Of a stretch of DNA of 64,000 nucleotides, positions 1 to 64,000 are shown in pieces; the first letter of the stretch is position 1; the number at the start of each line of letters is the position of its first letter. Origin of the DNA: a bacterium (GTDB lineage Bacteria > Pseudomonadota > Alphaproteobacteria > Caulobacterales > Hyphomonadaceae); NCBI GenBank assembly GCA_016125045.1, contig WGML01000006.1, positions 186,001 to 250,000 of the forward strand. The letters are read 5' to 3'. The notes beneath the pieces are model-generated. The model searched no databases and was not told the DNA's origin. It saw only the letters and a program-made list of their open reading frames with translations. A program made the translations under genes and the position numbers.

Positions 1-685
1 CAGCAATGATTTCGCCTGGGCCTCGGTGTTCACCGGGCTCGGGGCCGGCGGCGCGACGCTGGTGGCTCATAACCTGATGCAGCTCTTCATGGGGGCGTCA
101 ACGGGCCCGATCGAACTCGTGCTCGCGTCGAGCGCTGCAGCGTTCATCGCAGCCGCCTTCGCGCATGACCGCTGGGAGGCGCACGAGGTCGGGCGCTTCG
201 TGATCATCGCGTTGCTGGTCGGCTGCCTGAACATCGGCCTGGTTCCGACCTGGGTCGTATTCGGAGGCAATGACCTGTTCCCGATCGACCTTGTCCTCGT
301 TGCGACGCTGGCGATCGCCTGCTTCCTGTCGGTGGAACTGGGAATCTATTATCTGAATTTCGGCGGGCGGCGCGTACTGGCGTACGCCTTCGCGCTGCCG
401 GTCGGCGGGGGCGCCGGGCTGATCGCGGGACTGGCCGCGCATTCGTTTTTCCATTTCGTGGTGACCGTCTTCTACGGCGCGGACGAGGCCACCATGCGCA
501 GGCTCCAAAACGAGGGCGGGCTTGCGAGCACGGTCGCGGTGATCGCGGCGGTCGTGGTCTCGCTGATCTTCGGGGAAATCGCGGCGCGGGACGCCATGAG
601 CTCCAGCAGGCGGCTTGAAAAACTGAGGCAAGTTCAGCTTCAGGCGCGACAGAACCCGACAAGCGGCGGTCGCCGCAAGCGGTGA
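1..685 (+). CDS. Multi-pass membrane protein of unknown function (5' end outside window)
   Basis: The frame is open from base 2 to a TGA at 683-685, so the true start is probably upstream of the window. A GTG at 26 is an alternative but would cut into a hydrophobic segment. About 227 visible residues carry five or six hydrophobic stretches, so this is an integral membrane protein. The last hydrophobic stretch is followed by a basic tail of about 35 residues rich in Arg, Gln and Lys, which suggests a cytoplasmic C terminus. I recognise no family and see no catalytic motif. The next gene is convergent and ends ten bases away, so this is the last gene of its transcription unit. Confidence 0.6.
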   Translation, partial: SNDFAWASVFTGLGAGGATLVAHNLMQLFMGASTGPIELVLASSAAAFIAAAFAHDRWEAHEVGRFVIIALLVGCLNIGLVPTWVVFGGNDLFPIDLVLVATLAIACFLSVELGIYYLNFGGRRVLAYAFALPVGGGAGLIAGLAAHSFFHFVVTVFYGADEATMRRLQNEGGLASTVAVIAAVVVSLIFGEIAARDAMSSSRRLEKLRQVQLQARQNPTSGGRRKR

Positions 686-695
686 CCGCGGCGGA

Positions 696-1088
696 CTAGC
701 GCAGGAACGGCCGCCATGCGTCCGCAAACGAGCAGTTCTCGGGCGCAGGGCGAAACAGGGGCGCGATGTCCTGGTCTCGAAATCCGGCGAGGCCGCACCC
801 GACACGGGTGACGAAGTATCGCCTATCAGGCGTCGCAGCCGCGTGATCGAGAAACCGGGCCACGCCCTCCGCGACCCGTTCCAGAGGCAGGGTGCGGATC
901 ATCTGGTCCTTTGTGGGTATGGCGTAAGCCCGGCCCGTCGGCCCTTCCGCTACGCCCGTCACCGCGCCGAAGCGGTCAACCGCCGCGCGCGCCGCTCCGC
1001 CCGCATGAAAGCCAGCGAGGTTGCTGCCGAACACGTATATCCAGTCAGGCCCAGTCGGCAACGTCCCGTCCGTGTGCCAGACGGGCAT
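696..1088 (-). CDS. A1S_2505-family (phage non-structural type) protein
   Basis: A 130-residue soluble protein. Near the N terminus it has the block VFGSNLAGFHAGGAA, then AIPTKD near residue 57, and TRVGCGLAGFRDQDIAPLF near residue 92. These blocks are typical of a family annotated as A1S_2505 phage non-structural protein, found in phages and in bacterial chromosomes. The glycine-rich FGSNLAG block resembles the nucleotide-binding loop of macro-like folds, but that is a motif impression only. No biochemical role is known to me. Its ATG lies three bases after the stop of the 97-residue gene upstream, so the two are almost certainly cotranscribed. I see no other phage gene nearby. Confidence 0.7.
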   Translation of the reverse strand: MPVWHTDGTLPTGPDWIYVFGSNLAGFHAGGAARAAVDRFGAVTGVAEGPTGRAYAIPTKDQMIRTLPLERVAEGVARFLDHAAATPDRRYFVTRVGCGLAGFRDQDIAPLFRPAPENCSFADAWRPFLR

Positions 1089-1091
1089 CGG

Positions 1092-1385
1092 CTACACACC
1101 TTTGTCGAGCGGAGGCTCGAACCGCACGGCCGACGTCGTCACATCCAACACGACCCGGGTGTCGCCCCCGATGGACTCCGCGAGTCGCTCAAGCGGGGTC
1201 ATCACCGCCTTCAACAGGTCATAGTCGCGACTGTCTCCGATGCGCCCGCCAGCGGAGTCGAATGATGTCAGCCGGTAGGATCGGGAACCGCCGTCCGTCG
1301 ATCGACGCGCTTCGAACATCACGCTTGATGCTCCCGCCTGTCCGGCCCGGACAAGCGCCCGCCGCCATGCGCCAAGATCGGTCAT
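1092..1385 (-). CDS. Hypothetical 97-residue protein, operon partner of the A1S_2505-like gene
   Basis: An ATG-started frame that ends in TAG three bases before the start of the A1S_2505-like gene; the tight spacing is the main reason to believe in it. The protein is soluble, begins with a short amphipathic stretch (ALVRAGQAGASSVMFEA) and ends with a likely beta strand (TRVVLDVTTSAVRFEPP). The middle contains DYDLLKAVMTPLERLAE, a probable helix. I do not recognise a family. Without a homologue search it could be a lineage-specific protein working with its neighbour. Confidence 0.5.
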   Translation of the reverse strand: MTDLGAWRRALVRAGQAGASSVMFEARRSTDGGSRSYRLTSFDSAGGRIGDSRDYDLLKAVMTPLERLAESIGGDTRVVLDVTTSAVRFEPPLDKGV

Positions 1386-1518
1386 GATCAGAGTTTAGGC
1401 CCAATGATGCGGGGAGCAACTCACAACCTCGCGCATGAGGCGCCGTTCGCGCTTGCCCTCAACCGTAACCGGGTATCTAGTCTGCCTGTGGGGTTATCCT
1501 GAAGAGGAGAATGGGTCG

Positions 1519-1893
1519 ATGGCGGGCGAGACGGTCAAATCCGTGGCTGAACGGCTGGTGAAGTATTGCAAGGAAGGCAAGGAGGCGCAGGGGCTGAAGG
1601 AGCTCTACGCACCGGACGCCGTATCCGTTGAAGCGATGGCGCCGCCCGGCGGCAAGGCGCGGACCGAGGGGCTCGCCGGCATCAAGGGCAAGCATGATTG
1701 GTGGAACGGCGCTCACACCATTCACTCGACCACCGTGGAAGGGCCCTTCATGCACGGCCGCAACCGTTTCGGGGTGATCTTCTCAATGGACGTGACGAAC
1801 AAGCAGTCCAAGGAGCGGATCCAGATGAAGGAGCTTGCGATCTACACCGTGCGCCAGGGCAAGATCAGCAAGGAAGAATTCTTCTACGGCTGA
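1519..1893 (+). CDS. NTF2/SnoaL-like fold protein
   Basis: A 124-residue protein. The start chosen is ATG 1519 because GAAGAGGAG lies just upstream at 1501-1509; the same frame is open further 5' but that stretch is basic and unlike the rest. The N-terminal helices, the run from LKELYAPDAVSVEAM through GIKGKHDWW, and the C-terminal antiparallel strands (FGVIFSMDVTN, IQMKELAIYTVRQGKISKEEFFY) are typical of small SnoaL-like or ketosteroid-isomerase-like proteins. The family covers enzymes and ligand-binding proteins, so no substrate can be named. It is cytoplasmic (no signal peptide). It is followed by a 159-base gap before the secreted PPC protein. Confidence 0.75.
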   Translation: MAGETVKSVAERLVKYCKEGKEAQGLKELYAPDAVSVEAMAPPGGKARTEGLAGIKGKHDWWNGAHTIHSTTVEGPFMHGRNRFGVIFSMDVTNKQSKERIQMKELAIYTVRQGKISKEEFFYG

Positions 1894-2052
1894 CGCTTCA
1901 GAGCGGCGGTGATGTCTCTTCCTGCCTCGCGACGGGCAAAGGCGCCGCAAAACTGTCACCGAGTTCACGATTGATGACGCCGCCGCGGCGCGGATTGACC
2001 ATTGGCGAGGCGCCGTGCCGTAATTCGCTCGTGCTGGTGCTTGGGGTGCGTG

Positions 2053-4302
2053 ATGCGTTTCTTGAGATTGGCGATCGCCGCAGTTTTGGCGGCGGTCGGC
2101 GCTTTGGGGTTTGGCCGCGACGCGGTTGCGCAGGATTTTCCCCCCACAGCGGCGACGACCTGCGTGATCACGCCCGGCGGAGCGGTCTCCAGCGCCATCG
2201 AAACATCTGGCGATGTTGACTGGTGTCGGTTCACGCTGGAGGCGGGACGGAATCATTCCTTCCAGGTGCAGGTGGCGGGTCAGCCCGGGCAGACGCTCAC
2301 GCTCCCCAGCGCCGAAGCGCAGATCTTCACCGCGGACGGAGACAAGCTCGCACCGCCCGGAAACTTTCCGAACGCGTTCGTCGACTACACTGCGCCCGTC
2401 GACGGCACAGCTTATGTCGACATTCGAGGCGCCGGCCTGAACAGCGGAACCTACAGGCTTGTCATGCGTGCACGCGATCTGGTTCGCGCAGACATCCAGA
2501 CGAGCGCGATTGTCGCCCCCGGAACGCCGGTGAACGGCGAACTCGAAGGAACAGGAGACTCCGACTGGTATCGCGTGCAGCTGCGTGAAGGCTTGTCCTA
2601 TGCGTTCCGCGCCCTCGGGCAGGAGGACGATTCGGCCCTGTCGGCTCCAAGGGGCGCCATGGACGTCGAGCTGCGCAACGCGAGTGGCGCGCTCTTGCTG
2701 TCGAAGTGCTGCCAGACGCCCGAGATCGGCTTCGTCGCAACTCAAACTGGCGACCATTTCATTGCGGTCAGATCGGCGTCCGCCCGAGGCTCCTATCGCC
2801 TGATCAGCGGCCCTCTGGACGACGCAGGAGAAACGGTGACCTCCGCCATCCAGACCGCGCCCGGCCGGACACTCGCGGGGTCGACCGAGGTGATCGGAGA
2901 TCGCGACGCGTTCCGCTTCTCCGCGCGTTCCGGTGAACGCTACCGGATCGTCATCCTTGGCGCCGGGGTCGACAATCTCACCAATACGCATGTCTGTATC
3001 GAACTGTTCAGGCCCTCCGGCACGGAATTCACGTTTCAGTGCAGCGGCGGAGCATCGAGCGCCGCGATCGAGTTCACGACCGACGCCGCGGGCGACTGGA
3101 TCGCGCGAACCTTCACGCGCTTCGACGCCACCGGAACCTATCGCGTGCTGTTTTCGGGCAGGGATGATTTTGGTCAGGATCTGACGACTATCGGCCGGAT
3201 TGATCCCGGGTTTTTTGCGAACGGAACGACGGAGGCGCCAGGGGACAATGACTGGTTCAAGGTCAACCTGACGGCTGGCGTGAGCACGCGCGTTCGTATT
3301 CGGCAGGCCCAGTCGGGTGTGGGATCGCTCGGCAACTCGCGGCTCTACATTCTCGATCCCAGCGGCCAGGAAGTCGCCTCCGACATCGGCGGCGGAAATG
3401 AACCCGACATCACATTCACGCCGGCGCAGTCTGGCGAGTATGTCATCCGCGCGAACGGCTTCTGTCTCCTGACGGGCGTTATGTGCTTCATTGGCACCTA
3501 TCGGGTGGAGGTGACGCAAGGTTCATCACCTTCGACCACGACGACGATCGCCGCGGCCACCCTTCCTCAGGCGCGCTCGGTGCGGATCGGTGACGCCGCG
3601 ACCTTCTTCGGCACCATTCTGAACACCGGCAACCAGACCGCTACGAAATGCGGCGTTCAACCTTCGACCACCACCCCCGCGCGGTTCACCTTCACGCAGA
3701 CCAACAGCGCCAACCAGGTCATCGGCCAGCCCAACACCCGGTTCGACATTCCAGCCGGACAAGCGGGTGGGTTTGTCCTCTCCTTCGACCCCGGAGAGGC
3801 GTTCGCGGGAACGCCGCTCAACTTCGTGTTCGACTGCGCAAACACCGATCCCGCGCCCATTTTCGCCGCGGTAAACGGCTTCACGCTCTCGGCGTCGAAT
3901 GAGCCGGTTCCGGATGTGATCATGGTCGCCGCCACGCCCTCGAACGACGGGATCGCCAATATACCGGGACCGAACGGAACAGGCTTCTTCTCGACAGCGG
4001 CGGTGAATATCGGAGCCCCTGCCTCGATCACGTTCCAGCCCCAGGCGACGACGGCTGCGGGGCTCAACCCGCTCGTATGCGAGACGAACGCCACCACCGG
4101 GCAGTGCCTTGGCGCCCTCACCGCTTCGGTGACCCGCACGCTCGCGACTGGGGAAACGGCGTTCTTCTCGGTCTTTTTCGGAGGAGGCGGGCAGACCGTG
4201 CCGTTCGACCCGGCGAACCGGCGCGTCAACTTCTTCGCGCAGGACCCTGGCGGGGCCCAGATTCTCCGCGGGTCCACGAGCGTCGCGGTCCGAACGCAGT
4301 AG
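2053..4302 (+). CDS. Secreted protein with four pre-peptidase C-terminal (PPC)-like modules
   Basis: About 749 residues. ATG 2053 is chosen because it gives a clean signal peptide (basic MRFLR, hydrophobic core, AVAQ cleavage near residue 27). Four PPC-like modules follow at about residues 42-140, 145-252, 258-368 and 372-488. Each has the signature GDxDWxxxxLxxG in some form (GDVDWCRF, GDSDWYRV, GDRDAFRF, GDNDWFKV) and ends in a GTYR or GSYR strand. The last third (about 500-749) is rich in Thr, Asn and Gly and looks like two Ig-like or DUF11-like beta domains. There is no protease or other catalytic domain. PPC modules normally sit on secreted peptidases, so a stand-alone array is more likely adhesive or substrate-binding. 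No anchor is visible. Confidence 0.75.
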   Translation: MRFLRLAIAAVLAAVGALGFGRDAVAQDFPPTAATTCVITPGGAVSSAIETSGDVDWCRFTLEAGRNHSFQVQVAGQPGQTLTLPSAEAQIFTADGDKLAPPGNFPNAFVDYTAPVDGTAYVDIRGAGLNSGTYRLVMRARDLVRADIQTSAIVAPGTPVNGELEGTGDSDWYRVQLREGLSYAFRALGQEDDSALSAPRGAMDVELRNASGALLLSKCCQTPEIGFVATQTGDHFIAVRSASARGSYRLISGPLDDAGETVTSAIQTAPGRTLAGSTEVIGDRDAFRFSARSGERYRIVILGAGVDNLTNTHVCIELFRPSGTEFTFQCSGGASSAAIEFTTDAAGDWIARTFTRFDATGTYRVLFSGRDDFGQDLTTIGRIDPGFFANGTTEAPGDNDWFKVNLTAGVSTRVRIRQAQSGVGSLGNSRLYILDPSGQEVASDIGGGNEPDITFTPAQSGEYVIRANGFCLLTGVMCFIGTYRVEVTQGSSPSTTTTIAAATLPQARSVRIGDAATFFGTILNTGNQTATKCGVQPSTTTPARFTFTQTNSANQVIGQPNTRFDIPAGQAGGFVLSFDPGEAFAGTPLNFVFDCANTDPAPIFAAVNGFTLSASNEPVPDVIMVAATPSNDGIANIPGPNGTGFFSTAAVNIGAPASITFQPQATTAAGLNPLVCETNATTGQCLGALTASVTRTLATGETAFFSVFFGGGGQTVPFDPANRRVNFFAQDPGGAQILRGSTSVAVRTQ

Positions 4303-4389
4303 GCGTCCGCGAGGGCGAAGACTGTCACATGACCGCAACGCCCCGTCGCTAATGTAAAGGGATCAAGACTAAACCGGCGAAGGTGGGAC

Positions 4390-5817
4390 ATGACCGTGGA
4401 CACACGCTCGAACACGATGGTGCATCGCCGCGCCTTTCTGAAGTCCGCTACCGGAGTGGCCCTCGGCCTGCAGGGCCTCTACGCCTGCGCGGCGCGGTCC
4501 GCTGGCGATCAGCCGGTCGCCGCACGCTCTGGCGCGGCGGCCCGGTCTAGCCTTGCATTGCAGCCCGATCCCGCAGGAATTCTCGACCTTCCGGAAGGGT
4601 TTTCGTATCGCGTGCTCAGCCGGGCCGGCGACCGCATGTCGGACGGTCTGTTTGAACCGGACTCGCACGACGGGATGGCGGCCTTCGCGGTCGATGGAGA
4701 TCCAGATCGCTGCCTGATCGTCCGAAATCACGAGATCGGCGCAAGCCGGACCTCCGGAGGCGCGTTTGGACGGGACCACGCGCTCGCGAACGGCCTGGAC
4801 TCCGCGCTCATCTTTGACCGTGCGGCGGACGGGCGGCCGCTGCTGGGGGGCACAACGACGCTCCTTGTGAACACGCGGACAGGGACGGTGGAACGCTCGC
4901 ATCTTTCGCTCGCGGGCACGGCGACCAACTGCGCGGGAGGGCCGACACCCTGGGGGTCCTGGCTGACGTGCGAAGAGACGCAGGAGCGGCCGGGCGCAAA
5001 TGCGCAGAAGATGCATGGCTTCGTGTTCGAGGTTCCGGCCTCCGCGCCGGGCCTTGTCGCGCCCGTTGCGCTGACCGCCATGGGCCGCTTTCGCCATGAA
5101 GCCACGGCGATCGACCCGGCGACAGGGATTGTCTACCTGACCGAGGACGAGGGCGACGGCCTGTTCTACCGCTTCCTCCCCAATTCGCCGGGCGAACTCG
5201 CGCGCGGGGGACGCCTTCAAGCGTTGGTCGTGCGGGATCGCCCCGGGGCCGACACGCGGAACTGGAGCTCCAACGATTTCGCGCTGCAGACCCCCTACGC
5301 GGTCGACTGGGTTGATCTTAAGGATGTCGATGCACCGGACGGCGACTTGCGCCTGCGGGGCCGCAAGGCGGGGGCCGCCCTGTTCACCCGCGGCGAGGGA
5401 TGCGCGACCGCGATCGAGAACGGACGGGCCGTGATCTATTTCGTGACATCCGATGGTGGTCCGGCGAAAATCGGTCAGGTCTGGCGGCACGTCCCCTCCG
5501 AGGAAGCGGCTGGCGGGGGCGTTCTGTCGCTGTTCGTCGAGGGCCGGTCGTCGGCGGAATTCGAGATGATCGACAACATCGCCGCTTCACCCTTTGGTCA
5601 TCTGGTGCTGTGCGAGGACGGACCAGGCGACAACTTCCTGCGAGCGGTGACGCCGTCGGGACGAGTGATCCCCCTCGCCCGCAACGCCATGCCGGAAAAG
5701 AGCGAACTCGCAGGGGCGTGTTTCGCGCCCGACGGGCGGACCATGTTCGTCAACATCCAACGGCCCGGAATCACGCTCGCGATCACCGGGGACTGGACCC
5801 GACTCACGGCGGCCTGA
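4390..5817 (+). CDS. PhoX-family (DUF839) phosphatase-like protein, Tat-exported
   Basis: A 475-residue protein. The N terminus has a twin-arginine signal (HRRAFLKSATG, Arg13-Arg14) followed by a hydrophobic segment ending near LYAC, so it is exported folded; the Cys near residue 33 may be lipidated, although the box is not perfect. The body matches DUF839/PhoX proteins: LPEGFSYRVLS, HDGMAAF, LIVRNHEIG, CAGGPTPWGSWLTCEE, GRFRHEATAIDP, VYLTEDEGDGLFYRF, and a late SPFGHLVLCEDG. PhoX enzymes are calcium- and iron-dependent periplasmic phosphatases that release phosphate from organic esters. Activity here is inferred. I see no Pho box in the short gap upstream. Confidence 0.85.
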   Translation: MTVDTRSNTMVHRRAFLKSATGVALGLQGLYACAARSAGDQPVAARSGAAARSSLALQPDPAGILDLPEGFSYRVLSRAGDRMSDGLFEPDSHDGMAAFAVDGDPDRCLIVRNHEIGASRTSGGAFGRDHALANGLDSALIFDRAADGRPLLGGTTTLLVNTRTGTVERSHLSLAGTATNCAGGPTPWGSWLTCEETQERPGANAQKMHGFVFEVPASAPGLVAPVALTAMGRFRHEATAIDPATGIVYLTEDEGDGLFYRFLPNSPGELARGGRLQALVVRDRPGADTRNWSSNDFALQTPYAVDWVDLKDVDAPDGDLRLRGRKAGAALFTRGEGCATAIENGRAVIYFVTSDGGPAKIGQVWRHVPSEEAAGGGVLSLFVEGRSSAEFEMIDNIAASPFGHLVLCEDGPGDNFLRAVTPSGRVIPLARNAMPEKSELAGACFAPDGRTMFVNIQRPGITLAITGDWTRLTAA

Positions 5818-5823
5818 TGGGTT

Positions 5824-6354
5824 TCAAACGCCGGCGAGCACCTCCCGAAGGAAGGCCGCGACCCGTGCCGGACGGTCCGTGCGTGGGGTGTCGCTCGGGA
5901 AGCCCGCAAAGGCTGCGAGATCCATCCCGAACAGCAGGTGCGGCCGTCGAAAGCGCCTCGCCAGCATGAGCTCTCCCAAAGTCCCCTCCCCGCCGGGAAG
6001 CAGGATCACCGCATCGGAGGACAGGACATTGATGGGGTTCCGGCCCCGCGGGCCGGCGCCCGCCGCCCCCCGTTCCGGCAGATGCGTCCGAATGACGAGT
6101 TCGACATGCGGGTTCGGGTAGCCGTCGGGTGCGCTCGCCCAGTCAGCTTCCGAGCGGGCGGGCAGGACGGCGATGAGGCGGCCTCGGCGCCCGGGCTCTG
6201 CGGCGTAGGCAGCGCAGATCGAGGCCATCGCCCCGCCTCCGCCGCCTGTCAGCACGTCAGCGTCAAAGGCGGCGAGCACGGTCGCCAGCGCGCGCGCGTT
6301 CGCGATCTCGGGACGACTTCCCGACCCCATCACGCCGATGATGCGCCGCCTCAT
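5824..6354 (-). CDS. LOG-family (TIGR00725-like) nucleotide-binding protein
   Basis: A 176-residue Rossmann-type protein. It opens with IIGVMGSG, has a glycine-rich loop VLTGGGGGAMASICAAYA near residue 35-50, and carries PGGEGTLGE near residue 118, which fits the PGGxGTxxE signature of the LOG/lysine-decarboxylase-like family. Classical LOG members release free cytokinin from its ribotide. Short bacterial versions like this one are mostly of unknown substrate, probably a nucleotide-linked small molecule. It is cytoplasmic. It lies downstream of rpoD on the same strand, 154 bases after the rpoD stop and beyond a GC-rich hairpin, so separate transcription is likely. Its stop is seven bases from the convergent phoX-like gene. 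Confidence 0.75.
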   Translation of the reverse strand: MRRRIIGVMGSGSRPEIANARALATVLAAFDADVLTGGGGGAMASICAAYAAEPGRRGRLIAVLPARSEADWASAPDGYPNPHVELVIRTHLPERGAAGAGPRGRNPINVLSSDAVILLPGGEGTLGELMLARRFRRPHLLFGMDLAAFAGFPSDTPRTDRPARVAAFLREVLAGV

Positions 6355-6464
6355 GGTGATTCTCGTCCTCGCCAGCGGAGTGCGGATTTCCGATCCGAGG
6401 TGACAAGGCTGTCATGTCGCGGCAATGCGGACAATGTCCATCAAGTGGAAGCTGACTCGCCCTC

Positions 6465-6482
6465 CGGCCGGTCAAACGGCCG
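6465..6482. terminator. GC-rich hairpin after rpoD
   Basis: CGGCCG at 6465-6470 pairs with CGGCCG at 6477-6482 around a six-base loop, 27-44 bases beyond the rpoD stop. There is no T-tract on either side, so if it terminates rpoD transcription it would need Rho or act only weakly. Weak call. Confidence 0.3.
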
Positions 6483-6508
6483 GTCGACCCTGCGGAGTCC
6501 GCCGTAGG

Positions 6509-8602
6509 TCAGGTATCGAGGAAGCTACGGAGCTTGCGGCTGCGGCTCGGGTGTTTGAGCTTGCGCAGCGCCTTGGCTTCGATCTGGCGGATACGCTCGC
6601 GTGTCACCGAGAACTGCTGGCCCACTTCCTCCAGCGTGTGATCGGTATTCATGCCGATGCCGAACCGCATGCGAAGAACGCGTTCCTCGCGCGGCGTGAG
6701 CGATGCAAGCACGCGCGTGGTGGTCTCGCGGAGGTTCGACTGGATCGCGGCGTCGACCGGCAGCAGAGCCGACTTGTCCTCGATAAAGTCGCCTAGGTTT
6801 GAATCCACATCGTCGCCGATCGGCGTTTCGAGCGATATCGGCTCCTTGGCGATCTTCAGCACCTTGCGGATCTTTTCGAGCGGCAGGCCGAGCTTTTCGG
6901 CCAATTCCTCCGGGGTCGGCTCACGGCCGATCTCGTGGAGCATCTGACGCTGGGTGCGGACGATCTTGTTGATCGTCTCGATCATGTGGACGGGGATGCG
7001 GATCGTGCGCGCCTGGTCGGCGATCGAGCGGGTGATCGCCTGGCGGATCCACCACGTCGCATAGGTGGAAAACTTGTAGCCGCGACGGTACTCGAACTTA
7101 TCGACCGCCTTCATGAGGCCGATATTGCCTTCCTGGATGAGATCGAGGAATTGCAGGCCGCGATTGGTGTATTTCTTGGCGATCGAGATGACGAGGCGGA
7201 GGTTGGCTTCCACCATCTCCTTTTTCGCCTGCCGGGCTTCCCGCTCACCCTTCTGAACGGTTTGCACGATGCGGCGGTAATCGTCGATCGGCACACCCAT
7301 GGTCTTGGCGAGGGTGGCGACCTCCTCGCGCAGACGATTGATCTGCACCGCTTCGGCGGTGACGAACTTCTTCCAGCGACTGGAAAGCGCGGAGACCTTC
7401 TCCGCCCATTCGGGATCGAGCTCCCGGCCGAAATAATTGTCGAGGAAATCCTGACGCGACACGCCGTGCGCATCGGCAAGACGCATCAGGCGGCCCTCAT
7501 GTTGCAGAAGCTGTTTGTTGATCTCGTAGAGCTGCTCGACCAGGGTGTCGATCCGGGCGTTGTTCAGGTGCAACGTCTTCAGGTTTTCGATGATCGAGTT
7601 CTGGATCTCCTCGTATTCCTTGAGGTCCTTCGGGGTGAGCCCCTTGCCCTCGATACGTTTGCTGAGAAGCCGCTCCTGAAGCTTGCGGTAACGCTGGAAG
7701 TTCGCTGCGATCGCGTCGAGCGTGGTCGTCACACCTTCACGAAGCTCGGCTTCCATGGCGGACATGCTCATCGCGCCGCCGTCGTCGAACTCGTCCTCGT
7801 TCGCCTCTTCTTCGGCCTGGGCCGCACGCTGGCGCTCCAGCTCCACTTCGTCGACGTCGTCATCGTTCGAGCGTGACCGCTTGGGCGCCGCCTGCGCCGC
7901 CGCCTGAGCGGCCTCGGCCTTGCGGGCGACGATCGGCGCCGTCGAGGGCGGCGGAGCGCCGCCGTTCAGCACATGCTGGGAGTTGTCGACGATGCCGCCG
8001 TTCTCGGCGGCGTAGGTGGCCTCAAGATCGATGATATCCCGCAGCAGAACCCGCTCCTCGGCGAGTTCCTGACGCCAGACCATGATCGCCTCGAAGGTGA
8101 GCGGGCTCTCACAGAGCCCGCGGATCATGGTGTCGCGTCCAGCCTCAATGCGCTTCGCGATGGCGATCTCGCCCTCGCGGGACAACAGTTCCACGGAGCC
8201 CATCTCGCGCAGATACATGCGCACCGGGTCGTCCGTTCGGTCGTAACGATCAGATTTCGTCGTTCCCGCGACAGCGGTCGATCCCGCCCGCGCCACCGCG
8301 CGGCCGTCGCCCTCGCCATCGGAATCCTCTTCGGCGGCCTCGTCCGAGGACTGGGCTTCCTCGGCCTCTTCTTCGCTTTCGACGACATTGATGCCGAGCT
8401 CGTTGAGCTGGGCCATCGTGTCCTCGATCTGTTCGGAGGTGAATTCCTCAGACGGGAGAACCTTGTTCAGCTCCTCGTGCGTGACATAGCCACGCGTTTT
8501 CGCGGCCTTGATGAAGCGTTTCACGCTCGCATTGTTCATGTCGAGCAATGGGCCGTCGCTCGCCTCGCCGGCCGGCTTTCGCTTCGTCTCGGTCTTGCTC
8601 AT
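6509..8602 (-). CDS. rpoD: RNA polymerase primary sigma factor RpoD (sigma-70)
   Basis: 697 residues, in the range of alphaproteobacterial RpoD. Region 1.1 starts near residue 20 ([23 protein letters not shown]). Two very acidic linkers follow (residues about 85-115 and 250-280), the second inside the non-conserved region. The core begins near residue 464 with [22 protein letters not shown] (regions 2.1-2.2), then [15 protein letters not shown] (2.3-2.4), [10 protein letters not shown] (region 3), and [21 protein letters not shown] (4.2, -35 recognition). It directs transcription of housekeeping genes. The start ATG at 8602 has GGGAG upstream. dnaG lies 111 bases upstream on the same strand, the classical dnaG-rpoD macromolecular-synthesis arrangement. 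Confidence 0.98.
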
Positions 8603-8713
8603 CCACCGCTTCTCCCTGCGAAACGCTCTCCAGGGAGCGCCGCTCGACCATCATGCTTCATCGCCCGGCCGACGGTTGGACGTCCACCGGGGATCGCTCC
8701 GCACCAAACTCCG

Positions 8714-10630
8714 TCACCGATCCCGTGACTTGGCGTCCACCGTTGCTCCGAGTGCATCGAGGTGCCGCAGCATCGCCTCTTTACCCTCGGTCGGCCCTTC
8801 GGCGACGGATTCACTTGCGCCTTGTTTCAAGCGCCTGCGATCCGCAACCAACGCCTTTCGACGTTCAAAATCCTCCGCAGTCATCCCCATGTCAGACCCA
8901 TCGTCCGTTCCCATCCGGGCTGGTCCCGCCCCATCCGCCATAGGGTCCGACGTGCTGGTCACCGCGTACCTTTCGATCGCATCGAGCCACTCCCGGATGT
9001 GCGGGGACGTCGGGCTCATAGGCGCGGTCGGAGGAACGCTGGTCAAAAGCTCAACCGATCCATTTCGGCCAAGAAAACGTAGATGGGCCGTCACACCTGC
9101 ACGGTCAAGCGCCGGTTGCTGGTCGACGACATCGAGAATTGCGGTCCTGATGGCGGCGACGTCCGGGTTCGGAAACTCCGCCCGCACAATCGCTTCGCGA
9201 ACCTGCTCCAGCTGATCGGGATTTTCGATCAACCAAACAAGCAAATGAAGCCCGGTGGTCACCGGTCCCGCCGTCTGCCCACGAACGCCCGCGACCACCG
9301 ATCGATCGGCGCCGGATGCCCGCCCTCCGCGCGCGCCGCGGTTCAGCCAATACAACCGATCCTTGAGTTCCTGTGCATAATGTCGCTTCAGGACCGGATC
9401 CGCGATCGCGCCGACCGCATCCGAGAGACGTTTCTCGAGCCCCGCCCGCCTTTCCGGGGTGTCAAAGGGTTCTCGCTGGAGCTCCCGGTTCCAGAGGATG
9501 TCCACCAGTGGCGAGGCCGACTGCAAGACCTCACGCATGGCGCCCACGCCGCGCTGGCGGATCACATCGTCCGGATCAAGTCCATCGGGCAGCAGCGCGA
9601 CGAATAGCGATTTTCCGGGCTCCAACATCGGCAACGCACGATCGATCGCTCGATAAGCCGCCCGCAGACCGGCCGCGTCGCCGTCGAAGCACAAGATCGG
9701 CTCCGCCCCCGCCCGCCAGATGAGATCGAGCTGGTCCTCGGTCAATGCGGTGCCGAGCGGCGCCACAGCGGTTGCGATGCCTGCTTCGGCCAGCGCGATC
9801 GCATCCATGTAGCCTTCCGTGACGATCAGCCCGCCCTGGAACGGTTCGCCCGGTTTCAGGGCCGCCATCGCCTCACGGGCCGCGGCGTAGCGGTAGATAA
9901 CCTTTCCCTTGTGAAAGAGCGGTCCATCGGAGGAATTCAGATATTTCGGCTTGTCCTCGGCGTTCAGCGCGCGTGCGCCGAAAGCGATCGGCCGGTTCTG
10001 TGTGTCCGTGATGGGAAACATCAGCCGGTTGCGAAAACTGTCCCAAGGCGCGTGGCGCCTGTCTTCCGACCTGGCGATCAAACCGGCTTCAATGAGGTCC
10101 TCGACGTCGGCCCCCTGTTTCTTCAGATGCTCGAACAGGTTGCGCCACCCGCTCGGCGCGTAGCCAAGGCGATGACGAGCCCAGCTCTGCGGCGCCAAAC
10201 CCCGCCTCGCCAGGTAGGCGCGCGCTTCCCCGCCTGCGGGAGCGCGAAGCTGCTCCTCATACCAGGCAGCGGCCGCCTCGACCCACCGGTAGAGTCCAGC
10301 GCGCCGACTGGCCCGCGCGGCCTCGGCCGGATCAGCCGCCGGCATCGGGAGCCCGGCCTCGGCCGCCAGTTTTTCCACAGCCTCCATGAAGGACAACCGC
10401 TCGGTTTCCATCAGGAAGGTGATCACGTCGCCGGACTTGCCGGTCGAGAAGCATTTGTAGAAACCGCGATCGTCATGGACGCGGAAGGACGGGCTCTTCT
10501 CGTTGGAGAAAGGCGACAGGCCGAGATGATCCTTGCCCACGCGCTTCAGGCGAACGCGTCGGCCGACCACATCCGACAAACGGATGCGGGACTTGAGCTC
10601 CTCCTTGAACTCGTCCGTTACGCGCGTCAT
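8714..10630 (-). CDS. dnaG: DNA primase DnaG
   Basis: 638 residues from ATG 10630 (MTRVTDEFKEELKSRIRLSDVV), the usual DnaG opening; the frame extends further 5' but that part is unlike any primase. The CHC2-type zinc region spans about residues 35-75, the TOPRIM core follows (LIVTEGYMDAIALAEAG near 265, CFDGDAAGLRAAYRA near 310), then the helicase-binding C-terminal domain. It makes RNA primers at the replication fork with DnaB. In the zinc region only one expected ligand remains (Cys60); the positions usually filled by Cys, His and Cys read Ser39, Ser42 and Thr63. I recall this loss as common in alphaproteobacterial primases, so I do not read it as gene damage. It is divergent from carA. Confidence 0.97.
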   Translation of the reverse strand: MTRVTDEFKEELKSRIRLSDVVGRRVRLKRVGKDHLGLSPFSNEKSPSFRVHDDRGFYKCFSTGKSGDVITFLMETERLSFMEAVEKLAAEAGLPMPAADPAEAARASRRAGLYRWVEAAAAWYEEQLRAPAGGEARAYLARRGLAPQSWARHRLGYAPSGWRNLFEHLKKQGADVEDLIEAGLIARSEDRRHAPWDSFRNRLMFPITDTQNRPIAFGARALNAEDKPKYLNSSDGPLFHKGKVIYRYAAAREAMAALKPGEPFQGGLIVTEGYMDAIALAEAGIATAVAPLGTALTEDQLDLIWRAGAEPILCFDGDAAGLRAAYRAIDRALPMLEPGKSLFVALLPDGLDPDDVIRQRGVGAMREVLQSASPLVDILWNRELQREPFDTPERRAGLEKRLSDAVGAIADPVLKRHYAQELKDRLYWLNRGARGGRASGADRSVVAGVRGQTAGPVTTGLHLLVWLIENPDQLEQVREAIVRAEFPNPDVAAIRTAILDVVDQQPALDRAGVTAHLRFLGRNGSVELLTSVPPTAPMSPTSPHIREWLDAIERYAVTSTSDPMADGAGPARMGTDDGSDMGMTAEDFERRKALVADRRRLKQGASESVAEGPTEGKEAMLRHLDALGATVDAKSRDR

Positions 10631-10962
10631 CCGCCGATCATCCTCCGGCGACCATTCCCGCTGCGATGCGTTTCGCCGGCTGGACCGCTCACCCCATCGG
10701 GGCCGCGCGGATACTATCCGCCTGGCGATCGAACGCCATCCACAATGGCCATTGAACGTGTTGATGGATCCTGTGGAATCAAGCGCTCCAACCGCTGCAT
10801 CCATCGACTGTCGACTGATTCGCCTGGAAGAAGGGTTGATGGCTACGGTCCCGCAGTATCGCGCGGGCTCGCGCGTCCCTTGACGCTGGCGGCCGCGCGC
10901 CCCTATGCCACAGCCGCGCGGTTGCGAGTCAGCGCGCCTGCCGGGAAGGAGCCGCCGGATCG
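10631..10962. other. Divergent dnaG/carA intergenic region
   Basis: 332 bases without a convincing gene between the two start codons. The dnaG side contains GATC-rich sequence near 10635-10740. The carA side carries the promoter candidate listed separately and an AAGGAG ribosome site at 10947-10952. I see no carA-leader attenuator or repeat. Confidence 0.6.
10880..10909 (+). promoter_or_regulatory. Candidate sigma-70 promoter of carA
   Basis: TTGACG at 10880-10885 and TATGCC at 10904-10909, 18 bases apart, about 53 bases before the carA ATG. The -35 is close to consensus and the -10 is poor. Placement in the divergent gap supports it. Confidence 0.4.
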
Positions 10963-12156
10963 ATGAACACCGCCGCTGAACCCCGGAACATCCCAGGCAA
11001 GCTTGACTTCGGAGCAACCGGCGTCCTCGCTTTGGAGGACGGCTCCCTCTTTCACGGACGCGGCTTCGGGGCGATCGGCGCAGCCGTCGGCGAACTGTGC
11101 TTCAACACGGCGATGACTGGCTACCAGGAAGTGTTGACCGACCCTTCCTACGCCGAACAGATCGTGCTGTTCACGTTTCCGCATATCGGCAATGTCGGCA
11201 CGAACCCCGAAGACGAAGAGCACGCGTCGGACCCGGCGCGGACCGCAGCGCGCGGCGCGGTCATGCGGGCCCACCCGACCCCACCCGCGAACTGGAGAGG
11301 GGTCGATGATCTCGGACCCTGGCTCGCCCGGAGAGGCGTCATCGCCCTGTCGGGCGTCGACACACGCGCGCTGACCCGCCGCATCCGTGAGCTCGGTATG
11401 CCGAAAGCCGCCATCGCCAACGCTCCGGATGGGCGGTTGGACACGGCCGGGCTGGTCGCGGCCGCCAGAGCCTGGAAGGGCCTCGAACACGCCGAACTCA
11501 CCGAGGGCGTTTCGACCAAGGCGCCGTTCGATCATGCCGAAGGGCTCTGGACGCCGGACGGGTATCTCCCCAGCGAGGCTGAGCGATTTCACGTCGTGGT
11601 CGTCGATTTCGGCGTGAAACGGAACATCCTGCGCAATCTCGCCGCTGTCGGAGCCCGCGCGACCGTCGTGCCCGCAAGCGCGAGCGCCGCGGATATTCTG
11701 GCGATGAAGCCCGATGGGGTGGTGCTGTCGAACGGACCCGGGGACCCGGCCGCCACCATCAAGACCGCCGGACCGGAGATCAGGGCCATCCTGGCGTCCG
11801 GGGTTCCCGTGCTGGGCATTTGCCTGGGCCACCAACTCCTCGCACTCGCCCTCGGTGCGCAGACACGGAAGATGCCGCAAGGTCACCACGGAGCCAACCA
11901 CCCGGTGATGGACTTCACGACCGGCAAGGTCGAAATCGTTTCGATGAATCACGGATTCACCGTCGATGTCGCGACCCTGCCCTCCGGCGTCACGGAGAGC
12001 CATCGATCACTGTTCGACGGCTCGAATTGCGGGCTGCAGGTGGAAGGTCGGCCGATCATCTCGGTGCAGCATCACCCCGAGGCGAGTCCGGGCCCGCAGG
12101 ACAGCTTCTATCTGTTCGAGCGCTTCGCAGGCATGATGAGCGCGCACCGCGGCTGA
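10963..12156 (+). CDS. carA: Carbamoyl-phosphate synthase small (glutaminase) subunit CarA
   Basis: 397 residues, standard length. The N-terminal half is the CPSase small-chain domain ([36 protein letters not shown]). The C-terminal half is a class-I glutamine amidotransferase with the nucleophile Cys287 in [14 protein letters not shown] and a late HHPEASPGP. It hydrolyses glutamine and passes ammonia to CarB, giving carbamoyl phosphate for arginine and pyrimidines. ATG 10963 is preceded by AAGGAG. carB is about 7.8 kb downstream on the same strand and is not part of this operon; ten unrelated genes lie between them. Confidence 0.98.
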
Positions 12157-12243
12157 TCGGCGTCGCGCGGCGGACTCAACACACTCCGTTTACCCACAGG
12201 CGATAGCGTCGCGCTTCGATAGTCGCTGCGACGGGCCGCCGCC

Positions 12244-13422
12244 ATGACCGGAATCGATGCAACCGCCGACATTCACGCGCGCCTCGCGGCCGCCGAGGCG
12301 ACGCTGGCCGCAATCGGCGAACGGTTGTCCCCGGAGCTCTCGCGGCTCGACATCGCGGTGCTGATCCCCTGCTACAACGAGGCGCAGACCATTGCGGGCG
12401 TCGTCTCCGCCTTCAAGGCGGCGCTGCCGGGCGCCAGGATCTATGTCTATGACAACAATTCCCACGACGCGACGGCCGAGGTTGCGCGCGGCGCCGGAGC
12501 GATCGTTCGCCGCGAACCGCTTCAGGGCAAGGGACATGTCGTGCGCCGCATGTTCTCCGACATCGAGGCGGACGTCTATCTCATGGTCGACGGCGACGCG
12601 ACCTACGACGCCACCGCCGCGCCGCGCCTGATCAGCCGCCTGATCGAAACCCAGTCGGACATGGTGGTGGCGGCGAGGATCACCGCCGAGAAGTCCGCCT
12701 ACCGTGCGGGCCATCGCCTTGGAAACCGCGCGCTGACCGGCCTCGTCGCCGGGATATTCGGCGACCGCTTCACCGACATGTTGTCCGGCTACCGCGCTTT
12801 CTCGCGCCGCTTCGCAAAGAGCTATCCGGCGCTTGCGTCCGGGTTCGAGACGGAGACGGAACTGACCGTACACGCACTTGAGCTCGACATGATCACGAGC
12901 GAGATTCAAACGACCTATCTGGCGCGACCCGAGGGCTCGGTGTCCAAGCTGAACACCATCAAGGATGGGGTCCGGATTCTCTCCACCATCGGCCGCCTCA
13001 TGCGGGATGAGCGTCCGCTCTGGTTCTTCGGCTCGCTCAGCATCGCCGGCGCCACGCTGTCGCTGTCGCTCGGCTTGCCGGTTGTGCTTGAGTTTCTGGG
13101 CACCGGCTTCGTTGATCGCTACCCGACGGCGTTTCTCGCCGCAGCCATCATGGTGCTGTCCGGCGTCAGCCTCACATCCGGAGTCGTGCTCGAGACGGTG
13201 GCGCTCGGTCGCCGGGAAATGAAGCGCCTCGCCTACAACCAGATCGAGAGCCTCGCCGCCAAGCTGGAGCGTCTCGATCGATCCCAGAGCGACGTTGAAG
13301 CCGCCCGCGGCGCTGGATCCAGGGCCCGGGGAGACATCCAACAGGCAAGAGCGGCAGGCGAAGCCGGCGATCGCCCCTCCGCGTCATCGAGCCGCCTCAT
13401 TCGGCGCATCGCCCAAAGCTGA
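12244..13422 (+). CDS. Family 2 glycosyltransferase with C-terminal membrane segments
   Basis: 392 residues. After a 35-residue helical lead, the GT-A fold opens with IAVLIPCYNEAQTIAGVV; the nucleotide-sugar/metal site is MVDGDATYD near residue 118. LQGKGHVVRRMF and FTDMLSGYRAFSRRF resemble dolichol- or undecaprenyl-phosphate sugar transferases and flippase-linked GT2 enzymes. Two hydrophobic helices lie at about 262-285 and 295-320, followed by a charged, low-complexity tail. It probably moves a sugar from a nucleotide donor to a polyprenyl phosphate at the inner membrane. A GtrA-family gene starts eight bases after its stop, and that pair is a known arrangement for lipid-linked sugar translocation. 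Confidence 0.85.
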   Translation: MTGIDATADIHARLAAAEATLAAIGERLSPELSRLDIAVLIPCYNEAQTIAGVVSAFKAALPGARIYVYDNNSHDATAEVARGAGAIVRREPLQGKGHVVRRMFSDIEADVYLMVDGDATYDATAAPRLISRLIETQSDMVVAARITAEKSAYRAGHRLGNRALTGLVAGIFGDRFTDMLSGYRAFSRRFAKSYPALASGFETETELTVHALELDMITSEIQTTYLARPEGSVSKLNTIKDGVRILSTIGRLMRDERPLWFFGSLSIAGATLSLSLGLPVVLEFLGTGFVDRYPTAFLAAAIMVLSGVSLTSGVVLETVALGRREMKRLAYNQIESLAAKLERLDRSQSDVEAARGAGSRARGDIQQARAAGEAGDRPSASSSRLIRRIAQS

Positions 13423-13430
13423 CGCCGCAC

Positions 13431-13946
13431 ATGCGGACGGAAGCCCGACGAGTCCTCGGATTTCTGGTGTTCGGCGCCTGCCTCTTTGCGGCGGACCTCG
13501 CCCTGCTCTCCGTTCTGATCGCGGCGGGGTCGCCACCTTTCCCCGCCCGGATTGCATCCTGGGCATTCGCCGCCTCGTTGTCCTGGATCCTCAACCGCCG
13601 TTTCACGTTTCGGACGCAGGCGCCGCCAAGGCTGAGCGAGTGGGCGACCTTCCTCGCCGGCGCAAGCATCGCCGGCGCGGCGAACATCGCTGTGTTCGGG
13701 TGGGTGCTCGGCACTACGGGGTTAGCTCCAACCTGGCTCGGCGGCGGGAATGCAACAACAATTCACCTGATGCTGTCGGCCGCGGCCGGGTCGCTTGCGG
13801 GCCTGTCGGTCAGTTATCTGTCGGCGCGGCTTGTGTTGCTCCCGAAATCGGCCACGCCGGCGCCGCCTCGGGCTCCTGACCCGGTTCAGGCGCCTCCGAC
13901 GGAGCCTCATCCTCACCTTCCGTCACCTGCCCAGAAAGCGAGGTGA
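13431..13946 (+). CDS. GtrA-family membrane protein
   Basis: 171 residues with four hydrophobic helices (about 9-28, 36-52, 65-90, 108-135) and the family marker SWILNRRFTFR after helix 2. GtrA proteins are thought to help flip polyprenyl-phosphate-linked sugars made by a partner GT2 enzyme, here the gene just upstream. The last 35 residues are a Pro/Ala-rich tail. The final 137 bases run antisense over the 3' end of the DUF389 gene. I see no clear ribosome site before the ATG, so translation may be coupled to the upstream gene. Confidence 0.85.
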   Translation: MRTEARRVLGFLVFGACLFAADLALLSVLIAAGSPPFPARIASWAFAASLSWILNRRFTFRTQAPPRLSEWATFLAGASIAGAANIAVFGWVLGTTGLAPTWLGGGNATTIHLMLSAAAGSLAGLSVSYLSARLVLLPKSATPAPPRAPDPVQAPPTEPHPHLPSPAQKAR

Positions 13947-15651
13947 ATACGGCGCGGACCGCCGCCGCCTGATAGCGAGCAACGCCATTCAACCGTTCGT
14001 CCGCCGCCTGGTCAGGGTCGCCATATCCATTGATCGCGGTGGTGGAGAGCCCCTTCGCTTCAAGCGCCGCGGCGACGGCGTCCGCGCGATCCTGCGCGAG
14101 CGAGGCATTCTGGCGACGCGCGCTGGCGAAACCGGCCGTGCCGGGCCGGATCGCCGGAAGCACAGCCCGTCCCTCCACCTCCACCGCGTCGACGTTCCAA
14201 CGCTCCAGCGCCCAAGTGATTGTGTCGATGGCCGCCCGCCCCTCCGCGGAAATGGTCGCGGTTCCGGAGTCGAAGCCGATGAGCGGAAGCGGCTGACGCT
14301 TCGGAACCACTTCAATCTTCCAGCCTTCGAACTGACCGAGGAGGACTTGTTCCATCTCGCGCAGGGCGCCAAGGGGCAACTGAGTGTCCGGTGCGGGCAC
14401 GATGACCGCGGTGCGCATCGATGAATCGATGTCGATGGCGAGCGTCTTGAACGCCACCGCCCGTCGCAAATCCTGAGCAGTGTTGCGCGTCGCCCGCAAA
14501 GCTTCGACTTCCTTTTGCAGGGGCGCAACGGACGACCTTGCGACCTGAAGCACCGCATCGACGCTCAACGGGTCGGACTCATCCACCAGAACCTGGCTGA
14601 GCCGCACCTGAACAGGTCGCCCCAGGACCTTTTCGTAGTGCGTGGCGAGTTCCGCTTCCGCGCCCTCGATGCGGCTGCGCGTGAGGACTGTCTGATTGAC
14701 GCTGATCTCATCGCCGCGCGGAAAGGTGACGCTTATGGTGCTGAGCTCGGCTTCCGTGTTCTTGAAGGGCATCAGGGCGTCGGAGCGAACGATATTCGCC
14801 ACCCGCGTCTGGAAGGCGATGTCCCGCAGCGCAAATCCAAGCGGCAGCGACAGGCCTATGAATGCGATGACGACGACGCCGGTCTGCCATTTGGCGAAAC
14901 GCTCACTGATGATGGTCGCAAAACCATACAGCCAGGCGAGCCCGGTGACCGAGAGCGCGATGGCGAGCAGGTTCGTCATGAAAAGGAAGAATGCGCCGCC
15001 TGCGATGCCCACCGATCCCGTCGCTATGCCAAAGCCGACAACCGCGAGCGGCGGCATCAACGCCGTCGCGATGGCGACACCCACAATCGTTGCGCCCTTG
15101 CGGTGGATCACTGAATAGCCGCCGGCGAGACCGGAGAAGATCGCCACCAGCAGGTCGAAGAAGTTGGGTCGGGTCCGCGCCAGGATTTCAGGCGTCGCCT
15201 CCCTCAGCGGCGACAACGCGACGATAAGGATGGAAATGGCGAGCGCCGCCAACACGCCGATCGTCAGCGAATACAATGCGGACTTCATGGCGTTGAAGTC
15301 CACCATGCAGGCGGAAAAGCCGAGCAGCATGATCGGCCCCATCAGGGGCGAGATCAGCATCGCGCCGATCACCACGGCGGGCGAAGACAACAGCAGTCCC
15401 AGCACCGCGATCGCGCAAGACATCACCACCATGAAGATGTAGCGGCCCGTGAGCGCCCCTTCGGCCTCCACCTCGACGATGACTTTGGTGTGGTCGATAT
15501 CGTCGTCGAGCGAATCGACGCCGCGGGCCGCCCGCCATTTCAGCCAGCGCCAGAACACTTTGGGTTTCGGTCTGCGGCGGGCCCTCCGGTCACCGCCTTC
15601 GCTGTCCGATTCGACCTGATCAACACCTGTATCAGGGGACTGTTTCGCCAT
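13810..15651 (-). CDS. DUF389 membrane protein with C-terminal OmpA-like domain
   Basis: 613 residues from ATG 15651 (MAKQSPDTGVDQVE), preceded by a GAGG box; the frame is open upstream but that part is not protein-like. The DUF389/TIGR00341 domain covers about residues 55-260, with helices such as SPAVVIGAMLISPLMGPIMLLGF and a glycine-rich GGYSVIHRKGATIVGVAIATALMPP. A long middle region with short beta segments follows. Residues about 470-585 resemble an OmpA-like peptidoglycan-binding domain: IGFDSGTATISAEGRAAID and NASLAQDRADAVAAAL. The acidic Pro-rich tail ends at TPTDN. DUF389 proteins have no firm function; the OmpA-like part suggests contact with the cell wall. Confidence 0.8.
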   Translation of the reverse strand: MAKQSPDTGVDQVESDSEGGDRRARRRPKPKVFWRWLKWRAARGVDSLDDDIDHTKVIVEVEAEGALTGRYIFMVVMSCAIAVLGLLLSSPAVVIGAMLISPLMGPIMLLGFSACMVDFNAMKSALYSLTIGVLAALAISILIVALSPLREATPEILARTRPNFFDLLVAIFSGLAGGYSVIHRKGATIVGVAIATALMPPLAVVGFGIATGSVGIAGGAFFLFMTNLLAIALSVTGLAWLYGFATIISERFAKWQTGVVVIAFIGLSLPLGFALRDIAFQTRVANIVRSDALMPFKNTEAELSTISVTFPRGDEISVNQTVLTRSRIEGAEAELATHYEKVLGRPVQVRLSQVLVDESDPLSVDAVLQVARSSVAPLQKEVEALRATRNTAQDLRRAVAFKTLAIDIDSSMRTAVIVPAPDTQLPLGALREMEQVLLGQFEGWKIEVVPKRQPLPLIGFDSGTATISAEGRAAIDTITWALERWNVDAVEVEGRAVLPAIRPGTAGFASARRQNASLAQDRADAVAAALEAKGLSTTAINGYGDPDQAADERLNGVARYQAAAVRAVFTSLSGQVTEGEDEAPSEAPEPGQEPEAAPAWPISGATQAAPTDN

Positions 15652-15713
15652 CACCGAGTTCGTGTCCTCTACACCTTGCAGCCGGCCGAACCGGGCGCAC
15701 GACGCGATCGCGC

Positions 15714-16652
15714 CTAACGTGCAGGGAGCGGGCCGCACCGGCGTTCATAGACCGCAATGGCCTGGGGCATAACCTCTTCGAACCGGGTCATCCTGGCCTC
15801 GGGGTCCGGGTGGGTGGACAGGATTTCGGGCGGACGTTCTCCGCCTCCGAGCTCTACCATCCGTCCCCAAAGAAGCGGGGCTTCACGCGGATCATAACAA
15901 GCGCGCACCAGCAGTTCGAGCCCGATCATGTCCGCCTCGCTCTCGTGTGCTCGCGAAAAGGGCAGGAGAACACCGAATTGCGCGCCGGCGCCCATCGCGC
16001 CCATGATCATGCGTTGCTGGGCGACCGGCATGTCGCCGATCGCCGCCCCGGCCGCCATTTGACCGATCTGCATGAGCTTCTGCTGGCTGACCCGTTCGGC
16101 CCCATGGCGCGCAAGCGCGTGCCCCACTTCGTGGCCCATGATCACCGCGACTCCATCGATGTTGGCCGCCGTCGGCAGGATGCCGGTATAAAAGGCGACA
16201 TACCCGCCAGGCAGACAGAACGCGTTCGGCGTGTCGGACTGGATGACGTTGAAACTCCAGTCGAACTTGTCCGCGAGCGACCCCCAGGGCGGCAGCCTGG
16301 CCGTTTCCTCACCCAGCACGGTCATGGGCGCGCCCTCGGCCTCCCAGTCGATCGCCGCCTGAGCGATCCGGCGGCCCACCTCCTGAATCGCGCGCACGGT
16401 CTCGCCATCCTCGACCGAACAGGTGTTGGCTCCCCGCCCGCACAGGACAGGCTCGGTCTGAAGCAGTTCGGAATACGCCTGAAACCCCATCTGAACCTCT
16501 TCTTCGAGGCCGATGGTGATCATCTGCTTGCGTCCCGTGACGAGCCCTTCCTTCTGGTTTGAGAACCAGTAGGCGGCCAGCCCGACGATCACCACAACGA
16601 TGATCATGAAGCGACCGCCGAGTCCGCCGCGGACATGCCTCGGAATTCGCAT
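15714..16652 (-). CDS. M48-family zinc metalloprotease, membrane-anchored
   Basis: 312 residues. One transmembrane helix at about 15-31 acts as signal anchor, so the enzyme faces the periplasm. The zinc site is HEVGH at 174-178 with the third ligand Glu237 in HESEADMIGLEL, and the typical THPDPEARMTRFEEV block is near the C terminus. This pattern matches the LoiP/BepA-like M48 proteases that degrade misfolded envelope proteins. Three cysteines (71, 78 and 146) are periplasmic and could form disulfides. It lies 62 bases upstream of the DUF389 gene on the same strand and may share its transcript. Confidence 0.88.
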   Translation of the reverse strand: MRIPRHVRGGLGGRFMIIVVVIVGLAAYWFSNQKEGLVTGRKQMITIGLEEEVQMGFQAYSELLQTEPVLCGRGANTCSVEDGETVRAIQEVGRRIAQAAIDWEAEGAPMTVLGEETARLPPWGSLADKFDWSFNVIQSDTPNAFCLPGGYVAFYTGILPTAANIDGVAVIMGHEVGHALARHGAERVSQQKLMQIGQMAAGAAIGDMPVAQQRMIMGAMGAGAQFGVLLPFSRAHESEADMIGLELLVRACYDPREAPLLWGRMVELGGGERPPEILSTHPDPEARMTRFEEVMPQAIAVYERRCGPLPAR

Positions 16653-16957
16653 GCGTTTTTCCTCACCTCTGCAGGACCGCAGGAGACAGACCCCTTTTTA
16701 TCTCCGTTGCCGCGAATCCGAAAGCGATGGTGGTGCGTGGCCAGCGAGAGCCGCCCTTCCCCGAACGGCATAGATCGATTGGCGACGATGGACTGGCCGC
16801 CTTCCCTCCACTGGCCGGATCCCGAACCGCGCGGCGCCGGCGGCTTCACACGCAGAGGACGTGATACGCAGTCTCTTCTCCTGCCCGCGCGTTCGAGTGC
16901 TGCCGGCGGACTTGGGCGAGTGCGTTGGAAGAGTGAACACTAAATCGCGCGACGCTC
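16653..16957. other. Intergenic region without recognisable gene
   Basis: 305 bases between the M48 protease start and the MAPEG stop, both on the minus strand. Short open frames exist on both strands but their translations are basic and low-complexity, and none has a ribosome site. The M48 promoter should lie here; I could not settle on one. Confidence 0.5.
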
Positions 16958-17386
16958 CTACCCACCGGTTGCTCCGAGAAACACCTGCGACGCGATGACA
17001 AGAATGGCGGCGTAGCCCGATGTGAACAGCAACGGGCGCAGCGGCATTCGAGCAACGGCCGTGATCATTCCGACTGCGTGCGCGATCCTGATCACAACGA
17101 AGGCGATCGCGGCCCATCGCGTTGCGTCGTTGGAAACGCCGACGAGATGCGCAGTCAGAACGACCACCGCAAACGGCAGGAACTGCTCCAGCAGGTTCTG
17201 GTGGGCCCGGAAGCTCCGGGCGATCCACGGCTTCATCTTGAGCGGATCGGGAGGGCTGACGAAAACGTTTGGCGCACCTTGTGCGGCAGGCGTGATGTTC
17301 ACGCCCACGATGTACGGAATCCACAGGCTCGCAGCTAGCACAGCACCCAGCATCAGGCAGAAGAGTTCGATCGTCATGTTGGCCAC
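16958..17386 (-). CDS. MAPEG-family membrane protein
   Basis: 142 residues with four hydrophobic helices. The block WIARSFRAHQNLLEQFLPFAVVVL (about 54-77) contains the conserved RAxxAHxNxxE-like MAPEG signature. The family includes glutathione-dependent microsomal enzymes and many bacterial proteins without assigned substrate. The gene starts eight bases after the stop of the ArsR/SRPBCC regulator, so it is in that operon and should be controlled by the same promoter. That context suggests a role in a stress or lipophile response, but this is inference. Confidence 0.85.
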   Translation of the reverse strand: MANMTIELFCLMLGAVLAASLWIPYIVGVNITPAAQGAPNVFVSPPDPLKMKPWIARSFRAHQNLLEQFLPFAVVVLTAHLVGVSNDATRWAAIAFVVIRIAHAVGMITAVARMPLRPLLFTSGYAAILVIASQVFLGATGG

Positions 17387-17394
17387 CTATCGCT

Positions 17395-18159
17395 TCAATC
17401 GGCTTGCAGTCGAAGAGGTTCGCCCGTTTCGAGCATGGTCTTGAGATTGGAGATGATCTTGGCCCAACCTTCACGCACGCCTTCTTGTTCCGGCGGGATA
17501 TCGAAGTGGAGAACCGTGAGGCGGCAGGCTTCCCCCACGGCTTCAATCTCATAGACGCAACGGCTCGGCTTTGCGTCGGGGCCCGCCCAGCCGGGAACGA
17601 AGGTGAGCTCAAGCCTCTTCGGCTCAACCGCGTCGATGACTTCGCCCGAAAGAATGCTGGCTCCATTTGGAAGCACGTGCCGATACCGGCCGCCTGGAGT
17701 AAACTCCCCCTGAATTCCGCCGGCGAGGATGTTGTAGCGCGCTGAAATCGCCTCGGTTGTGAGCGCCTGCCACAGCAATTCCGGGGTGGTGCGGATGTAC
17801 GTCTCAAGCACAAAATCCGGCTTTTCTAATAGTTTGGTGGGCATCTGAGGTTCTCCTTCCAGCTTGGCTTTCAGATTAAGCGCCACCCTCGCCATCGGCT
17901 TCTGCACGACGGGCTCGATCCAACGATCGATTACCTGCTGAAGAGGAGCAGCGTTCAGATAGTGGTACCGGAAGCGGCCGACCTTGCGGCTGACGACGAG
18001 TGACGACGCTTCCAGGATTTTCAGGTGTTTCATCACGCCGAAACGGGTCATCCCCAGGCCGCTTTCAAGTTCAGTGAGGGTCTGCCCGTCACGCTCGCGC
18101 AGGGCGTCGATGAGGGTGCGGCGGGTTCCATCGCTGAGCGCCTTGAAGATCAAATCCAT
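17395..18159 (-). CDS. ArsR-type repressor fused to an SRPBCC/AHSA1 domain
   Basis: 254 residues from ATG 18159 (MDLIFKALSDGTRRTLIDAL), which is where related ArsR proteins begin. In-frame starts at 18180 and 18189 exist, but they lie within or upstream of the promoter found here. Residues 1-85 are a winged helix (LTELESGLGMTRFGVMKHLKILEASSLV). I see no Cys pair for metal sensing. Residues about 115-250 form an SRPBCC/AHSA1 domain (FVLETYIRTTPELLWQALT, FTPGGRYRH, VLHFDIPPEQEGVREGWAKII), a fold with a hydrophobic ligand cavity. It probably represses its own operon with the MAPEG gene and responds to a small lipophilic ligand; the ligand is unknown. Confidence 0.88.
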   Translation of the reverse strand: MDLIFKALSDGTRRTLIDALRERDGQTLTELESGLGMTRFGVMKHLKILEASSLVVSRKVGRFRYHYLNAAPLQQVIDRWIEPVVQKPMARVALNLKAKLEGEPQMPTKLLEKPDFVLETYIRTTPELLWQALTTEAISARYNILAGGIQGEFTPGGRYRHVLPNGASILSGEVIDAVEPKRLELTFVPGWAGPDAKPSRCVYEIEAVGEACRLTVLHFDIPPEQEGVREGWAKIISNLKTMLETGEPLRLQAD

Positions 18160-18166
18160 GATCTCG

Positions 18167-18196
18167 CTTATAGGTGACATATAGGTCACGTGTCAA
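18167..18196 (-). promoter_or_regulatory. Promoter of the ArsR/SRPBCC-MAPEG operon
   Basis: On the minus strand, TTGACA (18191-18196) and TATAAG (18167-18172) are 18 bases apart: a perfect -35 and a good -10. The -10 ends seven bases before the A of ATG 18159, so the transcript should start at or next to the start codon, giving a leaderless mRNA. Confidence 0.75.
18174..18189. promoter_or_regulatory. Perfect palindrome between -35 and -10: probable ArsR self-operator
   Basis: GTGAC-N6-GTCAC fills the promoter spacer almost exactly. A further AGGTGAC/GTCACCT pair flanks it (18172-18178 and 18201-18207). A repressor bound here would block RNA polymerase, as expected for ArsR autoregulation. 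Confidence 0.7.
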
Positions 18197-18311
18197 CATG
18201 GTCACCTGTGAAACGACCTCGTGGCCCGACTCGCACCGCGTTTCCTGACGACTGGCGGTTGTCCGCGCCGTCGAGACAGGCGAAACAGGGTCAAGCCACA
18301 CGGACACACTC

Positions 18312-19058
18312 ATGACCGACACCCCCCAAGACGCGCCTCCCGAAGCCCAGCTGGAAATCCGGATCATCCCGGTGACGCCGCTGCAGCAGAACTGCTCGCT
18401 GATCTGGGATCGCGAGACGAAGCACGCCGCCTTCGTCGATCCGGGCGGCGACATTGACCAGCTGATGAAGGCGCTCGAGCATTTCGGGCTGACGCTGAAG
18501 CATATCTGGCTCACGCACGGCCATCTTGATCACGCAGGAGCCGCCCAGGCCCTGAAGGAGCGCACCGGCGCGCCGATCGAGGGACCGCACCGCGATGATC
18601 AGTGGCTGCTCGACGCGATCGAGGAACAGGGCGCGAAATACGGCATCACGGACGGCCGCAACTGCACGCCCGACCGCTACCTCGAAGACGGCGACACGCT
18701 TGAGCTCGAGGGCGTGACGTTCGGCGTGGCCCACTGCCCCGGTCATACGCCCGGCCATGTGGTGATCCACAACGCGGCGGCGCAAATCGCGTTTGTCGGC
18801 GATGTGTTGTTCGCCGGATCGATCGGCCGGACGGACTTTCCGCGCGGCAACCATCAACAGCTGATCGACTCGATCACCGGAAAGCTCTGGCCGCTCGGCG
18901 AGGACATGCGCTTCGTACCGGGCCATGGGCCGATGAGCACGTTCGGACAGGAACGCAAGTCCAATCCGTTCGTGGCAGACAGGATTACGGGCTTTGGGGG
19001 CGCAGCAGCGGAAGCGGCGGATCAGCTGGCGCAGAGGCTTTCAAAGCGCTGGAGCTGA
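18312..19058 (+). CDS. MBL-fold hydrolase, YcbL/glyoxalase-II-like
   Basis: 248 residues. The metal-binding motif THGHLDHAG gives His69, His71, Asp73 and His74; later ligands are His145/His149 in CPGHTPGH, Asp164 in FVGDVLF and the late VPGHGP. FAGSIGRTDFPRGN is typical of the YcbL subgroup, small metallo-hydrolases related to glyoxalase II and usually annotated as hydroxyacylglutathione-hydrolase-like. A glyoxalase role is possible but unproven. It is cytoplasmic. It is divergent from the ArsR gene and ends three bases from the convergent CAP gene. Confidence 0.9.
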   Translation: MTDTPQDAPPEAQLEIRIIPVTPLQQNCSLIWDRETKHAAFVDPGGDIDQLMKALEHFGLTLKHIWLTHGHLDHAGAAQALKERTGAPIEGPHRDDQWLLDAIEEQGAKYGITDGRNCTPDRYLEDGDTLELEGVTFGVAHCPGHTPGHVVIHNAAAQIAFVGDVLFAGSIGRTDFPRGNHQQLIDSITGKLWPLGEDMRFVPGHGPMSTFGQERKSNPFVADRITGFGGAAAEAADQLAQRLSKRWS

Positions 19059-19061
19059 AGC

Positions 19062-19691
19062 TTACTCGTAGCGGCAGACCCAGACCTGGCCCTTGGTCGG
19101 ACACATCTGCATCGAACACCCGACCCGGCGGGCCTCCGGCGCAATGATGCGGGCGTAGGATTCGCAGGCGCCGCTCGACCCGGTGCAGGCCCCGGACTTG
19201 AGGTCATAACTGAACCTGACCGCCGCCCACTCCCCTACCACGAATTTCGGCGTCAGCGTCTGAGCCCAACGCGCGCCACCGCTTTCGACCACCGCGGAGC
19301 CCGCATAAACGTTTGCCACCTTGCGCGCTTCTCGCAGCGGCCGGAAAGCCTGACCACAGTCGCCCGTCACCAGCTTGCTGACGATGCCGTCCGCCTCGCG
19401 CTCGAGATCAGCGGACCAGTCCAACGCTGGAGCCTTCGCCTTGGCCCTCACCTCATTATGTGCGGCGAGAAGACCGGCCACCGCCGAAGGCTCGGTCGGC
19501 GCCGCCCGGGCTGGAGCCGGCGCCGAGAGCGCCTTGGCGCCGACATTGGCTGCGAGCTGTCGCGCAGCCACCGAGCGAGGCGCGTTGTCGGCATGGCCCG
19601 CGTCGGCGGCGAGACTCGCCCCACCGGCCATCGCCGCCAGCAGCACCGCCGCCCGCCTCGCTGGAGCGTTGAGTGTGAAACGCCTGATCAT
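19062..19691 (-). CDS. Secreted CAP-domain (SCP/PR-1-like) protein
   Basis: 209 residues from ATG 19691, which leads straight into a signal peptide (MIRRFTLNAPARRAAVLLAA); an in-frame ATG at 19724 adds eleven residues. The CAP domain spans about residues 72-209: LLAAHNEVRAKAKAPALDWSADLE, GGARWAQTL, FSYDLKSGAC, CESYARIIAPEARRVGCSM and the terminal VWVCRYE. Several Cys pairs suggest disulfides in the periplasm. Bacterial CAP proteins bind lipids or have unknown roles; no substrate can be named. It is transcribed away from carB. Confidence 0.82.
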   Translation of the reverse strand: MIRRFTLNAPARRAAVLLAAMAGGASLAADAGHADNAPRSVAARQLAANVGAKALSAPAPARAAPTEPSAVAGLLAAHNEVRAKAKAPALDWSADLEREADGIVSKLVTGDCGQAFRPLREARKVANVYAGSAVVESGGARWAQTLTPKFVVGEWAAVRFSYDLKSGACTGSSGACESYARIIAPEARRVGCSMQMCPTKGQVWVCRYE

Positions 19692-19908
19692 GTGGAGGAT
19701 TATCTGCCCGGAAAGCCAAATCATCGGTTACCGCCGGTGCACATGTGCAAGAAGTGGGCGAGGATCAAGTCCCGCTCGCCTTTCTGGTTAAATCCGTGCC
19801 CAGAAGGTGTACCGTGCGCCCTTGCCGATGGCGCCGGGCGCCGATACACCCACCGGCGTTTGCGAGTCGCCTCGCCACTCCATGCCAGCCGTGAGGTCAA
19901 GTTCCCAT

Positions 19909-22900
19909 ATGCCGAAGCGCACCGATCTTGGCTCAATCCTGGTGATCGGCGCCGGCCCGATCGTGATTGGTCAGGCGTGCGAGTTCGACTATTCGGGCGT
20001 CCAGGCGATCAAGGCGCTGAAAAGCGAAGGCTACAGGGTCATCCTGATCAATTCGAACCCGGCGACGATCATGACCGATCCGGAGCTGGCGGACCGCACC
20101 TATATCGAACCGATCACACCCGACTTCGTCGAAAAGATCATCACCGAGGAAAAGCCCGACGCCCTGCTCCCGACCATGGGGGGGCAGACGGCGCTCAATT
20201 GCGCCATGACGCTGGCGCGCGACGGCGTATTGGAGCGTCACGGGGTCGAACTCATCGGCGCGAACGCCGAAGCGATCGAAATGGCGGAGGACCGCTCGAA
20301 ATTCCGCGAGGCGATGGCGCGCATCAACCTCGCGACGCCCAAATCCCATCTTGCTCATTCGCTCGCCGAAGCCGAGGAGGGTCTCGCGGCGGTGGGGCTG
20401 CCGGCGATCATCCGTCCGTCCTTCACCCTCGGCGGGACGGGGGGCGGCATCGCCTATAATGTCGAGCAATTCCGCGAGATCTGCCAGCGCGGCCTCGCGG
20501 CCTCTCCGACGAAGGAAATCCTGATCGAGGAGTCCGTCCTCGGCTGGAAGGAATACGAGATGGAGGTCGTCCGGGACCGAGCGGACAATTGTATCATCGT
20601 GTGCTCGATCGAGAATATCGACCCGATGGGCGTGCACACGGGAGACTCCATCACCGTCGCCCCGGCGCTCACGCTCACCGACAAGGAATATCAGGTGATG
20701 CGCAACGCCTCGATCGCGGTACTGCGGGAGATCGGGGTCGAGACCGGCGGCTCGAACGTCCAGTTCGCCGTGAACCCCGAGGATGGCCGGCTCGTCGTCA
20801 TCGAGATGAACCCGCGCGTCTCGCGTTCTTCCGCACTCGCATCCAAGGCCACGGGCTTCCCGATCGCCAAGATCGCGGCGAAGCTCGCCGTCGGCTATAC
20901 GCTCGATGAACTCGCCAACGATATCACGGGTGTGACGCCGGCGTCGTTCGAACCCACAATCGACTACGTCGTGACCAAAATTCCGCGCTTCGCCTTTGAA
21001 AAGTATCGCGGGGCCGACGCGAACCTCACGACATCGATGAAGTCGGTGGGCGAAGCGATGGCCATCGGCCGCACATTCCAGGAGAGTTTCCAAAAGGCGT
21101 TGCGTTCGCTTGAGACCGGCCTCAGCGGACTGGATGAGATCGCAATCCCGGGGGTTGGTGCGGGAGACGACCGCAACATCCTGATCGCGGCCTGTTCGCG
21201 GCCAACCCATCAGCGCCTGCTCTATGTCGCACAGGCGATTCGACATGGCCTTTCGATCGAGGATGTGCACCAGGCCTCGCGCATCGACCGCTGGTTCCTG
21301 CGCCAGATCGCCGACATCGTGGAGCGCGAGGCGGAAATCGTTCGCGACGGCGCACCCACGGCCCGTGCCGGCTTCATGACGTTGAAGTCGATGGGGTTTT
21401 CGGACGCCCGCATCGCCAAACTGTCGGGCCTGAGCGAGGCCGAGATACGCGCGCGGCGGCACGCGCTTGGCGTTCGTCCGGTCTACAAGCGGATCGACAC
21501 CTGCGCGGCGGAGTTTCAGGCGCGGACGCCCTATCTCTACTCCACCTACGAAACGGGCTGGACGGGGCCCGGCGGCGAGGTCGTCCCTCCACAGGATGAG
21601 GCCGAGCCCTCGAACCGGCGCAAAGCGATGATCCTCGGTGGCGGTCCCAACCGGATCGGGCAAGGGATCGAGTTCGATTATTGCTGCTGTCACGCCGCTT
21701 TCGCGATGAACGATCTCGACATCGAGTCGATCATGGTGAACTGCAATCCCGAGACGGTCTCCACCGACTACGACACCTCCGACCGTCTGTACTTCGAGCC
21801 GCTGACGCTCGAAGATGTGCTGGAAATCGTCGAGGTGGAGCGGTCGCGTGGGGAGCTCCTCGGCCTCGTAGTCCAATTCGGGGGCCAGACGCCGCTCAAG
21901 CTCGCGCGTGGACTTAAAGAGGCGGGCGCCCCCATTCTCGGCACCAGCCCGGATTCAATTCATCTTGCCGAAGACCGCGAGCAGTTTTCAGCATTGCTAG
22001 ACCGGATCGGGCTTCAGCAGGCGCCAGCGGCCCTCGTCCGAAGCGAACCTGAAGCGGTCGCTGCCGCGGCGCGCATCGGCTATCCGGTCATGTTGCGCCC
22101 GTCGTTCGTACTCGGCGGTCGTGCGATGGAGATCGTCCACGATGAAGCGGACCTTCGTCGCTATATTCGGGACGCCGTGGACGTGTCGGGCGACTCGCCG
22201 CTGCTGATCGACCGGTTCCTGTCCGACGCCACGGAAGTGGACGTCGACGCGCTGTCCGACGGCAAGTCGACCCATATCGCCGGCGTGATGGAGCATATCG
22301 AGGAAGCGGGGGTGCATTCGGGCGATTCGGCGTGCGCGCTGCCGCCCTATTCCCTGTCGCCCGGCATCGTTGCCCGCATTTGCGACCAGACGCGCCAGCT
22401 CGCCGCCGCGATTGGCGTCAACGGACTCATGAACGTGCAGTTTGCGGTGAAGGGCGAAGATATCTACGTCCTGGAGGCCAATCCCCGCGCCTCGCGCACT
22501 GTACCCTTTGTCGCGAAGGCTCAAGGCCAGCCCTATGCGAGAATCGCCGCCAAGATCATGGCGGGGGAAGCGCTTGCATCATTCGGACTTGGCGAGGGAC
22601 CGAAGACGCCCGGACATATCGCGGTGAAGGAAGCGGTGTTCCCGTTCGCCCGCTTCATCGGGGTCGACCCGGTGCTGGGCCCCGAAATGCGATCAACCGG
22701 TGAGGTGATGGGCCTCGACCGCAGCTTCGGGGCGGCCTTCCTGAAGAGCCAGATCGCCGCTGGAATGTCATTGCCGTCGTCGGGGGTGGTGTTCATGTCG
22801 GTCCGCAACGCGGACAAGGCGATGATCGAAGGCCCGGCGCGGGACCTCATCTCCATGGGCTTCTCGCTCATCGCGACACGCGGAACGGCGGCATATCTTA

Positions 22901-23172
22901 CGGAGCGTGGTCTGCCGGTGAAGACCGTGAACAAGGTGCTTGAAGGACAACCCCATATCGTCGACGCGATGAAGAATCGCGAGGTTCACCTCGTTTTCAA
23001 CACGACCGACGGTGCGCAGTCGCTTATAGATTCGTCCTCGATCCGCCAGACTGCGCTCGCCCTCGGCGTGCCCTATTACACGACGAGCGCCGGGATTCGT
23101 GCAGCAGTTCAGGCGATCGGTGCGCTCACATCCAAGCCGCTTGAAGCCGCCGCGCTTCAGACCTACTCTTGA
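19909..23172 (+). CDS. carB: Carbamoyl-phosphate synthase large subunit CarB
   Basis: 1087 residues from ATG 19909 ([22 protein letters not shown]), preceded by GAGG at 19893-19896; E. coli CarB has 1073. Two ATP-grasp halves are visible: the first with [16 protein letters not shown] and [18 protein letters not shown], the second with [18 protein letters not shown] and [17 protein letters not shown]. The C-terminal MGS-like domain ([25 protein letters not shown]) is the allosteric region. It forms carbamoyl phosphate from bicarbonate, ammonia from CarA and two ATP. greA follows after 71 bases. Confidence 0.98.
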
Positions 23173-23243
23173 CGGCTGCGCACAACAGAGTCTGATCTGG
23201 TTGTTCGTCTACCCCGATCATTTTTCGGAACGGTAAGGTTTCT

Positions 23244-23717
23244 ATGCAGCGTATTCCCATGACGGTCGAAGGCTTCCGAGCCTTGGAGGCCGAACTGAAG
23301 ATGTTGAAGTCGGAGGAGCGGCCCGCTGTGATCCAGGCGATCGCGGAAGCGCGCTCGCACGGCGATCTCTCCGAGAACGCGGAGTACCATGCCGCCAAGG
23401 AACGCCAGAGCTTCATCGAGGGACGAGTGGCGGAGCTTGAGGACAAGCTCGCGCGCGCCGACGTCATCGATACGTCCAAGCTGAAGGGCGACACTGTGAA
23501 GTTCGGCGCCACCGTGTCTGTCATGGACGAGGACACCGAGGAGACCTTTGTATACAAGATCGTCGGCGAGGATGAGGCTGACGTTGCGAACGGCAAGATC
23601 TCGATCTCGTCTCCGCTTGCCCGCGCGATGATCGGCAAGGAAGAGGGCGAAACCGCAGAGGTTTCAGCGCCCGGCGGCGCGAAGACGTTTGAGATCGTGT
23701 CCATCGGCTGGGCCTGA
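23244..23717 (+). CDS. greA: Transcription elongation factor GreA
   Basis: 157 residues, the usual size. The N-terminal coiled coil (about 10-75) has the signature [23 protein letters not shown] with the acidic tip residues that enter the RNA polymerase secondary channel. The C-terminal FKBP-like domain ends [16 protein letters not shown]. It restarts backtracked polymerase by stimulating cleavage of the transcript end. The next gene begins one base after its stop. Confidence 0.97.
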
Positions 23718-23718
23718 C

Positions 23719-24783
23719 GTGAGCCGATCGCCGGATCGGTCCGCGCCGATCTGGGTCGTCTCGGACGGTCGCGTCGGCATTGAACGGCAGGCCGCCTCGC
23801 TTGCGCGAGCGGTGGCGGCGCATGCCGACTGGCCGGATCTTGGAGGCGGGAGCCATCCGGACGCCATCCGCACCGTCAGGCTGACCCCAAGAGGCGTGCA
23901 GACCGCTCTGCGCCCCGATCTCTGGCCGGCCCCGATGCGCGCCCTGCCGCCGATGGAGCGCTCGATTCTGGAACCGCCCTGGCCCGCCTTGTGGATCGCC
24001 TCCGGGAGGCGTTCGATCGCCTATTCGCTGATGGTGAAGCGCAATGTCGGCGACGCGTGCTTTGTCGTGCAGACCCAGGACCCTAAAGTGGCTGCTCGAC
24101 GCTTCGACCTCGTGATCCCACCCGACCATGATGGGCTTCGGGGGCCGGGCGTCTTTCCCATCCTGGGCTCGCCGACCTGGTTCGACGAAACCGATCTTGC
24201 GCGGACGGCGTCAACTCCGGATCTGCGCGATCGCCGTGATGCGCCCCAGCCGGCGGGACCGCGCATCCTGGTGTCCATTGGCGGCACGTCGAAGACCCAC
24301 AGACTCACTCCCTCCCGAACCGAAGAGATCGCCGCGATGCTGAGGCGGCAGGCCGAAGCGGGCACCGAAATCTGGATCACAACATCCAGGCGCACGCCGG
24401 AGGACGCGAGCCGCAGGCTGCGGTCCGTCGCGCAGGAGATCGGCGCCGCGTTCTGGCAAGATGAGGCGCGAGACGGCCCGAACCCTTATCTCGCCTGGCT
24501 CACGCGTTGCGACGCCGCACTCGTCACCGAAGACAGCGCCAATCTCATCGCTGACGCGGCTTTTTTTGCGCGGCCGATTCATCTGCTGAAGCTGGAGGGG
24601 GGCTCCCGTCGGTTCGACCGTCTACACCAGGGGTTCATCTCTCGCGGCGCCGCCCGCTGGTTCATCGGCGACATCGCACGATGGACCTATACCCCTGTTC
24701 GTGAAGCCGCCCGCGCCGCGGACGAGATCCTCGCCCGGATGAAGACGCGGCGGAGCACCGGCGGGGCTGTCGGCGGTGTCTGA
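23719..24783 (+). CDS. Mitochondrial-fission-ELM1-like protein (DUF1022)
   Basis: 354 residues from GTG 23719, one base after the greA stop; a TTG at 23689 inside greA is a less likely start. The sequence IWVVSDGRVGIERQAASLARAV, PPWPALWIASGRRSIAYSL, VQTQDPKVAARRFDLVIPPDHD, ILVSIGGTSKTHRLT and VTEDSANLIADAAFFARPI matches the bacterial proteins related to plant ELM1. The fold resembles GT-B glycosyltransferases. The bacterial function is unknown; a role at the cell envelope has been suggested only from context. Probably cytoplasmic and translationally coupled to greA. Confidence 0.85.
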   Translation: MSRSPDRSAPIWVVSDGRVGIERQAASLARAVAAHADWPDLGGGSHPDAIRTVRLTPRGVQTALRPDLWPAPMRALPPMERSILEPPWPALWIASGRRSIAYSLMVKRNVGDACFVVQTQDPKVAARRFDLVIPPDHDGLRGPGVFPILGSPTWFDETDLARTASTPDLRDRRDAPQPAGPRILVSIGGTSKTHRLTPSRTEEIAAMLRRQAEAGTEIWITTSRRTPEDASRRLRSVAQEIGAAFWQDEARDGPNPYLAWLTRCDAALVTEDSANLIADAAFFARPIHLLKLEGGSRRFDRLHQGFISRGAARWFIGDIARWTYTPVREAARAADEILARMKTRRSTGGAVGGV

Positions 24784-24934
24784 TCCCCTGTCGGCCCCGT
24801 TCACGAAACCTCACCCCCGGGCGCGATCCCGCGAACGCCCCTTCCCCTCGGGCGACCGTGTCGCCATAACCCGTAGCGACCCACGAACAGCCCTGCGGCC
24901 CTGGCCCAAGGCGCGATAACTCGGACCAGAAGAC

Positions 24935-25915
24935 ATGACGGACGCCGCCAAAACCCCGCGCCACACGCAAATCCTGATCCTCGGTTCGGGGCCAGCCGGC
25001 TACACTGCTGCGATCTACGCCGCCCGATCGCTGCGCAACCCGATGCTGGTGGCCGGCATGCAGAAGGGCGGGCAGCTCACGATCACGACCGACGTCGAGA
25101 ACTATCCGGGGTTCAGGGACGTCATCCAGGGACCCTGGCTCATGGAGGAGATGCACGCCCAGGCGGTGCATTTCGGCACCGTGATGGTCGAGGATCATAT
25201 CGTCTCGGTCGACCTGAAACAGCGCCCTTTCCGCCTCGTAGGCGACAGCGGCGACGTCTACACGTGCGATGTGCTGATCATCGCGACCGGGGCTCAAGCG
25301 AAATGGCTCGGCCTCCCGAGCGAGGAAAAGTTCAAAGGGTTCGGCGTCTCGGCCTGCGCCACCTGCGACGCCTTTTTCTATCGCAACAAGGACGTGATGG
25401 TCGTGGGCGGAGGCAACACCGCCGTGGAAGAAGCGCTGCACCTCACTCATTTCGCATCCAAGGTGACGTTGGTGCACCGGCGAGATTCGCTGCGGGCGGA
25501 GAAAATCCTCCAGGACCGGCTGTTCCGAAATCCCAAGGTCGAGATGATCTGGAATCACGAACTCGCGGAGGTGCTTGGCGACGACAACCCGCCCGGCGTG
25601 ACCGGCGTGCGGCTCAGGAACACCATGACCGGCGGGACGGTTGAGCGCCCCGTGCACGGCGTATTCATCGCGATCGGCCACGCCCCCCAAACAGACCTGT
25701 TCACAGGACAACTCGAGATGAAGCCCGGCGGCTATCTGAAGACCGCACCCAACTCCACCGCCACGAGCGTTCCGGGGGTGTTCGCCGCTGGGGACGTCGC
25801 GGATGACGTTTATCGCCAGGCGGTCACCGCTGCGGGGCTGGGCTGCATGGCCGCACTGGAGGCGGAGAAGTATATTGAGGAACACGCCTCCAAACTGGCG
25901 GTTGCGGCGGTGTAA
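24935..25915 (+). CDS. trxB: Thioredoxin reductase TrxB
   Basis: 326 residues. FAD-binding GSGPAG at 17-22, redox-active CATCD at 141-145 (Cys141 and Cys144), NADPH-binding [13 protein letters not shown] near residue 156, and the C-terminal FAD site [27 protein letters not shown]. It reduces thioredoxin with NADPH in the cytoplasm. The gene sits alone after a 151-base gap and is followed closely by an M23-domain gene. Confidence 0.97.
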
Positions 25916-25941
25916 GCCGACCGTCATGCGACCAAGGGAGC

Positions 25942-26622
25942 TTGAAGCTGACGCCTGAAGCCTACGCCGCGTGGCTCGCCTCGGCCCCAAGCCGCGCAGA
26001 CATCATCCGCGGCGCGACGGATAAAAAGCTTCCCTATGGTCGGCTCTCAGACCCGGAGAAACGCGAGGGCGATCCAATCGCCGCGGGCGGGTACGATGAA
26101 GACCGATCCGACTACACGAGCGACCGGTTTCGTTCGCAGAATGGCCGCGAAAGTCGAACGGTTCATCTCGGACTGGACCTGTTCGCGGCGCAAGGCGTTG
26201 CGGTTTTTTGCCCACTTGCCGGCCGCGTCCACTCGTTCCGCGACAATCGCGGCGATGGAGATTACGGTCCGACGCTCATTCTGGAACATGCTCTGGCGGG
26301 CGGTGAACGCTTCCATTCGCTCTACGGCCACCTGTCGCGGGACAGCCTGAACAAGATGGCGAGAGGTGGCCGCTTCGAGACTGGTGATGTGCTGGGGACG
26401 CTCGGCGCCCGAGAGGAGAACGGAGGCTGGGCCCCACATCTGCACGTCCAGCTGATTCTCGATATCGGCGATTGGCAGGGTGATTTTCCCGGCGTCTTCA
26501 CCAGGTCGGAGAGAGATCGCTGGCGAGCTATCTGCCCGGATCCGGCACCGTTCCTCGGGCTCCAGGTTTCAACGCAAGCCGACCTGCGGAGCGGCAATCG
26601 ACATCGCCCATTCGACAAGTGA
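25942..26622 (+). CDS. Stand-alone M23-type peptidase-like domain protein, no signal peptide
   Basis: 226 residues if started at TTG 25942. The zinc-site pattern of M23 (LytM) peptidases is complete: His75 and Asp79 in VHLGLDLF and the HxH motif PHLHV at His166/His168, with LYGHLS at about 128-132. There is no signal peptide or membrane segment, unusual for cell-wall hydrolases. The segment resembles the central domain of large phosphotransferase-M23-aminotransferase proteins more than secreted LytM. The start is unsure: no ATG is in frame and AAGGGAG ends only one base before the TTG. Its last 54 bases overlap the convergent hydrolase gene. Confidence 0.7.
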   Translation: MKLTPEAYAAWLASAPSRADIIRGATDKKLPYGRLSDPEKREGDPIAAGGYDEDRSDYTSDRFRSQNGRESRTVHLGLDLFAAQGVAVFCPLAGRVHSFRDNRGDGDYGPTLILEHALAGGERFHSLYGHLSRDSLNKMARGGRFETGDVLGTLGAREENGGWAPHLHVQLILDIGDWQGDFPGVFTRSERDRWRAICPDPAPFLGLQVSTQADLRSGNRHRPFDK

Positions 26623-27480
26623 GACGAGCCTGTGCGGTTCGATTTCGTGGGGGAGATGGCCTCCGTCTTGTACGATATCGAGGCGGGTCAGAGGCAGGGT
26701 TTCGTCGAGCCGGGACGTATGAATTTGCGTCGAGACAACCGCATCCGCGTCTCCAGCCAACAGTCCGACCGGATGTTTGATCTCCCTGTAGCGCGGCGCC
26801 TGCGAGGACACCTCCGATTTCAGCGCCGTCAGCGCGCGCCCGTTGGCCGCAAGCGATTTCGGTTGGAACGCCCGCTCGACGCCGATGGCGCGCGAATACT
26901 CGGGTGGAATCTGTTGCGGCGCGAAGGCCTCGGCCAATCCAGCCTCGCTCGCTGAGCGCGCGACAATCGGCACCACCAAGCGGTTGAAAACGGCCCCGAC
27001 AACCGGAGCTGCGGAGACATGATTGTGCCACGCGACGCCTCCCGGCCAAGGATAGGCGACCGGAGCGACGAGCACGAGACCGTTTACGAGGTCGGGCCTG
27101 TCCAGCGCCAGCCGCAAGGCGACCGCCCCGCCATAGGAATGCGCGACGATGAGCGCTGGTCCCGATGCAAGCGCCTCCACCACAAGCGCGGCCGCCGCAG
27201 CCTGTACGCCGAGCCGCCCGTCCGCCTGCGCCGGATCGCTCGCGCCCATGCCCGGACGATCATAGCTGATCAGCCGCCCCAGCCCGCGCAGAGCAGGTAT
27301 GACGGTCGGCCGGAACACCGCCTTGTCGGACGAGGCTCCGTGGATGAGCAGGATCGGAGCGCCGGATCCGACAGCGTCGGTGTGCAGACGGAACCCCGCT
27401 CCCACAATGTAACCGGCGCCGGGATCATGACGGCTGCTCGCCTGAGCGCCAACCGTCGGTCGCGACATGCCTGCCGTCAC
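26569..27480 (-). CDS. Alpha/beta hydrolase
   Basis: 303 residues from GTG 27480, chosen because GGGAGG lies seven bases upstream; an ATG at 27468 is an alternative. LLIHGASSDKAVF forms the oxyanion region, the nucleophile is Ser115 in AHSYGG, the acid is probably the Asp in LAGDADAVVS and the base the His in QDGGHLPHEIEP. The family covers esterases, epoxide hydrolases and haloperoxidase-like enzymes, so the substrate cannot be named. No signal peptide is evident. It follows purQ by strand but is separated from it by 94 bases. Confidence 0.88.
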   Translation of the reverse strand: MTAGMSRPTVGAQASSRHDPGAGYIVGAGFRLHTDAVGSGAPILLIHGASSDKAVFRPTVIPALRGLGRLISYDRPGMGASDPAQADGRLGVQAAAAALVVEALASGPALIVAHSYGGAVALRLALDRPDLVNGLVLVAPVAYPWPGGVAWHNHVSAAPVVGAVFNRLVVPIVARSASEAGLAEAFAPQQIPPEYSRAIGVERAFQPKSLAANGRALTALKSEVSSQAPRYREIKHPVGLLAGDADAVVSTQIHTSRLDETLPLTRLDIVQDGGHLPHEIEPHRLVSLVEWAMSIAAPQVGLR

Positions 27481-27574
27481 AGTGTCGCCTCCCCGCCAAA
27501 CCGGCGCGCTCCGAGAAAGGCCGGCGTCAGTTCCAACGATGTGTAGAGTCTACGTTCGCAAAGCAGGGAAAGGA

Positions 27575-28234
27575 TCACGCCGCCGACATGAGGCTGTCGA
27601 ACAGCAATTGACCGTCCTCCCCGCCCTCCTGGCCCCCGATCGCGCGCTCGGGGTGCGGCATCATTCCGAGCACCCGGCCATTCTCGGACATGATCCCGGC
27701 GATATCGCGGGCTGATCCGTTGGGGTTACCGAGATACCTGAAAGCGACCCTGCCCTCACCCTCCAGCCTGTCAAGCGTCTCTGGGTCGGCGAAGTAATTG
27801 CCCTCGTGATGAGCGATGGGAAAGCTCACCTCACGCACCCCCCCGAACCGCGCCGTGAAGACGGAGTTGGACGCAACCCTCAGCGGCTGCGGGCGGCAGA
27901 CGAAGTTCAGCGACGCGTTCCGCAGCAATGCTCCCGGCAACAGGCCGATTTCGGTGGCGACCTGAAATCCGTTGCAGACCGCGAGCACATAGCCCCCGCG
28001 CCCGGCGTGGGCCCGGATTGCATCTGCGATCGGTGACGCCCCGGCCATTGCCCCACACCGGAGATAGTCGCCATAGGAAAAACCGCCCGGGAGCATGACA
28101 AGGTCGACCCCGTCGGGGAGTCTCCCGTCCTTGTGCCATACCATTTCGGGCGCACGTCCGCTCGCCCGTTCGAGCGCGACGGCGGCGTCGCGATCGCAGT
28201 TGGAGCCGGGAAATACAATCACCGCGGATTTCAT
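27575..28234 (-). CDS. purQ: Phosphoribosylformylglycinamidine synthase subunit PurQ
   Basis: 219 residues from ATG 28234 ([18 protein letters not shown]), the canonical PurQ start; the frame stays open for 12 more codons. It is a class-I glutamine amidotransferase: [15 protein letters not shown], nucleophile Cys87 in LAVCNGFQ, then HHEGNY and [10 protein letters not shown]. It supplies ammonia to PurL in step 4 of purine synthesis. purL is 6.8 kb away on the other strand, and no purS-like small gene is next to either. The upstream gap of 226 bases is shared with the entericidin gene. Confidence 0.97.
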
Positions 28235-28460
28235 GGTCGGGCCATAGCAGGGTTCAGGTGATTCCGTCACGCGGCGGCTGTCAAAATGCTTATCACCTTA
28301 CGTCAGGGGTAACCTCAGCCAGGTTGGCGACGGCCTGATTCCCGCCTGATTCATGGGTAGACTCCCACCTCAGGCCTCACATGCAGGCGACCATTCGCGG
28401 TCGAACCGGATCACCAAGCCCAAGTTTGGCGTCGGGCGACCATCAATATAGGAGACGCAG

Positions 28461-28703
28461 ATGATTGCACGGATTGGACTGATTGGCCTGGCGGCCGCTC
28501 TTGCAGGATGCAACACGGTGGAGGGCGTCGGCCGCGACGTCTCCGCGGTCGGACGCTTCATCACCGGCGCCGCGTCAGACACTGGCGCAACGCTCGACGG
28601 CGGCCCCGGCACGAGCAGCGCTCAGCGGACCGATTGCGCCCCAGGCGACCGCTTCGTGCGAAATGGCGTGTCCGTGTGCCGGGCGCCGACCGAACGCCGC
28701 TGA
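28461..28703 (+). CDS. Entericidin-like small lipoprotein
   Basis: 80 residues. A short hydrophobic signal leads to the lipobox AALAGC with Cys17, followed by NTVEGVGRDVSAVGRFI, which is the typical entericidin A/B core. The C-terminal 40 residues, with two further cysteines, are longer than in classical entericidins of about 45 residues. A TAGGAG ribosome site stands seven bases before the ATG. Entericidins are envelope lipoproteins linked to stress and programmed lysis in enterobacteria; here there is a single gene and no visible A/B pair. Location is probably the periplasmic face of a membrane. Confidence 0.8.
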   Translation: MIARIGLIGLAAALAGCNTVEGVGRDVSAVGRFITGAASDTGATLDGGPGTSSAQRTDCAPGDRFVRNGVSVCRAPTERR

Positions 28704-28720
28704 GGGCGTCGGCGCCGGAC

Positions 28721-29731
28721 CTAGCGTTCCACTTCCGCATTGGAGCCGACGGCGACCCCGGCCGCCTCCTGGACGCGCGCGCCGCCGAGAATACCTTCCA
28801 TCGCATAATTGCCTTCATGACAGGCGTATTCGTACAGCGGTTCCGTTGACGGCGTGAACGCCATCTCGCCTTTCCAGACCTGGGTGTAGAGGGTCGGGTC
28901 CTCGACCGTGAACTGGTAGAGGATGTGGTCTTCGGCGTCCCGGATGAACCGTTCGGTCACCTTGCCGGTCGCACTGATCAGGCTGCGCTGCCACGGATTG
29001 GGATTGACCGTTTCCACCACCAGCGCGCCGTCCTCATACCAGCCGACGGAGTCGCCCATCCACTGCGCGATTGCGCGCGGGCGCGCGTTCGCACGCGCCT
29101 CCTCCGCCGTGGCGAACGTCGGGATGATGCGCGCGTCATGGTTCATCTCGACGAGGATCATCACATGATCCGGCGCCTGAACGAATTGATACGTGTTGTT
29201 GTAGAGGCCGTTCAGCATCACCGGTCCGCCCGAGTTCGAGAAACTCATGAGGCAGCGCTCGGCCAGCGGCCGGGTCTCGATCCCGTCAAAGCTGCCGATC
29301 GGCGGGCGCCCCGAGGTGCGCTGCAGCTCCTGGCGGCCATCCGGCTTCCATGGAACCCGACCATTCGCGGGCTCGACCACCATTGATGTTCGGTAGCCGT
29401 CGCCGATACGCGTGAGCCGACGACCCGGGTCGATCCAGAACGCATTGTATCCGCGGGTGCCGAACTCGGCTCCGCCCGCCTCCGGGCGGGAATTCACGTC
29501 AACGCCTGCTTCCTGCTCGCGGTAGACGCGGTTCCAGATGTTGTTTCGTTCGAGCTCGATCGCCTCAGCCTCAGTCACCACGAGCTTGTCTGCGCCTTCC
29601 GGTCGCTCAAGCTTGGTGACGGACTGGTTGGTCCAGAAGCCCTGAAGGTCTGGCCGTTCGTCAGCGGCCGCAAGCGGCGAGCACGCGGCGGCGACCATCG
29701 CCAGAACGGACACAGTGTTAGCCAGGCGCAT
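28721..29731 (-). CDS. Secreted protein of unknown function
   Basis: 336 residues with a signal peptide (MRLANTVSVLAMVAAACSPLAAA). The Cys17 lies in a lipobox-like AAAC, so it may be a lipoprotein. The mature part begins DLQGFWTNQSVTKLERP, a pattern I associate with uncharacterised periplasmic proteins of marine and soil bacteria. Later parts, such as CLMSFSNSGGPVMLNGLYNNTYQFVQ, MILVEMNHDARIIP, SVGWYEDGALVVETVN and EYACHEGNYAMEGILGGAR, look like a beta-rich domain. I recognise no catalytic motif. It is divergent to nothing and lies 132 bases downstream of the TauD gene on the same strand, so cotranscription is possible. Confidence 0.65.
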   Translation of the reverse strand: MRLANTVSVLAMVAAACSPLAAADERPDLQGFWTNQSVTKLERPEGADKLVVTEAEAIELERNNIWNRVYREQEAGVDVNSRPEAGGAEFGTRGYNAFWIDPGRRLTRIGDGYRTSMVVEPANGRVPWKPDGRQELQRTSGRPPIGSFDGIETRPLAERCLMSFSNSGGPVMLNGLYNNTYQFVQAPDHVMILVEMNHDARIIPTFATAEEARANARPRAIAQWMGDSVGWYEDGALVVETVNPNPWQRSLISATGKVTERFIRDAEDHILYQFTVEDPTLYTQVWKGEMAFTPSTEPLYEYACHEGNYAMEGILGGARVQEAAGVAVGSNAEVER

Positions 29732-29863
29732 TACGTTCTCCCTCTCCGGGTCTCTGTGGACCGGTTAAGATCATGCGGCGGAGTTGCACCTCCGCACCAC
29801 GCAAAACTAGCGCGGCGCGCACGCCCTTCACAGTGCCCAAGCAAAATCGCCGCGCAAGCGATA

Positions 29864-30709
29864 CTAGTGCGGACGGTCGCCATTGATCGTCACCCGTCTC
29901 ATGTGACGACGCTCACCGTGATAATCGTTGAGCGCATAGTGCCAGACGCATCTATTGTCCCAGAACGCGAGCGCACCCGGACTCCAGCGAAAACGGCAGG
30001 TGAACGCTTCGCGTTTCGACACCTCAAAAAGGTGGTTCAGCAGCGGCCTGCTCTCTGCGCGGCTCCAGCCGGCAAAGCGCAAGGTGAAGGCGGGATTGAC
30101 GTAAAGCCCCTTGCGCCCCGTTTCAGGATGAGTGCGGACGACGGGATGCTCGTATTCTGGCACATCGTCCCCCACCACTTCGGACTCCATGGACGCCCGT
30201 TTCTGCGCCGACGGGCCCTTAAGGCCATACTCCTCCGCCGCGGAATGGATCGCCTTCAAACCGCCGAGGGCCGATTTCAGTCCGTCCGACAGGCTGTCAT
30301 AGGCCGCGTGCTGGTTCGCGAACAACGTATCTCCGCCGACATCCGGCACCTCGACGGCATAAAGCATCGACCCCAGAACCGGCGTCTCCAGAAAACTCAT
30401 GTCGGAGTGCCAGCCACCCCCGAAATTGATCCGGTCCGATGGCTCCTTGATGATCTCCAGGATCTCCGGGTGGCTGCTCATTCCACGCACATAGGGGTGA
30501 ATGTTCAGCGACCCGAACCGTCGACCGAGAGCGATCTGGTCGTCCGGCGTGAGGATCTGGTCCCGAAAGAAGATCACGTGGTGTTTCAGGAACGCACGAT
30601 GCACGGCGTCGAACACTTCGTTGCTCATCGGTTTCGACAGGTCGACACCGATGATCTCCGCCCCGATGACGGGTGACAACGGACGAACCGTGACGGACGG
30701 GGCGGGCAT
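29864..30709 (-). CDS. TauD/TfdA-family Fe(II)/2-oxoglutarate dioxygenase
   Basis: 281 residues, the usual size. The iron triad is His101 and Asp103 in GGWHSDMSF and His257 in WDNRCVWHYALND; an Arg in RRHMRRVTI (about 271) binds 2-oxoglutarate. The opening VRPLSPVIGAEIIGVDLSKP is typical of taurine-dioxygenase relatives. These enzymes hydroxylate sulfonates, aryloxyacetates or other acids; the substrate here is not evident. No sulfonate transporter or regulator is adjacent. Cytoplasmic. Confidence 0.92.
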   Translation of the reverse strand: MPAPSVTVRPLSPVIGAEIIGVDLSKPMSNEVFDAVHRAFLKHHVIFFRDQILTPDDQIALGRRFGSLNIHPYVRGMSSHPEILEIIKEPSDRINFGGGWHSDMSFLETPVLGSMLYAVEVPDVGGDTLFANQHAAYDSLSDGLKSALGGLKAIHSAAEEYGLKGPSAQKRASMESEVVGDDVPEYEHPVVRTHPETGRKGLYVNPAFTLRFAGWSRAESRPLLNHLFEVSKREAFTCRFRWSPGALAFWDNRCVWHYALNDYHGERRHMRRVTINGDRPH

Positions 30710-30823
30710 CGCAAACCTCTCGCAGTGTCGACGCGAACAACATCCTCCCGGCGATGCGTGATGGCAAGCCGCGGCGGCGAAGCCCTACCGTCGCCCAGAC
30801 CTTTGAGGGCTCCGCTGATTTGC

Positions 30824-30852
30824 TTGCTTTGCGGGCGTATTCGGCGTATTTT
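30824..30852 (+). promoter_or_regulatory. Candidate promoter of the cold-shock gene
   Basis: TTGCTT at 30824-30829 and TATTTT at 30847-30852 are 17 bases apart. The predicted leader would be about 135 bases, which is the long untranslated leader expected for cold-shock genes. The -10 is only fair. Confidence 0.4.
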
Positions 30853-30995
30853 CCGAACATCGATATTCGGCCGACGACTTGGCCCCGGTTCCACCGCCCC
30901 TGTGGCTCGGCGCCCCGCTGACGACATCCATCCAAATCTCGATGACTGAACAGGGTGCACAATCGCGCTCTGATACACACGACAGGAACGACCAC

Positions 30996-31205
30996 ATGGC
31001 TACCGGAACCGTCAAATGGTTCAACACCACCAAGGGCTACGGCTTCATCCAGCCCGACGAGGGCGGGAAGGACGTCTTCGTCCACGTCAGCGCAGTTGAA
31101 TCGGCGGGGATGCGCTCCCTGAACGAGGGCCAGAAGGTTTCCTATGAGGAAACCGTCGACCGTCGCTCGGGCAAAACGTCCGCGACCAACCTCAAGGCCG
31201 TCTAA
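30996..31205 (+). CDS. Cold-shock-domain protein (CspA family)
   Basis: 69 residues from ATG 30996 with AGGAA upstream. The whole protein is one cold-shock domain: [19 protein letters not shown] (RNP1), DVFVHVSAV (RNP2) and [19 protein letters not shown]. It binds single-stranded RNA or DNA and acts as an RNA chaperone. The gene stands alone: a 286-base gap precedes it and a strong terminator follows within 60 bases. Several paralogues usually exist in a genome, so the exact csp name is left open. Confidence 0.95.
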
Positions 31206-31228
31206 CGGCTTTTCGCCGAAAGGCGTCG

Positions 31229-31266
31229 GAAAGGACCCTCCGCAGAGATGCGGCAGGGTCCTTTTT
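31229..31266 (+). terminator. Strong Rho-independent terminator of the cold-shock gene
   Basis: The stem AAAGGACCCT-CCGC pairs with GCGG-(c)-AGGGTCCTTT around a six-base loop, with one bulged base, and runs directly into TTTTT. It begins 24 bases after the stop. Confidence 0.9.
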
Positions 31267-31331
31267 GCTTTACGACCGCCGAAAATCTCTCGTGCGCTTG
31301 CGAACGTGATCCCGACCCTATTGGAGCTGAC

Positions 31332-32336
31332 ATGAGACGCGATCGAAACGCGCCGGCTGGACTGGTCCACACACACTGGCTCACCAGTCGCGCGCTTGAG
31401 GGAAACCTCCCCGGCGACCCGGTTGAACGGCGAATTGACGTCTACACTCCCCACGGCAGCTCCGGCGAAGGACTGCCGCTTCTGGTCGACCTCGTGGGCT
31501 GGACCGCGGGAGGGCCCGCCCACACCAACTGGAAGAACTTCGGCGAGAATGTTCCCGAACGCCTCGACCGGCTGATCGCCACGGGCGCGATGCCGCCCGT
31601 CGTCGTGGCGTTTCCAGACTGTTTCACCAGGTTTGGCGGCAATCAGTACATCAACAGCACAGCGACCGGCCGCTGGGACGATTTCCTCATCGACGAAGCG
31701 CTTCCGTTCATCGAAGAGAGGTTTCACTGCGGCGGGAACGGACGCCGCGGCGTGTTCGGAAAAAGCTCCGGCGGCTATGGCGCGATCATGCAGGCGTTGC
31801 TGCACCCCGACGTTTGGGCCGCCGCCGCCTGTCACTCCGGCGATATGGGCTTTGAACGGGTCTACCTTCCCGAAATCGTGGGGCTATTGCCGGTCCTCGC
31901 GGCTGCGGGAGGTATTGAGCCCTGGATGAAGTCGGTCTTCGCCAAGCAGAAGATTCCGGATCGCGACATCGCTCACCTGTCGATGCTCGGCATGTGCGCC
32001 AGTTATGATCCGGACCTTTCTGCCTTCATGGGGGTGAGACTGCCGATCGATCTCCACACGGCGGAGTTGATCCCCGAGCGTTGGGAGAATTTCCTCAAAT
32101 GGGACCCGGCCGAAGTCGCTGATAGCCGCGGCGCTGGCCTTGGATCGCTGAAAGCGCTGTTCATCGATTGCGGCGACGTCGATCAATATAACCTGGTCTA
32201 TGGGGCCAGACGCCTCGTCCGAACCCTGACCCGCCTCGGCGTCGCGCACCGCTACGAGGAGTTCCCGGACAATCACAGCAATATCGACTATCGCATGGAT
32301 GTGAGTCTGCCCTTCCTCTCGAAGGCGTTGTCCTGA
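31332..32336 (+). CDS. Esterase D-like alpha/beta hydrolase
   Basis: 334 residues from ATG 31332 with GGAG upstream; the frame is open further back but that stretch overlaps the terminator. RRIDVYTPHG and PLLVDLVGWTAG open the fold, the nucleophile is Ser145 in GKSSGGYGA, and FIDCGDVDQYN and EFPDNHSNIDYR hold the likely acid and base. This is the Esterase-D/antigen-85-like pattern seen in enterochelin-esterase-type and S-formylglutathione-hydrolase-type enzymes. No signal peptide is present. Substrate unknown. Confidence 0.85.
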   Translation: MRRDRNAPAGLVHTHWLTSRALEGNLPGDPVERRIDVYTPHGSSGEGLPLLVDLVGWTAGGPAHTNWKNFGENVPERLDRLIATGAMPPVVVAFPDCFTRFGGNQYINSTATGRWDDFLIDEALPFIEERFHCGGNGRRGVFGKSSGGYGAIMQALLHPDVWAAAACHSGDMGFERVYLPEIVGLLPVLAAAGGIEPWMKSVFAKQKIPDRDIAHLSMLGMCASYDPDLSAFMGVRLPIDLHTAELIPERWENFLKWDPAEVADSRGAGLGSLKALFIDCGDVDQYNLVYGARRLVRTLTRLGVAHRYEEFPDNHSNIDYRMDVSLPFLSKALS

Positions 32337-32421
32337 CCGCCATTCGGTGCTTGGCGGCGGCGTCAAGGTCTGCGGAGATCGGCGCTCGCCTCCGAACGGA
32401 ACCACGCGCTATCACCATCCG

Positions 32422-33222
32422 ATGACCTGGACCCGAACCTTCACCGGCGATGAACCTCAGCGGGTCAACAAATGGCTCGCCCGGGCGGGCGTTTGCTCAC
32501 GCCGGGAAGCCGAAGCCTTGATCGCCCAGGGGCTCGTCTCGATCGACGGCGAACGCATCGCGGACCCGGGCCGAAAGATCGCCGCCGGGCAGACCCTCAC
32601 CCTCGCGGAGGGCGCGGTCAGCCGGATGGAGGCCCAGGTCACGATCGTCCTGAACAAGCCTGTGGGCTTCGTCTCAGCGCAACCCGAAGGCGAGCAGATC
32701 CCGGCGGCGCGGCTCGTCCGCCGCGAGACGATTTGGCGACCCGACCCGCCCATCGGCGGATCAGAGCGCCCGGCGCGTGCGCCCGATGCGAAGGCGAGCC
32801 TCGCCCCTCTCGGACGTCTCGACCAGGACTCGCGCGGGCTGTTGCTGCTCTCCCAGGACGGCGTGCTGGCCAAGGCCGTCATCGGGCCGGACAGCAGACT
32901 CGAAAAAGAGTACCGGGTCACTGTCAGCGGCCGGATTGACCGTGCAAAGCTCCAGCGGCTTCGCCACGGGCTTGAACTCGATGGCAGGAAGCTCCGGCCG
33001 GCGAAAGTCACGATCGAGGACGACCAGGTGCTGCGCTTCGTCTTGAATGAAGGCCGCAAGCGCCAGATCCGCCGCATGTGCGAGTTGGTCGAACTCGAGG
33101 TCGCGGACCTCATCCGCACCCGCATAGGTCCGATCCTTCTGGGCGATCTGCCGGAAGGGCGCTGGCGCCTCCTTGCGGCCGACGAGCGCACGGCCCTCAT
33201 CACCGCGGCAAAGGCGGCCTGA
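32422..33222 (+). CDS. rRNA/tRNA pseudouridine synthase, RsuA/RluB/E/F family
   Basis: 266 residues from ATG 32422. An S4 RNA-binding domain covers about residues 12-60 (RVNKWLARAGVCSRREAEALI). The catalytic motif GRLDQDSRGLLLL gives the nucleophile Asp134, and NEGRKRQIRRMCELV is the family's second hallmark. It isomerises a uridine in rRNA (or in tRNA, for RluF-like members). The S4 domain and the spacing are closest to RluF or RluB; I cannot choose without alignment. The insertion at about 88-128 before the active site is longer than usual and Pro/Arg-rich. The crotonase gene follows after 25 bases. Confidence 0.9.
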   Translation: MTWTRTFTGDEPQRVNKWLARAGVCSRREAEALIAQGLVSIDGERIADPGRKIAAGQTLTLAEGAVSRMEAQVTIVLNKPVGFVSAQPEGEQIPAARLVRRETIWRPDPPIGGSERPARAPDAKASLAPLGRLDQDSRGLLLLSQDGVLAKAVIGPDSRLEKEYRVTVSGRIDRAKLQRLRHGLELDGRKLRPAKVTIEDDQVLRFVLNEGRKRQIRRMCELVELEVADLIRTRIGPILLGDLPEGRWRLLAADERTALITAAKAA

Positions 33223-33247
33223 GCAAAACAACACTGGAGACCATCCC

Positions 33248-34009
33248 ATGTCCGTTCAATTCGAAACCGAAAGCGATATCGCCGTCATCTCGATCGACCG
33301 CCCCCATCGCCGCAATGCGGTCGACCGCGCGACGGCCGCCGCGTTGGTGGAAGCGTTTCGTGCGTTCGACGCCGACCCCTCGCTCTCGGTGGCGGTGTTC
33401 ACGGGGACTGCCGGCGCCTTCTGCGCGGGCGCCGACCTCAAGGCCCTGTCTGAGGGGGCGGGCAATGCCGTGCGTGAACAGGGCGACGCCCCCATGGGCC
33501 TGTCGCGCATGCGGCTGGGCAAGCCGGTGATCGCCGCGATTGAAGGCTATGCCGTCGCGGGCGGGCTCGAGCTGGCCTTGTGGGCGGATATGCGCGTGGC
33601 GGGCCGGTCGGCCGTGTTCGGTGTGTTCTGCCGTCGCTTCGGGGTGCCGCTTGTCGATCTTGGCACCATCCGCCTGCCCCGCCTGATCGGTCAGTCGCGA
33701 GCCGCCGACATGATCCTCACCGGGCGAGAGGTGAAGGGCGAGGAGGCGCTCGGTTTGGGACTTGCGAACCGTTTGGTGGAGGACGGTCAGGCGCTGATCG
33801 AAGCCAAGGTGCTCGCCCGTCAGATCGCAAGTTTCCCGCAGACCTGCATGCGCAGCGACCGGCTGTCGATGTACGAGCAGTGGGATCTGACCGAAGCCGA
33901 CGCCATCGTGAACGAAACCCGCCGTGGTCTTGACGTCATCCGTTCGGGGGAAACCCTCGCGGGCGCAACAGCCTTCGCAGACGGCAAAGGGCGGCACGGG
34001 GCGTTTTGA
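33248..34009 (+). CDS. Crotonase-family (enoyl-CoA hydratase-like) protein
   Basis: 253 residues from ATG 33248 with TGGAG upstream. The CoA/oxyanion regions are FCAGADLKALS (about 58-68) and VAGGLELALWADMRVA (about 103-118). The segment FCRRFGVPLVDLGTIRLPRLIG lacks the two glutamates that serve as acid/base in classical hydratases; this subtype is common and is often annotated enoyl-CoA hydratase without proof. Related reactions (hydratase, isomerase, hydrolase) act on acyl-CoA. Probably cytoplasmic, and cotranscribed with the pseudouridine-synthase gene. Confidence 0.88.
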   Translation: MSVQFETESDIAVISIDRPHRRNAVDRATAAALVEAFRAFDADPSLSVAVFTGTAGAFCAGADLKALSEGAGNAVREQGDAPMGLSRMRLGKPVIAAIEGYAVAGGLELALWADMRVAGRSAVFGVFCRRFGVPLVDLGTIRLPRLIGQSRAADMILTGREVKGEEALGLGLANRLVEDGQALIEAKVLARQIASFPQTCMRSDRLSMYEQWDLTEADAIVNETRRGLDVIRSGETLAGATAFADGKGRHGAF

Positions 34010-34038
34010 CATTCAGGCAGCCGGCATCGCGCGACAGC

Positions 34039-34452
34039 TCAGCCAGGCGCCCAAGGGTTGAAGACATTCACCTGCAACGCTTCAAAATCGCGATGATTTC
34101 GAGTGACGACCGTCAAGCCGTGATGGATCGCCGTCGCGGCAATCAGCCCGTCGACCGAAGGGACTGTGCGGGTCGTGTTCGACGTCAGCTCGCCCCAGAG
34201 CTGCGCGATTTCCAGATCGACCGTCAACACGCGATCACCGAACCAGGCTGGAAGTTCGGTTTCCATCCACTTCCGAAGGTGCGTCCGCTTGGCCCCCGGC
34301 GCGAGACGTTCGACGCCTCGGCGGATTTCGCCCAAGCACAGGACGCTCGTATGAAACGTGTAAGGGTCTTGGGAGTCGAGCCACTCCAGGACCGGCGGCG
34401 CGGCCGATCGTTTGGTCGGCTCACTGATGGCGACCGTGTCGAGCAGCCACAT
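34039..34452 (-). CDS. VapC-type PIN-domain toxin
   Basis: 137 residues, a complete PIN ribonuclease domain. The acidic metal-binding residues are Asp5 (LLDT), Glu42 (LGEIRRG), Asp101 (SVDGLIAATA) and Asp122 (RNHRDFEAL). VapC-type toxins cleave tRNA or rRNA when the partner antitoxin is lost. The gene starts inside the stop codon of the upstream gene (TGATG at 34450-34454, one base shared), the coupled arrangement usual for antitoxin-toxin pairs. It is the second gene of the unit, as usual for VapC. Confidence 0.88.
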   Translation of the reverse strand: MWLLDTVAISEPTKRSAAPPVLEWLDSQDPYTFHTSVLCLGEIRRGVERLAPGAKRTHLRKWMETELPAWFGDRVLTVDLEIAQLWGELTSNTTRTVPSVDGLIAATAIHHGLTVVTRNHRDFEALQVNVFNPWAPG

Positions 34453-34946
34453 CAGAGCGAATCCGGGCGTTCTTCAATCGCGCGAGTCCCAAGGTCAAGC
34501 TCAACGTCGGCGAGCGGTGAGGCTTTCATGAAGGCCGCAAACCGGCCGGGCTCTTTCCTTGTGGATTCACGGTTACGCTCCTGATCAAGCAGGGCATCAA
34601 CCTCTCGCTTCAGCTTCTGCAACCCTTCGCGATTCAACCCACCCGTCGGATCACGCGCCACAGCCTTGCAAAGGGTCACTCTCGCCGTTCCTGGGTTTCG
34701 TTCAACGAAACCCGCACGCAGGAACCGGTCGCGAACCGACATCAATGCGCTGAGGCCGACGCCTGAAAACTGCACTCCGAGCGCGTCGGTTCGCTCCCGG
34801 TCGAACGACGTGCTCCAATAGGTGACGCCGGGCCAGATGTCGTCAGACCGCTGGTACCGGCCGCTCGCTGCGATGCTGTTCGTCGCAATTCCCAGCACCG
34901 AAAAGATTTCCGCCGCTCGTTCTGCGACCGTCATGGTCGTGCCCAC
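34452..34946 (-). CDS. Putative antitoxin of the VapC pair, with an atypical N-terminal domain
   Basis: 164 residues from GTG 34946, preceded by AGGAG seven bases upstream; an ATG at 34934 is an alternative. The last 30 residues (GRFAAFMKASPLADVELDLG and following) match the toxin-binding tail common to Phd/VapB antitoxins, where F...SPL..VELD is recurrent. The first 125 residues are unlike the short AbrB, RHH or Phd N-terminal domains: they hold two or three helices (TVAERAAEIFSVLG, SALMSVRDRFLRAGFVER, EGLQKLKREVDALLDQER) around a segment with two Trp. I do not recognise this part. Its position directly before vapC is the main evidence for antitoxin function. Confidence 0.65.
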   Translation of the reverse strand: MGTTMTVAERAAEIFSVLGIATNSIAASGRYQRSDDIWPGVTYWSTSFDRERTDALGVQFSGVGLSALMSVRDRFLRAGFVERNPGTARVTLCKAVARDPTGGLNREGLQKLKREVDALLDQERNRESTRKEPGRFAAFMKASPLADVELDLGTRAIEERPDSL

Positions 34947-34954
34947 AAGATAAC

Positions 34955-34972
34955 TCCTGATTTATCCTGATT
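34955..34972. promoter_or_regulatory. Ten-base-spaced direct repeats in the toxin-antitoxin leader
   Basis: On the minus strand AATCAGGA occurs twice, at 34965-34972 and 34955-34962, one helical turn apart, between the -10 box and the GTG start. The proximal copy includes the AGGAG ribosome site. This is a plausible operator for autoregulation by the antitoxin. Confidence 0.5.
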
Positions 34973-34973
34973 A

Positions 34974-35002
34974 TTTATACCGCCAATTCCGGAGTTTCTC
35001 AA
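34974..35002 (-). promoter_or_regulatory. Promoter of the toxin-antitoxin unit
   Basis: TTGAGA (34997-35002) and TATAAA (34974-34979) on the minus strand with an exact 17-base spacer; the -10 is 28 bases from the GTG start. The AT-rich leader contrasts with the surrounding GC-rich DNA. Confidence 0.75.
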
Positions 35003-35081
35003 GACTAATTGGACTCGGCCCGAGCGACCGACGAACCGTTCGCGTCCTTGCAGAATCGCGCCGCCAGCGTAAACACCGCGT

Positions 35082-37331
35082 ATGACCGACGCCGCCGCCA
35101 TTCTGACCCATCTGCGCGCGCCCCAGGGCCGGGACCAGGCGAAGCCCAACGGCCTCAAGCCCGAGGAATATGACCTGATCCTCACCCGGCTCAACCGCGA
35201 GCCAAACCTAGTTGAACTCGGAATTTTCTCGGTGATGTGGTCGGAGCATTGCTCCTATAAATCGACCCGCCGGCATCTATCGAAATTCCCGACGAAGGGA
35301 CCGCGCGTCATTCAGGGCCCGGGTGAAAACGCCGGCGTCGTCGACATCGGCGACGGCCCGAACGGTCCAATGGCCTGCATCTTCAAGATGGAGAGCCATA
35401 ATCACCCTTCCTACATCGAACCCTATCAGGGGGCTGCGACCGGCGTCGGCGGCATCCTTCGCGACGTCTTCACCATGGGCGCACGGCCCGTTGCGCTCGT
35501 GAATGCGCTCCGGTTCGGCGACCCGTCTCACCCCCGGACCCGACAGCTGGTGGCGGGCGTGGTCGGCGGGATCGGCGGCTATGGAAACTGCGTCGGCGTG
35601 CCCACGGTCGCCGGCGAAACGCAGTTTCACAAAGGCTATAACGGCAACATCCTCGTCAACGCGATGGCGGTCGGCCTCGCCGATCAGGACAAGATCTTTT
35701 ACTCGCGCGGGGCGGAACCCGGCCTCTCCATCTTCTATGTCGGCTCTCGGACAGGGCGCGACGGAATCCATGGCGCGACAATGGCGTCGGCCGAATTCTC
35801 GGAAGGCGACGAAGAGAAGCGCCCAACCGTTCAGGTCGGCGACCCGTTCACCGAGAAACTCCTGATAGAGGCCTGCCTGGAACTGATGGCGACCGACGCG
35901 ATCCAGTCGATCCAGGACATGGGCGCAGCCGGCCTTACCTCCTCCTCCGTCGAGATCGCCGACAAGGGAGGGGTCGGCGTCGAGATGGACCTCGACGCCG
36001 TGCCTCAACGCGAAACCGGCATGACCGCCTACGAAATCATGCTGTCGGAATCGCAGGAACGCATGCTGATGGTGCTCAAGCCCGGACAGGAGCACGTCGC
36101 CAAGGCGGTGTTCGACAAATGGGATCTCAACGCCGCCGTCATCGGACGAACCACCAACACCGGCCGGCTCGTGCTCAAGCAGTTCGGCGAAGTCGTTTGC
36201 GACATCCCGGTCTCGCCGCTGGCGAACGATGCGCCGAACTATGATCGGCCATGGGTCGAACCCGGAAGAGCGCCCTCCCTCGACATTTCGAAATTCCCGC
36301 AACCCGCCGACTATGGCGAAGTGCTTCTCAAACTCATGTCCTCGCCCGACATGGCCTCCAAGCGCTGGATTTGGGAGCAGTATGACCGCCACGTGCTGGG
36401 CGACACGATCGAGTCGAGCCAGTCCGGCGGCGACGCCGCAATCGTCCGGATCCACGGGACCAACAAGGCGCTGGCGATCTGCTCCGACTGCAACCCGCAC
36501 TATGTCGCTGCCGATCCATTCGAGGGCGGCAAACAAGCGGTGGCCGAGGCCTATCGCAATCTTTCGGCGGTGGGCGCGACGCCGATCGCGATCACGGACA
36601 ATCTCAATTTCGGCAACCCGGAAAAACCGGAAACGATGGGCGTCATCGTCCGCGCCATCGAGGGCATGGCGGAGGCTTGCCGCGCGCTCGACTTCCCCGT
36701 GGTGAGCGGCAATGTCTCTCTTTACAACGAGACCGACGGCGCCGGCATTCCGCCAACCCCCGTGGTCGGAGGGGTGGGCTTGATAGAAGATCTCTCGAAG
36801 ACCGCAACGCTCAAAGGCGCCCAGCCCGGCGACCTGCTTGTGCTCGTGGGCGACACGAAAGGGCATCTGGGCGCCTCGCTCTACGCCCGGGTCTGGCTGG
36901 AGCTTGACGGCCCCGAGGCCGGCCCGCCCCCGCCGGTTGATCTTGCGGTCGAAAAACGTATCGCAGCGGTCGTGCGCGACCTTATCGCACGCGGGCGCGT
37001 GCACGCCGTGCACGATGTAAGTGAGGGAGGCATAGCCTGCGCCGCAGCGGAAATGGCGCTTGCAAGCGGCGTCGGCGTGAAGATCGAAACCGACCGGGAC
37101 TGGATATCCCTCTTCTGCGAAGACCAGGGCCGGTATCTGCTCGCCGTCTCCCGTGAGGAGGACATCGCACACCTCAACCAGCTCGGCGCCGAATGGCCGG
37201 CAACGCTCGGTTTATTCGGTGGCGATGAGGTCACCGTCGCTGTGGGAGAGCGGTCGTTCGCCCTGCCTCTTTCCGCCCTCCGCGAAGCACACGAAGGTTG
37301 GCTGCCGCGCTACATGAACGGCGTCAGCTGA
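35082..37331 (+). CDS. purL: Phosphoribosylformylglycinamidine synthase subunit PurL (small type)
   Basis: 749 residues, the size of the PurL that works with separate PurQ and PurS. Hallmarks are [15 protein letters not shown] near residue 50, [52 protein letters not shown] and [18 protein letters not shown]. It converts FGAR to FGAM using ATP and ammonia from PurQ. It is divergent from the toxin-antitoxin unit and followed after 110 bases by bolA. PurS is not in the window. Confidence 0.98.
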
Positions 37332-37441
37332 CCCCTCACCGGGCCGCCTCACCGGAAAAGCCTGATTTTCTGTGCGGATTCTGGTTGTTCGTTGCAGCAT
37401 TGCACGGCAATCAGACGTCAGTTGACGGAGTATTCGGCGCG

Positions 37442-37675
37442 ATGGCGATGGATCGGAAGACGCTGGAGGGGTTCCTCCGCGAGGCATTCCCCGAAGCCCA
37501 GATCACGCTTCAGGATCTCGCGGGCGACAACGACCATTGGCGCGCGGACATCGTCGCCGAGGCCTTTCGAGGGAAAACACGCGTGCAACAACATCAGATG
37601 GTCTATGCCGCCCTCAAGGGCAGGATGGGGGGCGAACTCCACGCTCTGGCGTTGTCCACTCGCGCGCCTGACTGA
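37442..37675 (+). CDS. BolA/IbaG-family protein
   Basis: 77 residues from ATG 37442; a second ATG lies two codons on. The fold markers are LREAFPEAQITLQDLAGDNDHWRADIVAEAF and RVQQHQMVYAALKGRMGGELHALAL, with His51 in the usual helix. BolA-type proteins bind a [2Fe-2S] cluster together with a monothiol glutaredoxin and act in iron-sulfur trafficking; a CGFS glutaredoxin is encoded 0.9 kb downstream. It follows purL, the common alphaproteobacterial order. An aldo/keto reductase gene begins eleven bases after its stop. Confidence 0.9.
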   Translation: MAMDRKTLEGFLREAFPEAQITLQDLAGDNDHWRADIVAEAFRGKTRVQQHQMVYAALKGRMGGELHALALSTRAPD

Positions 37676-37686
37676 CGGACACGGAC

Positions 37687-38535
37687 GTGCCGGAACCGTC
37701 TGGTAACACCCATACGATCGGGCAGCGCCTTGGCTTCGGGGTCAGCGGTGCACTGAGTTCGCGTCTGATGTCCGAGGCGAGCGTCCGAATGCTAGTCGAC
37801 CGGGCGATCGAGCTCGGGGTCCGGCATTTCGACACAGCCCCGTCCTATGGCGGCGGTGAAGGGGAAAGGCGGCTTGGCGAGATCGCCCGCGGCTACGGCC
37901 TGTTCCAGTTCACGCTGTCGACCAAGGCCGGTGTCAGGTCCGCGGGACTTCGCAGACGAATACGGGACTTCTCTCCGGACGGCGTCCGGCGATCGATCGA
38001 TGAGTCCTTCGGCCGGATGCGGGTTGACCGGATTGACTGGCTCTTTCTGCACGGACCGGCCCCCGAGGAGCTGACGGACGGTCTCCTCAAGGTGATCGAC
38101 GCGGAACGGTTCGCCGGTCGGATCGGTGCGCTCGGAATCGCCGGCCGGGGACAGGAGCTTGACCATGCGGTCAACAGCGGACTGTTCAAGGTGTTCATGA
38201 CGCCCATTCATTCCGGGCTAGGCTGCGAACAGCGGAACCGGCTGGCGGCGATCAAGGCGAGCGGAGCCCAGCTCATCGGCATCGAAACCTTCGCCAACAG
38301 CCTTCCGCGATACCCCGTCCCGACTTCGGTCGGAGCGAGCTGGAGGCTTGCGCGGGCGATCGCCGGGCGAGCCAGCGGCCCGGTTGCGCACCGCATACCA
38401 GCTTCCGAGGCGCTGCGCTGGGCGTATGAACACGGAGGTGCGGACCGGGTGATGGTGACGACGACCGTTCGTCGGCACCTTGAAGCGAACGCAGCAGACG
38501 TCATCGCCGTCGCGGATCCACGCAGGGACAATTGA
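37687..38535 (+). CDS. Aldo/keto reductase family protein
   Basis: 282 residues, GTG start. The catalytic tetrad is visible: Asp49 in HFDTAPSYG, Tyr54, Lys80 in STKAG and His122 in LFLHGP. The barrel continues with IGALGIAGRGQELD and the NADP-binding end (ASEALRWAYEHGGADRVMVTT). The family reduces aldehydes, ketones or sugars with NADPH; the substrate is unknown. It sits between bolA and grxD, which are usually direct neighbours, so it is a local insertion. Confidence 0.88.
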   Translation: MPEPSGNTHTIGQRLGFGVSGALSSRLMSEASVRMLVDRAIELGVRHFDTAPSYGGGEGERRLGEIARGYGLFQFTLSTKAGVRSAGLRRRIRDFSPDGVRRSIDESFGRMRVDRIDWLFLHGPAPEELTDGLLKVIDAERFAGRIGALGIAGRGQELDHAVNSGLFKVFMTPIHSGLGCEQRNRLAAIKASGAQLIGIETFANSLPRYPVPTSVGASWRLARAIAGRASGPVAHRIPASEALRWAYEHGGADRVMVTTTVRRHLEANAADVIAVADPRRDN

Positions 38536-38596
38536 TCAGAGACCAGCGAAGTCCTACTTCCCTATCTGACACGTTTCGCGACGAAGGACGCTGAAC

Positions 38597-38923
38597 ATGA
38601 CCACCGCTGACCGCATCCGCGACGCCGTGACCGCAAATGATGTGATGTTGTTCATGAAGGGCACGCCGACTTTTCCGCAGTGCGGGTTTTCGTCGACTGT
38701 TGTGAACATTCTCGACCATGTCGGCGTCGACTATGCCGCCGCCAACGTCCTTGAGGATCCCGAACTTCGCGAAGGCATCAAGGTCTATTCCGACTGGCCG
38801 ACCATTCCCCAGCTCTATGTGAAGGGCGAATTCGTCGGCGGATGCGACATTATTCGGGAGATGTTCCAGCAAGGCGAACTGATCCCCTTTCTCAAGGAAA
38901 AGGGCGTCGCCGTCGAAAGCTGA
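38597..38923 (+). CDS. grxD: Monothiol glutaredoxin GrxD (Grx4)
   Basis: 108 residues with the active site CGFS at 29-32 ([17 protein letters not shown]), [17 protein letters not shown] for glutathione binding, and the canonical length. With BolA it forms a [2Fe-2S] complex used in iron-sulfur delivery and iron sensing. The context (purL, bolA) supports this. A cupin gene starts 33 bases later. Confidence 0.96.
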
Positions 38924-38956
38924 GGCCGCCGCTCGGCGCTGCGTCCGGAGGCCGCC

Positions 38957-39415
38957 TTGCCCAAGATCGACCGCGCTTCGGCGCCAGTCCGGTCCGGCTC
39001 GCGCTACCCGTCTCCGTTCGACGAGTGTGTGAAGTCGCGGTCCTGGAGCCCAGTTGGGGATCATGCCGGACTCAGCCAGTTCGGCGCGAACCTCGTCACC
39101 ATTCCGCCCGGCGGATGGTCCAGCCAGCGCCATTGGCACACCCATGAGGATGAGCTTGTCATGATGATCGAGGGCGAACTCGTCCTCGTGACCGACGCAG
39201 GCGAACAGGCGATGCGTCCAGGTGACATTGCTGCGTTCAAGGCAGGTGTCGAGGACGGGCACCATTTGATCAACAAATCCGGCGCCCCCGCGACGTTTCT
39301 GGTCGTGGGCGGCCGGGATGAACGAGACGCTTGCCACTATCCGGATATTGACATGCACGCGCCCGGAGGCGAACAGCCCGCCCCCTTCACCCGCAAGGAC
39401 GGCACGCCGTTTTGA
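38957..39415 (+). CDS. Cupin-domain protein
   Basis: 152 residues from TTG 38957, with CCGGAGG just upstream. The cupin core has motif 1 GGWSSQRHWHTHEDELVMMIEGEL with three His and a Glu that can bind a metal, and motif 2 MRPGDIAAFKAGVEDGHHLINKS. The short N-terminal part and the C-terminal tail (DERDACHYPDIDMHAPG) are typical of one-cupin proteins of uncertain function. Probably a metal-binding enzyme or sensor. Cytoplasmic. Confidence 0.85.
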   Translation: MPKIDRASAPVRSGSRYPSPFDECVKSRSWSPVGDHAGLSQFGANLVTIPPGGWSSQRHWHTHEDELVMMIEGELVLVTDAGEQAMRPGDIAAFKAGVEDGHHLINKSGAPATFLVVGGRDERDACHYPDIDMHAPGGEQPAPFTRKDGTPF

Positions 39416-39449
39416 TTTCTTTGAAAGACCTCGGAGCAACGCACGCAAC

Positions 39450-40058
39450 ATGATCCTCTACGGAAGATATCTGTCCCCTTTCGTGCGCCGCGTCGCGATC
39501 TGGCTCGCGCTCCAGGATCGTGCCTTCGAGCACCGCCCCCTCTCGGTCATGGGAGATGATTTCGAGGCGCTGAAGAGGGTAAACCCGTTCGGGCGTGTTC
39601 CGGCGCTCGCGATCGACGACGGAATGGTGCTTGTGGAAACGTCCGCCATCATCGACTGGCTCGAAGAAACCGCCCTCGCGGGGAAACGTCTGCTCCCGGC
39701 GACAGGGAGGGAGCGCATGACCGCGCTCCAGGGAGTCGCATGCGCCAACTCCGTCGCGGAAAAAGGCGTGGCGCTCGTCTATGAGACGACGCGCCGTCCG
39801 AAGGAGCTCCACTGGCGGGACTGGATTGATCGCGTCGAAACCCAGGTGCGTGTGGGCCTGGATCTCCTGGAAGCTCAGGCGCCAGACGAAGGGTTCGCGT
39901 CCGGAGGCGCCCCCAACGGGGTCACAGCGGCTGTCGTCGCGAGCTGGGATTTCATCGCCATGGCGCACCCTTATCTCGTCGAAAGCGGCTACCCGAAGAT
40001 GAAAGCGCTATCGGAACGGGCGAACGCCCTGCCCCAATTCGCGGCTTCAAGACCCTAA
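39450..40058 (+). CDS. Glutathione S-transferase family protein
   Basis: 202 residues from ATG 39450. The thioredoxin-like N domain (MILYGRYLSPFVRRVAIWLAL) carries the LSPFVRR active-site region, GRVPAL is the cis-Pro loop and VETSAIIDWLEE the glutathione-binding Glu-Ser site. The all-helical C domain follows from residue 85. It should conjugate or reduce with glutathione; specific substrate unknown. It stands 34 bases after the cupin gene and may share its transcript. Confidence 0.9.
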   Translation: MILYGRYLSPFVRRVAIWLALQDRAFEHRPLSVMGDDFEALKRVNPFGRVPALAIDDGMVLVETSAIIDWLEETALAGKRLLPATGRERMTALQGVACANSVAEKGVALVYETTRRPKELHWRDWIDRVETQVRVGLDLLEAQAPDEGFASGGAPNGVTAAVVASWDFIAMAHPYLVESGYPKMKALSERANALPQFAASRP

Positions 40059-40127
40059 GGCGGGGCCGCGCCGCTCAAACGCGAATTCTGTTCCTTAGCG
40101 CGTCCGGCTGGTCTAGATCACGCGTCA

Positions 40128-41513
40128 ATGACCCAAGCGCGCACACCACGCCCGAATCTTCGCCAAACGACACCGGCCCAACACGCGCCAAAAGTCGGGG
40201 TGGTCTCCTTGGGCTGCCCGAAAGCGCTGGTCGATTCTGAACGGATCATCACGCGGCTGCGGGCCGAGGGCTATGAGATCTCGCCGGACTATCGCGGAGC
40301 GGATCTGGTTCTCGTGAACACGTGCGGCTTCCTTGACAGCGCCCGGGCGGAAAGCCTCGACGCGATCGGGGAGGCGCTCGCGGAAAACGGGCGGGTGGTC
40401 GTGACCGGGTGTCTTGGGGCCGAACCCGGCGTTATCACCGAACGTCACCCGAATGTTCTCGCGATCACCGGTCCACACCAGTACGAACAGGTGATGGAGG
40501 CGGTGCACGCTCACCTGCCGGCGCCCGACCACCCATTTGTATCGCTGGTTCCGGAAAGCGGCATACGGCTTACTCCGCGCCACTACGCCTATCTGAAAAT
40601 CTCTGAAGGCTGCAACAATCGCTGCAGCTTCTGCATCATTCCGTCCCTCAGGGGCGATCTTGTGTCACGCCCGATCGATCATGTGCTGCGCGAGGCCGAG
40701 CAACTCGTCCGGTCGGGAGTAAAGGAACTTCTGGTTATCTCGCAGGACACGTCCGCCTATGGGGTAGACCTGCGCTACGCCGCCCGCAGCTGGCGTGGAC
40801 GCGAACGCCAGAGTCGTTTCCTGGACCTTTGCCAGGGTTTGGGAGAGCTCGGCCCATGGGTGCGGCTCCACTATGTCTACCCTTACCCGCATGTTGATGA
40901 TGCAATTGGGTTGATGGCGGACGGGCGTATTCTTCCCTATCTCGATATTCCGTTTCAGCATGCAAGTCCGAACGTTCTTAGAGCGATGCGGCGACCCGCG
41001 TTCGCCGAACGCACGCTTGAACGCATCGCCAGCTGGCGCCGGAGTGCCCCTGAACTTGCGATTCGATCGACGTTCATCGTCGGATTTCCAGGCGAGACGG
41101 ACGAGGATTTTGAACTTCTCCTCGACTGGATGGAGGAGGCGCGGATCGATCGCGCCGGCTGCTTCCAATACGAGGATGTCGCGGGCGCGAAATCCCATGA
41201 CCTGCCCGGTCACGTCCCCGAAGAACTCAAGGAAGAACGCTGGCGCCGGTTCATGGAGCTGCAGGCGGAGATCGCCTCCGATCGCGCCGATGCCCAGATC
41301 GGCCGCGTCATCGACGTCATCATCGATGAAGTGACCCCCGAGGGCGCGGTCGGTCGGAGCACCGCCGATGCGCCGGAGATCGATGGAGTCGTCAACATCG
41401 CCATCGATCGCTTCGGCGGCCTCTCTCAGGGCGACATCGTTCCCGTAAGGATCACTTCGGCGGATGTTTATGATCTTTCAGGCGTGCTATCGAACACGGA
41501 AGTTGATTATTGA
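40128..41513 (+). CDS. rimO: Ribosomal protein S12 methylthiotransferase RimO
   Basis: 461 residues. The UPF0004 domain holds one cluster (Cys30, Cys66, Cys95), the radical-SAM domain the second (CNNRCSFC with Cys162, Cys166, Cys169), and a TRAM domain ends the protein ([15 protein letters not shown] to [11 protein letters not shown]). [13 protein letters not shown] and [13 protein letters not shown] mark RimO over MiaB. It adds a methylthio group to Asp of S12. Its 3' end overlaps the promoter of the next gene. Confidence 0.95.
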
Positions 41514-41537
41514 TATTCGATAATTTTTGGGTATACT
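41510..41537 (+). promoter_or_regulatory. Candidate promoter of the GIN-domain gene
   Basis: TTGATA at 41510-41515 and TATACT at 41532-41537, 16 bases apart; the -35 overlaps the rimO stop. It lies about 50 bases before the ATG in AT-rich sequence. Confidence 0.55.
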
Positions 41538-41582
41538 CCCGTCGTCGGGTCATGAGAATCCCGTCTATGGAGCTTTGAACCC

Positions 41583-42227
41583 ATGTCCAACCGCTGGTTG
41601 ACCATTCCCGCCGGAGTGCTCGTTGCAGCAGGCGTCTTCGCCGCCACCATTCCAGCTTCGGCCGAGAGCAAGGCCTACAACCTTTCAGGATTCAAGCGGA
41701 TCGACGTCTCGGCGGGCGTCGATGTCGTGGTGCGCCAGGGCCCCTTCTCGATCGAGGCTCAGGAAAGTCGCGGTGATTTCGACGATTTGCGCATCGAGCT
41801 CAAAGGCGACCGCCTGGAGATCGGGCGGAAGGGAATGATGCGCATGTGGAGCCGCAAGTCGTACTCCGTGACCGTGTCCGCGCCCGAGCTGACCCGCCTT
41901 GAAGCATCCTCGGGTGCGTCGATCAGCGCACGCGACATCACCGCCGGCGACATCCGCGTTGAAGCCTCCAGCGGCTCCGATATCGAGATTTCCGGAACAT
42001 GTGACCGCCTGGAGGTCGAGTCCTCATCCGGGGCTGACGTCAACGCGAGGGATCTGAAATGCCGGGACGTGATGGCCGACGCCTCGTCGGGCGCGGACAT
42101 CCGCGCCTTCGCAAGTCAGAATGCGAAGGGCGAAGCCTCGTCCGGCGCCGACATTGATTTCTTCGGAGAACCCGCCACCCGGGATTTCAAGAAGTCTAGC
42201 GGCGGGGATGTGTCCTTCCGCGGCTGA
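41583..42227 (+). CDS. Secreted GIN-domain (DUF2807) protein
   Basis: 214 residues with a signal peptide cleaved near residue 27 (ATIPASA-ES). The head domain FKRIDVSAGVDVVVRQG and the repeated ladder (RLEASSGASISARDI, RVEASSGSDIEISG, EVESSSGADVNARDL, DASSGADIRAF, GEASSGADIDFFG) give the right-handed beta fold of DUF2807. The five near-regular SSG.DI turns show the repeat well. Function is unknown; such proteins are usually periplasmic or surface-exposed. It has its own promoter and is followed by a hairpin shared with the convergent lipoprotein gene. Confidence 0.88.
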   Translation: MSNRWLTIPAGVLVAAGVFAATIPASAESKAYNLSGFKRIDVSAGVDVVVRQGPFSIEAQESRGDFDDLRIELKGDRLEIGRKGMMRMWSRKSYSVTVSAPELTRLEASSGASISARDITAGDIRVEASSGSDIEISGTCDRLEVESSSGADVNARDLKCRDVMADASSGADIRAFASQNAKGEASSGADIDFFGEPATRDFKKSSGGDVSFRG

Positions 42228-42344
42228 CACCAAGGGTCGGCGGGCGCACCCACTCCTCGCGGCCATCGTCATCGCAAATCCATCGTTCACACCCGAATTC
42301 GGTGACGACAGCGCCATGGCTGCGCCGACGCCGTGGCTAGGCTA

Positions 42345-42371
42345 AGCGGGCGCACGCCGCGCGCCCCCGCT
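42345..42371. terminator. GC-rich hairpin between convergent genes
   Basis: AGCGGG-CGC (42345-42353) pairs with GCG-(cc)-CCCGCT ending at 42371, around a seven-base loop, with a two-base bulge. It lies between the GIN gene and the lipoprotein gene and overlaps the latter's stop; there is no T-tract. Confidence 0.4.
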
Positions 42372-42738
42372 ATCGTGACGGGTGGTGCGCGAGGACAACC
42401 CTCGCTCCACGCGGCACTTCGAGTTCCTCGAACGTGTAGGTGAGTTCGACGCCCTCACGGATCAGCGCACGGCAGGGATCGTCCTTCACGCGCTTGAAAC
42501 GCACCAGGTAAACGCCGTCCGCACGGTCAACATCGCTGCGGTAGTCCGCCTTGGTCGTGCAGCCGTTCGAAGGCGAGATGATCCGAATCTCATCGTTCGA
42601 AGTCACCACCGCCCCATAAAGACCGGACCCAGAGTAATGGACAGAGCGTCGAAGATCGCCATCCGCCCTCACATAGACACATGCCCCCAGAAGCATGGTT
42701 GCGGCGGCGATCGCCGCCGTTGTTCTGATCATGATCAT
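42370..42738 (-). CDS. Small lipoprotein of unknown function
   Basis: 122 residues. A short signal peptide ends in the lipobox MLLGAC with Cys20, so it should be lipidated in the envelope. The mature part begins VYVRADGDLRRSVHYSG and contains two more cysteines (about 60 and 88) and a C-terminal FEELEVPRGARVVLAHHP. I recognise no family. Two ATGs two codons apart are possible starts. It is convergent with the GIN-domain gene and has its own gap of 97 bases to ppk2. Confidence 0.65.
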   Translation of the reverse strand: MIMIRTTAAIAAATMLLGACVYVRADGDLRRSVHYSGSGLYGAVVTSNDEIRIISPSNGCTTKADYRSDVDRADGVYLVRFKRVKDDPCRALIREGVELTYTFEELEVPRGARVVLAHHPSR

Positions 42739-42770
42739 TGTTCAACGCCTGTTGTCAGGACCCCAGAAAA

Positions 42771-42789
42771 CATATCGTTTTTCGATATG
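42771..42789. terminator. Short perfect hairpin CATATCG-N5-CGATATG downstream of ppk2
   Basis: Seven-base arms around five A (minus) or T (plus), followed on the minus strand by TTTT. It lies 47 bases after the ppk2 stop and could be the terminator of the rpsD-ppk2 operon. A small-protein operator for the lipoprotein gene is the alternative. Confidence 0.4.
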
Positions 42790-42835
42790 AACGAGGGATG
42801 AACGCAGGTGCTCAGGCGCACAGGTTTCTGACAGG

Positions 42836-43681
42836 TCAGTCGATCTCGAAGTGCTCCGGCCGGTAGCCCGGGTCAGGGTAGATCGGCGCGATGTCGAGCA
42901 GTGCGCCATGGACAAGCCGCGCCACGATCGCGTCCCTGCGCGTGCGGCTGTCTGACGGGATCACGTGCCACGGTGCATGTGGGGTCGAGCACCGGTCCAA
43001 CATGATCTCGTAGGCCTCCGAATAAGCCTCCCACATCTTGCGGTCTTCAAGATCGGACGGGTTGAACTTCCAGCGCTTGTCCGGATTTTCGAGCCGATCG
43101 CGCAGGCGCTCGCCCTGCTCTTCATAGGAGATGTGCAACATGCATTTGAGAATGCTTGTACCTGTCTCCACGAGCCGCTGCTCAAACGCATTGATATGAT
43201 CATAGCGTCGGTCGATTTCATCGGGATGGGCGAGCTGGCGCACCCGACCGATCAGCACGTCTTCATAATGCGACCGGTTGAATACAACGATCTCACCCCT
43301 GCGCGGCGTGACTTTGTGCACCCGCCAGAGAAAATCGTGCGCCAGCTCCTCCTCGGTAGGCCGTCCGAAGGCGCGGACCAGAACGCCAAGCGGACTGGTG
43401 AATTGGAAGACGGACTTTGCGGTTCCATCCTTGCCGGCGGTGTCGATCCCCTGAAGCACTACGAGCAGCGACCGACGGCGCTCGGCGAACAACCGGTCCT
43501 GAAGACGGTCAATCTCTCGTGAGTCCAGGTTCAGGCTCGCCTCAGCGGCGTCCTTGGATGGAAAGATGAACTTGCCGTGCGGGTCACGATCCTGAAGTTT
43601 AGACGGCTTGCCGGGAGCAACCCCGACCGCCGACCGAATTTTCGAGATCGCCGGTTGTTTCGCGGTCCGTTCCGTCGCCAT
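42836..43681 (-). CDS. ppk2: Polyphosphate kinase 2 family protein (PPK2)
   Basis: 281 residues. Walker A-like GIDTAGKDGT at 78-87 and the PPK2 blocks AHDFLWRVHKVTPRRGEIVVFNRSHYEDVL and KWKFNPSDLEDRKMWEAY are present (the first spans about 113-145). PPK2 enzymes transfer phosphate between polyphosphate and nucleotides. This single-domain form resembles the TIGR03709 group that phosphorylates AMP, ADP or GDP from polyphosphate. Its ATG shares one base with the rpsD stop (TGATG), so its translation is probably coupled to S4 synthesis. Confidence 0.93.
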   Translation of the reverse strand: MATERTAKQPAISKIRSAVGVAPGKPSKLQDRDPHGKFIFPSKDAAEASLNLDSREIDRLQDRLFAERRRSLLVVLQGIDTAGKDGTAKSVFQFTSPLGVLVRAFGRPTEEELAHDFLWRVHKVTPRRGEIVVFNRSHYEDVLIGRVRQLAHPDEIDRRYDHINAFEQRLVETGTSILKCMLHISYEEQGERLRDRLENPDKRWKFNPSDLEDRKMWEAYSEAYEIMLDRCSTPHAPWHVIPSDSRTRRDAIVARLVHGALLDIAPIYPDPGYRPEHFEID

Positions 43682-44298
43682 CAGCTCGAATAGTATTCGA
43701 CGACGAGGTTCGGCTCCATACGCGCAGCGTAGGGGATTTCGGAAAAGCCCGGCATCCTGACAAAGGTCGCCGTCATCGCTTTGACGTCCACCTCGATATA
43801 GTCAGGGATATCGCGTTCGCCCGAGCCGATTGCCTCGATCAGCAGCGCCATATTGCGGGACCGCTCCCGAACCTGAACGACATCGCCCGGCTTCAGCAGC
43901 ATGGATGGGATGTTCGCCTTCACTCCGTTCACCATGACATGGCCATGGTTCACGAACTGCCGCGAAGAGAAGATCGTCGGCATGAATTTCGAGCGGTAGA
44001 CGAACGCGTCGAGCCTGGACTCGAGCAGGCCCACCAGCAACTCGGCAGTGTTGCCCCGGCGACGGGCGGCCTCGTCATAGGTTCTGCGGAACTGCTTCTC
44101 GGTGATGTCGCCATAGAAGCCCTTAAGCTTCTGCTTGGCCATCAACTGAAGTCCGAAATCCGAGAGTTTTGCGTTGCGGCGGGCGCCATGTTGCCCGGGG
44201 CGGGACTGCCGGCTGTTCACGGGGCTCTTCGGACGGCCCCAGATATTCTCGCCGACCCGGCGATCAAGTTTGTACTTTGCGTGTTGACGCTTTGACAT
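43681..44298 (-). CDS. rpsD: 30S ribosomal protein S4
   Basis: 205 residues, starting [18 protein letters not shown]. The typical [19 protein letters not shown] and the S4 domain ([31 protein letters not shown]) are complete. S4 starts assembly of the 30S body by binding 16S rRNA and can regulate its own operon by translational repression. Here it is not next to rpsM, rpsK or rpoA as in E. coli; it stands alone with ppk2. The 176 bases upstream should contain its promoter, which I could not fix. Confidence 0.98.
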
Positions 44299-44474
44299 CC
44301 AGTCCTCGATTTTGGTGCGCTCCGGCGGAGGAGATCATCTCACCCGCGATTTCAACGGCGGCTGCGCACCACCCGTCATGAGCCGACCGGAGAACCGGCG
44401 GCAGGATTGACGCAAGAACAAGATCGGCGCGTCGAAGTCAAGGGAACAGCGCCCACACCCCGCGCACTCGTCAA

Positions 44475-45893
44475 TCAACGACCTGCGGCGAAACCGGTTG
44501 GAACCGCTTCGACATCGTCTGATGCTGCCGGAGGAAGCGCGTCGACGGCGGTCACTGCAGCACGCAGAAGATCGCCCGCGCCCGCACCTTGCGTCCATGT
44601 CGGCGTCTCGCCGAGCCGCACGATCACCAGCCCCTTCGAGGGGATTGCGGCGACCATCTGACCATCGTGCCCCGACAGGAAGACCGTGTCCGCGGGCACG
44701 CCCGCGTTCGGCGGCATCTCGCCCTGCGGGTCCTGGCGGTGGACCCAGAGCTGCGCGCCATAGCTCCCCTGGGACAGGCCATTGTCCGTCGACATGAACG
44801 CAATCCAGTCCGATGAGACCAGTTGACGCCCGTCCGGCGCGCGTCCGGCGTCGATCAGAAGGCGGCCGATGCGCGCCCAGTCATGGGGGGCCATGTATCC
44901 GAAAGACGATCCGATGAAGTCCCCCGCCGCATCCGCTTCGACGTAAGCGGTTTCGATTCCCAGAGGCAGGAAGAGCTCGCTTGCAATGAATTCGTGGAAG
45001 GAACGGTTGTGGGCGCCGAGCGCTTCATGTGCGATGCGCGCCAAGATGTTGGTTGTTCCACTTGAGTAGGACCAATGGGTTCCAGGCTCGTGGGCCAGCG
45101 GAGAAGCAGCCGCACGCGCCGCCGCTGACCGCTCGTTGAAGAGCATTTCGACCACGTCGCTCTGCATGTCGCCATAGCTCTCGTCGAAATCGAGCCCGGA
45201 CGTCATTGTCATGAGGTGACGCAACGTGATCGCCCCGCGGGGGTCGTCAGCGCCCGACCATTCAGCGACCGGCGCCGGCGCATCCAGCGCAAGCCAACCG
45301 CGGTCGACGAGCTGACCGATCACGATCCCGGTCAACGTCTTGTTCATCGACCAGCCCTTGAGCGGCGTTCCCGACCGGACGCCGTCTGCGTAGCGCTCCG
45401 CGACCACATCACCGCCGAGCGTGACAACGATCGCCCGCGTACCAGGCGCGCCGCCATTGATCGGCTTCGTGAACGCATCATCGATCGCCGCTTCGACCGC
45501 TCGCGCCTGTTCGGACGGAAGGCCGCCTTTGGGGAGCGGCTTGAAAGGGTGTCGCTCTGGAACATCTCCGAGGGGAGCCGGAGCGCCGCCGATCTCAAGC
45601 GTACAGCCCGTCCCGTCACGATAGACTGCGGTCCGCCCACCGAGCCCCATCAGCGACGCCTTGACCTCGCCTGACTCCCGATCGATCTGGTAATTCACAT
45701 AAGAAATCGCCGGGCTCAGATGCTCAACCTCTTCGCTGAACACGCGTTCCGGCTCCATCTGGGACACGAAGACGCCGGAACAGACGGCCTTCGCGGTGTA
45801 TGCGGACCCGACGCGCGCGAGCGGCAGCGCCTGCCAGGCGCCAACGCCAAGTCCAACTGTGATGACGGCGGCGAGTCCGATCAGCCATTTCAT
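44475..45893 (-). CDS. Serine hydrolase of the beta-lactamase (class C-like) superfamily
   Basis: 472 residues. A single N-terminal hydrophobic helix (about 3-20) is a signal peptide or anchor. The first 110 residues are an extra domain; the hydrolase domain starts near 130. The SxxK motif is Ser182-Lys185 (GWSMNKTLTG), the second motif is the YSSGTTNIL block at about 276, and the third is SGHDGQ near 425. The arrangement is like NylB-type and esterase members rather than true penicillin-binding enzymes. Substrate unknown, probably periplasmic. Confidence 0.88.
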   Translation of the reverse strand: MKWLIGLAAVITVGLGVGAWQALPLARVGSAYTAKAVCSGVFVSQMEPERVFSEEVEHLSPAISYVNYQIDRESGEVKASLMGLGGRTAVYRDGTGCTLEIGGAPAPLGDVPERHPFKPLPKGGLPSEQARAVEAAIDDAFTKPINGGAPGTRAIVVTLGGDVVAERYADGVRSGTPLKGWSMNKTLTGIVIGQLVDRGWLALDAPAPVAEWSGADDPRGAITLRHLMTMTSGLDFDESYGDMQSDVVEMLFNERSAAARAAASPLAHEPGTHWSYSSGTTNILARIAHEALGAHNRSFHEFIASELFLPLGIETAYVEADAAGDFIGSSFGYMAPHDWARIGRLLIDAGRAPDGRQLVSSDWIAFMSTDNGLSQGSYGAQLWVHRQDPQGEMPPNAGVPADTVFLSGHDGQMVAAIPSKGLVIVRLGETPTWTQGAGAGDLLRAAVTAVDALPPAASDDVEAVPTGFAAGR

Positions 45894-45942
45894 GTGGGGT
45901 CTCTCCTTCGATGCGAGGCGGGCCGGGGCGCTCTGCCGCGAA

Positions 45943-47241
45943 CTATTTCGGCATCAGCGACATGGCGGCGACGGTCATCGCCTCCACCCCCGCCCGTATC
46001 GCCGGCTCAGGTGAGATCTTGAAGAGTGGAGAATGGTGGGAAGCCGCCGTAGCGAGTTCGTCCGCCGGGGTTCCTCCCACGCTGAAGTAGACACCCTTCA
46101 CCCCGTGCTCCGGCGCGACAAAATACGCAAAGTCCTCAGCGCCCATTCCTTCACGCGGCCGGGACGTCATCTGCCCCTCCCCCATCGCCTTCGCGATCGC
46201 TGAGCGAACCTTGCGCGCGGTCTCGGGGTCGTTGCGCGTCGGGGGGGTTGATCCGCCTGTCGCGGTGAGCACCGGAAGCTTGTCCTCCGGCGCGCCGAGC
46301 GCTCGCGCGGTGTTTTCGGCGACGCGCTTGATGCCGTCGAGGAGCTGCTGACGCACCGCCGGATCATCCGAGCGCACGGTGATCTGCAGGTCGACTCCCT
46401 CGCCAATGATGTTGTGCTTCGATCCGCCATGGATCGATCCCACGGTGATCACACCCGGCTGCAATGGGTCGATCGAACGAGCGACAAGCGACTGGAGATT
46501 GACCACGATCGCCGACGCGATCAGCACCGGGTCCACACCCTTGTGCGGCGAGGCTCCGTGCGCGCCGATCCCGCGCACCTTCAGATCGAGACTGTCGGAG
46601 CTCGAATACGCCATGTCGTCCGGCACACCGATCTTGCCCGCTTCATCCTGGGCGCTGACGTGGAAAGCGAGCGCGTAGTCCGGCTTGGGGAAACGGGTGT
46701 ACAGCCCGTCCTCGATCATCGCCTTCGCGCCCGAAATGATCTCCTCCGCCGGCTGACCTATGAAAACAATGGTTCCACGCCATTGGGACTTGCGGGCGAT
46801 GAGCTGCCGCGCTGCTCCGACGAGGGCGGTCATGTGGGTGTCGTGCCCGCAGGCGTGCATCACCGGGCGCTCCACGCCGTCGATCCCCACCTGCCGTGCC
46901 TTGGACGCGTAAGGGAGCCCCGAACGCTCCTCGACCGGCAGGCCATCCATGTCCGCGCGGATGAGCACGGTCGGCCCGCGACCGTTCTTCAGCACCGCCA
47001 CGACGCCGGTCCGGCCCACACCCTCGGTCACGTCAAGGCCGAGCGCGCGCAACTCACTGGCGAGGCGCGCGGCGGTTGCGGTCTCCTTGAACGAGAGCTC
47101 GGGATTCTGGTGGAAGTGCAGGAAGAGCGGCCGCAGATTGGTCGCGTAGTCATTGGCGACATCTGCTCGAAGCTTGGAATCCGCATGCGCGACCCCCGCC
47201 AGGGCCAGCGCCGCGATCGCCACCATCGACACTTTTTTCAT
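45943..47241 (-). CDS. Secreted M20-family amidohydrolase
   Basis: 432 residues from ATG 47241, with GAGGAG upstream; a signal peptide ends AHA-DS near residue 20. The metal site shows in HACGHDTHM (Cys131, His133, Asp134, His136) and in the later GAEDFAYF; GQPAEEIISGA carries the catalytic Glu. The dimerisation domain is in the middle (ARGIGAHGASPHKGVDP). This pattern is typical of the amidohydrolase group with IAA-amino-acid hydrolase, hippurate hydrolase and N-acyl amino-acid hydrolases. Substrate unknown. It is divergent from the TerC gene. Confidence 0.93.
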   Translation of the reverse strand: MKKVSMVAIAALALAGVAHADSKLRADVANDYATNLRPLFLHFHQNPELSFKETATAARLASELRALGLDVTEGVGRTGVVAVLKNGRGPTVLIRADMDGLPVEERSGLPYASKARQVGIDGVERPVMHACGHDTHMTALVGAARQLIARKSQWRGTIVFIGQPAEEIISGAKAMIEDGLYTRFPKPDYALAFHVSAQDEAGKIGVPDDMAYSSSDSLDLKVRGIGAHGASPHKGVDPVLIASAIVVNLQSLVARSIDPLQPGVITVGSIHGGSKHNIIGEGVDLQITVRSDDPAVRQQLLDGIKRVAENTARALGAPEDKLPVLTATGGSTPPTRNDPETARKVRSAIAKAMGEGQMTSRPREGMGAEDFAYFVAPEHGVKGVYFSVGGTPADELATAASHHSPLFKISPEPAIRAGVEAMTVAAMSLMPK

Positions 47242-47400
47242 GGTTGAAATCTCCTCGAAGCGCTTCCCGGCTGTTCGCCCGTTAGCCTTAACCTTCATGA
47301 GACGATGCGCCAAGCGCGGCCTCGGGGCTTGTGTTCCGTCCCACACGTGTCCATTGCACACACTCCCTGCTACCCCCCCTTTCGTCTCCTCCTGCACCAC

Positions 47401-48060
47401 ATGCCCGCCGACAGTCTCGCAGCGTTCCTTCAGGTGGTCGCAATCGACCTGGTGATGGCTGGCGACAATGCGATCGTGATCGGGCTTGCCGCGGCCGGGC
47501 TGCCCGCAAACCTGCGCAACCGCGCCATCATGATCGGCGTGGCCGCGGCGACTGTGCTGCGGATTATCTTTGCGCTCCTCGCCGCACAATTGCTGCAGAT
47601 CATCGGGCTGATGTTGGCTGGAGGCGTGCTGCTGCTCTGGGTCGGATGGAAGATGTGGCGAGAATTGCGCATCCACGGGCCCTCCGACGAAGCGGAGGCG
47701 ATCGCAGGCGTCGACCTCGATGGGGACGGCCGCGTCGCCGGGCAACCGCGCAAGACCCTTCGCGGAGCGGCTATCCAGATCATCCTCGCCGACCTTTCCA
47801 TGTCGCTCGACAATGTGCTCGGCGTCTCGGGAGCGGCCTATGATCACCCGGTCGTGCTGGTGTTCGGCCTCATGCTTTCGGTGTTCCTGATGGGCGTCGC
47901 CGCCTCATTCATCGCGAAACTGCTCACCCGCCACCGCTGGATCGCCTATATCGGCCTCGCGGTGATCCTGTTTGTCGCACTGCGAATGATCTGGGAGGGG
48001 GGAAACGACCTCCTCGCCGAATTGCCGGCTCTGGGCGGCGGCGACCGAAGTCCTAACTGA
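47401..48060 (+). CDS. TerC/YjbE-family membrane protein with an EF-hand-like loop
   Basis: 219 residues from ATG 47401. Seven hydrophobic helices carry the two conserved acidic motifs: DLVMAGDNAIV (residues 16-26) and DLSMSLDNVLG (131-141). Members of this group export manganese or other metals. In the loop between helices 3 and 4, DLDGDGRV (105-112) fits the first half of a calcium-binding EF-hand or dockerin loop. There is no ribosome site in front of the ATG, so the start is by position only. No riboswitch could be recognised in the 159-base leader. Confidence 0.85.
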   Translation: MPADSLAAFLQVVAIDLVMAGDNAIVIGLAAAGLPANLRNRAIMIGVAAATVLRIIFALLAAQLLQIIGLMLAGGVLLLWVGWKMWRELRIHGPSDEAEAIAGVDLDGDGRVAGQPRKTLRGAAIQIILADLSMSLDNVLGVSGAAYDHPVVLVFGLMLSVFLMGVAASFIAKLLTRHRWIAYIGLAVILFVALRMIWEGGNDLLAELPALGGGDRSPN

Positions 48061-48105
48061 CCGCTGCGACGCCGACGCGGGACGGGGCTCCGCAGACCGC
48101 ACCGG

Positions 48106-48855
48106 TCAGACCTCCGATTCATCTCGCGTCACACGCGCCTTTCCGCGCCCATGCGACAGCGCCTTCACCGCGCCTCGGAAGGTTCGGACCTCCTGCGAAG
48201 TCCACTGCGCGCGGATCATGGCGTTGCGCAGGTTCTGCACCATCACAGGGCGCTTGACCCCGGGAAAGAAGAAGCCGGCCCGCGCCAGCTCGTCCTCGAA
48301 ATGCTCAAACATGCGCAACACTTCATCACGGGTGGCGGGCGGATCCGCCGCACCGCTGAACGCGCCCGGCACACCTCCCCCTTCGGCAACCGCCCATCCA
48401 TGAGCGAACACGCCCACCGCCTGTGCAAGATTGAGCGACGGGAACTCGCCATCCACCGGATAGGTCAGAATGAGATCACAGAGCGCGACCGCCTCGTTCG
48501 GCAGGCCAGCGCGCTCGCCGCCGAACACCACCGCCGAGGTTGAAGGGGCAAGGCGAAGCCGCTGCAGCGCGTCGCCCAGATCCGACACCGGCTTCTGCAT
48601 CCCGCGGGGCCTCGCCGTCGTGGCCACAACGAATGACCGGTCCGCGATCGCGGACTCAAAGGACGAATGCACGGTCGCGAAGACGCCATTCTCGAACGCG
48701 CCGGCCGACATGGTGTCCGCCGCAGGATTTGGCCACCCATCGCGGGGATCAACCAGCCGAAGATCGCAGAGACCGAAATTGCGCATCACCCGCGCGGTCG
48801 CGCCGATATTCTCGCCGAGCTGCGGCGTGTGAAGGATGATAGCGGGTGACGTCAT
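48106..48855 (-). CDS. tRNA/rRNA methyltransferase, TrmJ-like (SpoU family)
   Basis: 249 residues from ATG 48855; an in-frame ATG at 48873 adds six. SPOUT signatures are ENIGATARVMRNFG, VVFGGERAGLPNEAVALCD (SAM-binding knot) and FPSLNLAQAVGVFAHGWA. Its C-terminal helical extension is of the length found in TrmJ (about 70-80 residues). TrmJ methylates the ribose at position 32 of some tRNAs. The exact target cannot be read here. It is convergent with terC, with 45 bases between. Confidence 0.88.
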   Translation of the reverse strand: MTSPAIILHTPQLGENIGATARVMRNFGLCDLRLVDPRDGWPNPAADTMSAGAFENGVFATVHSSFESAIADRSFVVATTARPRGMQKPVSDLGDALQRLRLAPSTSAVVFGGERAGLPNEAVALCDLILTYPVDGEFPSLNLAQAVGVFAHGWAVAEGGGVPGAFSGAADPPATRDEVLRMFEHFEDELARAGFFFPGVKRPVMVQNLRNAMIRAQWTSQEVRTFRGAVKALSHGRGKARVTRDESEV

Positions 48856-48906
48856 GCTGTGCGGTTGCACCATGACTGAGCACCGGGAGGCAAGCCGGAG
48901 CGAGCG

Positions 48907-49674
48907 TCAGATCTCGTGGTAGTCCGATGTGAGACGGCGCAGCTTCGCATCCGACGTCGCATAGAGCCGGTTTGCGATCATCTTGCGCGCCTTTTCCACC
49001 GCTCGCAGCCCAAGCGACGCAGCGCGCTCCGGGAATGACAGCGGCGCGGAGGGAACTCGGGCGAGCGTTGAGGGCGAGAACCGTTCCATCACCGGGAAGG
49101 GGTGAATCCCGTAGATCGGTGCTCGGTATCGCCAGAAGCTTTCGAGCTGCAAGTCAATCGTCTGCCGGATCGTCGTGACCTGCTGGACCCAGCTTGCCGC
49201 GAACTCCCTATGGACGAGGTAGCATTGTGTCCCGGTGGGAGTCATTGAATATCTGATGAAATTATAATAGTAGAAACTTCCCAGCCGCACACCTTTTTCA
49301 TGATGTCGTGCATACAGACGCATGTATTTGGCGCCCACTTTTTCACAGAATTTTACCGCCTCATCAAACTTGAACCGGAAGTCTACGTCCACATCGTCTT
49401 CGAATACCAGCAACCAATCAGGTCCAGACTTCTCTACAAATTCCCGCATGACATGATAGTGGCTCAGGAAGCAGCCAATCTCCCCCCGCGAGAGGTCGCG
49501 CCCCATGAAGCGCCGCGCCTGAGCCGGTTCGTACCGAGGATGAGACGCGCAGTCCGGGGTCAGGGCGTCAAAGATGCGCCACGGAAAGGGACACGCCGAG
49601 AACTGCTCGATCACTTCAGCGCGGCGTTCGGTCGCTGACGCGAGACTGATCACCACCGCATCCAACAAGACCAT
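48907..49674 (-). CDS. Family 25 glycosyltransferase (copy A)
   Basis: 255 residues. [32 protein letters not shown] opens the fold, [17 protein letters not shown] follows, and the metal/donor site is FEDDVDVDFRF near residue 95. GT25 enzymes transfer galactose or other sugars in lipopolysaccharide or capsule assembly. Bases about 49200-49380 drop to roughly 44% G+C. A close paralogue (copy B) lies 172 bases upstream on the same strand, so this is a tandem duplication. No other surface-polysaccharide genes are adjacent. Confidence 0.88.
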   Translation of the reverse strand: MVLLDAVVISLASATERRAEVIEQFSACPFPWRIFDALTPDCASHPRYEPAQARRFMGRDLSRGEIGCFLSHYHVMREFVEKSGPDWLLVFEDDVDVDFRFKFDEAVKFCEKVGAKYMRLYARHHEKGVRLGSFYYYNFIRYSMTPTGTQCYLVHREFAASWVQQVTTIRQTIDLQLESFWRYRAPIYGIHPFPVMERFSPSTLARVPSAPLSFPERAASLGLRAVEKARKMIANRLYATSDAKLRRLTSDYHEI

Positions 49675-49846
49675 GTTGAGACCCTGTTACGTTCCGTTCC
49701 GAAAGAGACGGACCTCCCGCCCCCGTTGATCACTAATCATCAGCAAGGATCGCGCCACGCGCGACCCGAAACGCGGCGGTCTCCCAGACAGGCGAACAAA
49801 GCGCAGATGCAAGAAAGTCGCGGGGCTAATGGAGCGAGATGTGTGG

Positions 49847-50710
49847 TCAGATCTCGGTGTATTCGTGCGTCAGACGCCGAAGGCGTTGATCTTCCGAATG
49901 AAACATCCGGTTCGCCACGATCTTCTTCATCTTCTCCGACAGCCTTCCGGCCATCGAGCGCAGGCGCTCAGCGGGGGTCAGAGGTTCCCTGAACTTTCTG
50001 TGCAATGTAGACGGCGTGAACCGCTCAATCACCGGATAGGGATGAATCCCGTAGATCGGGATACGGTACTTCCAGAAGCTCTCGATCTGTAGATCGACCG
50101 TTTTTGTTATACTGCTGATTTCATCGACCCATTTTTTTGCGTGGTCCCTATGAACAAAATAGGCCTGCATTCCAGTCGGGGTCGTCTTGTATCGCAAAAG
50201 ATTGAAATAGTAGAAATTTCCAAGCAACACTGCTGCCGCGTGGCGCCTCGCAAAAAGACGTAGGTACTTTATTCCTACACTCTCACAGAAACGAACAGCT
50301 TCATCGAAGCGGAAGTTGAAATCAATATCTACATCATCCTCAAACACGAGAAGCCAGTCAGGTCCGGGAGCGTCAACAAACTGCTTCATGACTCCATAGT
50401 GGCTAAGGAAACATCCGATCTCACCTTGTGAGAGGTCCCAACCCATGAAGGTTTTCGCGCCCGCCGAGTCGTAGACGACCTTGCCGTCGCCCTCTCCCGT
50501 CACCGCATCGAAGAAGCGCCAGGGAAACGGGCACGCCTCGAACTGTTTCGTCATCGCGGCGCGACGTTCGGTTGCCGAGGCGAGACTGATCACCACCGTG
50601 TCGAAAGCGACCGCGACACCGCGAGACTCTCTGGCGTCACGCTCCCGCCCAGCATTTGCTGAAGATGAAACGTCGTCCGAACGTGTGGGTGCAAGCGTAT
50701 CGATCGCCAA
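49847..50710 (-). CDS. Family 25 glycosyltransferase (copy B)
   Basis: 287 residues if started at TTG 50710, which is preceded by GGAGG eight bases upstream; no ATG is available in frame. The conserved domain starts near [21 protein letters not shown] and runs colinear with copy A, including [17 protein letters not shown] and [11 protein letters not shown]. The N-terminal extension of about 35 residues ([18 protein letters not shown]) has no counterpart in copy A and looks unstructured, so the true start may differ. Bases about 50100-50340 are only about 43% G+C. It is divergent from icd. Confidence 0.82.
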
Positions 50711-50884
50711 GCTGCAGCCTCCGGCAATTAGGACTCTCACGACCCGATACAGGAAACGGGCCAGTTCCGCACGCGGACGCACCCGCCGCGCGAAATGAAC
50801 GCGAGGACGACACCCACAGCGTCATGCATTTCGAAGTGCTTTCTGGGCTCAAAAGGATTCTCAGTGACAATGGGGCATCATGCT

Positions 50885-50912
50885 TTGTTCATCAAACGCG
50901 CTTTGCTATAGC
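50885..50912 (+). promoter_or_regulatory. Candidate promoter of icd
   Basis: TTGTTC at 50885-50890 and TATAGC at 50907-50912, 16 bases apart, about 55 bases before the icd ATG. Confidence 0.5.
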
Positions 50913-50967
50913 CCGTCAGTCACAAGCAGAGCCGTCGCCGCAAGGTCGCGGCCCGAAGGAGTCCCGA

Positions 50968-52188
50968 ATGGCGAAGATCAAGGTCGCAAACCCCGTAGTT
51001 GAAATGGACGGGGATGAAATGACGCGCATCATCTGGGCGCTGATCAAGGAGCGGCTGATCCTGCCTTATCTCGACATCAAGCTCGACTATTACGATCTCG
51101 GCATCGAGCATCGCGACGCCACCGAAGACAAAGTGACTGTTGAGGCGGCAGAAGCGACCAAGCGACACGGCGTCGCCGTGAAGTGCGCAACTATCACTCC
51201 AGATGAAGCGCGCGTCGAAGAGTTCAAGCTCAAGAAAATGTGGCGTTCTCCAAACGGCACGATCCGCAATATTCTTGGCGGCGTCATTTTCCGTGAGCCG
51301 ATCATCTGTCGCAATGTTCCAAGACTGGTTCCCGGCTGGACGCAGCCCATCGTCGTCGGGCGCCACGCCTTCGGCGATCAGTACCGCGCAACGGACTTCC
51401 GATTTCCAGGTGCAGGCAAACTAACGATCAAGTTTGTCGGCGCGGACGGTCAAGTGATCGAACACGAAGTCTTCGACGCCCCGGGATCTGGCGTTGCGAT
51501 GGCGATGTACAATCTCGACGATTCGATCCGTGATTTCGCGCGAGCGTCCTTCCAGTACGGGCTTCTCAAGAACTGGCCCGTCTATCTGTCCACAAAGAAC
51601 ACCATCCTGAAGGCCTATGACGGCCGCTTCAAGGACCTTTTCCAGGAAGTCTTCGACACAGAGTACAAGGATCAGTTCGCGGACAGAAAGATTACTTACG
51701 AACACAGGCTTATCGACGACATGGTGGCCTCGGCCCTGAAATGGTCCGGCGGCTTCGTCTGGGCCTGCAAGAATTACGATGGTGATGTGCAGTCGGACAC
51801 CGTCGCGCAAGGGTTCGGTTCACTTGGCCTCATGACCTCTGTGCTTCTCACTCCCGATGGCAAGACACTCGAGGCGGAAGCCGCCCACGGCACAGTCACC
51901 CGCCATTACAGGCAGCACCAGAAGGGGCAGCAGACGTCCACCAACTCGATTGCGTCGATCTTCGCCTGGACGCGCGGCCTCGCCCACCGCGGCAAGCTCG
52001 ACGGCAACCAGGAGCTGGTGCGCTTTGCAGAAACTCTCGAAAAAACAACGGTTTCGACCGTTGAAGCGGGTGCGATGACCAAGGACCTCGCGCTTCTGGT
52101 GGGCGCCGATCAAGCCTGGCTCACGACCGAGGGCTTCATCGCCAAGGTCGCCGACACCTTCGAGACGGCGCGCTCCGCCGAAAAGTGA
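50968..52188 (+). CDS. icd: NADP-dependent isocitrate dehydrogenase
   Basis: 406 residues from ATG 50968, with GAAGGAG upstream; an earlier in-frame open stretch is not protein-like. This is the eukaryote-like homodimeric type: [21 protein letters not shown] at the N terminus, [54 protein letters not shown], and [17 protein letters not shown] for NADP binding. It converts isocitrate to 2-oxoglutarate and CO2 in the TCA cycle. A bidirectional terminator follows. Confidence 0.98.
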
Positions 52189-52353
52189 CGCGGCGTCAAA
52201 ACAGGTTTCAGTGATGTCTGGGACGCGTCAGACGCAAGGCTGAAGTGCGCCTCAAATCGCGATGAAAGGGCCATTTTGGCCCGATTTGACGGGTCGGGCA
52301 TGATCGGTTGAGGGGATGGATCGGCCGATATCCCCCTACCCCCCCCAAACGTG

Positions 52354-52398
52354 AGAAAAAACGCCCCCGGAGTGACATCCGGGGGCGTTCTTTATTTT
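52354..52398. terminator. Bidirectional Rho-independent terminator between icd and the TonB receptor
   Basis: ACGCCCCCGGA (52361-52371) pairs perfectly with TCCGGGGGCGT (52378-52388) around a six-base loop. It is preceded by AAAAAA and followed by TTCTTTATTTTT, so it can stop transcripts in both directions. It serves icd (plus) and the TonB-dependent receptor (minus, stop 52415). Confidence 0.95.
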
Positions 52399-52414
52399 TG
52401 TTCCCTTGCTTCGA

Positions 52415-55324
52415 TCAGAAGCGGAACTGGACTTCGACACCGTAGGTCTGCGGCGGACGGAGCGTCTCGGAGTAGGTCAGGCAGGACTGGCCCACCCGCG
52501 CGCCGTTTGGCAGCGAGGTCGTTGCGGCCGTCGTGTCGCAGAATTGCGGCCCAACGTTGCGCAGAGTGCCCTGACGGAGCCCGGCCCCAGCGGAGTCGTA
52601 CTGGACTTCATCGAGCAGGTTGCGAACGAAGCCGATGATGGTGAGATTTTCATCAGCGCTCGTCCAGGCCAGACGGGCATCCACCTGATCCCAGGCCGGG
52701 ATTTTGGTGTAGGAGCGGTTGAAGATCGACGAGAAGGCGATGTCCTGCCAGAGGTAGGAGATCGACGGCACGAGTTTCGCGCCCGACTCGAAGTCGTAAG
52801 TGTAGGTTGCGTTGAGCGCGATCTTGTTCTTGGGCGAGAAGGGCAGGATGTTCCCTGCCAGCGACTGGCCCTGCTGAACGAACCCGTTGGCGGCCGTAGA
52901 GCCGACCGCTGCCCCTTCCGGCTGCGCCCCGACATCTCGCGCGCCCGGATCGAGCGCGTGGACCAGCGGCGTTCCGGAGTCCTTGATCTCCGGATTCACG
53001 TAACCGTAGTTGAAGATGAAGCGGAGATTGTCGGTCGCACGCCAGATCGTCTCAAGTTCGAAGCCGGAGGTCTCGGTCTTCGGAAGGTTGACGTAAGCGG
53101 TGTAGGGGTTGGGCTGCGGGATCGGACCCGCCGGACCATCCGGATCTTCCGGAATGATCGCGTTCGACACCTGATAACCGTCATAGTTGTAGAAGAAGAG
53201 GACGGCGTTGGTGATCAGGTTGAGGTCACGCCAGTCGCGCTTGAAGCCGAGTTCGAAGGCGTCAACGAGTTCCTTGTCGGTGAAGGGCGTCGGCGCGAGC
53301 ACGCCGAACACATCCGCCGCGCCAAGCCCGCCCGGCTTGTAGCCGCGGTTGTACTTGCCGTAGATCAGCGTGTCGGCGTCGGGCGTCCAGTCGAGACCGA
53401 TGACGCCGGTGACTTCCGAGAACTCAGCATGCAGATCGCGGTAGCGATTGCCGGTCAGCGGATCGAGATAGATGCCGAGCGGATTGGCGCTGGTGACGTT
53501 CAAGACGCCGCGCCCGGCTGTGCCCGTCGCCGGATCGACGCCGCCCAAGACGCTCGTGACGTCCACACGAACCGGGACGACCGCGTTGAGCGTGTTGAGG
53601 ATCGTCGACTGGGCGTTTGCACCGAGCGCCGAGCGAAGCCCCGCATAGGCAGGGTTGGTGAGATAGTTAAGCGCAAACAGCCCCTGGAACGCGTCCTGGA
53701 TCACGTAGTGGTTGACGATCCGGGCGTATTCGCGGCCGTCCAGAATATCCGACGACCAGCGGATGCCGGCGTTGAACTTGAGCTGGTCGTTGATCTCGTA
53801 GTCGCCCTGGAAGAACACCCCATAGGCGTTGTTCACGGCCTGGTTGTTGGTATGGAACACGAGCGACGCACCGGGAACCGTGGCCCCGGATGACGAGTTG
53901 CGGCCGGACGCGCTCGGAAGGACTGGCAGGCCGGCCGGCGCCGGCGAACCGAAGAACGGCCCGGCGTTGGTGAGCCAGGTCTGGAGTGCGCCGATGTCGT
54001 AGACAGGCCCGGACGGCGGCGTGAGTTGGTTCACAAACACCGTCTGCGTGTAGTTTTCCTGATACTGGTAGAGACCGAAGATCCACTGGAACGCACCATC
54101 GCCGTTTGAAACGAAGTTGAGTTCGTTCGACAGCCACGCACGGTTCTCGTTGTAATCAGACGTCCGCTCGACGTCGACAACCTGGTTGAACCCGAGATTG
54201 TTCGTGCGTGTGAAGCGCTTGATCGGCGTGCCGTCGTGATCCTGCTGCAGGTTGTAGTGATAGTAGACGTAGCCGCCGAGATATTTGATGTCGAACCCGT
54301 CGGCCTCGTAGATCGCCTCAAGCGCGATTTCCTGCGTGGGTTGGAGATGAGCGAAATTCGTGAAGTCGGTGTTGAACTCACGCCGGTTGGTGATGGCGGG
54401 GTTCGTGTTCTGCGTGCCCAGCTGGATGCGGTTCGGATCCGTGAGACCGAACAAGGCGTTGGGCGCGATATCCGCCGTGCCGTTGTAGAAGATCGTGTCG
54501 TAGTTGTTGCGGTTGCCGACGCCGGTCCGCGCGCCAGGCAGGCCGAGGCGGTGCCATTGCAGGCGGGCGTAACGGCCCCACCAGCTGAACCGGTCGCCCC
54601 ACTGGCCTTCGAGCTGACCCTGGATGAAATAGCCATCCGTGCGGCCGCCCTCGGATTCGAGGCCCGACGCGTTGTCGAGATAGCCCTTGTCGATCTTCGA
54701 CTGGCTGGCGTCGATGCGGAAGTTGATCGAGTCGTTGATCGGGCCCGTGAACGTGCCCTGAAGTTCGGTCGAGTCGAAATTGGTGACGATGGCGCGCACC
54801 TCGCCGCCGAACTCATCGTCCGGCCGCTTGGTGAGAACGTTCAGCGCGCCGCCGATCGAGTCGCGGCCGTAGAGCGTACCCTGGGGACCACGGACGACCT
54901 CGACGCGGTCAGTGAACAGCGGCTCGCGGCTCGCCGGAATAGCGGACGAGAAGTACACGCCGTCGACATAGTTCGAGATGCCGGAGCGGATGCCGAAATT
55001 GTTCGACGTGCGGGTGACGCCGCGCAGGCCGAGGCGGTCGTTCGAGGAGGAGTAGGAGAGGCCGGGCGCGAAGTTCGTGTAGTCCTGCACCGTGGTCAGG
55101 CCGATCTCGTCGCGCAGTTCGGAGTTGATGGCGGTCACCGCGACCGCGATGTCCTGAACCGACTCTTCCCGCTTGTTGGCGGTGACGATGATGGTCGCGC
55201 TGGGGCGGTCATTCTCCGCCTGCGCCGTCTGAGCGGTCTGCGCGGCGGCGGTTTGACCAAGGGTGGGCGCGGCGAGGCCGAGCGCAATGAGGCTGACGAA
55301 CTGTAGATGCTTTGGCCGCGCCAT
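52415..55324 (-). CDS. TonB-dependent outer-membrane receptor
   Basis: 969 residues from ATG 55324, which has GGGAGG upstream. A signal peptide (about 1-29, ending near AAQT) is followed by the plug domain: TIIVTANKREESVQDIAVAVT, GLTTVQDYTNFAPGL, RVEVVRGPQGTLYGRDSIGGALNV. The 22-strand barrel runs to the terminal aromatic QFRF. It belongs to the large Sphingomonad/Caulobacter-type receptor group (with GGLGAADVFG and LRFIFNYGYVNPEI), whose ligands range from sugars to other nutrients. I see no enzyme gene nearby that reveals the ligand. It is separated from icd by a bidirectional terminator. Confidence 0.95.
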   Translation of the reverse strand: MARPKHLQFVSLIALGLAAPTLGQTAAAQTAQTAQAENDRPSATIIVTANKREESVQDIAVAVTAINSELRDEIGLTTVQDYTNFAPGLSYSSSNDRLGLRGVTRTSNNFGIRSGISNYVDGVYFSSAIPASREPLFTDRVEVVRGPQGTLYGRDSIGGALNVLTKRPDDEFGGEVRAIVTNFDSTELQGTFTGPINDSINFRIDASQSKIDKGYLDNASGLESEGGRTDGYFIQGQLEGQWGDRFSWWGRYARLQWHRLGLPGARTGVGNRNNYDTIFYNGTADIAPNALFGLTDPNRIQLGTQNTNPAITNRREFNTDFTNFAHLQPTQEIALEAIYEADGFDIKYLGGYVYYHYNLQQDHDGTPIKRFTRTNNLGFNQVVDVERTSDYNENRAWLSNELNFVSNGDGAFQWIFGLYQYQENYTQTVFVNQLTPPSGPVYDIGALQTWLTNAGPFFGSPAPAGLPVLPSASGRNSSSGATVPGASLVFHTNNQAVNNAYGVFFQGDYEINDQLKFNAGIRWSSDILDGREYARIVNHYVIQDAFQGLFALNYLTNPAYAGLRSALGANAQSTILNTLNAVVPVRVDVTSVLGGVDPATGTAGRGVLNVTSANPLGIYLDPLTGNRYRDLHAEFSEVTGVIGLDWTPDADTLIYGKYNRGYKPGGLGAADVFGVLAPTPFTDKELVDAFELGFKRDWRDLNLITNAVLFFYNYDGYQVSNAIIPEDPDGPAGPIPQPNPYTAYVNLPKTETSGFELETIWRATDNLRFIFNYGYVNPEIKDSGTPLVHALDPGARDVGAQPEGAAVGSTAANGFVQQGQSLAGNILPFSPKNKIALNATYTYDFESGAKLVPSISYLWQDIAFSSIFNRSYTKIPAWDQVDARLAWTSADENLTIIGFVRNLLDEVQYDSAGAGLRQGTLRNVGPQFCDTTAATTSLPNGARVGQSCLTYSETLRPPQTYGVEVQFRF

Positions 55325-55626
55325 AGGACGCTTCCTCCCTTTATGTTGCTGCACTTCCTCCGGACCCTCTATCTCTTGGAATCGGGTCTACTCCCCACCG
55401 TTACCCTTTTTTGACGCGTTGGGAAGGGTGAAGCTTCATCCAAGGCCCGCTGAAAGGCGCCGTAACGAAAATTGACCTCAGCCGTTGCAAGATCGTCGCA
55501 CTTCTATACGGCCGACCAGACATCGCGTGATCTTGCTTCCGCCCCAAGTGTTCGGCGCCCTGCGGCGAGCGGTCGCGGACGATGAGGGCGGCGGCGCAGG
55601 CTAAGCATCGGATGGGCGGAGGGCCG
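55325..55626. other. Divergent intergenic region before the TonB receptor and a small membrane gene
   Basis: 302 bases without a convincing gene. On the minus strand a promoter for the receptor should lie within about 55345-55500; I found no near-consensus pair. A GGGAGG box for the plus-strand gene is at 55618-55623. Confidence 0.5.
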
Positions 55627-55986
55627 ATGAACTACGCATTCCTGATCGCGGGCGGGGTGAGCGCGTTTGCGTGTGTTCTGCTGCTGCTGCTTGGAGGAAC
55701 GCGCCCGGTGGATCTCGCCGCCGAACCCGCGACGGCGGCCGACGCCTGGTTCGGTCGCCGGCTGATTTCGGTGACGCTGCTCGGGCTCGCGATCGGCTAC
55801 GGCCATGCGGCGAGGTCCCCCTCGGCGGGCGATCTTGGCGTCGCGCTGACAGCGGCGGCGGTGGTCATGCCGCTGCTGCACATCGCCGCGACGCGGGTGA
55901 AGCGGGCCGAAATGCCGCAGCTGATCGAGCTCGCCTCCTTCGCCGCGATCGCCGCGCTCGGCGGGTTCGGCCTGACCGCAGGTTGA
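55627..55986 (+). CDS. Small membrane protein of unknown function
   Basis: 119 residues from ATG 55627, with GGAGGG nine bases upstream. Four hydrophobic helices (about 5-22, 45-60, 67-87, 100-117) make it an integral membrane protein with short loops. The second half carries RVKRAEMPQLIELASF between helices. I recognise no family. It ends 31 bases from the convergent alaS. Confidence 0.6.
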   Translation: MNYAFLIAGGVSAFACVLLLLLGGTRPVDLAAEPATAADAWFGRRLISVTLLGLAIGYGHAARSPSAGDLGVALTAAAVVMPLLHIAATRVKRAEMPQLIELASFAAIAALGGFGLTAG

Positions 55987-56017
55987 GCGCGGATCGGGCG
56001 CCGCCCCGCCCCAAAGA

Positions 56018-58726
56018 TCAGCCGGCGGTGATCGCCGCACGCACCGCGGCGATCGCCTCGTTCGCCTTGTCGCCATGCGGCCCGCCCGCCTGGGCGAGAT
56101 CCGGCCGCCCGCCGCCGCCCGCGCCGCCCACCGCCGCGGCGCCGATCTTTACAAGATCGACCGCGCTGAAACGGCCCGTGAGGTCGTCGGTGACGCCGAC
56201 CGCCACCGCGGCCTTGCCGTCATTCACCGCCACGAACGCCGCAACGCCGGACCCGAGCTTCTGCTTGGCGGCGTCGATGAGGGTGCGCAAGTCGCGCGCG
56301 GGAACGCCCTCGGCCACCCGGCCGACGAAGGCGATCCCGGACACGGTCTCGGCGGCGTCCTGCGCCGGCCCGCCGCCGCCCATGGCGAGCTTGCGAAGCG
56401 CGTCCGAGAGCTCGTTCTCAAGCTTGCGCCGCGCATCCGCGATGGCGGTCACGCGCGCGGGCGCGTCGGCGATCGGCGATTTCAGGATGTCCGCGACATC
56501 GCGGGCGACCGCAGCCCGCGCCTTCAGGAAGGCGAGCGCGGCCGCGCCGGTGACCGCCTCGATACGTCGCACGCCGGACGACACCCCGCTCTCGGAAGTG
56601 ATCACGAAGAGCGCGATATCACCGGTCCGGCCGACATGGGTGCCGCCGCAGAGTTCGACCGAATAGGGACGCGGCGTCCCCGTCACATCCTCGCCCAGGG
56701 CGAGGACGCGGACGCGATCTCCATATTTTTCACCGAACAACGCGAGCGCCCCCGCGGCGATCGCCGCATCCGGCGTCATGTCGCGGGTGTCGGCCGCCGC
56801 GTTCTGGCGGATCACCTGATTGACTTCGGCCTCGATGGCGTCGAGTTCGGCCGGCGACACAGGGGACGGGTGGGAGAAATCGAAGCGCAGCTTGTCCGGA
56901 TCGACGAGCGATCCGCGCTGGGTGACGTGGGCGCCGAGGTGCGCGCGCAGGCTCGCATGCAAGAGATGCGTCGCCGAATGGTTGGCGCGGATGCGGTTTC
57001 GCCTGACCGCGTCGACCACGAGGTCCGCCGCCGCGCCGAGGGCGACCTCCGGGCCCGACGTCAACACGCCGATATGCGCGAACACATCGCCCGCGCGTTT
57101 CTGCACGTCCTCCACGGTGAACACGCCGCCGGGGAAGCGGATCTCGCCCGCATCCCCGACCTGGCCGCCGGACTCCGCATAGAACGGCGTCTGCGAGAAG
57201 ACGAGCTCCGCCCGCTCGCCGGGGCGCAGGGAGTCGCGCCGCCCGCCCTCCACGATGATCGCCTTGAGCGGAGCCTTCGCCGATGTGCGCTCATAGCCGA
57301 GGAAGTCTGTGGCCCCGACGTCGGAGCGCAGGGCGAACCAGACTTCGCCCGATCCGGTCTCCCCCGACCCCTGCCAGCTCTCGCGCGCCCGCTCGCGCTG
57401 CGAGGTCATCGCCGCCTCGAACCCGGCGGTATCGACGGCGAGCCCGCGCGCGCGCAGGACATCCTCGGTCAGGTCGAGGGGAAACCCGTAGGTGTCATAG
57501 AGCCGGAACGCCGTCTCCCCCGGCAGCCGCGCGCCCTCCGGCAGATCGCGCGCCGCCTCCTCCAGCAGCGCAAGGCCGCGGCCGAGCGTCCGCTGGAACC
57601 GGCCCTCTTCCTGCTCGAGCGCGGAGATGATCGCGGGCTGCGCCCGAACGAGTTCCGGATAGGCGGCCCCCATCTCCGCGGAAAGCGCCGCGACGAGACG
57701 GTGCATCACGGGCTCCTGCGCGCCGAGCAGATGGCCGTGACGCATGGCGCGTCGCATGATGCGCCGCAGGACATAGCCGCGCCCGTCATTCGCCGGCGTC
57801 ACCCCGTCGGCGATGAGAAACGCCGTTGCGCGCAGATGGTCCGCGATGACCCGGAAGGATGCAAGGGCGTCGCCCTCCGCGCGCCGCCCGTAGACGTCCT
57901 CCGCAGCGCGGATGAGCGCCGCGAAGAGATCGATGTCGTAGTTGTTGTGCACGCCCTGCATCACCGCCGCGATGCGCTCCAGCCCCATGCCGGTGTCGAT
58001 CGAGGGACGCGGCAGGGGTTTGCGCGCACCGTCCGCCGACTGGTCGAACTGCATGAAGACGAGGTTCCAGATCTCCACAAACCGGTCGCCGTCCGCATCC
58101 GGCGACCCCGGCGGCCCGCCCGGCACATCCGCGCCGTGGTCAAAGAAGATTTCCGAACAGGGACCACACGGCCCGGTGTCGCCCATCGACCAGAAATTGT
58201 CGGACGTCGGGATGCGGATGATCTTGCTGTCGGGGAGACCGGCTATCCTGCGCCACAGTCCGGCGGCTTCTTCATCCTCGGAATAGACCGTGACAAGGAG
58301 CCGATCGACCGGCAGGGCGAACTCCCTGGTGATCAGCCCCCAGGCGAGCTCGATCGCGCGATCCTTGAAATAGTCGCCGAACGAGAAATTGCCGAGCATC
58401 TCAAAGAAAGTGTGGTGGCGCGCGGTGTAGCCGACATTGTCGAGATCGTTGTGCTTGCCGCCCGCGCGCACGCATTTCTGCGAGGTGGCCGCGCGCGGAG
58501 AGGACAGCGTCTCCAGTCCGAGAAACGCGTTCTTGAACGGCACCATTCCCGCATTGGTGAAGAGCAGGGTCGCATCCCCCTGTGGGACGAGCGGGCTTGA
58601 CGGCCGCACCACGTGGTCCGCCGCCTCGAAATAGCCGAGAAATGCCGAGCGGATATCGCTGACGCTTCGTCCGGCCTCGTTCCGGGCGCCGTTTCGGGCC
58701 CTGCTCGCCTTCGCCTGTTTCGCCAT
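56018..58726 (-). CDS. alaS: Alanyl-tRNA synthetase AlaS
   Basis: 902 residues. The class II core is complete ([53 protein letters not shown]). The editing domain has NHSATHLLH and [15 protein letters not shown] with the metal-binding His and Cys residues, and the C-terminal region has [13 protein letters not shown]. It charges tRNA-Ala and edits Ser and Gly mischarging. The start ATG follows a stable hairpin in the leader. Gene order recA-alaS is common in alphaproteobacteria. Confidence 0.98.
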
Positions 58727-58749
58727 GACGCTTCGCAGTCTCCAGATGC

Positions 58750-58772
58750 GGCGAGGGGCGCACCCCCTCGCC
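58750..58772 (-). promoter_or_regulatory. Perfect 9-bp hairpin in the alaS leader
   Basis: GGCGAGGGG (58750-58758) pairs exactly with CCCCTCGCC (58764-58772) around a five-base loop, 24 bases before the alaS ATG. There is no T-run, so an intrinsic terminator is unlikely. It may be a regulatory RNA structure or part of recA termination. Confidence 0.4.
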
Positions 58773-58873
58773 TTCCGGCGGACGCACGATACAGGCTGGG
58801 AGCGCTCCGACCACTCACCTGGACAAACGGTGACGCCGCCCCACCGTGCCGTCGAACGACGCCGATTCTCCGC

Positions 58874-58902
58874 GATATAGGCCCCCGCCGCACCGGCGCC
58901 AA
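58874..58902 (-). promoter_or_regulatory. Candidate promoter of alaS
   Basis: On the minus strand TTGGCG (58897-58902) and TATATC (58874-58879) with an exact 17-base spacer, about 148 bases before the alaS ATG, leaving room for the leader hairpin. Confidence 0.6.
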
Positions 58903-58957
58903 GCAGCCGCTACGCCGCGTCGCCGTGTCGGCGCCCAACCGCCAGCAGGGGCGCAGT

Positions 58958-60034
58958 CTAGGCTTCAGCCGCCGTCGGCTCGTCGTCTTCAGGAGTTGCG
59001 AGCATGTTCTCTGAGATCAGGCCGGCGTTGTGACGGATCGCGTCCTCGATCTCCGCCGCCGTGGCGGGGTTTTCCTTGAGAAAGCGCCGGGCGTTCTCCC
59101 GCCCCTGACCGATCCGCTGCGACCCGTAAGAGAACCACGAGCCCGACTTCTCGACCACGCCCGCCTTGATTCCAAGATCGATGAGTTCGCCGGTCTTCGA
59201 CACGCCCTCCCCGTAGATGATGTCGAACTCGACCTGCCGGAACGGCGGGGCCACCTTGTTCTTCACCACTTTGACGCGGGTCTGGTTGCCGATGACCTCC
59301 TCACGATCCTTGATCTGGCCGATACGGCGGATGTCGAGCCGGATGGTCGAATAGAATTTCAGCGCGTTGCCGCCGGTCGTGGTTTCCGGCGAGCCGAACA
59401 TCACGCCGATCTTCATCCGGATCTGGTTGATGAAGATCACCATCGTCTTCGAGCGCGAGATCGATCCGGTGAGCTTGCGCAGCGCCTGGCTCATCAACCG
59501 CGCCTGCAGCCCGGGCAGGGAATCGCCCATCTCGCCTTCGAGTTCGGCGCGCGGGGTGAGCGCCGCCACGGAGTCGATGACCAGCACATCCACGGCGCCC
59601 GAACGCACCAGCGTGTCGGCGATTTCGAGCGCCTGCTCGCCCGTGTCCGGCTGGGAGACGAGAAGATCGTCGAGATCGACGCCCAGTTTCGCCGCGTAGG
59701 CCGGGTCGAGCGCGTGCTCCGCGTCGATGAAGGCGCTGACGCCGCCGGATTTCTGCGCTTCGGCCACCACATGGAGGGCGAGCGTGGTCTTGCCGGAGCT
59801 CTCCGGTCCGAAGATTTCGATGATGCGGCCGCGCGGCAGGCCGCCGATGCCGAGCGCGATGTCGAGCCCGATCGAACCGGTGGAGATGGCGTCGATGTCC
59901 ACCGCCTCCTTGTCTCCGAGGCGCATGATCGAGCCCTTGCCGAAATTGCGCTCGATCTGACCAAGCGCCGTCTCAAGAGCCTTCTGCTTGTCCATGCCCT
60001 TGTCTTCCACCAGCTTGAGATTCGACGCACCCAT
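58958..60034 (-). CDS. recA: Recombinase RecA
   Basis: 358 residues from ATG 60034, preceded by GGGAG six bases upstream; an ATG at 60049 lacks a ribosome site. Walker A is [13 protein letters not shown] (about 75-87), Walker B the segment with [11 protein letters not shown], and loop regions include [10 protein letters not shown] and [12 protein letters not shown]. It pairs homologous strands, and activated RecA filaments trigger LexA self-cleavage. A LexA-like site is upstream. Confidence 0.98.
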
Positions 60035-60103
60035 TGACTGCTCCCACATCTGACACGCCGAACCCGCTCCGGCAACAAATCCCGCACGCTGGGGACTGAG
60101 GGA

Positions 60104-60131
60104 TATGTACTACATTTGTTCTCGTGAACAA
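60104..60131 (-). promoter_or_regulatory. Candidate recA promoter
   Basis: TTGTTC (60126-60131) and TACATA (60104-60109) on the minus strand, 16 bases apart. The -35 lies inside the LexA-like palindrome, as expected for an SOS promoter. Confidence 0.5.
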
Positions 60132-60140
60132 AGAGTGAAT
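60115..60140. promoter_or_regulatory. Candidate LexA (SOS) operator of recA
   Basis: A palindrome TTTGTTC-TCGT-GAACAAA at 60115-60132 and, overlapping it, GAAC-N7-GAAT at 60126-60140, one mismatch from the alphaproteobacterial GAAC-N7-GAAC (GTTC-N7-GTTC) box. Confidence 0.55.
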
Positions 60141-60184
60141 TCTTATAAATGGACCCGCTGGAGGCGCGCGCGGCTCCGCCCCGC

Positions 60185-61417
60185 CTATTCGACCGCGACT
60201 CCTCCGCATCTTTCCGCGGTGCGCTGCGGGTTACAGCGGGCGATCGCGCCGCCGGGCATCGCCACGGAGAAGTCGCCGAACGCGGGATTAGGCTTGTAGT
60301 AATCGGTCGAGACGAATTGCGCCGACGACGCAAACGCGGCCTCACGCTTCGCCGTGTCGCCGACGCGGGGTTCGACCGTATCCTGCTCGGTCCGGGTGCG
60401 CACGATGAAGCCGTCGGCGACCGCCTTGCGGATCGCCTCCTGATTGGCGATCGGGTCGTCCCACATCACGAAGGCGGCGTCCGGGTCGTCCTGCGCGACG
60501 CGGATGAAGGCGACGCGGGCGGCGAGCCCGCCCGGACCTGCGCGGTAGGGTTCGTAGAAGTCCGGTCCGTTGATCGACGCGAACAAGACCTTGCCTCGCG
60601 CCTCCCCCAAGGTCGGCCAGCCGCCCGCGAGAACCGCCTCCCGCAGGGTTGAATGGTCGCCCTTGACGTCTGCGGGACGGATGAGCGCTTTCGGAGGAAA
60701 GACCGAGAGAATCTCCGCGTCCATCCGGTCGAGCGCGGGGCCGTCCAGCGGGAGGACGGGCGTCGCCCCCTCCCAGGACGCGGGGGTCACTTTCGGATTC
60801 AGCATGATCAGGATCGGGGTGTGGTCGGGATGACGAACCGACCAGTCGCGAATGTGCCGAAGACAGGCGACAAAGGTCGGGCACGTGGTGCGATAGTCCA
60901 GATCGGGCACATGAAGCACTTTGAATCCGGGCCGCGACATCTCCTCGCGGAAGGCGAGTTCGGGCGTCACCCGACCCTCGGCGATCGCTCTGCGGCGCAA
61001 CAGCGGGTCGAGGAAGCGGCCGCCGTCCGGATCGTTGAGGATGTCGATCTCGAACTGGCGAATGCCCCAGTCAAGCTGGGCGGGGATCGGCTCGTGCGCA
61101 TAGTCGAGCGTGCGCGCGGCGGCAGGCGCCACGTCCATGAAGATGGCGAACTCTTCCGGCGCGATCCAGTCCTTGTAGCTGTTGTGCGTGCCAAGCACTT
61201 GAATGTCGTTCAGCCGCAGATTGGCGTCGATCCAGGCCCGTCCGCATCCTTCCCCGGCCTCTGGCAAGATCGACGCGGCAAGATCGCAGGATGCCGCTGC
61301 GGCGTCTGACGCCTCGCCGGACGAAGATCGTGACGCACCGCCGCCCGTAGGCCCGCAAGCGGCGAGGACGAGCACCGCGAGAAGCGCGGCGTGGGCCGGC
61401 GGGAAGAGTGGTGGCAT
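60185..61417 (-). CDS. PI-PLC-like (Ca2+-dependent phosphoinositide phospholipase C1 family) lipoprotein
   Basis: 410 residues. The signal peptide ends in the lipobox LVLAAC with Cys21. LNDIQVLGTHNSYK holds His78, and FKVLHVPDLDYR holds His169, the pair used in PI-PLC catalysis; FEIDIL (Glu123, Asp125) may bind calcium. The family (PF16670-like) splits phosphatidylinositol-type or other phosphodiesters and is found in secreted bacterial proteins. The bacterial substrate is unknown. Its 3' end is 150 bases from the recA start. Confidence 0.82.
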   Translation of the reverse strand: MPPLFPPAHAALLAVLVLAACGPTGGGASRSSSGEASDAAAASCDLAASILPEAGEGCGRAWIDANLRLNDIQVLGTHNSYKDWIAPEEFAIFMDVAPAAARTLDYAHEPIPAQLDWGIRQFEIDILNDPDGGRFLDPLLRRRAIAEGRVTPELAFREEMSRPGFKVLHVPDLDYRTTCPTFVACLRHIRDWSVRHPDHTPILIMLNPKVTPASWEGATPVLPLDGPALDRMDAEILSVFPPKALIRPADVKGDHSTLREAVLAGGWPTLGEARGKVLFASINGPDFYEPYRAGPGGLAARVAFIRVAQDDPDAAFVMWDDPIANQEAIRKAVADGFIVRTRTEQDTVEPRVGDTAKREAAFASSAQFVSTDYYKPNPAFGDFSVAMPGGAIARCNPQRTAERCGGVAVE

Positions 61418-61539
61418 GGCGCTGGTCCTTTTGGCTCATGGACGTTGCGCTTGGTTTAGGCTCGCCGCATCACGACGGTATGACAGCCAGCCGCTTCGCC
61501 TGGCTCACGCAGGAACCAAGGCGAGGCTGAAGGCTTTGC

Positions 61540-64000
61540 TCAGGCGGCTTCCTTGAGCATCAGCTCGGATTTCACGCGCTCGGCGAGCTGGCGAAGGGTG
61601 AAGGGCTTCGGCAGGAAACTGATCGCCCGCTCTTCCTCCAGCGCCTTGGCGAGGTCGCGCTCGGCATAGCCGGAGATGAACATCACCCGCGCGCCGCGCA
61701 GATGCGGCCGCGCCTCGCGGAACAGCGCCGGCCCGTCCATTCCGGGCAGCACCACATCGGAGATGAGCAGATCGATGCCGCCGACATTCTCCTTGATGAG
61801 GGAGAGCGCCTTCTCGCCATCCCCGGCTTCAATCACCTGATAGCCGAGCGATTCAAGGAGCTGAGCGGCGATGCCGCGAACCGCCTCCTCATCCTCGACC
61901 AGCAGGATACGGCCGCGCCCCGCCAGATCGCCCGATGCGGGCTGAGGCGTCGCCTCCTGCGCGGGCTGCGGCGCGGGCGCCTCCTCGGCCTTGCCGGTCC
62001 AGGCGGGCAGGAAGATCTTGAAGGTCGTGCCGCGCCCGGGCTTCGAGACCGGGTAGATATAGCCCTCCGACTGCTTCACGATGCCGTAGACGGTGGCGAG
62101 ACCGAGCCCCGTTCCCGCGCCCGGATCCTTGGTCGTGAAGAAGGGCTGGAAGATCTTGTCGAGGATTTCGGCCGGCATGCCGGCCCCGTCGTCGATCACT
62201 TCGATCAGGAGATAGTCGCCCTCGTGCGCGTGGTTGAACCCGTCCGTGCGGGCGATCGCGGCGGTGGCGCGCGAGGTGCGGATGACGAGATTGCCGCCGC
62301 CATTCTTCTCGATCATCGCGTCGCGGGCGTTGGTGCAGAGATTGGTGAGCGCCGTCTCGATCTGGTTGCGGTCCGCGCGGATCATCGGCAGGTCGCGCCC
62401 GTGCACGATGTCAAGCTTCACCCGTTCGTCGATGATGTCGCGCAGGAGCACGAAATAGTCCGACAGCATGTCGGAGATGTCGAACACGTCCTGACGGAAC
62501 ACCTGGCGGCGCGAATAGGCGAGCAGCATGCGCACCATCTCCGCCCCGCGCGAGACGAACTCATTGATCGCCTTCAGTTCGACGAAGGTCGGGTCGCCGG
62601 GCGGGTGGCGGATCTGGAGCTTGTTGACGTTGAGCAGCACACCGAGCAGCAGGTTGTTGAAATTGTGCGCAAGCTCGCCGCCGAGCTGGCCGATCGTCTG
62701 CATCTTCTCGCCCTGCGCCAGGCGCAGTTCGAGATTTTTCTTCTCGGTTGTGTCGATCACATAGGCGGCGGCGGGCCTGCCGTTGCGGTCGAGCGCGATG
62801 AAGACGTCGACCGTGCGTTGCGGTTCTCCCGGCAGTTTCAGCTCGACCGCTCGGTCGAGCGCGCGCGCGAGTTCCTCAGCGAGGGAGGCGGGCCCCTGAT
62901 CGGCGACGAACAGATCCGCAAAACGGGCGCCGGGCTGGGCGCGCCCATCCGTGATTTCCCGCAGGGAACGGTTGGCGTCCAGCATCACAGCAGTCTCGAC
63001 GCTGTCGCCGTCCAGACGGACGACGCCGAATGGCGCATCGGCGAACATGGTGTCGTCCGAGGGCGCGATCTGCGCGGCCCCGACAGCCCCGGAGGATGAG
63101 GATATAGAGAGTGCTGCGGGACGGCGCACGGCGGTCGCCTCCCCTCCCGCCGACACGTGCACGACCGAACGGCTGAGCGCTTCCGGCCCCTTGCCGGACC
63201 AGACGGTGATAAGGGTCGCCGGCGTCTCGACGCCGTCGCGCGCGCGCATCACCACCTCCGCCCGCTGCACGGAAACGCCGCGGGCCTCGCGCTTCATCAG
63301 CCGCAGCCCCTCGGGGCGGAGGATGTCCTCAAGGCGCAGTCCGGCCGGCTCGTCCGACAGGCCGAGCATCCGGCGCAGCACGGCGTTGATATACACCACC
63401 CGCCCGTCGCGCCGGGCGCAGAAGAAGCCCACCGGCGCATCCTCGATATAGAGCGCGCCGGGATTGATCGCGCCGTCGGCGCGGGAGAGCGAGGTGGTTT
63501 CGTCGATCCGCCGCAGCCGCCAGAGAGCGCGGGTCTTTCCGAGCGGCGACACCGACGCCTCGAACTGGACCGGCGACTGCGCGTCGCCCAGCAGCACCAT
63601 CGGCAGCGTTTCGCGACGGACGTCCCCCGCCTTCGCCGCCTTGGAGAGACGATAGATCGGAGCCGCCATGCCCGGGCTCGCGCCGAGCAGCCGGTCGACC
63701 GACGGCGCATGTCCGGCCTGTCCGGCGTCCTCGGAGATTTCCGCGATCGCGAAATAGGCTGCGTTGGCCGCGACGGGCGCGCCGCCGCGATCGGTGATGA
63801 GCGCCGGTTCATCCAGCGCTTCGAGCCAGGCGAGCTTGTGGTTTTCCGCCGCCGCGGCCTCCGCCGCGCCGCGCTCCGGGAACAGGCCGAGGCGCTTGCC
63901 CGCCCCGCGCAGCATCCAGACGGCGAGGACGAGCAGCATCATGCCGAGCGCGATGATGAGGACGACGCCGGACGGGCCGACCGCGTCGCTCCAGGTGAGC
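61540..64000 (-). CDS. cckA: Hybrid histidine kinase CckA (5' end outside window)
   Basis: At least 819 residues; the frame is open to the right edge, where a transmembrane helix ([19 protein letters not shown]) is visible, so only the extreme N terminus is missing. PAS-like domains follow, then the dimerisation/phosphotransfer block [17 protein letters not shown] with the phospho-accepting His, the ATPase domain ([30 protein letters not shown]) and a C-terminal receiver ([24 protein letters not shown] with the phospho-Asp). In Caulobacter CckA drives CtrA phosphorylation through ChpT and controls the cell cycle. CtrA and ChpT are not in the window. Confidence 0.93.

Follow-up and report, generated by a model that had tools for sequence, protein, structure and literature searches.

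Predicted autorepression of an ArsR-SRPBCC gene from a conserved, apparently leaderless promoter-operator cassette, with evidence for a recognition code

We analysed a 64,000-nucleotide stretch of a Hyphomonadaceae genome (the window), in which a minus-strand unit encodes a repressor that fuses an ArsR winged helix to an SRPBCC domain (P0001), followed by a MAPEG-family membrane protein (P0002). The locus is of a known kind, the ArsR autorepressors, and its wider interest lies in a phylum-crossing, apparently leaderless cassette and in the evidence for a recognition code. We are highly confident in a reading in which a sigma-70-type promoter gives a leaderless mRNA for both proteins and the repressor shuts off its own synthesis through operator O1, and probably O2, until a ligand releases it. 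A repressor dimer would occupy O1 between the -35 and -10, where the half-site centres lie 11 bp (one helical turn) apart, and probably O2 as well, covering the -35, and the bound protein would keep RNA polymerase off the promoter. The position of the operators suggests repression rather than activation. Release by a ligand in the SRPBCC domain, which would raise expression of the second gene, is the least certain step.

Organisation of the unit and its proteins

The minus-strand sequence of the window up to the repressor start reads AGGTGACCATGTTGACACGTGACCTATATGTCACCTATAAGCGAGATC-ATG. The first-pass annotation had described TTGACA, an 18-base spacer and TATAAG ahead of the gene, a -10 ending seven bases before ATG 18159, and a perfect GTGAC-N6-GTCAC palindrome taking up nearly the whole spacer; all of this is correct on the minus strand, O1 accounting for 16 of the 18 spacer bases (Table 1). 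An automatic scan of the window did not list this promoter, because the scan demands a T at the end of the -10, which here is G.

Table 1. Coordinates of the promoter, predicted operators and genes of the unit, numbered from the first base of the window.
Feature	Position	Strand	Basis
Predicted operator O1, GTGAC-CTATAT-GTCAC, perfect palindrome	18174..18189	-	exact sequence and conservation in homologues
Predicted operator O2, GTGAC-CATGTT-GACAC, one mismatch	18190..18205	-	sequence and conservation within the clade
-35 hexamer TTGACA	18191..18196	-	sequence; TTG[AT]CA in 41/50 palindrome-bearing homologues
Promoter spacer, 18 nt	18190-18173	-	sequence
-10 hexamer TATAAG	18167..18172	-	sequence; TATNNT-like at equal distance in homologues
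7-base gap CGAGATC, -10 to ATG	18166-18160	-	sequence
Predicted transcription start region	18159..18162	-	inferred from the -10 position
ArsR-SRPBCC repressor gene (P0001), 254 aa	17395..18159	-	HTH_20 and AHSA1; ATG 18159 start
MAPEG-family membrane protein gene (P0002), 139 aa, second gene	16958..17377	-	PF01124

The second palindrome, O2, was missed in the first pass; it adjoins O1 exactly and overlaps the -35. An abutting O2 matches at 9-10 of 10 bases in the window, L033-L036, L039-L041 and L065 and was recognised by eye in L037, L038, L066 and L261, while in other lineages only 2-6 of the 10 bases at this position match. In several Rhodobacterales the -35 is TTGTCA, which completes the O2 palindrome, whereas in the window, with its TTGACA, the palindrome stays imperfect; promoter and operator seem to be traded off against each other here. 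With 16 bp, or roughly one and a half turns, between the centres of O1 and O2, two dimers would occupy different faces of the DNA. Of the "simple autorepression" proposed earlier, the autorepression stands on the conservation of the palindrome described below, and "simple" is lost to this second, abutting operator.

The earlier assignments of an ArsR helix-turn-helix (HTH; PF12840), an SRPBCC domain (PF08327, AHSA1) and a MAPEG protein (PF01124) were all reproduced by Pfam. P0001 has an ArsR-type HTH, with 35.4 bits for HTH_20 (cut-off 27) and 56 bits for NF033788 (cut-off 55), and scores 49 bits with PF08327. P0002 scores 78.7 bits with PF01124 (cut-off 23.4) and is assigned to MAPEG by this profile; R57, A58, H59, N61, E64, R97, H100 and R114 are invariant in seven homologues, and an alternative in-frame GTG start at 17386 is possible. 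The AlphaFold2 model of P0001 has a pLDDT of 86.9 and a pTM of 0.60, which leaves the relative placement of the domains unsure. It puts the predicted recognition helix at residues 39-51 (R39 F40 G41 V42 M43 K44 H45 L46) and the predicted SRPBCC fold at about 116-245, and the best Foldseek matches are AHSA1/SRPBCC structures (E 1e-8), in keeping with an AHSA1 helix-grip fold. Stand-alone bacterial AHSA1/SRPBCC proteins (PDB 3q63, 4fpw, 8es5) and Aha1 have the fold of the C-terminal domain but carry no repressor fusion, and nothing in the analysis points to Hsp90 activation. That the sensor has no cysteine pair for metals, as first claimed, is borne out: the HTH is free of cysteine, Cys 201 and Cys 212 belong to the SRPBCC domain, and 27 homologues share no invariant cysteine. 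The conserved Cys/His ligands of metal-sensing ArsR/SmtB proteins were not found in the HTH or dimer helices, and the invariant H45 sits in the recognition helix.

Conservation of the cassette and alternative explanations

The exact O1-type palindrome occurs at two places in the 2.96-Mb genome, about the expectation for 10 fixed bases, and the window holds four matches with at most one mismatch against 2.05 expected. Rarity was rejected as evidence, since by itself the palindrome is about as frequent as chance predicts in both genome and window, and it is therefore conservation that counts. A regulon beyond the unit's own promoter was also rejected, the sole other exact site in the genome lying within a coding ORF.

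Eighty loci were collected by protein similarity alone and their upstream regions then compared. The shared layout, with small variations, is TTGACA-N-GTGAC-N6-GTCAC-N-TATNNT-N5-8-start, and it is seen in Rhodobacterales, Hyphomicrobiales, Gammaproteobacteria, Arthrobacter, Acidobacteriota, Thermomicrobiota, Dormibacterota and Cyanobacteriota/Melainabacteria; the palindrome, its spacer position and the gap of 5-8 bases to the start are conserved across Alpha- and Gammaproteobacteria, Actinomycetota, Acidobacteriota, Thermomicrobiota, Dormibacterota and Cyanobacteriota/Melainabacteria. Across every locus gathered in the analysis, a palindrome matching 9-10 of the 10 bases of GTGAC-N6-GTCAC lies within 80 nt of the start in 52 of 56 ArsR genes with the helix R[FY][GA][VI]MK, compared with 1 of 226 with other helices. 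Of 55 homologues, 46 have the full cassette, with a -35, a palindrome-bearing spacer and a -10 whose end falls 4-9 nt ahead of the start; among 317 other ORFs from these loci, one does. These ratios overstate the independent cases, because the control ORFs include some non-genes and about 20 of the 55 homologues are close Arthrobacter relatives; the spread over phyla is unaffected. The inverted repeat expected for dimeric ArsR/SmtB binding is thus present and conserved, and the survey of homologous operons proposed in the first pass, where loss of the palindrome was to count against the idea, finds both the palindrome and its place in the spacer kept. Judged from these sequence comparisons, the cassette counts and the conserved palindrome make autorepression by the ArsR-SRPBCC protein at its own promoter, and a leaderless mRNA for its gene, well supported predictions. 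A class-wide scan for the exact cassette string found only the window, because the exact string is too strict for finding members. Five Bacillota loci (L068, L071, L072, L083 and L084) retain the palindrome, as GTGAC or GTTAC, with longer leaders, some of them with Shine-Dalgarno-like motifs; at L064, from Chloroflexota, the leader is longer as well.

These relatives with leaders, together with a frame that is open to GTG 18189 in the window, would fit an autorepressor with an ordinary leader, in which the mRNA starts upstream or translation begins at ATG 18180 or GTG 18189 and the short gap is a coincidence. We think this improbable: the -10-to-start distance of 5-8 nt is kept across phyla, and no Shine-Dalgarno-like motif was found before 18159, 18180 or 18189. 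Moreover, an in-frame stop separates operator and ATG in 25 of 50 homologues, which means that neither upstream codon is a conserved start, and all 27 aligned homologues begin at the methionine of MDLIFKAL, the family start rightly chosen in the first pass, or no more than a few residues away from it. The kept distance instead supports the leaderless mRNA that had been predicted, for which the candidate +1 bases are A 18159, the A of the ATG, and A 18162, giving no leader or one of at most 3 nt. It is more improbable still that the palindrome is fortuitous or serves another regulator; its frequency alone is that of chance, but it is kept in place, it varies with the ArsR recognition helix from locus to locus, and the divergent neighbour gene is not conserved.

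The role of the SRPBCC domain is less firmly placed. It is possible, though we lean against it, that this domain acts as an effector under regulation, such as a binding or sequestering protein, and was fused by chance to an ArsR part answering something else or nothing. In many relatives the SRPBCC part is indeed a protein of its own, with its gene immediately behind that of ArsR, and CalU16 and DynU16, which come from enediyne clusters, are among the Foldseek matches. Covalent fusion in many lineages, however, suggests a regulatory link, and the HTH offers no cysteine or obvious metal site. The gene order of the unfused relatives also indicates that the ArsR and SRPBCC parts belong together. 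In our reading the SRPBCC domain is the proposed ligand-binding part of the repressor. The sequence itself shows the promoter, the operators, how well they are conserved and how helix and half-site covary; from this we infer the transcription start, the binding, the repression and, least certainly, control by a ligand.

Covariation of recognition helix and half-site

In ArsR relatives with other helices, the palindromes near the starts keep the 5-N6-5 geometry but have different half-sites. Picked by symmetry alone, the pairs of helix and half-site are RQAVSK-GCAAC, RIAVMN-GTAAT, RIAVMK-GTAAC, RCTVMQ-GTTAT, RQSVSK-GCAGC, LAAISK-TCAAC, QPGVSK-ATAAC, LPSFMK-TTAGC, QPAVSQ-ATAAG and RPAVAK-GAAAC. 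Rules linking helix residues to bases were fixed in writing before further genomes were fetched, a few of the held-out genomes having appeared in earlier searches. Among 33 held-out sites, 22 had bases 1, 4 and 5 all predicted correctly (11% on average under permutation, maximum 33-35%), as had 15 of 26 once duplicate helix-site pairs were removed; per-base accuracy was 0.77 against 0.42 permuted, a value that none of 5000 permutations reached. A rule-free mutual-information Z over 70 columns, computed on pooled training and held-out sites with each of 84 clusters at 70% identity contributing one site, was highest for h1 (base 1), h2 (bases 2 and 3), h3 (base 4) and h6 (base 5); other alignment columns score as well, as shared descent would give. 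A phylogenetic independent-pairs sign test yielded one or two supported pairs, the HTH tree being too poorly resolved for it.

We consider it reasonably probable that the ArsR-SRPBCC family shares a recognition code together with a Shine-Dalgarno-free, leaderless promoter-operator unit of about 45 bp. The letters of the code would be, at h1, R for G, Q for A and an aliphatic residue for T; at h3, S for G and A or G for A; and at h6, K for C, N for T and Q for G or T. In P0001 the half-site bases G1, T2/G3, A4 and C5 would be specified by R39, F40, G41 and K44, respectively. Recognition-helix residues 1, 2 and 6 are classic base-reading positions (PMC5045206), and the code is legible because each gene carries an operator at its own promoter. 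The codes of LacI (PMC2978694) and MerR (PMC5045206) were likewise read from helix/operator covariation under local or auto-regulation, in families other than ArsR. No earlier description of an ArsR recognition code, this cassette or an ArsR-SRPBCC operator was found among the openly accessible papers searched, one of which (PMC8222616) cites Kazakov 2013 on ArsR in Desulfovibrionales.

NolR (PDB 4OMY, 4OMZ, 4ON0) shares the ArsR winged helix, and its operator ATTAG-N6-CTAAT has the same register as GTGAC-N6-GTCAC; unlike P0001, it is a 118-residue chain lacking an SRPBCC domain, acts as a global symbiosis regulator and differs in helix residues and half-site. Its published consensus is (A/T)TTAG-N9-A(T/A), with Gln56 contacting the A/T (PMC8960804). 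In the alignment its helix reads Q56 S57 A58 L59 S60 Q61 H62, with Q56 as h1, and the rules give A-x-x-A-G, which agrees with the published operator, the base contacted by Gln56 being base 1. A held-out gene with the helix QSAISQ (L311) carries ATTAG-N6-CTAAT. The helix of HlyU, QSALSQ, has the residues of NolR, and its footprinted 17-bp site (PMC4330345) has no clear fit to the rules. As external checks NolR therefore speaks for the code and HlyU is undecided; Brucella ArsR6 was dropped, as the passages on it gave no operator sequence. The SdpR-type ArsR autorepressors (NF033789) resemble P0001 in their HTH and presumed autorepression, but P0001 falls outside that family at 47 bits (cut-off 100) and carries the SRPBCC fusion.

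If the code holds, operators of many uncharacterised regulators could be predicted from protein sequence and matched repressor-promoter pairs could be read off directly; operators seem to have been described for few ArsR-SRPBCC regulators. A leaderless unit of this size with no need of a Shine-Dalgarno site could help function across phyla, and the conserved cassette is a natural choice for testing regulated, leaderless expression across them.

Several helices gave separate observations. L300 and L302 pair LPSFVE, with a Glu at position 6 that lies outside the rules, with the half-site TTAGG. In the RCTVMQ or RTTVMQ group (L009, L013, L019-L021, L030, L031, L194, L196-L198, L233 and L266-L268), ATGTTAT-N6-ATAACAT mostly runs into the start codon, so that operator, -10 and ATG would overlap. 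Short ArsR genes of Bacillota with the helix RQAIAK (L143, L145) have GCAAC-N6-GTTGC just before a TATAAT or TATACT some 6-8 nt from the ATG, possibly a leaderless Bacillota version.

Neighbouring genes and spread

A divergent gene for a metallo-beta-lactamase-fold hydrolase-like protein (18312-19058, plus strand) starts 106 bases from O2; its control by O1/O2 was rejected, as the gene adjoins no homologue. The MAPEG gene follows the repressor in the window, L033-L037, L041 and L261 only, an alphaproteobacterial clade, and in no other lineage among the loci. The idea that the unit senses a lipophilic compound stays a guess because its MAPEG neighbour is so limited. AAGGAG-like motifs precede the MAPEG gene in several loci, unlike the first gene. 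In the gammaproteobacterial homologues L053, L060, L079 and L081 the next gene encodes DUF899 (Pfam-confirmed in L053 and L079), and in some plasmid-borne relatives a GFA-family protein or an F420 reductase; nearly full-length relatives occur in 31 plasmid records. A tree built from the fused proteins places the window with Rhodobacterales (100). In it the Arthrobacter sequences all join a single sequence from an alphaproteobacterium, L054 (100); this would be compatible with transfer but does not prove it, since L054 comes from a metagenome bin.
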